Below are positions 1-30,154 of a stretch of 30,154 nt of DNA, piece by piece. The notes under the pieces were generated by a model that was not told the origin of the DNA, did not search any database, and saw only the letters and a list, made by a program, of their open reading frames with translations. Within the stretch, counting starts at the first letter, position 1. The number at the start of each line of letters is the position of its first letter. The position numbers were made by a program, and so were the translations under genes. The stretch is from positions 1 to 30,154 of the IMG/VR virus record IMGVR_UViG_3300042507_001596. One strand, written 5' to 3'. This stretch comes from a virus.

Positions 1-2
1 CC

Positions 3-1784
3 GAAGTCGAACGACGCCTCGCGGACTTCCGCTCGCCGAAGCGCGACCGCTCGCCGATCTATGATTGGGCACGCCGGAACATTGTCCTGCCCGACTCCTA
101 CGCGACGCCGGGACCGTTCAACGTGCGAATCTCGCCGTGGCTCATTCCGATCTTCGACGCGCTTCAGAACCCGCTGATCCGGCGCGTACACTTCCGCAAA
201 GCAGTCCAGATCGGCGGCACGCTAGTCGCCGACATCTGGGTTCCGTGGCTGATCTGCAACGACGCGGGACCGATCTCGTGGACGATGCAGACCGACGAGA
301 TGATCGACCGGCACGCAAAGTCTCGGCTGAATCCAATCTTCGAGGCGTGCAAGCCGGTCGCGCGAATGCTCCCGAGATCGGGACCGCAGCGCACGACGAC
401 CGAGATTTACTTCGGCGGATTCTTTTTCATTCTCAACCCGGCGAACCTTTCGTCGCAGCAGTCGCAGTCGATCCGTTACAAGATCAACGACGAAATCTGG
501 CTTCCGAAATGGCAGGACGTCTACGGTCACGCAGTCGCCCGCGTCAGTCGCTTCGAGGAGGTGGGGCGCTCGAAAATCTACAACACGTCGCAGGCTCCGG
601 TCATGGACATCGAGACGGGGAACGTGGAGGACACGTCGTTCCGTCAGGGCAATCAGCAGGAGTGGTCCGCAGAGTGCCCGTCGTGCCGCAAGGTTCACCC
701 GGTCGCGTTCTCGCTCGGGAGGGACGAGGAGACGAAGATCCGCGCCGGAGTCGTCTGGGACATCGAGGCAAAGCGGGACGACGACACGATTGACGTAGCG
801 CGCGCGGTCGAGTCCTGCCGCTTCCGTTGCCATTGCGGGCACGAGACGCCGGACAGCGACGCGACCCGCAACGCGTGGAAAAAGACCGGTCGCTACGTTC
901 CCCTGCGCCCGGACGCGCCCGCCGAGTTCGCCTCGTTCCGCGTTGAGTCTCTCGTCTCGCGACCCATGCGTCTGCTCGTCGAGGAGTTTTGCGAGGCGCA
1001 GAATCACCGGATCAAGCAGGGTGACGACAAGATGCTGATTGAGTTCCGCACGAAGCGGGAGGCGCGACCGTGGATCGTCGAGAAGAAGGTCGTCAACCTT
1101 TTCGTTAGGACGAGTGACTACTCGGTCGCGACGTTCGCGGCTGGCCAGCAGATTGAAAACGAGGTGATCCGATTGATGGCAATCGACCGGCAGAAAGATC
1201 ACTGGTGGGCGGAGATCGGCGCGTTCAGCTCGGCGACCGGCACGACCTATAAGCAACTTTACTTTGGGCGAGTAGAAACCCGAGATCAGCTCCGGCATCT
1301 TCAGCAGCGGTACAAGGTACCGGACACGTGCGTCGCTCAAGACAAGGGGTATCGACCCGCCGACGTTGATCGGGACTGCGCTGAGTTCGGGTGGCGAGGC
1401 ATGCGAGGACACGCGCGCAAAACGTGGACGATGCGGGACGATCACAGCGATACGCTGGTCAACTTCCCTTTCTCCGAACCGCGGGTCAGCGACTACCGGG
1501 GCGGCGACGTGTACTACTACGATTGGTCGGGCGACTACTTCAAAGACCTGCTCGCGAACGCGCTCGAGGATCGAGGTGATCTCAAGTGGCTGCTCCCGGC
1601 AGACGTGAACCCGCTCTACCTCGAACACCTCAAGGGCGAGGCAAAGGTCGAGATCCGCACCGGCGTGTGGGAATGGCGCGAGGTAAAGAGCAACGCGCCG
1701 AATCACGGTCTCGACACCTCGGCGATGATCCTGTGCATGGCGACGATTGCGAACGTGATCCGCTACACGTCGCCTAAAGACTAA
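3..1784 (+). CDS. terL: Phage terminase large subunit, GpA type (5' end cut by window edge)
   Basis: This is the ATPase/nuclease motor that packages DNA into the prohead. The frame is open from base 3, so the gene starts outside the window. A GTG at 123 is an internal codon, because the upstream residues (SPIYDWARRNIVLP, then a Pro-Gly-Pro-Phe stretch) are typical terminase N-terminal sequence. Visible features are a GpA-style Walker A with an early lysine (KAVQIGGT, bases 198-221), an acidic Walker B pair (NDE around 486-494), a zinc-knuckle-like set of cysteines (CPSC near 674-685 and CRFRCHCG near 814-840), and a nuclease start (LMAIDRQKDHWW). The end carries NHGLDTSAMILC, matching the conserved C-terminal Asp region of GpA. 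The gpW-like gene and the portal follow, as in lambda. The small terminase is presumably to the left. Family membership comes from motif recall, not a search. Confidence 0.92.
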   Translation, partial: EVERRLADFRSPKRDRSPIYDWARRNIVLPDSYATPGPFNVRISPWLIPIFDALQNPLIRRVHFRKAVQIGGTLVADIWVPWLICNDAGPISWTMQTDEMIDRHAKSRLNPIFEACKPVARMLPRSGPQRTTTEIYFGGFFFILNPANLSSQQSQSIRYKINDEIWLPKWQDVYGHAVARVSRFEEVGRSKIYNTSQAPVMDIETGNVEDTSFRQGNQQEWSAECPSCRKVHPVAFSLGRDEETKIRAGVVWDIEAKRDDDTIDVARAVESCRFRCHCGHETPDSDATRNAWKKTGRYVPLRPDAPAEFASFRVESLVSRPMRLLVEEFCEAQNHRIKQGDDKMLIEFRTKREARPWIVEKKVVNLFVRTSDYSVATFAAGQQIENEVIRLMAIDRQKDHWWAEIGAFSSATGTTYKQLYFGRVETRDQLRHLQQRYKVPDTCVAQDKGYRPADVDRDCAEFGWRGMRGHARKTWTMRDDHSDTLVNFPFSEPRVSDYRGGDVYYYDWSGDYFKDLLANALEDRGDLKWLLPADVNPLYLEHLKGEAKVEIRTGVWEWREVKSNAPNHGLDTSAMILCMATIANVIRYTSPKD

Positions 1785-1812
1785 CGGCTTTTGACAAATC
1801 GGGCATTGGCAA

Positions 1813-2049
1813 ATGCTCGACAACCCATTTCTCGGCCTCGACGCCGCGACGCTCGCGATTCTAAAAACGAAGGCACTCGACGCAATTCAGGCGGTGCTGC
1901 TCAATCAAAGTTACTCGCTCAACGGAAAAAGCGTCTCGCGTGCGGACCTCTCTGCGCTCAATCAAATGCTCGGGCAGATTGTTGACGCGCAAGCGTATGG
2001 TAACGGGGAGACGACCGACACGACCTTCATCTCTTTCACTGGACTCTGA
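1813..2049 (+). CDS. gpW-like head-tail joining (head completion) protein
   Basis: This 78-residue protein lies between terminase and portal, exactly where lambda keeps gpW, the small connector that closes the portal after packaging. The segment around residues 36-60 (SYSLNGKSVSRADLSALNQM) resembles the gpW/gpII hairpin-then-helix pattern, in which a short strand pair with Gly-x-x-V is followed by an Asp/Leu-rich helix. The length is close to the 68 residues of lambda gpW. The ATG at 1813 is chosen because the residues from there on are gpW-like. There is no clear Shine-Dalgarno sequence upstream. The assignment rests on length, position and a weak motif match, so another small connector is possible. 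Confidence 0.6.
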   Translation: MLDNPFLGLDAATLAILKTKALDAIQAVLLNQSYSLNGKSVSRADLSALNQMLGQIVDAQAYGNGETTDTTFISFTGL

Positions 2050-2066
2050 GCAACTAACACACGCAC

Positions 2067-4247
2067 ATGGAAATCGAGAACTTCGACGCATCAGCAGTCG
2101 TCAAAAACAAGCCGTGGTTAGACCGCGCGCTCGAAAACATTGCGCCGACGTGGGCGCTGCGTCGTCTTGAATCGCGCGTGCAGAAGCATCTGTTCGAGTA
2201 CAACGCCGCGCGCACGAACCGGCTCTACGCTCCGAAGCAGTACGGGCAACCTGCGGAGTCCACGCAGAACCAGCGCGACCGCGTGGTCATGATGTGGGAA
2301 GCGCGTGACCTCGTTGAGAACTTCCCCGAGGCTCGTGAAATCTCGCGCAAGTTTGGCAACTACTTGACGCCGCACGAGTACAGTCCGACGACCGGCGACC
2401 GCGCATACAATCAGACGATCAGCGAATACTTCCACCAGTGGTGCAAGACGTGCGACGTCACGAACCGGCACTCGTTCAAGAAGCTCGTGCAACTCGCCGC
2501 CGAGGAGCGCCCGGTCGATGGCGATTGCGGCTTCGTCATCCGACGCACGACCGACGGCCTCAAGCTCCAGCTCGTTCCGGCGACCCGCATCGGCAACCCG
2601 AACATGGCGGCGATTGATTCCGACAATTACTATCAGGGGATCATCACGAACGACTTCGGTCAGCCGGTCGCGTATCGGATCTTCCGCGTGGACCGGAATG
2701 GCGTTTACTTCGGAGCGGAGGACATTCCGGCAAACCAGTTCTGTCACTACTTCGATCCGTTCCGCGTTGACCAGTACCGAGGGATCACCGATCTGCACGC
2801 CGCGATCCAGACCGCGCGCATGCTCCACGACATTCTGCAGGCGGAGAAGGCTGGCGTTCGCTTCTCCTCTCAGCAGGCCGCGCTGATCTTTAACGAACGC
2901 GGGACGGCAAATCCGCGCAACCTCTTCCAGCCGAATCCGACGCTCGCGCTCCCGAGCGGGCAGCAGCAGAAGAACGAGCTGACCGAGGTCGGCATGATCC
3001 GATACTTCTCCAACAGCGACCGCGTCGAGGTCATGCCAGCGCGCCCGTCGCAGGCGTTTACCGGCTTCGTGCAGCATCTCATGCACGAGATCGCTCTCGG
3101 CGTCGGCGTTCCCGAGGGCGTCTTGTTCGGAACGCAGGACTACAAGGGGCCGAGCGTGCGCGCAGAGTTCGCCGCCGCTGATCGCGTGTTCGCGAAGCAT
3201 CAAGGCGTGCTAACCGACAAGGTGCTCGATCCAATCAAGGACGCCGTGATCCTCGACGCGATTGCGCGCAGCGAGATTCCGCCGCCGACGCTCCTCGAAG
3301 GCGAGACGATGGTGCAGGCTCTTCGTCGCGCGACCCGTGGCGAATGGCGATTCCCAGCGAAGCTCTCGATCGACGTCGGGCGCGAGTCTGCCGCGAACAT
3401 GAACGAGAACCGGCAGGGCGCAAAGTCTCTGCAAGAGATCGCAGCCGAGGAGGGCACGGACGCGTTCGCTCGTCTTGAGCAGATCGCAATCGAGGCCGGA
3501 TTCGTTAAGGAGCTTGCGGAGAAGTACGGCGTGCCGGAGACGGCCATCCGCCTGACGACGCAGTCGCTCCCGAGCACGCCGACCGCAGCCGCAGCCGCGG
3601 GCGATGCCGTAGGCAAGGCAGCAGCGGACGCGCAAGCCGCGAGCGTCATGCCGCAGACTGGCGGGCCGGAATCAGTCGGCGGGCAGGCTCCCGGCGAGGA
3701 GATCGTGCCCGGAAACGCGTTCGACGACTCTAAACTCATCACGATTAATCTTGAGACCGGCAGCTACATTCCGACGAACGCGATGGCAGACAACGCTCGC
3801 CGCGCGCTCGACGTGCGTGAGAAGAAGCCAGCCTCGCAGCGCGGCATGACCAGCGTCGGCATCGCCCGCGCCCGCGATCTGATCAACAAGCGCCCAATGT
3901 CCGAAGACACCGTGCGCCGGATGAAGGCTTTCTTCGATCGGCACGAGGTAGACAAGCAGGGCGAGACGTGGGACGAGCAAGGCAAGGGCTGGCAAGCGTG
4001 GAACGGGTGGGGTGGCGATGCGGGATACTCGTGGGCGACCGCCATCGTGGAGCGAATCAACAAGCAAAACTCCTCCGGTTCGCGCGATCTTTCCGCTGCC
4101 GAGATGAAGCACTCGTTTGCCGTCAGCGCGCCGCCAGAGGCAGAGGAGTGGCTTGAGGCCGTGCAAAAGTACCGGGCGAAGCAGATGAGCAGAATCGAAG
4201 CAGGCAAGCAATCGACCACGATTGACAGCGAAAACAAAACCTCATGA
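2067..4247 (+). CDS. Portal protein, lambda gpB type, with an extra C-terminal domain
   Basis: This 726-residue protein forms the dodecameric portal ring at the capsid vertex through which DNA passes. Residues about 1-470 match the lambda-type portal: [17 protein letters not shown] at the start, then RLYAPKQYG, a GDCGFVIRR core, a [20 protein letters not shown] clip/stem region, and [21 protein letters not shown]. An Ala-rich linker (about 500-545) follows. After it comes a segment at about 593-666 (bases about 3845-4066) with [26 protein letters not shown] and [10 protein letters not shown], which is not part of the classical portal fold. I have seen similar small motifs recalled from other phage head proteins but cannot name the family. 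The ATG sits behind an ACACACGCAC leader. The end overlaps the fibre gene by ATGA. Confidence 0.9.
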
Positions 4248-7200
4248 TCCACACGCAGGCACAGATCGACAACCTCATCGACCTCGCGATCATCCAGCGC
4301 GAGGAACTCAAGCGGCTCGTCGAGTCGCTTCCTGAATTGCGGGCGCATCTCTCGATTGAGATCGAGCGCAACCTGAACGAGATCGAGCCTGCGCTGCGCG
4401 AGGAACTGCAAGCGTTTCTTGTCTCGAAGGCGCAGGACGAGCACGCGAAGATCGGCAGCGACCTTGCGCGGACGATGTCGCAGCTCGCCGCGTCTCTCGA
4501 AAGCACGACAGCTGCACGCTACTCCGTGCTCATGTTAGAACGCGCCAAAAATGACGACTTGCTCGCGCAGGCTGAGCAGCGCATTGCGGAGGCTGCGTCC
4601 GCGCTCCCTAACGCGGTCAAGGGGATCGTGACCGAGGAACTTTCGCGCTTCCCTCGCGCTGGCGAAATCGACCGGCTCAGACGTGAATTTGCCGAGCCTC
4701 GCGGTCTGAATCCTCGCGGCCAGTGGCAGTCGGGCGTCACCTATCAGAAGCTGGATCTCGTTTCCTACACCGGCGACAGCTACGTCGCGAACGAAGAAAC
4801 GACCGAAAAGCCGTCGCGCAAGTCGCCAAAATGGACGCTTAACGCCTCCCGAGGAAACGCCGGGAGCGGTGACAACGTGGACCGCACCTCGCTCCTCGGA
4901 CCCGTCGAGAACGGTCAGGTGCTGATCGGCTCGAATGGCTCTTACGTCGCTGCGTACATAACCGCTGGTGCTGGCATCGATGTCACAACTGCGGCGGGCG
5001 TCATCCAGATTTCATCGGACGGAGGCGGGCTCTCTTTTCAGGGAACGTGGAACGCTTCCACAAATACGCCTGCGCTGGCGTCCAGCATCGGCACGAACGG
5101 GTATTACTACGTCGTCAGCGTCGCGGGATCGACGAACCTCAACGGCGTCACCGATTGGGCCGTCGGCGACTGGGCAATCTACAACGGAACGGCGTGGCAG
5201 AAGATCGACAACTCGGACACCGTCGCGAGCGTGTTCGGCAGGACCGGAGCCGTGGTCGCTACTGCGGGCGATTACACCGCATCACAGATCACGAACGTCG
5301 CGTCGGGCGGCATCGTCGCGGTTAACGTGCAAACTGCGATCAACGAACTCGACTCCGAGAAGATGGCGAAGGCGTCGAACCTCAGCGACCTCGCCAGCGT
5401 CACGACATCGCGCACGAATCTGGGTCTCGGATCTGCTGCCGTTCAGGCTACGACGTTCTTCCTGCAAGCGGCGAACAATCTCAGCGACGTCGCATCGGTG
5501 TCGCTTGCTCGCACGAATCTTAGCCTCGGGACGATTGCAACGCAGGCAGCGAGCAACGTCTCGATCACCGGCGGATCGATTACTGGCATCACCGATCTCG
5601 CGGTCGCGGACGGCGGAACCGGAGCCAGCACGGCTGCAAATGCTCGCGTCAATCTTCTGCCGAGCTACACAGCAAACGGCGGCAAGGTGCTCGCGGTCAA
5701 CATCGGCGCAACCGATACGGAGTGGATTACGGCAGCGGCAGGCAGCGTGACCAGCGTGGACCTAGCTTCCGGCACCGGGATCAGTGTCACGGGCGGACCA
5801 ATCACTTCTTCGGGGACCATCACGGTGACCAACACCGCGCCGGATCAGATTGTCTCGATCACTTCCGGCACGGGTATTTCAACCTCTGGAACCTATCCGA
5901 ATTTCACCGTCACGAACACTGCGCCGGATCAGACCGTCGTCATCACAGCCGGGAGCGGAATCAGCGTCACCGGGACTTACCCGGCTTTCACAATCGCAAG
6001 CACCGGAGGCGGCGGCAGCGTTACGAGTGTTGCAATCGACAGCGACGCAAACATCAGCGTCACCGGGTCTCCGATCACGACATCAGGCACGATCACGGTC
6101 GCGCTCGTAAATACCTCGGTCACGGCTGGCTCCTACGGGAGCAGCACGGCTGTCGGCACGTTTACGGTGGACGCGAAGGGCAGATTGACCGCAGCAGCGG
6201 ATGTCAGCATCAGTTACCCGGTGACTTCGGTGGCTGGCAGGACCGGCGTCATCACGCTCTCGACTGCGGACATCAGCGGGCTCGGGAATTCTGCAACGCT
6301 CAACGTCGGGACGACTGCGGGCACAGTCGCCGCTGGCGATGACTCGCGATTCAGCGACGCACGCACGCCTACCGGACCTGCTGGCGGCGATCTGACGGGC
6401 ACCTATCCGAACCCGAGCCTTACGGTTTCCGGCGTTTCTTCTGGTGGCTACGGCAGCGCGTCGAGTTCCGTCGTCGTCACGGTAGACGCAAAGGGCCGGA
6501 TCACTTCGATCACCGCGCCAAACATTCTGATCGCGCAGTCGCAGGTCACGAACCTGACGACCGATCTCGCGGCAAAGATTCCGGCGACGGAAAAGGGCGC
6601 GAACTCAGGCGTGGCGACTCTCGACAGCGGCGGCAAGATTCCGACGACTCAGCTCCCAGATTCGATCCTCGGGCAAGTCTCGTACCTCGGGACGTGGAAT
6701 GCGACGACCAACACGCCTACGCTTGCCGATCCTCCGGCGTCAACGACGCTCGGCGATTACTACATCGTCAGCACGGGCGGCACGTTCGCTTCGATCACCT
6801 TCGCGGTGGGCGACTGGATCATCTCGAACGGGTCCGATGGCTGGGCAAAGGTGGACAACACCGACGCCGTGGCATCTGTGTTCGGGCGCACGGGCACGAT
6901 CACCGCGACGAACGGCGATTACACGGCGAGCAACATCACGAACGTCCCAGCTGGTGATATCGTCGCGACCGAAGTGCAGGCCGCGATCAACGAGCTGGAC
7001 GGGGACAAGCTCGCGAAGGCGTCGAACCTTTCGGATCTCGTCTCGAATTCAACCGCTCGGACCAATCTCGGACTCGGCTCTGCCGCAACGCAGGCCGACA
7101 CCTACTTCCTACAGTCGGCGAATAACCTCTCCGATCTCGCGAGCGTAACGACGGCACGGAGCAATCTTGCGCTCGGAACAATCGCGACGCAGGACTCGTC

Positions 7201-8974
7201 CTCGGTCTCGATCACCGGCGGCAGCATCACGGGAATCACCGACCTTGCCGTGGCTGACGGTGGCACTGGCGCATCGACCGCGAGTGACGCACGAGTGAAC
7301 CTGCTCCCGAGCTACACGGCGAACGGCACGAAGATCCTTGCGCTGAACGCTGGAGCAACCGATGTAGAGTGGGTCGCGAAGCCAACGGGCACCGTCACTA
7401 GCGTCGATCTCTCGGCAGGTACGGGCATCAGCGTGACAGGTGGGCCGATCACGTCGTCCGGCAGCATCACGGTAACGAACACAGCGCCGGATCAAACGGT
7501 GGTGCTGACGGCTGGGACCGGCATCAGCGTGACCGGAACCTATCCGAGCTTCACGTTGACTAACTCCTCACCGTCGCTCGGTGGCGATGTCGTCGGTCCT
7601 GCGTCCTCGACCGACAACGCAATCGTGCGATTCGACAGCACGACTGGCAAGCTCGTGCAGAACTCCGGCGTGACCATTAGCGATGCAAATCTGCTGACCA
7701 CGACGGACCTCACAGTAAACGACAACACGACCCTCGGCAGCAGCAACTCGGACACGGTTGATTTCAAGGCCCGGGTGGCGGGCGACATCAATCCGTCGGT
7801 TGACAACACCTACGACCTCGGCGTGACGGGCCACGAGTGGCGCAACCTAAACATCGACGGCACAGCGAACATTGACTCGCTCGTTGCGGACACGGCGGAC
7901 ATCAACGGCGGGACGATTGACGCGACGGCCATCGGTGGCAGCACGGCGGCGGCGGGCGCGTTTACCACGCTCGGCAGCAGCAGCACAACGACGCTCAACG
8001 GAACGACGATTCCCGCAAGCTCGACGCTGTTGGTAAGTGGCGGTGCGCTCGGAACGCCGTCAAGCGGCACGCTGACGAACGCTACGGGCCTCCCGCTGTC
8101 CACTGGCGTCACGGGCAATTTGCCAGTCACCAATTTGAATTCGGGCACGAGCGCGTCTGCGGCTACTTTTTGGCGCGGCGATGGAGCATGGGCGACTCCT
8201 GCTGGTGGATTGACGTACGTGGTCAAGACCGCGAACTACACGACGCAAAATCTAGAGGGGGTGCTGGCCGACACTACTGCTGGTGCCTTTACCGTCACCC
8301 TGCCAGCGACCCCTGCAACCGGGAACCAGTTGGTGATTGCGGATTCCGGGGACACCTTTGGTACGAACAACCTCACAGTCGGGCGCAACGGCTCAACGAT
8401 TGAGGGAACGGCGGCGGATCTTGTTTTAGACATCAGCGGGGTGTCGGTGCAGTTCGTCTACAGCGGTAGCACGTGGAATGTCTATGCTCAGGTCGGCGGC
8501 AACGGCGGCACGGCGGTAACGCTGGATGCTGTTCAGACGATTACCAACAAGACCTTTACCACCGGGAATGCGTTCAACGGCACGGTTGGCGCGACGACTC
8601 CAGCAGCGGGGACATTCACGACCCTCGCGGATTCAATTGGCGACGTTCGACTCATTCCGCAAAACAGTCAGAGCACGGCTTACACCGCAGTCCTTACGGA
8701 CAGCGGCAAGCATCTGCTCCATCCGAGCGCGGACACGACTGCTCGGACGTTCACAATTCCGGCGAATGGATCTGTTGCGTATCCAATTGGGACGGCTCTG
8801 ACGTTCGTTAATCAGGCAAGCGCGGGCGTGATGACCATTGCTATCACGACCGACACGATGCGTCTGGCAGGCGCAGGCACGACTGGATCGCGCACGCTTG
8901 CGGCTAACGGCATTGCGACTTGCTTAAAGCTCACCGCGACCGAGTGGATTATCAGCGGCACCGGACTCACCTAA
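4244..8974 (+). CDS. Giant repetitive tail fibre / receptor-binding protein
   Basis: This 1576-residue protein is probably an adhesion fibre. Residues about 1-150 are Glu/Arg/Leu-rich and look like coiled coil ([20 protein letters not shown]). Residues about 155-202 look like a small carbohydrate-binding module of the CBM5/12 kind ([17 protein letters not shown]). The remainder is Ser/Thr/Gly/Ala/Val-rich, low in charge and free of transmembrane helices, with recurring fibre phrases such as [55 protein letters not shown] and TNKTFTTG. A block of about 300 residues occurs twice (267-585 and 816-1107). The C-terminal 470 residues contain shorter repeats of AAAGAFTTL type and a final strand-rich domain. 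The start overlaps the portal stop (ATGA). The function is inferred from composition and repeats. The position inside the head module is unusual. Confidence 0.85.
5042..5999 (+). repeat. Internal fibre duplication, copy 1
   Basis: This encodes the first copy of a module of about 318 residues that begins [10 protein letters not shown] and runs through [53 protein letters not shown] and GTYPAFTI. The same order of phrases recurs at 6689-7564. The two copies are clearly similar in protein but well diverged in DNA. Confidence 0.8.
6689..7564 (+). repeat. Internal fibre duplication, copy 2
   Basis: This encodes the second copy of the module, about 292 residues, beginning [10 protein letters not shown] and continuing through [53 protein letters not shown] and GTYPSFTL. 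The order matches copy 1 at 5042-5999, with short length differences. Confidence 0.8.
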
Positions 8975-8975
8975 C

Positions 8976-9653
8976 ATGGGCGCGATTCAACAGATTTTAT
9001 TGGGGATTGCTAGTCAGGCTCCAGATATTCTCTGGTGGAAATTTACAGACGGAAGCGGATCGACCGTGACCGCTGCCGTTGGTCCTAACGGGACAACCAA
9101 TGCTACATGGGGCACTACTCCGGCTGGAAAAGGACAACTCACTTTTAATGGTAGTTCACATTACCTGTATTCAGTTGCAAGCGTCGCATTTAATGTTCAG
9201 GTGGCTACAGTTTGCGCTAATGTTCGCTGGGACAGTTTTACAAACAACGATATGCTGATGCTAGAGACGACCGCCAACTCTAACGGTCAGCAAGGAGCGA
9301 TAATGGTAAATCCAAACGCGAGTAATTCGTCTAATGTGGATGTGGTTTTGCGTAGCAACAGAAACGAGGGAGGAACCCGACCGGCGGCTGGAGTTTACCG
9401 CCACTATGCGTTCGTTTTTGATAACTCTACCGCCGCAGGAGATGTAAAATGGTATCTCGATGGCATTGAGCAAAGCCTCACGATTCAGTCTAACACAAAA
9501 ACAGCGTCGGGGAATCTACTTACGGCAGTTCTGTATGTTATGAATCGCGGGGGTACCGGTTTGTTTGCTGGAGGTAGAGTCTCAGATTTTAGAATCTATG
9601 GCCGAGAACTAACCGCTGCCGAAATCCTCATCATAAAAAATAATCCGGCATAA
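8976..9653 (+). CDS. LamG/concanavalin-like domain protein, probable glycan-binding fibre accessory
   Basis: This 225-residue protein looks like a single LamG/concanavalin A-like jelly-roll domain, a fold that usually binds sugars. The tell-tale pattern is an early WWKFTDGSG, a central FNGSSHYLY strand, VYRHYAFVFDNST followed by WYLDGIEQSL, and a final GGRVSDFRIYGRELTAAEI, the standard LamG closing strand. No signal peptide or membrane segment is visible. The start ATG follows the fibre stop by one base with a CACCTAAC leader. Base composition is distinct: three 60-base lines I counted (9001, 9121, 9421) average 45% G+C, against 65% in a sample line at 12361. This suggests recent acquisition. 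It probably works with the flanking fibres in adsorption. Confidence 0.75.
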   Translation: MGAIQQILLGIASQAPDILWWKFTDGSGSTVTAAVGPNGTTNATWGTTPAGKGQLTFNGSSHYLYSVASVAFNVQVATVCANVRWDSFTNNDMLMLETTANSNGQQGAIMVNPNASNSSNVDVVLRSNRNEGGTRPAAGVYRHYAFVFDNSTAAGDVKWYLDGIEQSLTIQSNTKTASGNLLTAVLYVMNRGGTGLFAGGRVSDFRIYGRELTAAEILIIKNNPA

Positions 9654-9679
9654 AGACCCTATAGGCGACACCAACTAAC

Positions 9680-10942
9680 ATGGCCACACTCTCCTCAATC
9701 ATCACGCCGAGCAACATCACGACTGCGACGAACACGCAGACGCTGACGAATAAGACGCTGACTGGTGCCGTTATGGACGGTACGCTGGGCGCGACTACCC
9801 CGAGCACGGTGGCTGCGACTACGCTCTCCGCTTCAGGCGCGTCCACGTTCCCAAACTCTGCTCCGAGCGTAATCGGCGGTCTCGGTTTCCGCAATCGCGT
9901 GATCAACGGCGATATGCGGATTGACCAGAGGAACGAGGGGGCAAGCGTTTCGGTGTCCACTGGGGGACAGCCGTATGGTGTTGATAGGTGGAACGGACAG
10001 GGAACAGCAGCGGCAGGCGTATTCTCTCTGCAACGAAGCACGAGCACACCACCAGCAGGCTTCACCAATTTTACTCGAATCACGACTACGACAGCCGATG
10101 CGTCTCCGGCTGCGGGTTCGGTCTATAATTTCCGGCACCAAATAGAGGGGAACAATTTGCAAGATTTTCAGTTTGGGGCAGCAACCGCGAAGACCGTCAC
10201 GATTTCTTTCTGGGTAAGGTCGTCTTTAACGGGGACATTCTCGGGTGCATTTGCTAATAATGCGTTTAACCGTGGATACCCATTTACCTACGCCATCTCC
10301 GTTGCGAACACGTGGGAGCAAAAGTCTATTGCCATTGCCGGAGATACAACCGGGACGTGGCTTACTGACAACGGCATCGGTTTGCGGGTATATTTTGACC
10401 TAGGCTCCGGCTCAAACTTTCGCGGGACCGCCGGAGCGTGGGCAGCTTCCGGCCTTATCGGCGCTACTTCTGCTGTTCGCGTTATCTCGACGGTCTCCGC
10501 AACCTTCGATCTCACCGGCGTCCAGCTTGAAGTCGGCAACGCCGCGACCGAGTTTGAGCGCAGGCCGTTCGGGCAGGAGCTTGCGCTGTGCCAGCGGTAT
10601 TACGCCACCAGCATCGAGACCGGAAAGATTGTAACTGATTTTGCTACAATCAATGCCAATGGATTAGGGGGTATCGTAGGCTTTTCAACCGCCGCAAATG
10701 GAGATTTGTTCGTGCCAATTAGGTTTCCGGTCAGCATGAGGAGCAACCCAACCCTGACGGTCTATAGCGGCGCAAACAGAACGGCGGGTTCAGTCCGCGA
10801 CATGACTACCGGGACCGATGTGACCGGATTTAGCAACGGCGGCGCGACTTCAAATAATCAGGGAATTTCCTATATCACGGGCAGCACATTGACCGCAAAT
10901 CGAGCCTACGGATTCCACTACGTCGCGTCCGCCGAATTCTGA
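9680..10942 (+). CDS. Tail fibre / tail-spike-like protein with C-terminal carbohydrate-binding-like domain
   Basis: This 420-residue protein starts with a short fibre-like repeat (TNKTLTGAVMDGTLGATTPS) also seen in the C-terminal part of the giant fibre. It then continues with a domain common in phage fibres: FRNRVINGDMRIDQRN, then YGVDRWNGQG, a strand-rich jelly-roll part (TVTISFWVRSSLTGTFSGAF), LTGVQLEVGNAATEFERRPF and GQELALCQRYY. The final 110 residues form another strand-rich domain. I recognise this layout from many environmental phage fibres, where it is thought to bind sugars. The ATG follows an ACCAACTAAC leader without a Shine-Dalgarno sequence. Base composition is intermediate between the LamG gene and the structural genes. 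Confidence 0.8.
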   Translation: MATLSSIITPSNITTATNTQTLTNKTLTGAVMDGTLGATTPSTVAATTLSASGASTFPNSAPSVIGGLGFRNRVINGDMRIDQRNEGASVSVSTGGQPYGVDRWNGQGTAAAGVFSLQRSTSTPPAGFTNFTRITTTTADASPAAGSVYNFRHQIEGNNLQDFQFGAATAKTVTISFWVRSSLTGTFSGAFANNAFNRGYPFTYAISVANTWEQKSIAIAGDTTGTWLTDNGIGLRVYFDLGSGSNFRGTAGAWAASGLIGATSAVRVISTVSATFDLTGVQLEVGNAATEFERRPFGQELALCQRYYATSIETGKIVTDFATINANGLGGIVGFSTAANGDLFVPIRFPVSMRSNPTLTVYSGANRTAGSVRDMTTGTDVTGFSNGGATSNNQGISYITGSTLTANRAYGFHYVASAEF

Positions 10943-10946
10943 TCCA

Positions 10947-11477
10947 ATGTCCGACACAAACTGGCGATCCTACTACGGGGACAACCCCGACACGTCCGAC
11001 TTCGTGAATCCGCCGAATCCGCAGGATTATGATGACATCATGAAGTTCTCTCAATGCACGAACGTGCAGGTCACCGGGCGATTCGTCGCAGCCGGTTCCG
11101 AGAACTGCGTCGATGCGGTGCGCGGATCTAACTACAACTGGGACCTGTGCGAGACGCAGGACGGCGCAGGCGTGTCCGCGTTCACGATCAAGGGCAGCAT
11201 CGACGGCTGGTGCATTCGTCAAAGCGTAATCGGTCACGGGCGACAAACGGACATCGAGCTGGGTCAGTTCGACAACTACTGGACGCCGAGACGCAAGCCG
11301 ACGCGCAACGGTCTGATCGACGACTGCGTGAGCACGGACGGCAAGCCGATCCGCGTCACCTGCTGGAACGCCGAGAAGCCGGACGTGATCAACAGCGATG
11401 TCAAAATTCGCCGCGTGCCGTGGATCATCTGGTTTCCGTATTTCTGCTTCCGGTATTTGACGATTCGCAAAGGTTGA
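10947..11477 (+). CDS. Hypothetical Cys/Trp-rich protein, possibly beta-helical
   Basis: I do not recognise this 176-residue protein. It has seven cysteines spread along its length and many short strand-like stretches (CTNVQVTGRFVAAG, NCVDAVRGSNYNWDLCE, IDGWCIRQSVIGHG) spaced like rungs of a parallel beta-helix, as in some phage depolymerases or fibre tips. Toward the end is an aromatic hydrophobic run (WIIWFPYFCFRYL) that could insert in a membrane or form a core. No signal peptide or catalytic motif stands out. It lies between the fibre genes and the holin-like gene, so a role in adsorption or lysis is possible. The end of the gene shares a near-identical 17-base stretch with another gene end (16634-16650). 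Confidence 0.65.
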   Translation: MSDTNWRSYYGDNPDTSDFVNPPNPQDYDDIMKFSQCTNVQVTGRFVAAGSENCVDAVRGSNYNWDLCETQDGAGVSAFTIKGSIDGWCIRQSVIGHGRQTDIELGQFDNYWTPRRKPTRNGLIDDCVSTDGKPIRVTCWNAEKPDVINSDVKIRRVPWIIWFPYFCFRYLTIRKG

Positions 11478-11478
11478 T

Positions 11479-11916
11479 ATGCTCGGCTTCCTTTCATCGG
11501 CACTCGGCGGCACCATTCTCGGCAAAGTTCTTAGCTTTGGAGACAAGTGGTTTGAGAGCTACACGCACCGCAAAAACGCGGAGGTAGACATCCTCAAGGC
11601 GAAGGCTTTGTCGGAGCTGAAGATCAAGGAAGAGGAACTCAAGGCGTTCACGACCTCGCAGCAGTCGGCGAACGAGGACTCGGTCGGCATCCCGTCGCAG
11701 GCTGCGCCGTGGGCGGCAAACCTTGCGGTCGTGGTGGATTCGTTCCGCCGCTTCACGCGTCCCGCTCTGACGTGGGCTCTCGCGCTCGTGATCTCGCTCC
11801 TCGCGTTCCGTGGCAATCTCGACCCGGTGACACGCGCCGCTCTCGTGTCCGATCTCGTATTCACTTCTGCGACCGCGCTCACGTGGTGGTTCGGTTCACG
11901 ACCTAAGTCGAAATGA
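11479..11916 (+). CDS. Holin-like membrane protein
   Basis: This 145-residue protein resembles the 3-TM holins known from gene-transfer agents and related phages. It has an amphipathic/hydrophobic N-terminus (residues 2-20), a charged helix (28-58, Lys/Glu-rich), the phrase DSFRRFTRPALTW, and two hydrophobic segments (about 95-110 and 120-138). It ends WWFGSRPKSK, the W-[WF]-G-x-R ending that I associate with that family. Such proteins make holes in the inner membrane at the end of infection. The start ATG at 11479 has AAAGG about seven bases upstream, one of the few SD-like signals here. It directly precedes a second small membrane protein, which suggests a lysis pair, although the endolysin is encoded about 15 kb away. 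Confidence 0.72.
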   Translation: MLGFLSSALGGTILGKVLSFGDKWFESYTHRKNAEVDILKAKALSELKIKEEELKAFTTSQQSANEDSVGIPSQAAPWAANLAVVVDSFRRFTRPALTWALALVISLLAFRGNLDPVTRAALVSDLVFTSATALTWWFGSRPKSK

Positions 11917-11923
11917 GATTCAC

Positions 11924-12208
11924 ATGAGCGAACAACAAAAAGACGCGGTGGCGCGGTGGCTTCCGACCCTTGTCGCAATCGCGGCAATCGTCGGCAATAT
12001 CATGTGGCTCGGCGCACGCGCTGGCGCAATCGAGCAGCGGATCACCTACACCGAAGCAGCTCTCGGCCAGACCGTGAGCCGCGCCGAATATCAATCGGAT
12101 CGAAGCGCGACGGCGAACCAGCTCGGAGACATGAAGACCACGCTTCGCGAAATCAACACGAAGATCGACCGATTGGTCGAAATGCGAAACGCACCAGCGC
12201 AACGCTGA
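11924..12208 (+). CDS. Small membrane protein with coiled coil, putative lysis accessory
   Basis: This 94-residue protein has one transmembrane segment at residues about 12-33 (WLPTLVAIAAIVGNIMWLGA). A predicted coiled coil follows (residues 38-88), with heptad-like hydrophobics in GDMKTTLREINTKIDRLVEM. The topology matches XhlA/hemolysin-type lysis helpers and inner-membrane spanin components. It starts 7 bases after the holin-like gene and probably shares its transcript. No lipobox or separate outer-membrane spanin is visible nearby. The lysis role is inferred from topology and neighbourhood only. Confidence 0.6.
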   Translation: MSEQQKDAVARWLPTLVAIAAIVGNIMWLGARAGAIEQRITYTEAALGQTVSRAEYQSDRSATANQLGDMKTTLREINTKIDRLVEMRNAPAQR

Positions 12209-12230
12209 TTTGACAAAACCCGCTCCTGCG

Positions 12231-13175
12231 ATGGATCAAGTCATTACATTTTCCGCTTCTTCCGGTGCTATTGATTCCGAAGCCGGGATCATTCGCGGCG
12301 TCTCTCTGATCACTCAGGGGCAGGCTCTCGGGCACGGCGTCATGATCGACGCGGTCACGCTCTCGCAGGTCAAGACGGCGGCGGAGCAATACGCGGGCGG
12401 GCTCAAGGTGAAGCTCGATCACTCGGGCGGCGCAGGCGACATCGTCGGCTATATCGACGCGCTCCGAATCGACGGCGAGAAGCTCCTCGGCGATCTGCAT
12501 CTGCTGCAGTCCTCGCCGCACCGCAGTTACATCCTCGAAATTGCGCAGCGGATTCCTGACACGTTCGGACTCTCCATCGCGTTTTCTGGTCCTTCCGAGA
12601 AGGCGAAGGACGGCGTCACGACTTTGCAAAGGTGCTCTGAAATCTACTCGGTGGACCTCGTCAGCGAACCTGCTGCGAACCCGAGCGGATTCTTCGCGCG
12701 AAAACTGAAAGAACTTCAGGCGAGCGAAGTGGAAACGCCCGAAGCGAAAATCGAAATCGAACTACCTATGAATGACGAAATGAAGAAAGCAATCGAGGGC
12801 ATGATCCAATCAGCCATGATGGCGATGGGTGACCGCGTCTCGAAACTCGAAACCACCGCTCTTCCTCCCGTCGAGGAGAAGCCTGCCGCAATGAGCGCGC
12901 AGAACGAAGTCGTGCAGCTCGCGGCCAATGCCGCTGCGCTCGCCGCGATCAAGGAATTTTCTAAGTCCTTCGGTGCGCCTTCTGCGCCCGTCGCATCGTC
13001 CGAAGCTCCCGCGCCCGTTCAGAAGGCGCAGAAGTTCGAGGACGTTGTCGCGGCCAAAGCCGTCGAACTCAAGGGCGACAAGTCTGCCGCGATCTCTTTC
13101 GCGATCAAGAACAACGCCGACCTTTACTCCGCCTACCGCTCCCGCGTGCAGGCCGGTGAACTCATCAAGCTCTAA
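12231..13175 (+). CDS. Prohead maturation protease fused to scaffold
   Basis: This protein of about 314 residues combines an N-terminal serine protease with a C-terminal scaffold. The protease part shows a candidate His at 64 (KLDHSGG), a candidate Ser at 115 in FGLSIAF, and the acidic stretch EIYSVDLVSEPAANP (residues 137-151), which closely matches the VDLV-x-x-PAAN end of phage prohead proteases. Residues about 165-314 are helical and Ala/Lys/Glu-rich (DEMKKAIEGMIQSAMMAMGD) and end AYRSRVQAGELIKL, as expected for a scaffold that is cut out during maturation. An in-frame TTG at 12210 gives seven more residues; I prefer ATG 12231 because the earlier residues add no recognisable sequence. Neither start has a Shine-Dalgarno sequence. 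The decoration and capsid genes follow directly. Confidence 0.85.
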   Translation: MDQVITFSASSGAIDSEAGIIRGVSLITQGQALGHGVMIDAVTLSQVKTAAEQYAGGLKVKLDHSGGAGDIVGYIDALRIDGEKLLGDLHLLQSSPHRSYILEIAQRIPDTFGLSIAFSGPSEKAKDGVTTLQRCSEIYSVDLVSEPAANPSGFFARKLKELQASEVETPEAKIEIELPMNDEMKKAIEGMIQSAMMAMGDRVSKLETTALPPVEEKPAAMSAQNEVVQLAANAAALAAIKEFSKSFGAPSAPVASSEAPAPVQKAQKFEDVVAAKAVELKGDKSAAISFAIKNNADLYSAYRSRVQAGELIKL

Positions 13176-13187
13176 CCCTGAAACAAC

Positions 13188-13538
13188 ATGTCTACCTATT
13201 TCAATAACTCGGGCACGTTCGTCGCCAACGCTGCGATCACTGCCTTCCGACTCGTCTCAATCTCCTCGAACCGTGGCGTGGGCCTCGCTGCTACCGCTTC
13301 GCTGCCTGACGGCGTTGCGCTCATCGATGCCGCCTCGGGCGATCAGGTCAGCGTGCAGTTCCTCGGCGGTAACACCGTCAAGGCGACTCTGCTCGCCGGT
13401 CCTGTGACCGTCGGCGATACCCTGTTCTCCACCGCTAACGGGACCGTCGCAATCACCGGCACGATCACCGTGGGCAAATCTCTTTCCACTGCTTCGAGCG
13501 CCTCGACGATCATCGAGATGATTCCGAAGAATCTCTAA
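13188..13538 (+). CDS. Capsid decoration/cement protein (DUF2190-like)
   Basis: This 116-residue, strand-rich, low-charge protein sits between the protease/scaffold and the major capsid gene, the standard place for a head decoration protein. The pattern fits the DUF2190 capsid-cement family: AITAFRLVSISSNRG, GVALIDAASGDQVSVQFLGG, LAGPVTVGDTLFSTANG and ITVGKSLSTASSAS. Such proteins bind the outside of the mature shell and stabilise it against internal pressure. The start ATG follows CTGAAACAAC with no Shine-Dalgarno sequence. A gap of 19 bases separates it from the capsid gene. Confidence 0.78.
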   Translation: MSTYFNNSGTFVANAAITAFRLVSISSNRGVGLAATASLPDGVALIDAASGDQVSVQFLGGNTVKATLLAGPVTVGDTLFSTANGTVAITGTITVGKSLSTASSASTIIEMIPKNL

Positions 13539-13557
13539 CCCTTAGAATTTTCTTAAC

Positions 13558-14523
13558 ATGTATACGAATTCAGCTGCAATTTTCCGTGGCGACATCGCCG
13601 GTGTCGTTGAGCAGGCGAAGGACTGGGAGGCTGGTCTCATCGGCACCGCCGTGATGCCAGTGCTCAATGTTCCCGTCCGCGCCGGTCAGTACCCATCCTT
13701 CGTTCTGAAGGAGGGTCAGCTCCTCAAGAGCGACGTCAAGAACCGCGCGCCATACAGCGCCTACGCCCGTGGCACTCGCGCCTTCAATCAAGACACGTAT
13801 ACCGCTCTGGAGTACGGTTATGAAGAGGCCGTCGATGACACGGTGATGCTCGATGTGGCTCGCTTCTTCGACGCCGAGGTCATCGCTGCGAAGCTCGCGA
13901 AGCGCAAGCTGCTCCTCGCTCACGAACTGCGCGTCGCTGCTGCGATGTTCAACACGAACAACTTCACCTCGACGAACTCCGGCACCGCTTACACGACCGC
14001 CAATCTGGCGACCTTCGATGTCGGCGCGGACGTGCAAGAGGCTCTCGACCGTTTGCTCTCGAAGGGCGAGAGCACGACCAATGCAAAGGTCGTGATTCCT
14101 TACCCTGTCTGGACCCGGCTGCGCGCCTCCACGAAGTTCCAGAACCGCTTGCGTGGCACTGGTTTAAGTAGCGATACCATCCTGAATGCTTCCACGCAGG
14201 CGGCTGCTGAGGTGTTCGGCGTCGCCGAGGTGATGATCGGTCGCGCGTCTTATGACTCCGCTGCCGAGGGCGTCGCCTTCAGCGCCGCGAACGTGTGGTC
14301 GAACGACTACATCTGGGTCGGCAGCGTGACCGAGGCTTCCGCTGGCTTCTTCGGTGGTGGTGCTGGCTTTACCCTGAACTGGTCCGAGTATGGCCCAGTC
14401 ATCGGTGTCAGCTCCTACCGCGACGAGGCGATCAAGAGCAACATCGTCCGCGCTTCGCACTACACCGCCGAGAAGGTCGTGAACACGAACGCCGGTCAGC
14501 TCATCGCAACGCAGTACAGCTAA
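13558..14523 (+). CDS. Major capsid protein (HK97 fold inferred)
   Basis: This 321-residue protein is the best candidate for the main shell protein. It follows the scaffold and decoration genes and is closed by a strong terminator, consistent with high expression. Features include an early VPVRAGQYPSFVLKEGQ strand region, LEYGYEEAVDD, a helix bearing AKLAKRKLLLAHELRVAAAMF (the long spine helix region), AKVVIPYPVWTRLRAS, and a late ASHYTAEKVVN near the C-terminus. I see no N-terminal delta domain, which fits a separately encoded scaffold. The ATG follows a TTTTCTTAAC leader. I infer the HK97 fold from family habit rather than from a structure. Confidence 0.9.
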   Translation: MYTNSAAIFRGDIAGVVEQAKDWEAGLIGTAVMPVLNVPVRAGQYPSFVLKEGQLLKSDVKNRAPYSAYARGTRAFNQDTYTALEYGYEEAVDDTVMLDVARFFDAEVIAAKLAKRKLLLAHELRVAAAMFNTNNFTSTNSGTAYTTANLATFDVGADVQEALDRLLSKGESTTNAKVVIPYPVWTRLRASTKFQNRLRGTGLSSDTILNASTQAAAEVFGVAEVMIGRASYDSAAEGVAFSAANVWSNDYIWVGSVTEASAGFFGGGAGFTLNWSEYGPVIGVSSYRDEAIKSNIVRASHYTAEKVVNTNAGQLIATQYS

Positions 14524-14548
14524 CGCTGGCCGCGATTGATTCAACTAG

Positions 14549-14578
14549 CCTCACGCCTTTACCGGCGTGGGGCTTTTT
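14549..14578 (+). terminator. Rho-independent terminator after the major capsid gene
   Basis: A 9-bp stem (CCTCACGCC at 14549-14557 with GGCGTGGGG at 14564-14572, one G-T wobble) with a 6-base loop is followed by C and a run of five T (14574-14578). It lies 26 bases after the capsid stop, so it would end the head transcript and set the glycosyltransferase genes apart. Confidence 0.88.
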
Positions 14579-14632
14579 GCTTTGACCCTCCCGCGCGGAT
14601 CTATTGACACGGATACGCAACACACAAACACA

Positions 14633-16015
14633 ATGACCATTTCACTCTGCGTTATTTGCGGAAACGAGGAGCATCACATTCGCTCTCTGCTGGATTCTTT
14701 CAAAGGCTCATTCGATCAGCTCTCTCTCGTCCGCGCCATCGGCACGACACAGCCGGACAAGACTGAGCTAATCGCTCGCCAGTGGTGCTCAGAGCACGGC
14801 AAGGCGTTCGTTTTCAGCGAGTATCTCAACGGCGTGACCGCTCGGGCATGGAAGCACGTAGATTCGTTCGCACGGGCACGCAATCAGGCTTTCGCGCAGG
14901 CTACCGAGGCGTGGCTCGTTTGGGCCGACTGCGACGATCAGCTCGCGGAATCGGATGGCCTACGCGAGAGGCTCGCGGCGCTTCCGATTGACGTGTTGAT
15001 GGTGCGCTGCCCTTACGATGTTCGAGGCACCGGCAAGAAGCTACCGCGCGAACGCTTCATCCGTCGCAGCGCGTTTCAGGAGGGACGGATCTGGCACCAC
15101 GATGTGCACGAGAATCTCCTACTGCTGCCGAACGACCGGCACGAGGAATGGGCGACTCCGGTCTGGCACCATCTGCCGCAGGCGATCAAGCAGGACAATC
15201 GCAAGCGGAACCTCGCGATCCTCGGGAGGAGCGTGAACGAGTCTGCGACGCAGTACTTTTATATTCATCAGGAGCATTACTGCGCGGGGAATAAGTCGGC
15301 GGCGGAGCAGTTTGGGAAGATCGCGATCTCGTTCCCGAATCTCGACGACTCCTTCCGGTACGAGGTCTTGCTGAATCTAGCGCGGATCTCGGTCAGTCGC
15401 CGCGAGTCTCTACAGCTTGCAATGTCGGCGCACGGCGTGTTCCCGTGGTGCCGGGAGGCAATCGCCTCAATTATCATGCTCGCCTTCGAGCGCAACGACG
15501 GCAAGCGGGCGAGCTGGTGGGCGTCGCACATGCTCAAGCTGCCGGAGCCTGCGCCCGGTGACCGCCCGTGGACGCATGAGGCGAAGTGGTACGGCTGGGC
15601 AGGGCACGACCTAGCGGCTCGCGCGTTTCGTTTGGCCGGACAGACTGCAGACGCTGACGCTCTCCAGCTCGTTTACCACAAGCACACGCTCCCGGCTATT
15701 CTGCTGAACCAAAAGACGCTCGGCAACTCGACGAAGTCCGTCTCGTTTCGCGACGCATGGCTCGCGACGGCTAGCAGACCGGAGATCGTCGAGCACCGAT
15801 TCGTGATCGACCCAAACGACGCCGAAACCGTTGCGATGTCGAAGCAGTTCCTGCACGAACTCGGCGCCGCGCGAGGACCAGACCGAGCGATGATCGTGCT
15901 CAACGTCGAGGACGGCATGATCCCGCCGCACGGCTGGGACGAGCGCGTGCTGGCGTCCGGCGAAATCCTGATCGACGCGACGAACATCGAGAAGATTCTC
16001 GGAGGTGCGAAGTGA
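14633..16015 (+). CDS. GT2-type glycosyltransferase with helical C-terminal region
   Basis: This protein of about 460 residues begins with the classic GT-A/GT2 opening (MTISLCVICGNEEHHIRSLL) and has an acidic nucleotide-sugar/metal motif DCDD at residues 99-102 (VWADCDDQ). Between them is the usual AFVFSEYLN and FARARNQAF region. Residues about 200-340 are helical and may form TPR-like repeats, as in the SunS-like GT2-TPR family. The last 100 residues are unfamiliar. It probably transfers a sugar to a phage virion protein or a host surface component; the sequence does not show which. ATG 14633 is preferred over an upstream in-frame ATG at 14567, which lies inside the terminator. The start has an AACACACAAACACA leader. 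It overlaps the next gene by GTGA. Confidence 0.8.
   Translation: MTISLCVICGNEEHHIRSLLDSFKGSFDQLSLVRAIGTTQPDKTELIARQWCSEHGKAFVFSEYLNGVTARAWKHVDSFARARNQAFAQATEAWLVWADCDDQLAESDGLRERLAALPIDVLMVRCPYDVRGTGKKLPRERFIRRSAFQEGRIWHHDVHENLLLLPNDRHEEWATPVWHHLPQAIKQDNRKRNLAILGRSVNESATQYFYIHQEHYCAGNKSAAEQFGKIAISFPNLDDSFRYEVLLNLARISVSRRESLQLAMSAHGVFPWCREAIASIIMLAFERNDGKRASWWASHMLKLPEPAPGDRPWTHEAKWYGWAGHDLAARAFRLAGQTADADALQLVYHKHTLPAILLNQKTLGNSTKSVSFRDAWLATASRPEIVEHRFVIDPNDAETVAMSKQFLHELGAARGPDRAMIVLNVEDGMIPPHGWDERVLASGEILIDATNIEKILGGAK
16001..16005 (+). promoter_or_regulatory. Shine-Dalgarno sequence for the second glycosyltransferase
   Basis: GGAGG lies six bases before the GTG at 16012, inside the end of the first glycosyltransferase gene. 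It supports the GTG start and contrasts with the A/C-rich leaders lacking a Shine-Dalgarno sequence found at many other starts in the window. Confidence 0.7.
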
Positions 16016-16656
16016 GCGCGCCTCCAGCAATCGTCATCTGCACGACGAACGCGCGGTGCCTCGCGGTCATGAAAGCGTCAATCGCGGCCTACGTCCCGCG
16101 GCAGGTCGAGGTGATAATCTTCCGCAACGTCGGCGGCAGCTTCGGCGAAGCGTACAACTTCGGAGTTCGGAACGCTTTCATAACGCATTCTGAGGTCGTC
16201 GTCTGCAACGATGACATTGTGTTTACGCCGACGACGTGGGAGACGCTCCTCGCTGACGTCGCGCACCTGCGGGCAAACATCGCGGATCTCGGCTGGGTCG
16301 CGACCCGGTCAGACTTCGCACGCGGTGGGCAAAACATCCGTATCGGTCGCGGTCAGATCAACTTCCTGCGCTACGAGTCAGAGCAGCACATCCTACAGAC
16401 TGACATCATCGCGCCAATCTGCGCGTGGATTCACCGGGACGCGTGGATCGACTTCCCGCCGATCAACTGGTTTTCGGACGACGTGCAGTGCCTCGAAATG
16501 GGGCGGCAGCACTTCATCTCTCGCGCCTACGTTCACCACGTCGGAAGCCAGACGTGCGGCATGGACGCGAAGAAGTGCATGGACGATGCGGAGCCGTGGC
16601 TGCGCGCAAATCGACCGGAGCTGCACGCCCGGTGGTATTTGACGAATCGCGCTTAA
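16012..16656 (+). CDS. Second glycosyltransferase-like protein (GT-A fold)
   Basis: This 214-residue protein starts GTG within the stop of the previous gene (GTGA overlap), behind GGAGG. The N-terminus AIVICTTNARCLAVMKASI and the motif VVVCNDDIVFTP (acidic pair at 67-68) match the GT-A opening strand and D-x-D-type site. PPINWFSDDVQCLEMG (residues about 153-168) fits the acceptor-side D-D-x-E region of GT2-like enzymes. It lacks a membrane segment and is short, so it resembles a minimal catalytic domain. Together with the upstream enzyme it looks like a two-enzyme sugar-transfer cassette. Substrate and acceptor are unknown. Confidence 0.7.
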   Translation: MSAPPAIVICTTNARCLAVMKASIAAYVPRQVEVIIFRNVGGSFGEAYNFGVRNAFITHSEVVVCNDDIVFTPTTWETLLADVAHLRANIADLGWVATRSDFARGGQNIRIGRGQINFLRYESEQHILQTDIIAPICAWIHRDAWIDFPPINWFSDDVQCLEMGRQHFISRAYVHHVGSQTCGMDAKKCMDDAEPWLRANRPELHARWYLTNRA

Positions 16657-16658
16657 GT

Positions 16659-16976
16659 ATGGCCGTCAGGGACTTTGACCCAACACAGATCAATTCCGAC
16701 TTCTCCGCGATCCTCGATCAAGCCGGGATCGCGTTCACCTATCAGGGCGCGTCGATCACGGGCGTCTGGTCGTCATCGCGAAACGTGTTCTCGGACTTCG
16801 AGGATCAGCGCCGCAACGAGTCGAAGTTTACGATCTTCCTTCAGACGTCGAGCATCTCGGCGGCTCCGCAGGTCGCGCAGACGCTCGCACGGGCTGGAAT
16901 CACCTACTTTATCGAGAGCGTTGCCTTCGACGCCGAGGGAACCGGATGCGAGATCGAGGTCGCAAAGGTAATTTGA
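16659..16976 (+). CDS. Probable head-tail connector (FII-like position)
   Basis: This 105-residue protein starts at ATG 16659, just after the second glycosyltransferase. It begins MAVRDFDPTQINSDFSAIL and contains strand-rich segments (GIAFTYQGASITGVWSS, KFTIFLQTSSISAAPQ, GITYFIESVAFDAEG). Size and position before a gpZ/gp10-like tail protein match the lambda FII-type head-tail joining protein that sits between portal and tail terminator. The phrase with ESVAFDAEG near the end is typical of small connector proteins that finish in a beta strand. A longer in-frame upstream reading would overlap the glycosyltransferase and is not needed. The assignment is by context and size. Confidence 0.62.
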   Translation: MAVRDFDPTQINSDFSAILDQAGIAFTYQGASITGVWSSSRNVFSDFEDQRRNESKFTIFLQTSSISAAPQVAQTLARAGITYFIESVAFDAEGTGCEIEVAKVI

Positions 16977-16980
16977 CGCG

Positions 16981-17760
16981 ATGGTCTCGATTCAAACAGA
17001 CGTTAGCAAACTTGAGTTCGCGCTCGCTCGTCTCGCGCTGGCGGCGAAGGTCGGGCTCGGTCCTGTCATCAAAGAGGAGGGTCGATATCTGGTGAACCTG
17101 TTTATTAAATTTACGCCGCCGAAGTCGCGCAAGGAGGGCGAAGGCGCAGTGCAGAGCGACATGGCAAATCTCGCTATTCCTTTGAGCTATCCCGAACTGG
17201 AAGCAAAGGCTGGGAAGAAGGGATTCTACAGGTCATTGGCGAAGTACGTCCGCAATCGCGAGACCGAGAAGCTCAAGCTCCTTTTCCAGAATCCAAACTT
17301 CAAGTTTTTCCACGGTCGGCAGATGCTCGCGAACGTGGACGAGATCCGACGCGCTCACCGGCAGCGGCAGAATCGTCGCGGGAGGATTCCAAAGGACACG
17401 AACATGGCCGCGTATTCGTCCGACATGAAGGAGTTCTCGAAGGAAATCCGTGGCCGCGTCGGCTGGACGGCGTCTGGCTGGATTCCTGCGGCAAAAGCTA
17501 CAGGCGCACCGTACAAGAAATTCTCGGATCGCTTCGGCGGCAAGGCTGGCGTGGTCACATCAAGCTTCGTCGGCGAAAATCCGTTTATCGTCGCGGTCAA
17601 TCGCAACGTAAAAATCCCGAACTATCAGCGCATGATTGACGCGGCGGTCGCATCGCGCACTCGCACAACTCTACTCAAGATCGACCGCGTGCTCGCGAAC
17701 CGAGCCGTAAATCTCGGCTTCACACGAGTCGGAGGCAAATCACTACCCATCGCAGCATGA
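16981..17760 (+). CDS. Minor tail / head-tail protein, gpZ or HK97-gp10-like
   Basis: This 259-residue basic protein lies between the connector and the tail terminator, the place of lambda gpZ and HK97 gp10. The opening VSKLEFALARLALAAKVGLGPVIKEEGRYL followed by FIKFTPP is the common start of that family: a long helix, then a Thr-Pro-Pro turn. The middle is rich in Lys and Arg (RRAHRQRQNRRGRIPK). The final part, NYQRMIDAAVASRTRTTLLK, is another helix. Such proteins help the completed tail join the filled head. It ends in an ATGA overlap with the terminator gene. Confidence 0.7.
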   Translation: MVSIQTDVSKLEFALARLALAAKVGLGPVIKEEGRYLVNLFIKFTPPKSRKEGEGAVQSDMANLAIPLSYPELEAKAGKKGFYRSLAKYVRNRETEKLKLLFQNPNFKFFHGRQMLANVDEIRRAHRQRQNRRGRIPKDTNMAAYSSDMKEFSKEIRGRVGWTASGWIPAAKATGAPYKKFSDRFGGKAGVVTSSFVGENPFIVAVNRNVKIPNYQRMIDAAVASRTRTTLLKIDRVLANRAVNLGFTRVGGKSLPIAA

Positions 17761-18188
17761 GCACACGCACACAAATCAGAACCAATACCGCTACCGCGCT
17801 CACCTCCGCGCTCGTGGTCCCGACGGCAAACATCCTGCGCGGGCGCAACAACACCATCGCCAGCGTCAGCTTCCCGTCGGCTGCAGTATACGCCGTCACC
17901 GAGCAGATCGAGGTCCGCACGCTCGGGCCCAGCAACCGAACGCAGTACCGACAGCTCCAGCTCATGGTCGATTACTTCGTCGCCGAGAGCGGCACCTACC
18001 TTATCGACGACCTTTTTGACACCGGCTCGGCTGCGGTCGAGGCGGCGGTGCTCGCGGACGTGACGCTCTCCGGCGCATGCCGCGACCTGCATTTGACGAA
18101 TGTGGAATATATGATCGAACCAGACGAGGACCGGCGCTGGGGAACGGCTCGTCACACTTTCAACTGTATCTATCTAACCAACGACTAA
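17757..18188 (+). CDS. Tail terminator protein (gpU-like position)
   Basis: This 143-residue protein starts inside the stop of the gpZ-like gene (ATGA). It begins with a helix (TRTQIRTNTATALTS), then alternating strands (IEVRTLGPSNRTQYRQLQLMVDYFV), a helix with DDLFDTGSAAVEAAVLAD, and a closing strand HTFNCIYLT. The helix-strand order and the position just before the tail tube gene match lambda gpU-type terminators, which cap the tube when it reaches its full length. Sequence similarity by eye is modest, so the call leans on order. Confidence 0.7.
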   Translation: MSTRTQIRTNTATALTSALVVPTANILRGRNNTIASVSFPSAAVYAVTEQIEVRTLGPSNRTQYRQLQLMVDYFVAESGTYLIDDLFDTGSAAVEAAVLADVTLSGACRDLHLTNVEYMIEPDEDRRWGTARHTFNCIYLTND

Positions 18189-18189
18189 T

Positions 18190-18576
18190 ATGGCAACTTA
18201 TCTGGGCCGGGAGGGGCTCGTCAAAATTTCCTCCACCACCATCGGCGAGTTGAGAAACTACACTTTGACCCACACCTCCGACACCGTCGAGGACAGCGTG
18301 ATCGGCGACACCTACCGCACGCGCAAAGCGTCGATGAAGTCGTGGAGCGCGACGGCTGATCTGTTCTGGGATGAGGGCGACGCGGGTCAAATCCTGATCA
18401 CCATTGGCTCGACCGTGACCCTGAACCTTTATCCCGAGGGCGCTGCGGCGTCTGACACCTACTACAGCGGCTCGGCTATCGTCACGCAGTTTAATCCCAC
18501 CGCGTCCTATGACGGCCTTGTCGAAGCCTCGGTCGCGTTCGAGGGTAACGGCGTGCTCTCGACTCTGACGGTCTAA
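18190..18576 (+). CDS. Major tail tube protein
   Basis: This 128-residue, strand-rich protein has the look of a siphovirus tube subunit. It opens with YLGREGLVKISSTTIGELRNYTL, then DTVEDSVIGDTYRTRKASMKSWSATADLFWD, the typical tube pattern in which a loop with D-x-V-x-D is followed by W-x-x-x-A/G-D-x. It ends GLVEASVAFEGNGVLS, the usual G-x-V-x-x-S/T-V-x-F-x-G-x-G strand. It lies directly before the frameshifted chaperone genes and the tape measure gene, which is the standard order. No Ig-like C-terminal domain is present. Confidence 0.85.
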   Translation: MATYLGREGLVKISSTTIGELRNYTLTHTSDTVEDSVIGDTYRTRKASMKSWSATADLFWDEGDAGQILITIGSTVTLNLYPEGAAASDTYYSGSAIVTQFNPTASYDGLVEASVAFEGNGVLSTLTV

Positions 18577-18601
18577 CGTAAGCAAAAAACACAACACACA
18601 C

Positions 18602-18925
18602 ATGGAAGCCATTGATCTCGTCCGCGAACACTTCAACAGCCTCGGCACGAAACGAATCGAGGTGCCCGAGTGGAAGCTCGTGATCTACTCCGCGCCGATG
18701 ACCCTCGCCGAGAAGAATCGAGTCTACAAGAAGAGCGTCGCAAGCGACATGGACCTGCTCGTCGACATCCTGATCATGAAGGCGACCGACGAGGCTGGAA
18801 AGAAATTGTTCACCATCGAGCACCGTCCAACGCTGCTCAACAAGGCGGACAGCAACGTCGTGGCACGGGTCGCGAACGAGATCATCAGCTCGGACTCGCC
18901 GAAAGTTGACGAGCTAAAAAACTGA
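18602..18925 (+). CDS. Tail assembly chaperone, short form (G-like)
   Basis: This 107-residue protein lies between tail tube and tape measure, where lambda encodes gpG. It starts MEAIDLVREHFNS and includes RIEVPEWKLVIYSAPMTLAEKNRVYK, a pattern common to G-like chaperones, in which an early Val-Pro-Glu-Trp strand is followed by a helix. G-type proteins coat the tape measure during tail assembly and are not in the virion. The last sense codons are CTA AAA AAC before TGA, which form a slippery heptamer (see 18916-18960). The ATG follows a long A/C leader (CAAAAAACACAACACACAC). Confidence 0.85.
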   Translation: MEAIDLVREHFNSLGTKRIEVPEWKLVIYSAPMTLAEKNRVYKKSVASDMDLLVDILIMKATDEAGKKLFTIEHRPTLLNKADSNVVARVANEIISSDSPKVDELKN

Positions 18926-19083
18926 TCGACGGTGACGACGGAGCCGACCTCGTCGCCGTCTACGCAATCGCGGAACGTCTCGGCAAATTCGCTCACGAAG
19001 TCCTCGCGATGCCAGCCGACGAAATGCACGGCTGGCTCGCTTACCTGAACCACAAATCTCGACTGCAAAAAGCTCATGGCTGA
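18602..19083 (+). CDS. Tail assembly chaperone, frameshifted long form (GT-like)
   Basis: A -1 shift at the A_AAA_AAC heptamer (18916-18922) joins the 107 codons of the short form to a further 53 codons in the overlapping frame (18922-19080, stop TGA at 19081-19083), giving about 160 residues. The extension reads LIDGDDGADLVAVYAIAERL and continues LAMPADEMHGWLAYLNHKSR. That is a gpT-type ending: a helix bearing M-P-x-x-E followed by W-L-A-Y. The extension has no start codon of its own near its beginning, so it is reachable only by frameshift. In lambda the ratio of G to GT sets efficient tail assembly, and the same role is likely here. The extension overlaps the tape measure start by 8 bases. 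Confidence 0.85.
18916..18960 (+). promoter_or_regulatory. Programmed -1 ribosomal frameshift site
   Basis: The heptamer A_AAA_AAC (18916-18922) is in the correct phase (CTA AAA AAC). A 5-base spacer follows, then a stem of 11 base pairs: GACGGTGACGA (18928-18938) with TCGTCGCCGTC (18950-18960), including one G-U pair and an 11-base loop. The zero-frame stop TGA (18923-18925) sits in the spacer. Confidence 0.88.
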
Positions 19084-20356
19084 AGCGACATTTACACTGC
19101 GGGCGGTGGACGCGACGAAGCAGGCTTTCGCGAGCGTTCAGAATAACTTGTCGAGCATCAACAGAACGACAAAAAGCGTATCGAGCGGGATCAAGGGCTT
19201 TTTAGGAATCGGAGTGGTCGTAGCCGCTTTGGGGAAAATCGCGAACACGATGCGAGAAGTAGAAGCGAAGGGGAAAGAATTCGGTCTGACTGCCAGCGAG
19301 ATCGACAACATTTCAGCTGCCACATCGAAGCTCGACGGATTGATGATGGGCCTCAAGACGACCGTCGCTTTGACTTTTTCATCGCTCATCAATCTTTTTT
19401 CGGCAGCTCGTACAGAGGCAGACGAGTTTAATATGAGGTTCGCAACAGGTGCTCCCTTAATCGACGCCTCAGCGAAACGCGTCAACGAACTCAAGAAGCA
19501 GTTCGACAATCTCGGCAAATCAGAGGGCGCACTTTTTAATGAAACAGAAGGAAAGATCTCCGATCTTGTGCGAGAGGCTGGCGCAATTTTCCAAAGCGAT
19601 CCTGTTGAGTCGCAGAATAAGCGAGAGCAGGCCGTCGTTTTACAGATAGAAAACAGAAAGCGTCAGATCGCGATGGAAAAGGAGTATCAAAAGGTTTCCC
19701 AGCAGCTAGGAGGAGTTCAACAGTCTATGCGTGATGAACTTTCAATTGCGGAACAAATTTCAGACGCGAGAGATCGGCAAGCCACTGCGCTGATTCAATT
19801 AGGGAAAGAGTATAATATAGACGCGAGAACGATGCAAATAGAGAAGTATTCCGCCGCTACTTTGGAGCTGAACGGTCTTCTTAAGGAACAATCACGCGTC
19901 GCAATGCAGGCGGGCGAAATGATCGCCTTTGGATTCGAGGACGCGATCTTGTCCGGCGAGAAACTCAGCACCGTCTTGAAGCAGCTCGGCCTCGATCTCG
20001 TGCGCCTCGTTTTTCAAAACGTCGTCACCGCTCCGCTCGCAAGCGGTGTTGGTAACCTTATTAGCAAGGCTCTGTTCCGCGCCGACGGTGGTCCCGTTTC
20101 GAGTGGCAGTCCTTACATCGTCGGCGAACGCGGTCCCGAGCTATTCGTGCCCGGCTCTAGCGGCTCCATCGTCCCGAACGACGCGATGCGCGGCGGCGGC
20201 GGCGGCGGTCCCTCGGTGAACATCACCTACAACATTGCGGCAGGCGTCACGAGGTCTGAACTCGGGCCAATACTCGAATCTGAACGCAAACGCCTCAAGG
20301 CCGAGATTCCCGACATGGTCCGTCGCGGCGGAGCGTACCGCGCAGCGTTCGCATAA
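19076..20356 (+). CDS. Tape measure protein (short)
   Basis: This 426-residue protein fixes tail length. The N-terminus ATFTLRAVDATKQAFASVQN and IKGFLGIGVVVAALGKIA are standard tape measure phrases: a strand-helix repeat, then a hydrophobic helix. The middle is helical and Gln/Glu/Lys-rich. The C-terminus carries the well-known FRADGGPVSSGSPYIVGERG and ELFVPGSSGSIVPND signature of phage tape measures, then VNITYNI. At about 0.15 nm per residue the tail would be roughly 60-65 nm, a short siphovirus tail. Residues about 25-280 are encoded by visibly AT-richer DNA than the ends. Tape measure genes often show this kind of mosaic. The start overlaps the GT frame. Confidence 0.88.
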   Translation: MAEATFTLRAVDATKQAFASVQNNLSSINRTTKSVSSGIKGFLGIGVVVAALGKIANTMREVEAKGKEFGLTASEIDNISAATSKLDGLMMGLKTTVALTFSSLINLFSAARTEADEFNMRFATGAPLIDASAKRVNELKKQFDNLGKSEGALFNETEGKISDLVREAGAIFQSDPVESQNKREQAVVLQIENRKRQIAMEKEYQKVSQQLGGVQQSMRDELSIAEQISDARDRQATALIQLGKEYNIDARTMQIEKYSAATLELNGLLKEQSRVAMQAGEMIAFGFEDAILSGEKLSTVLKQLGLDLVRLVFQNVVTAPLASGVGNLISKALFRADGGPVSSGSPYIVGERGPELFVPGSSGSIVPNDAMRGGGGGGPSVNITYNIAAGVTRSELGPILESERKRLKAEIPDMVRRGGAYRAAFA

Positions 20357-20362
20357 CCCGTC

Positions 20363-20941
20363 ATGGCAATCTCCTATCCACTCACCCCACCGGCTGCGCT
20401 CGAAGCGTCGAGCCTCTCGATCACGGGCATCAGCGCGACCTCGCGCAACGTGTCGCCGTTCACTCTACAGACTCAGCAATACAACTGGCCGGGTCAGGGC
20501 TGGCTCGGGAGCGTAGAGTGCCCGCCAATGCAGCGCGCGGAGGCGGAGCAGGTGCTCTCGTTCCTACTCTCGGCGCAGCGCGGCACGTTCTATTTTCAGG
20601 ACTACGCAAACCCCACCGCTCGTGGCAACGTCACCGGAACGCTGACCGTGTCGAGCGCGACGGCGAACACGACCACCCTCGGGATCAGCGGAGCGACTGG
20701 CAGCTTCGCGGTCGGCGACTGGATTCAAATCTCGACCTCGCTTTACAAGGTGGTGCAGGTCAACTCGTCGTCATCGGTCGATCTCTTCCCGGTCTTGCGC
20801 GCCTCCTACGCTGGCGGCACGGCGATCACCTACAGCAGCGCGAAGGGCGTGTTTCGGCTCGCTGAATCAAGCACGCAGTGGAGCATCGATCTCGCGAAAT
20901 TCTACACGATCAGCTTTAGCGTGGTGGAGGACGTCGCCTAA
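20363..20941 (+). CDS. Distal/minor tail protein (M-like position)
   Basis: This 192-residue protein directly follows the tape measure gene, where lambda has gpM and other phages have distal tail proteins. The first 90 residues contain YNWPGQGWLGSVECPPMQRA and a helix ending SAQRGTFYFQDY, a common phage minor-tail pattern in which a W-P-G-Q-x-W strand pair leads to a helix and F-x-x-x-D. The second half is an inserted strand-rich domain (FAVGDWIQISTSLYKVVQV, VDLFPVLRASYAG, KGVFRLAES). It ends FYTISFSVVEDV. It probably links tube and tip. The family name is not certain. It overlaps the next gene by TAATG. Confidence 0.7.
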   Translation: MAISYPLTPPAALEASSLSITGISATSRNVSPFTLQTQQYNWPGQGWLGSVECPPMQRAEAEQVLSFLLSAQRGTFYFQDYANPTARGNVTGTLTVSSATANTTTLGISGATGSFAVGDWIQISTSLYKVVQVNSSSSVDLFPVLRASYAGGTAITYSSAKGVFRLAESSTQWSIDLAKFYTISFSVVEDVA

Positions 20942-21573
20942 TGAGCATCACGACCGCAGGACGCTCTCTCAGCAACGACATGACGACGCAGGTCAGCGCG
21001 TCGCAGCTCTCTCCGATCATCCTCGTCAGCCTTTCGTTCTCAACGCCGGTCAACCTTTGGAGCGGGTACGGAACGATAACCTACAACGGCACCGGCTACC
21101 TCGGGATCGGCACGCTCGGTACGATCTCTCCTATCGAGGAGACGACGGACCTCGCAGCGCGCGGGATCACGATGCAGCTCTCGGGCGTGCCGACGGCGCA
21201 GATCGCGATTGCGCTCACCGAAAACTATCAGGGCAGGGAGTGCTCGATCTTGTTCGCGGCGATGGCGAGCGACGGCACGCTCGTCTCGACGCCCGTGACC
21301 GTGTTCTCGGGGCGCATGGACGTGATGACGATCAACGACGACGGAGAGCAGGCGATCATCGGCATGAGCGCCGAAAACAAGCTCGTGGACTTCCGCCGCC
21401 CGCGCGAGGTGCGTTACACCGACGAGGAACAGAAGGCGCTTTTCCCGACCGACAAGGGGCTGGAGTTCGTCAACGCGATTCAGGAAAAACAAATCTACTG
21501 GGGCAACGCGAAGTTCAGCTCATCGGTCATGAGCAACGGCGGCGGCAACTACGAGAACACGACCTACGAATGA
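20941..21573 (+). CDS. Minor tail protein (L-like position, tip assembly)
   Basis: This 210-residue, strand-rich protein starts inside the TAA of the preceding gene. It includes LSPIILVSLSFSTPVNLWSG, TITYNGTGYLGIGTLGTISP, ITMQLSGVPTAQIAIAL and VFSGRMDVMTINDDG. The last phrase, followed by GMSAENKLVDFRRPREVRYT, is typical of DUF2163/hub-type tail-tip proteins, in which a strand with G-x-M/R-x-D is followed by a late F-x-R-x-R-x-x-R-Y. The position before the NlpC-like protein and J matches lambda gpL. It probably forms part of the tail-tip hub and is coupled to the next gene by ATGA. Confidence 0.7.
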   Translation: MSITTAGRSLSNDMTTQVSASQLSPIILVSLSFSTPVNLWSGYGTITYNGTGYLGIGTLGTISPIEETTDLAARGITMQLSGVPTAQIAIALTENYQGRECSILFAAMASDGTLVSTPVTVFSGRMDVMTINDDGEQAIIGMSAENKLVDFRRPREVRYTDEEQKALFPTDKGLEFVNAIQEKQIYWGNAKFSSSVMSNGGGNYENTTYE

Positions 21574-21974
21574 CCGCTCGCCGAGACAACTGGCCGGACC
21601 TGCTCGCTGCGTACATCGAGGAGAGACGGAACGCGCCTTTTGCGTGGGGCTCAAACGACTGCTGCCTCTTTGCGGCGGACTGGGTGGAGCTCTGCACGGG
21701 CAAAGATTACGCCGAAACGTGGCGCGGTAGCTACTCGTCGGGGCTCGGTGCGGTGCGCATTCTCGACGAAGCTGGCGGCGTCGAGGCTTTGGTCGATGCG
21801 TTGCGCCTGCACCGCGTCGCGCCGCAGCAGGCGAGGCGCGGCGACATCGTTGCACAGCAAGCTGGGGGCGGCATAACGCTCGGAATTTGCATCGGTCCGA
21901 CGACAGTCTTTGTCGCGAAGACTGGTCTTGTTTTTATGCCGATTTCTAACATCGAGACCGCGTGGAGAATTTAA
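21570..21974 (+). CDS. NlpC/P60-like tail protein (DUF6950-like, K-like position)
   Basis: This 134-residue protein starts at ATG 21570 inside the stop of the L-like gene. It shows FAWGSNDCCLFAADWVELCTG (residues 24-44 region), where Asp-Cys is in the position of the NlpC/P60 catalytic Cys. GAVRILDEAGG and ARRGDIVAQ follow. In a true NlpC/P60 enzyme a His would follow in a G-H-V-G-I strand; here that strand reads GITLGICIG and has no His. The pattern matches the DUF6950 family as I recall it, which also ends in A-W-R-I. It occupies the slot of lambda gpK before J, so it may trim peptidoglycan during entry or serve only as a structural part of the tip. Confidence 0.75.
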   Translation: MTARRDNWPDLLAAYIEERRNAPFAWGSNDCCLFAADWVELCTGKDYAETWRGSYSSGLGAVRILDEAGGVEALVDALRLHRVAPQQARRGDIVAQQAGGGITLGICIGPTTVFVAKTGLVFMPISNIETAWRI

Positions 21975-21975
21975 T

Positions 21976-24900
21976 ATGCCGCAAGCAATTCCAGCTCTGA
22001 TCACTGCTGCTGTTGCCGCAGCAAAAACGATAACACTCACGGCGTTTGTAAAATTCATCGCGGTCACGGCTGCGTCGATGGCTGCGTCGAAGCTCCTCGC
22101 GCCGAAGCCTCCCAGCTTCGCAGACAGTTCAATAGCAAGCCGGTCGCAGATGGTGCGCTCTCCGATCTCGGCGCGCAACGCGGTGTATGGTCGCTGCCGG
22201 GTCTCTGGATCGGTGGTGTACATGAGCACGACCGGGAGCACGAATCAATATCTGCACATGGTGGTCGCGCTTGCAGGCCACGAGATCGAGGAGATCGAAG
22301 AAATCTACTTCAACGACGAACTGGTGCCGCTCGTGAGCAACACGCCGACCGGCTTTTACAACGGCGTGGCGCGGGTGAACAAGCACCTCGGCGAGTCGGG
22401 ACAAACTGCCGACTCCGATCTTGTGACCGACACGTCCGCGCTCGTCGATGGCAAGTGGACGAGCGACCACAAGCTGTCCGGCATCGCTTACGTTTACGTG
22501 CGCCTGACGTGGGACACCGAGAAGTTCCCGAGCGGAATTCCGAACATCTCTGCCGTGATCAAGGGGAAGAAAGTCCTCGATACGCGCACGAGCACGACGG
22601 CCTACTCCGCGAATCCTGCGCTTTGTCTCCGCGACTATCTCACGGACTCCGCGCTCGGCATGGGCATGAGCGCGACCGAGATCGACGTGACCGCGATCAA
22701 CGCGGCGGCGAACATCTGCGACGAGCAGGTGCAGATCCTCCCGGTCTCGCCGGTCGTGTATGAGAACCGCTACGAGTGCAACGGCGTGATCGCGACCAGC
22801 GCGTCGCCTGACGAGAACATCGGCAAGCTACTCTCCGCGATGGGCGGTCTGATCGCGTACTCTGGCGGCAAGATCGTAGCCTACGCGGGCGGGTATCGTA
22901 TCCCGACCGTGACCCTGAACGAGAAGCATTTCGTCGGACCGCTCAACGTGCAGACGCGCACGAGCGCACGCGACCGGGTGAACACCGTCAAGGGCGTGTA
23001 CGTCAGCGAGACGAACGCATGGCAGGTCTCGGACTTCCCTTCGATCTCGTCCGCGACCTACGTTACCGCCGACAACAACGTGAAATTTATCCGCGACGTT
23101 GTGCTCCCGTTCACGACCTCGCCCAGTTGCGCGCAACGCCTCGGCGTGATCGAGCTGCGACGCGCCCGCGAGGAGATCACCTTCACCGCGCGCTTCCGGC
23201 TAGAGGCAATGCAGGTCCGCGCCGGTGACACGGTGATGATCACGAACGCAAAGCTCGGCTGGTCCGCGAAGGTGTTCGAGGTCATGGAGTGGAACTTCGC
23301 CAGCGACGGAAATCCGCCGCAGCTCTTCATCGACATGACGCTGCGCGAGACGGCATCGAGCGTTTACTCGTGGACGGTGGCCGACGAAATCTTTGTGGCG
23401 GATTCTGCGAACACGACGCTGCCTGATCCGTTCACGCTCGACGCTCCGACAAACCTTGTCCTGACGGCAGACGGCACGACGCAGCTCATTCAGGCCGACG
23501 GCACCGCGCTACCTCGCATCAAGGTCAAGTGGACGCCACCGTCCGAGCAGTTTATCCAGAGCGGCGGAGCGGTCGTCATCGAGTACAAGCCGACCGCGAG
23601 CACGACCTATCTAACATGGAGCCGAGTCGAGGGCACGCAAGACGAGGACTACATCAGCAGCGACGTGAAGATCGGGACGGCGTACAACGTGCGAATCTTC
23701 GGCGAGTCATACTTCAAGGTGACTACCGACTACGTCACGGCGTCGATCACGGTCGTCGCGGACAACACCGCACCGGCTACGCCTAGTGGACTCGTTGCGT
23801 CAGCAGGCACCGGGCAGGTGGTAAGCCTCGACTGGAATGACAACACCGAGCCGGATCTAGGCGACTACGGCGTTTGGCGCAACACGTCGAACACGCCGTC
23901 CACCGCGACGCAGATCGCACGAGTGCGGGCGTCTCGCTTCGTGGATGTGACCGTGACCATCGCGACGACCTACTACTACTGGGTGACGGCTTACGACCGG
24001 CTAGAAAATCAAAGCGCGAAGAGTACGGTGTCGAGTGTTGCTCCGACCGCAATCGGATCGGCTGACATCGCTGACCTTTCGATCACAACCGCGAAGCTCG
24101 CCGACAACGCGGTGACGCAGATCAAGCTGCTCGATGCAATTGTCTCGAACGCGAAGCTGGTCGACGGCGCGGTCAACGCGGTGAAGATCGCGACCGGAGC
24201 GATCACCGAGATCAAGATCGACACGTCAGCGGTGACTGCGGACAAGATCGCGGTCAGCGCCGTGACGACCACGAAGCTCGCGGCCAGCGCGGTCGAGGCT
24301 GACAAGATCGCAGCGAACGCGGTCGTGGCCGGTAAGATCGCTGCCAACGCAGTGACAGCCGGAACGATCGCGGCAAACGCCGTAACGGCTGGGACGATTA
24401 ACGCGGGCGCGGTGACGGCGGGAACCATCGCGGCAGGCGCGGTCACGGCGACGACCATCGGCGCAAACGAGATCATCACGAACACGGCGAACATTGCCGA
24501 CGCGACGATCCTGTCCGCGAAGATCGCGTCGCTTGCGGCCAACAAGATCAGTGCCGGGACGCTGAACGCGATGACGTTGACAGCGGCAAAGACAGCGACC
24601 GACACGGAGTTCTTCAACACGGGCACGACAAACTCAACCTTCCCCTCGGTTGCGTATCAGCAGCACGAGGACAGCACGGTGCGTACTAGCCTCGGCGTCA
24701 GCGGAACAGTCGTGCCGCTTACAACCTTCTATGGCTGGGCTACAGGGACGGGATTCGTGAACGACCGCTACGGCAAATCGAACATGAATTTTATCTCGAT
24801 GTGCAACGCTGGCGGCACCGTCGCGACCGGCTCGTACCTCGATCTTGAAATCGTATACCAGCTCAACGGTGGCGCGGTCGTGCAGGTCACCCCATTCGCT

Positions 24901-25065
24901 TCGCGTGCGCTCGACGACAACGGATCGCTGAATCTTTCTGGCGGTCTGAACCTGACGGGACTCACGAGCACCGATCAGGTGACCTTCGGCATCCGTGCAA
25001 AGTCGGACGACAACACGACTTCGCTCAACGTCGTTAGCCTTGTGACACTCGCGATCAATGTATGA
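21976..25065 (+). CDS. Tail tip / host specificity protein, J-like, with FN3 domains and a decapeptide repeat
   Basis: This protein of about 1029 residues is the tail-tip attachment protein. ATG 21976 follows TTTAAT and is chosen over an upstream in-frame ATG at 21910, which lies inside the preceding gene. Residues 1-45 contain Ala-rich hydrophobic helices, then RNAVYGRCRVSG and ALAGHEIEEIEEIYFNDELV, the hallmark J-like core. Residues about 487-595 and 596-690 look like two fibronectin type III domains (LDAPTNLVL, ATPSGLVAS, YYYWVTAYD). Residues 704-833 form 13 decapeptide repeats, probably a shaft. The last 150 residues form a separate domain (SLGVSGTVVPLTTFYGWATG) that may contact the receptor. 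The overall order follows lambda J, with a different C-terminal tip. Confidence 0.88.
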   Translation: MPQAIPALITAAVAAAKTITLTAFVKFIAVTAASMAASKLLAPKPPSFADSSIASRSQMVRSPISARNAVYGRCRVSGSVVYMSTTGSTNQYLHMVVALAGHEIEEIEEIYFNDELVPLVSNTPTGFYNGVARVNKHLGESGQTADSDLVTDTSALVDGKWTSDHKLSGIAYVYVRLTWDTEKFPSGIPNISAVIKGKKVLDTRTSTTAYSANPALCLRDYLTDSALGMGMSATEIDVTAINAAANICDEQVQILPVSPVVYENRYECNGVIATSASPDENIGKLLSAMGGLIAYSGGKIVAYAGGYRIPTVTLNEKHFVGPLNVQTRTSARDRVNTVKGVYVSETNAWQVSDFPSISSATYVTADNNVKFIRDVVLPFTTSPSCAQRLGVIELRRAREEITFTARFRLEAMQVRAGDTVMITNAKLGWSAKVFEVMEWNFASDGNPPQLFIDMTLRETASSVYSWTVADEIFVADSANTTLPDPFTLDAPTNLVLTADGTTQLIQADGTALPRIKVKWTPPSEQFIQSGGAVVIEYKPTASTTYLTWSRVEGTQDEDYISSDVKIGTAYNVRIFGESYFKVTTDYVTASITVVADNTAPATPSGLVASAGTGQVVSLDWNDNTEPDLGDYGVWRNTSNTPSTATQIARVRASRFVDVTVTIATTYYYWVTAYDRLENQSAKSTVSSVAPTAIGSADIADLSITTAKLADNAVTQIKLLDAIVSNAKLVDGAVNAVKIATGAITEIKIDTSAVTADKIAVSAVTTTKLAASAVEADKIAANAVVAGKIAANAVTAGTIAANAVTAGTINAGAVTAGTIAAGAVTATTIGANEIITNTANIADATILSAKIASLAANKISAGTLNAMTLTAAKTATDTEFFNTGTTNSTFPSVAYQQHEDSTVRTSLGVSGTVVPLTTFYGWATGTGFVNDRYGKSNMNFISMCNAGGTVATGSYLDLEIVYQLNGGAVVQVTPFASRALDDNGSLNLSGGLNLTGLTSTDQVTFGIRAKSDDNTTSLNVVSLVTLAINV
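24085..24474 (+). repeat. 30-bp tandem repeat encoding decapeptide units
   Basis: Thirteen consecutive 30-base units encode decapeptides of the form T-A-x-x-[IL]-A-x-x-A-V, for example TADKIAVSAV, EADKIAANAV, VAGKIAANAV and TAGTIAANAV. The later units are the most alike. The repeat lies inside the J-like gene after the FN3 domains and probably forms a rigid helical or fibrous shaft. It has no spacers, so it is not a CRISPR array. Confidence 0.85.
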
Positions 25066-25166
25066 CGCGGCTGAAATCACATCGAGCCTCTGTGCAAGAG
25101 GAAATCGATATGATCTTTGACGACGATGAATTCGACTACCCGGAGTTTCTTCGGCTGATCACATGA
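25062..25166 (+). CDS. Micro-ORF of 34 codons, translationally coupled on both sides
   Basis: This short frame starts ATG at 25062 inside the stop of the J-like gene (ATGA) and ends TGA at 25164-25166 inside the start of the metallophosphoesterase (ATGA). It encodes MTRLKSHRASVQEEIDMIFD followed by an acidic stretch (DDEFDYPEFLRLIT). The basic start and acidic end suggest a small folded or partner-binding peptide, but I do not recognise it. The double overlap is the main reason to believe it is translated, at least as a coupling device that carries ribosomes across the gap. Function unknown. Confidence 0.6.
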   Translation: MTRLKSHRASVQEEIDMIFDDDEFDYPEFLRLIT

Positions 25167-26038
25167 CCACAAAAAACAAGCAGTGGAGTTTCGAGGAAGT
25201 CTCCCGCAACGTCCACCGCTTCGCGGTCGATCTGCGTCACGTCGGCGACGAGCAGTACTTCCTTTTGCAGAGCGACGTGCACTGGGACAATCCGCATTGC
25301 GACCGCGCGATGCTCAAGCGGCATCTCGATCTTGCACTCCAGCGCAACGCGCCGGTGATTGATGTCGGCGACTTCTTCTGCGCGATGCAGGGCAAGTTCG
25401 ACAAGCGTTCAAATAAGAATGACATTCGCGCCGAGCACCAGAAGGGCGACTACCTCGACGCGCTGGTAAAAACGGCAGCGAGTTACCTCGAACCCTACGC
25501 GCCGATCCTGACCATGCGAGGGTGGGGCAATCACGAGACCGCGATGCTCAAGAATCACGAGACTGATCTGACCGAGCGGCTCGTCGAGCGATTGCGCGCG
25601 AAGGGCGCGGCGAACATTCGGCACGGAGGATTCTCCGGCTTCATCCGATTCAGCGTCACCCTGCGCGGGACGCGAAACGACGTGCTCACCTATCACTACC
25701 ACCACGGCTACGGCGGCGGCGGACCTGTGACTCGCGGCGTCATCCAAACGAATCGCATGGCGGTGTATCTCGCTGACGCGGACATCGTGCACACGGGTCA
25801 CACACACGACGCGTGGCAAGTATCCATTTCTCGAATACGCCTAAACATTTCAAACGTCGTGGAGCACACGAGGCAAGTCCACGTTCGCACCGCCGGGTAC
25901 AAAGAGGAGCACGGCGATGGATACGGCGGCTGGCACATCGAGCGAGGCGGACCACCAAAGCCGGTCGGCGCTGCGTGGCTGAGGCTCTATCATGTCACGG
26001 GCGGCAAGGTTGATTTTGAGATCACCGAGGCACGGTGA
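25163..26038 (+). CDS. Calcineurin-like metallophosphoesterase
   Basis: This 291-residue protein has all the main metal-binding blocks of the calcineurin-like phosphoesterase superfamily in order: D-V-H at 38-40 (LLQSDVHWD), G-D at 69-70 (DVGDFF), G-N-H-E at 122-125, a His-rich HYHHG at 178-182, and G-H-T-H at 212-215. The core therefore looks catalytically intact. Members cleave phosphomonoesters, phosphodiesters, nucleotides or DNA ends, and the sequence alone does not tell which. It has no signal peptide or membrane segment, so it acts in the cytoplasm or as a virion component. It directly follows the tail-tip gene through the coupled micro-ORF, an unusual place for such an enzyme. It closes the structural block. 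Confidence 0.85.
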   Translation: MTTKNKQWSFEEVSRNVHRFAVDLRHVGDEQYFLLQSDVHWDNPHCDRAMLKRHLDLALQRNAPVIDVGDFFCAMQGKFDKRSNKNDIRAEHQKGDYLDALVKTAASYLEPYAPILTMRGWGNHETAMLKNHETDLTERLVERLRAKGAANIRHGGFSGFIRFSVTLRGTRNDVLTYHYHHGYGGGGPVTRGVIQTNRMAVYLADADIVHTGHTHDAWQVSISRIRLNISNVVEHTRQVHVRTAGYKEEHGDGYGGWHIERGGPPKPVGAAWLRLYHVTGGKVDFEITEAR

Positions 26039-26061
26039 CGGAATTTCGAACAGTCCTAAGT

Positions 26062-26076
26062 CTTTGATAATCAAAG
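26062..26076. promoter_or_regulatory. Palindrome, candidate operator
   Basis: CTTTGATAATCAAAG is a perfect inverted repeat of 7-base arms around one central base. It lies in the only gap of more than 100 bases in the window, 118 bases before the ATG at 26179, so it may bind a regulator of the downstream genes. No T-run follows, which argues against a terminator. Confidence 0.35.
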
Positions 26077-26142
26077 GATAGGGCGAGCGTCTGTTAAAAT
26101 GTGCGAATAGTCTTTACCCGGGAAGCGGATCATGTAGAGTCA

Positions 26143-26166
26143 TGGTATAAGAGGGAATTAACCCTC
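26143..26166 (+). promoter_or_regulatory. Candidate extended -10 promoter with overlapping inverted repeat
   Basis: TGGTATAAG (26143-26151) is an extended -10 element with five of six bases of TATAAT. The inverted repeat GAGGG-AATTAA-CCCTC (26151-26166) overlaps its end and could be an operator or an RNA hairpin. Transcription would begin about 20 bases before the ATG at 26179. No good -35 box stands at the right distance, which extended -10 promoters do not strictly need. Confidence 0.35.
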
Positions 26167-26178
26167 GCAACCGCACAC

Positions 26179-26622
26179 ATGAAAAACACGATCAAGACCC
26201 GCACTGTTCAGTTCTCCTACGGCCTCGTCAAAGACGCCTCGCTCAAGGTTCCGGTCGGCAGCTACTGCATCCACGACATCGTCGTTCTCATCCGCGAGAG
26301 CTACCTCGACTGGGCGTTCCGTCCTGAAAACAACACCTTGATGTCGGACGAGGTGCTGACCAGCAGCATCGGTCAGGCGCACTTCGTAGCCGGTGCGCTC
26401 GGAGGCTACAAGCCGCGCATTTCCGCCGAGACATACTGGATGGTCGAGGAGAGTGTCAAAGACGATTGGTCGATGGCGATGGCCGTTGCCCGCTACCGGA
26501 TGCCCGGTGCGACGCTCGGAGAGATATATCTCCGCGCCAGCAAGAATGAAGTCCTTGACGATTACACGCGCAAGAACCTCGCGATCATGGCGAGTCCAGA
26601 AGTTCAGGCGATGCTTGCCTAA
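26179..26622 (+). CDS. Hypothetical phage protein
   Basis: I do not recognise this 147-residue protein. ATG 26179 is preferred over an in-frame GTG at 26101, because the latter would read through the candidate promoter and because 26179 has the A/C leader (CAACCGCACAC) seen at other starts. The sequence has a basic start (KNTIKTRTVQFSYGLVKDAS), a middle with VLIRESYLDWAFRPEN, and helical Met/Ala-rich segments toward the end (WSMAMAVARYRM, NLAIMASPEVQAM). There is no membrane segment or known motif. As the first gene after the regulatory gap it may be expressed early and strongly. Confidence 0.7.
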   Translation: MKNTIKTRTVQFSYGLVKDASLKVPVGSYCIHDIVVLIRESYLDWAFRPENNTLMSDEVLTSSIGQAHFVAGALGGYKPRISAETYWMVEESVKDDWSMAMAVARYRMPGATLGEIYLRASKNEVLDDYTRKNLAIMASPEVQAMLA

Positions 26623-26675
26623 CCAATCTCACCCCGGCGGGGAAGTCACTAACCCGCCAACCTCAACACACACAC

Positions 26676-26942
26676 ATGACAATCATAACGACAGAGTACG
26701 AGGTGCGCGCCCTCGATCAGCACGGCGACGCGCAGGACGTCAGGCAGTACGAGACGCAAGCCGAGGCACTAGCAGACGCGCCTGCCGTCCTCGGTGACGA
26801 GATCGTAGCATGGGTCGTCGAGAAGCACGTCACGAACAGACCCGCAATCCCCGATTTGAACCGGTACACGACCATCGCGACAGGCGGGAGCCGCGAGGCT
26901 CTTGTAGAGGGCGGGTGGGTGGTCGCGGAGGTAGCGTCATGA
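26676..26942 (+). CDS. Hypothetical small protein
   Basis: This unrecognised 88-residue protein starts behind a clear CCTCAACACACACAC leader. It opens with an alternating strand pattern (TIITTEYEVRALDQHGDAQ), then a helix (ETQAEALADAP), and ends with REALVEGGWVVAEVAS, which looks like a helix followed by a strand. The composition is acidic. The end overlaps the next gene by ATGA, so it belongs to a coupled run of small genes. No catalytic or membrane features are visible. Confidence 0.65.
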   Translation: MTIITTEYEVRALDQHGDAQDVRQYETQAEALADAPAVLGDEIVAWVVEKHVTNRPAIPDLNRYTTIATGGSREALVEGGWVVAEVAS

Positions 26943-27106
26943 GCCCTACCGCTCTGTTCACCCACGCCCTCGTCCTCGCGCTCCTCGCGCCAGATCAACA
27001 GCGCGCCGACCGCGCCGTTGCGATGGCCGAAGAAATCGCCGCCAACCTAACACCTAAACAGATCGCCAGCGCAAAGCGCGAGGCGGTCAGACTCGCACAA
27101 GCATGA
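26939..27106 (+). CDS. Hypothetical small helical protein
   Basis: This 55-residue protein is coupled on both sides by ATGA overlaps. It begins MSPTALFTHALVLALLAPDQ, a moderately hydrophobic helix, and continues with charged helices (ADRAVAMAEEIAANL, QIASAKREAVRLAQA). It could be a small soluble helical bundle; the hydrophobic part is too short and interrupted to call a membrane anchor with confidence. Overlapping start and stop positions are the best evidence that it is translated. Function unknown. Confidence 0.6.
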   Translation: MSPTALFTHALVLALLAPDQQRADRAVAMAEEIAANLTPKQIASAKREAVRLAQA

Positions 27107-27312
27107 ACAAGCGCACCATCAACGCCGCGATCCGCCGAGCTGGTCTCGACGTCGAGATTCAGAACAACCGCGACGGGTATTCATATTTTACCTCGACGAC
27201 GACCGGCGGACAGGTCGGCGACTCGGTCATGGTTTGCTACCTCTACCAGCAGACCGTCGCGGAGTGGGTCAACGACGCCGGGCACGCGATTACTCAGGAG
27301 GCCGCGTCATGA
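27103..27312 (+). CDS. Small conserved-looking phage protein
   Basis: This 69-residue protein has the pattern IRRAGLDVEIQNNRDGYSY followed by FTSTTTGGQVGDSVMVCYLY and TVAEWVNDAGH. I recall this arrangement, an early G-L-x-V-E-I then Gly-Tyr-x-Tyr-F and a G-x-S-V-x-V-C-Y strand, from several small hypothetical proteins of phages infecting GC-rich hosts, but no function is known to me. It looks like a compact alpha-beta fold. It is coupled by ATGA at both ends, between a small helical protein and the endolysin. Confidence 0.68.
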   Translation: MNKRTINAAIRRAGLDVEIQNNRDGYSYFTSTTTGGQVGDSVMVCYLYQQTVAEWVNDAGHAITQEAAS

Positions 27313-27698
27313 ACCGCACGCTCCTCCTCCTCGCGCTCGCGGTCTCCGCGCACGCCGCGCCTCCCGATTCGTTTTGGCGCGCGCTTCATCTCGTCGAGAC
27401 GTCCGGGCGTCACGGGCCTATCGTCGGCGACGGTGGTGCCGCGCTGGGTCCGCTCCAGATCCACCGCTCGTTTCACTCCGATAGCCGAGTGCCGGGCGCT
27501 TACGAGCGCGTGGCGGATCTCGAATATTCAAAGCGCGTCGCGACCGCCTATTTCAAGAGATGGGCGCCGGAGGCTTACGCTAAGGGCCATGTCGAGATCC
27601 TCGCGAGAGTGTTCAACGGCGGGCCGCGAGGCGCGAGTAAACCGGCCACGCTCGGCTACGGGCGCAAGGTCGCGGCTCTGACGCGGGGGGCGAAATGA
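27309..27698 (+). CDS. Secreted lysozyme-like endolysin
   Basis: This 129-residue protein has a Sec signal peptide (MNRTLLLLALAVSAHA, likely cut after Ala16). The mature part has a lysozyme/transglycosylase fold signature: catalytic Glu30 in LHLVETSGRHG, then GDGGAALGPLQIH (residues 40-52) and RVFNGGPRG (100-108). That order, E-S/T-S-G, G-x-x-G-P-x-Q-I and F-N-G-G-P, is typical of peptidoglycan-cleaving enzymes. It would degrade the cell wall at lysis and, being exported, may need the holin only for timing or collapse of the membrane potential. The start overlaps the preceding stop by ATGA. It is about 15 kb from the holin-like gene, so the lysis functions are split. Confidence 0.85.
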   Translation: MNRTLLLLALAVSAHAAPPDSFWRALHLVETSGRHGPIVGDGGAALGPLQIHRSFHSDSRVPGAYERVADLEYSKRVATAYFKRWAPEAYAKGHVEILARVFNGGPRGASKPATLGYGRKVAALTRGAK

Positions 27699-27895
27699 AG
27701 CTCTCGCAAAAACAGATCGTGGAGGCTCTCGTTCGGGCCATCAACAAGGAGCAGCCGCTCAAGACGGCGGCGTACGACTGCGGGATCAGCACGAGTCAGG
27801 GGTATCGAGTCGTCACCGGACTCGGGTATCGCTCTACCCTGCTCAATCTTTCCGAGATGGAAGTGATCAGAAAACTCAGAACACAAAACACATGA
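27695..27895 (+). CDS. Small helix-turn-helix protein, putative DNA-binding
   Basis: This 66-residue protein has a basic helical start (KLSQKQIVEALVRAINKEQ) followed by LKTAAYDCGISTSQGYRVV, which resembles a helix-turn-helix (A-A-x-x-x-G-I-S-x-S-x-G-Y-R-V). A second helix ends EMEVIRKLR. Such small proteins may regulate transcription or help terminase or recombination proteins. It is coupled to the endolysin and to the next gene by ATGA. The HTH call is by eye and moderate. It could instead be a small adaptor without DNA binding. Confidence 0.62.
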   Translation: MKLSQKQIVEALVRAINKEQPLKTAAYDCGISTSQGYRVVTGLGYRSTLLNLSEMEVIRKLRTQNT

Positions 27896-28338
27896 TTACC
27901 GACACACAGTTCCGCGAGCTTTTGCTCGAACTCCGCGAGATCCGTCTCGCTCTCCAGTCGCGGCAGACGCCGCTCCCGCAGGCTCCCGCGCCTGCTAAGA
28001 CCTCGACCTCGACCACCACGCGCACGCCTGACTCGCTCCCAATGCCGACCACGGTGATCGAGCGGGCGGGCGAGGTCGCCGTGCACTTCGGAAAGAACGC
28101 GGGCACGTCGATCTCGCAACTGGGCGACAAGCAGTTGCTCTGGTACGGCAGCGACCGCGAGCCGCAGCTCAAGAAAGACGGCACGCCGTTCCCTCCGCGC
28201 GACGCCGACGTGCTTCTCCAGAACGCTTGCCGGACGCTCTGGCACGAACGGGCGGGCACGCTGCCGTCCTCCGCTCCGGCTCCCGCCGTTCTCGATCAGG
28301 CTCCCGCGCTCGCGGGCGACGAAGAGGTGCCGTTCTAA
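27892..28338 (+). CDS. Protein with FGK-type domain and SSB-like acidic C-terminal tail
   Basis: This 148-residue protein has three parts: a helical/coiled-coil start (residues 1-24, TQFRELLLELREIRLALQ), a flexible Pro/Ala/Thr linker (25-55), and a compact domain (about 58-115) with VAVHFGKNAGTSISQLGDKQ and LLWYGSDREP. The F-G-K-x-x-G-x-x-[IL] then W-Y/L pattern is like the small domain found in exonuclease X-like and DUF3820 proteins. A second Pro/Ala linker leads to the extreme C-terminus GDEEVPF, which closely resembles the acidic D/E-x-P-F tip of bacterial single-strand-binding proteins. It may therefore recruit host SSB-interacting enzymes. The start is an ATGA overlap with an ACACAAAACAC leader. 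Confidence 0.65.
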   Translation: MITDTQFRELLLELREIRLALQSRQTPLPQAPAPAKTSTSTTTRTPDSLPMPTTVIERAGEVAVHFGKNAGTSISQLGDKQLLWYGSDREPQLKKDGTPFPPRDADVLLQNACRTLWHERAGTLPSSAPAPAVLDQAPALAGDEEVPF

Positions 28339-28362
28339 TCTGTCAGAGTCACAAACAAAAAA

Positions 28363-28388
28363 CCCCTCGCCGGGTTAACGACGAGGGG
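28363..28388 (-). terminator. Intrinsic terminator facing the minus strand
   Basis: CCCCTCGCCG (28363-28372) pairs with CGACGAGGGG (28379-28388) except for one mismatch, with a 6-base loop. On the minus strand the stem is followed by T6 (the A-run before 28363 on +), so it would stop leftward transcription. On the plus strand no T-run follows. Confidence 0.6.
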
Positions 28389-28419
28389 GCAAAACACAAA
28401 ACACACACACAGAGCTAAC

Positions 28420-29091
28420 ATGAGTATTGAAAACGTCAAAACAGAGAACATCAATCCACTCGCGCCGACCACGGTCGATGCGACGCAACCAAAAGGACAG
28501 ATCGCGCTCGGAGCGCAGGGAGTTCAACTCGCCTCAATCGACGAGGCTTTCCGCTTCGCCCGTGCCGTAGTCGCTTCCGGCTTCGCGCCGAAGGGGATGG
28601 AAAAACCCGAGAGTGTCATGATCGCGATTCAACTCGGCATGGAGCTGGGTCTTACGCCGATGGCTGCGCTGCAGAACACGGCAGTCATCAACGGGCGCCC
28701 GGCGATCTACGGTGACGCCGCGCTCGCGCTCGTTAGAGCCAGCGGTCTGCTCGACGCTTATGTCGAGAAAGAGATCGGCGAGCCGGGTAAGGATTCGCAC
28801 GGCTACGAGGTCACCGTGACCCGCAAGGGCAGCGCAGCATCCTCGGAGACGTTCACCGTCGCCGACGCTAAGCTCGCGAAGCTCTGGGGCAAGCCGGGAC
28901 CGTGGACGGATTATCCGCGCCGGATGCTGAAGTTCCGCGCGCGCGGGTTCATCCTGAGAGATCAATTCGGGGATGTCCTGAAGGGCCTGCGCACGGTCGA
29001 GGAAGCGCGCGACATCGCGCCCGAGATTAACGTCACGCTCTCGGAGAAACTCGCGTTCGGCCTTAGCGACGCGGTCGGAGGTGGAGCATGA
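28420..29091 (+). CDS. RecT-like phage recombination protein
   Basis: This 223-residue protein matches a phage family often annotated as RecT-like single-strand annealing protein: FRFARAVVASGFAPKGM, MIAIQLGMELGLTPMAALQN, TAVINGRPAIYGDAALALV, KLWGKPGPWTDYPRRMLKFR and ARGFILRDQFGDVLKGL. Such proteins anneal complementary strands and work with a 5'-3' exonuclease. The RecE-like exonuclease gene begins 740 bases further on, which supports the pairing. The start ATG follows a long A/C leader (ACACACACACAGAGCTAAC). It overlaps the next gene by ATGA. I am confident of the family pattern but less so of biochemical annealing, since classic RecT has a somewhat different consensus. Confidence 0.72.
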   Translation: MSIENVKTENINPLAPTTVDATQPKGQIALGAQGVQLASIDEAFRFARAVVASGFAPKGMEKPESVMIAIQLGMELGLTPMAALQNTAVINGRPAIYGDAALALVRASGLLDAYVEKEIGEPGKDSHGYEVTVTRKGSAASSETFTVADAKLAKLWGKPGPWTDYPRRMLKFRARGFILRDQFGDVLKGLRTVEEARDIAPEINVTLSEKLAFGLSDAVGGGA

Positions 29092-29327
29092 GCGCGCCCG
29101 ATTTGTCAGGTGGAAGAGCGTTCCCAACGCTATACATCGACCCAAATTTCGGGTCTGGTTACGACGGCATGAACCTGCGCGACTACTTCGCAGGGCAGGC
29201 TCTCGCCGGGACGCTCTCGAATCCGCACGCGGACTGGATGAAGTGCGATCTCAAGGATCACGCGGCATTTGCCTACGAGGTCGCCGACGACATGATCCGG
29301 CAGAAAAAGGAAGGGCCAATCGGATGA
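29088..29327 (+). CDS. Small phage protein with GMNLRDYFAGQAL motif
   Basis: This 79-residue protein contains GMNLRDYFAGQALAGTLSNP and ends HAAFAYEVADDMIRQKKEG. I recall this phrase (G-M-[ST/N]-L-R-D-[YW]-F-A-G-Q-A followed later by A-Y-x-x-A-D-x-M) from many small uncharacterised phage proteins located near recombination or replication genes. No function is known to me. It is coupled to both neighbours by ATGA overlaps and lies inside the RecT-RecE region. Confidence 0.72.
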   Translation: MSAPDLSGGRAFPTLYIDPNFGSGYDGMNLRDYFAGQALAGTLSNPHADWMKCDLKDHAAFAYEVADDMIRQKKEGPIG

Positions 29328-29707
29328 GCACCGCAACGGATCTCGCCGAGATGTTCCTCAAGAACCAGAAACCAAACCACGAACACGAAACCAACATGCA
29401 GATGAAGATCAACGAACACGAAATCAAAAAGTCAGCGGTAGTAAACACGGCGACGGAACAATTCCGCAGCTTACTCGAATCTCACTTCGAGGCGATCACG
29501 AAGGCGGCGACCGACAGCTTCATCGAGGACGACTCCGAGACGGAGCCGAAGGCAAAGGCGACGGTCAACATCGAGTGGGATTCGCTCGCGATGGCTCCGA
29601 AGATCAACGTGAAGATCGGATACAGCGTCCGGTTCAAAGACGAGTCCGAGACGATCATAGACCCGCTTCAGTCGAAGCTCGGCCTCGACGCGGAGGACAA
29701 CGCGTGA
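29324..29707 (+). CDS. Hypothetical acidic phage protein
   Basis: This 127-residue protein starts ATG 29324 inside the preceding stop (ATGA). The N-terminal half is charged and helical (ATDLAEMFLKNQKPNHEHET, ATEQFRSLLESHFEAITKAA). The second half is strand-like (ATVNIEWDSLAMAPKINVKI, GYSVRFKDESETI) and ends acidic. The layout of a helical start and a compact beta part with many acidic residues suggests an accessory protein of the recombination module. I do not recognise a family. It overlaps the small membrane protein by GTGA. Confidence 0.65.
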   Translation: MSTATDLAEMFLKNQKPNHEHETNMQMKINEHEIKKSAVVNTATEQFRSLLESHFEAITKAATDSFIEDDSETEPKAKATVNIEWDSLAMAPKINVKIGYSVRFKDESETIIDPLQSKLGLDAEDNA

Positions 29708-29841
29708 ACACCCTCCGGCGCACACTCGGCTGGATCGGCGGGGCAATCATGGTCGCGGTCTACGCGGTCATCCTCCTCGCTCTCTGGCCGTTTGTGCGTC
29801 GGACGGAATCACAACTCAAAGACGAAGCCGATGACAACTGA
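29704..29841 (+). CDS. Small single-pass membrane protein
   Basis: This 45-residue protein starts GTG 29704 inside the stop of the previous gene (GTGA overlap). It has a basic start (MNTLRRTLGW), one strong membrane segment (IGGAIMVAVYAVILLALWPF, residues 11-30) and a charged tail (RRTESQLKDEADDN). It probably sits in the inner membrane with the tail in the cytoplasm or periplasm. Its role inside a recombination module is unknown; it could be an exclusion or regulatory protein. It overlaps the RecE-like gene by 11 bases. Confidence 0.62.
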   Translation: MNTLRRTLGWIGGAIMVAVYAVILLALWPFVRRTESQLKDEADDN

Positions 29842-30154
29842 ATCCATCGAACAGTACCACGCCAACCCGGCGATCTCGCACTCGAAGCTCGAATGCTATC
29901 GACGCCGCCCTGCTCTCTTTTTCAAGAAGTACATCGCTAAGAGCCTGCCGCAGTCCGAGGAGTCGAACGCGTTCCGGCTCGGCAGCGCAGTCCATTGCGC
30001 GATTCTCGAAGAGTCCACGTTTGCCGACCGCTACGCCGTTAAACCCGACTGCGATCGGCGCACGAAGGAGGGCAAAGCCGTGTTCGCTGACTGGTCTGCG
30101 CTCAACGTCGGCAAGACCTTCATCTCCGCCGAGGAACTCGTGCAGGTCATCGCG
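29831..30154 (+). CDS. RecE-like / PD-(D/E)XK exonuclease, N-terminal part (cut by window edge)
   Basis: The frame runs 108 codons to the right edge without a stop. It begins MTTESIEQYHANPAISHSKL and includes RRPALFFKKYIAKSLPQ, NAFRLGSAVHCAILEESTFA and YAVKPDCDRRTKEGKAVFAD. This matches the N-terminal part of phage Exo VIII/RecE-type exonucleases of the PD-(D/E)XK family: Y-H-x-x-P-A-[IL]-S-x-S-K-L, then G-S-A-V-H-x-x-[IL]-L-E-x-x-x-F, then R-x-T-K-x-G-K. The catalytic D and E-x-K residues would lie beyond the edge. The enzyme would resect double-strand ends for the RecT-like protein encoded upstream. Confidence 0.85.
   Translation, partial: MTTESIEQYHANPAISHSKLECYRRRPALFFKKYIAKSLPQSEESNAFRLGSAVHCAILEESTFADRYAVKPDCDRRTKEGKAVFADWSALNVGKTFISAEELVQVIA

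Follow-up and report, generated by a model that had tools for sequence, protein, structure and literature searches.

Results

A short tail chaperone gene is followed by an open -1 frame

The window analysed here is the whole stretch of 30,154 nucleotides of the viral record IMGVR_UViG_3300042507_001596 in IMG/VR. An ORF at 18602-18925 on its plus strand encodes a protein of 107 aa and ends with the codons CTA AAA AAC TGA (CTA at 18914, AAA at 18917, AAC at 18920 and TGA at 18923). Direct reading of these codons places the heptamer A_AAA_AAC (18916-18922) in exact -1 phase relative to the ORF and abutting its stop, as the initial annotation had proposed. The open stretch of the -1 frame starts at 18910, and the extension comprises 53 sense codons (18922-19080) followed by TGA (19081-19083), running beyond the tape measure start at 19076. 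The first ordinary start in this frame is the ATG at 19009, and the extension thus has no start near its beginning. The length of the extension and its missing start had both been described in the initial annotation, all coordinates of which proved right. The features of the region are listed in Table 1.

Table 1. Features of the tail chaperone region and its neighbours in the window
Feature	Position	Strand	Evidence
Tail terminator	17757..18188	+	PHROG 4204, E 8.8e-14
Major tail (tube) protein	18190..18576	+	PHROG 1407, E 2.1e-17
Short tail assembly chaperone (G-like)	18602..18925	+	ORF; PHROG 16513 and 344; AlphaFold2 fold near 2OB9
Slippery heptamer A_AAA_AAC	18916..18922	+	-1 phase, next to stop; same place in 157/159 distinct relatives
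-1 frame extension (T-like), 53 codons and TGA	18922..19083	+	PHROG 16513; dN/dS ~0.20; overlaps tape measure start
0-frame stop TGA	18923..18925	+	Directly 3' of heptamer; TAA, TGA or TAG in relatives
5' arm of probable stimulatory stem	18928..18938	+	Pairing, covariation counts, synonymous-recoding control
3' arm of probable stimulatory stem	18950..18960	+	Pairing, covariation counts, synonymous-recoding control
Tape measure protein, 426 aa	19076..20356	+	PHROG 1538, E 2.5e-15

The 33 listed genes (9,477 codons) hold 13 in-phase XXXYYYZ sites, and only the one at 18916-18922 touches a gene stop and opens a long extension. Given the codon usage of the window, Leu-Lys-Asn would be spelled NNA AAA AAC with a chance of ~1.2%. 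A second in-phase A_AAA_AAC is present at 25171-25177, in codons 3-5 of the gene 25163-26038, which is DNA repair exonuclease-like by its PHROG match; the -1 frame is open for 61 codons there. This second heptamer is most likely a chance decoy, and because it is present, the heptamer by itself is not evidence of frameshifting.

Profiles and fold place the short protein among tail assembly chaperones

Profile searches matched the short protein to PHROG 16513 and PHROG 344 (tail assembly chaperone), with E values of 4.5e-7 and 6.8e-7, respectively. In addition, PHROG 16513 was matched in order by the short protein (positions 8-108) and then by the extension (positions 120-158; E = 4.5e-4); since one profile matches both, known PHROG 16513 proteins join the two parts. 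When the short protein was modelled with AlphaFold2 (mean pLDDT 82), its nearest fold was that of 2OB9, the HK97 tail assembly chaperone (Foldseek probability 1.00, E = 0.0026), and VIA-align aligned 99 residues of the two at 12% identity with a Z score of 9.4, the best fold match by a margin. Searches with the short protein and its relatives against Pfam and NCBIfam pointed to no useful family, a sequence search of the PDB returned nothing meaningful, and scanning the window for Rfam families and tRNAs gave no hit.

By the PHROG matches of its neighbours, the chaperone gene has the tail tube gene on one side and the tape measure gene on the other. The tape measure protein has just 426 aa, which for a phage of this type predicts a short tail. 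Further upstream, two glycosyltransferase-2-like genes (14567-16656) lie between the major capsid and tail genes; against Pfam PF00535 the first scored above the cut-off and the second just below it. Long fibre-like genes (1576 aa and 420 aa) occupy 4244-10942, with a lectin-like Laminin_G_3 gene (8976-9653) among them. They lie between the portal and capsid genes, an unusual location for tail fibre genes. A RecT-like single-strand annealing protein is encoded at 28420-29091.

The heptamer is conserved at the stop codon

A first scan of viral contigs yielded 70 loci, and further scans together with annotated phages brought the set to 159 distinct relatives, most of which come from separate metagenome assemblies. 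The initial annotation had proposed heptamer conservation in related phages as a check, and the last base of a slippery heptamer indeed directly preceded the stop in 157 of the 159 (A_AAA_AAC in 134, A_AAA_AAG in 18 and G_GGA_AAC in 5), counts that are not independent events, the relatives being akin to one another. In the remaining two, A_AAA_AAC lies 3 nt upstream of the stop (Sinorhizobium phage phi3LM21, L074) or 39 nt upstream (L071); the latter was the one exception among the first-scan loci that were read to their end. The heptamer type switches between lineages. No nucleotide-level relative and no major-capsid relative was detected in the phage collection. Two scans of sequenced bacterial and archaeal genomes found no relative either, and therefore no host or prophage can be named.

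The 0-frame stop is less constant, being TAA in 117 of the 159 relatives, TGA in 27 and TAG in 15. This variation bears on termination followed by reinitiation, in which the extension would be a separate protein made from a start that overlaps the stop. Such a start is at hand in the window, where CTG, a rare start codon, overlaps the TGA at 18922-18924. However, the corresponding codon is not CTG in relatives with TAA or TAG, which argues against reinitiation at the CTG of the window, no ordinary start precedes the ATG at 19009, and reinitiation leaves the conserved heptamer unexplained. We consider this route highly improbable.

Codon choice at the site was compared with that elsewhere in the G genes for the 70 relatives with A6-7 and C (69 with six A's and one with seven). 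NNA AAA AAC preceded the stop in 70/70, while elsewhere in the G genes Leu codons ended in A in 9% of cases, Lys was AAA in 29% and Asn was AAC in 77%. All three degenerate codon positions are fixed at the site. By codon logic, replacing AAC with AAT before TAA, TAG or TGA would alter the protein in neither frame, yet this change was never seen at the site, and the last heptamer base C is invariant in both the A6 and the A9 groups.

The extension itself is also under constraint: its dN/dS in the -1 frame was 0.20, compared with 0.10 for G, indicating purifying selection. A decayed or accidental open frame that arose by frameshift mutation or sequencing error had to be considered, a homopolymer run being a usual place for such errors. 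That explanation is refuted by the conservation seen among the relatives, since the same arrangement recurs in 159 distinct relatives, mostly from separate metagenome assemblies, with purifying selection in the -1 frame; of the alternatives weighed here, we give it the least credence.

The downstream stem is a lineage-specific feature by sequence comparison

A spacer of 5 nt separates the heptamer from a stem in which the 5' arm GACGGTGACGA pairs with the 3' arm TCGTCGCCGTC. Both spacer and stem had been described in the initial annotation, and the pairing was confirmed: 11 pairs follow one another without interruption, including one U-G. The 61 nt 3' of the heptamer fold with an MFE of -25.6 kcal/mol, a value only modestly below that of shuffled sequences (z = -1.5); by energy, the stem is unexceptional in this GC-rich DNA. 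Because the signal was weak by shuffling alone and the region is also coding, a synonymous-recoding control was adopted, in which the native fold of the first 40 nt after the heptamer had to be at least as good as the best 5% of synonymous recodings. The stem of the window stands out only against synonymous recoding (2%, first 38 nt) and by conservation.

Among 25 aligned variants of the window's clade, 89.5% of cells were paired and four pairs were changed on both sides, and the covariation score of these variants was higher than that of any of the 500 shuffles or any slid control. Only near kin retain all 11 pairs, and the pair 18936-18952 is broken in 15 of the 25. Across the wider set, the recoding test was passed by 25/33 A6 variants, 13/13 A_AAA_AAG variants and 2/5 G_GGA_AAC variants, and by 0/36 of the A9 marine variants. 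Some covariation, of the kind that the initial annotation had suggested looking for, is seen in the window's clade, most of which also folds better than synonymous recoding would predict; the excess folding does not extend to the A9 marine variants or to three of the five G_GGA_AAC variants. Taken together, these sequence comparisons indicate that the stem is a lineage-specific feature and the heptamer the constant part.

A marine lineage carries nine A's at the homologous place

In 64 distinct loci (HTVC202P, L072; HTVC026P, L073; and 62 among L102-L181), an invariant GTA AAA AAA AAC TAA is found at the homologous place. The annotation of HTVC202P and HTVC026P lists the short gene, and the long chaperone is absent from it. 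Synonymous recoding detected no selected stem in the 36 variants of this lineage tested. Furthermore, the nine-A run is followed by C in 64/64, compared with AAC at 16% of the Asn codons elsewhere in those genes. This invariant C points to ribosomes in the marine lineage too.

These loci also bear on transcriptional slippage as a rival explanation. RNA polymerase would add an A within the A run, so that part of the mRNA would carry the extension in frame. The run is homopolymeric, RNA polymerase slips efficiently in vivo on nine A's or T's (PMC5009743), and 64 marine relatives have nine A's, with a selected stem in none of the 36 tested. On the other hand, the site in the window has just six A's, short of the approximately nine A's or T's of Thermus dnaX-type transcriptional slippage, and the G_GGA_AAC relatives have no such run. 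The selection on the stem fits ribosomes, and slippage does not require the final C that is invariant in the A6 and A9 groups. For the window, we therefore regard polymerase slippage as very unlikely, if slightly less so than reinitiation; these two and error are each poorly supported there.

In the nine-A marine lineage, polymerase slippage might operate. One chaperone family could then have two routes to the frame change: a ribosomal heptamer with a selected stem in the window and the A_AAA_AAG clades, and, in the Pelagibacter-phage-like marine clade, which would have lost the stem or never had it, an invariant run of nine A's from which the long form would arise partly or wholly by RNA-polymerase slippage. 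We put this forward tentatively, as an idea that is rather unlikely to hold. A parallel is offered by dnaX, whose two products arise in one way in some bacteria and in another way in others.

Discussion

The observed sites with their phase and conservation, together with the family and fold of the chaperone and the selection on the extension, lead us to infer that the short and long tail chaperones of this phage very probably arise by programmed -1 ribosomal frameshifting of the G-GT kind known from lambda and HK97, the reading given in the initial annotation. The phase, spacer and stem, the PHROG 16513 profile spanning both frames, the HK97-like fold, the gene position, a heptamer abutting the stop in all but two of the 159 relatives, the purifying selection and the joined two-frame CDS deposited for the related Rhodobacter phage RcRhea all support this reading; that the stem is not kept in every lineage and that no significant sequence similarity to lambda G or T was detected weigh against it. 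Most ribosomes would halt at the TGA at 18923 and release the short chaperone of 107 aa. In a minority, the stem at 18928-18960 would cause a pause while the heptamer occupies the P and A sites, and these ribosomes would slip back one base and continue in the -1 frame to give a fusion of 160 aa. If lambda is a guide, the short form may coat the tape measure protein, and the long form may recruit the tail tube protein through its T part.

The ratio of the two products is important in lambda, where it is about 30:1 and where the tube protein is bound by the T part (PMC5009743). A further point against the frameshift reading is that in E. coli A_AAA_AAC is far less shift-prone than A_AAA_AAG (PMC5009743).

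These results supply the long chaperone that the annotation of this phage group lacked. The IMG/VR record, which has no close match in the phage collection, is a newly found case of the known G/GT arrangement, and the established picture of G/GT frameshifting is unchanged. The 159 relatives, with three interchangeable heptamers that nearly always abut the stop and with stems present or absent by lineage, form a natural series well suited to studying what determines the ratio of G to GT.

Comparison with known systems

The HK97 tail assembly chaperone, the best fold match of the short protein despite an identity of only 12% in the structural alignment, has a frameshift that is listed as experimentally confirmed (PMC5313236). 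The locus resembles lambda G/GT in its gene order, in the -1 shift near the end of G and in the extension that overlaps the tape measure start. It differs from lambda in the heptamer, as the initial annotation had noted: lambda uses G_GGA_AAG, has its G stop further downstream and has a T frame annotated with 144 codons, whereas the window has A_AAA_AAC at the stop and 53 codons. Profile comparison by hhalign with the single lambda gpG and gpT sequences gave probabilities of 0.2 and 2.6, nothing significant; the description of the extension as gpT-like holds for position and general pattern.

Rhodobacter phage RcRhea has a homologous G (29% identity) and extension, deposited as a joined two-frame CDS, and its heptamer is G_GGA_AAC rather than the A_AAA_AAC of the window. 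The heptamer of the window is in use elsewhere: A_AAA_AAC lies immediately adjacent to the stop in gp12/gp13 of Acinetobacter phage Loki (PMC5313236), and it serves the tail chaperone frameshifts of phiCbK gp93/94 (PMC3556154) and haloarchaeal HCTV-2 (PMC5009743) and possibly occurs at the chaperone gene of Dragolir (PMC6003738). phiCbK and HCTV-2 belong to other phage groups, and their likeness to the window, like that of Loki, concerns heptamer use. The G/GT tail chaperone frameshift has long been known, and A_AAA_AAC at this gene, even beside the stop, is already published.
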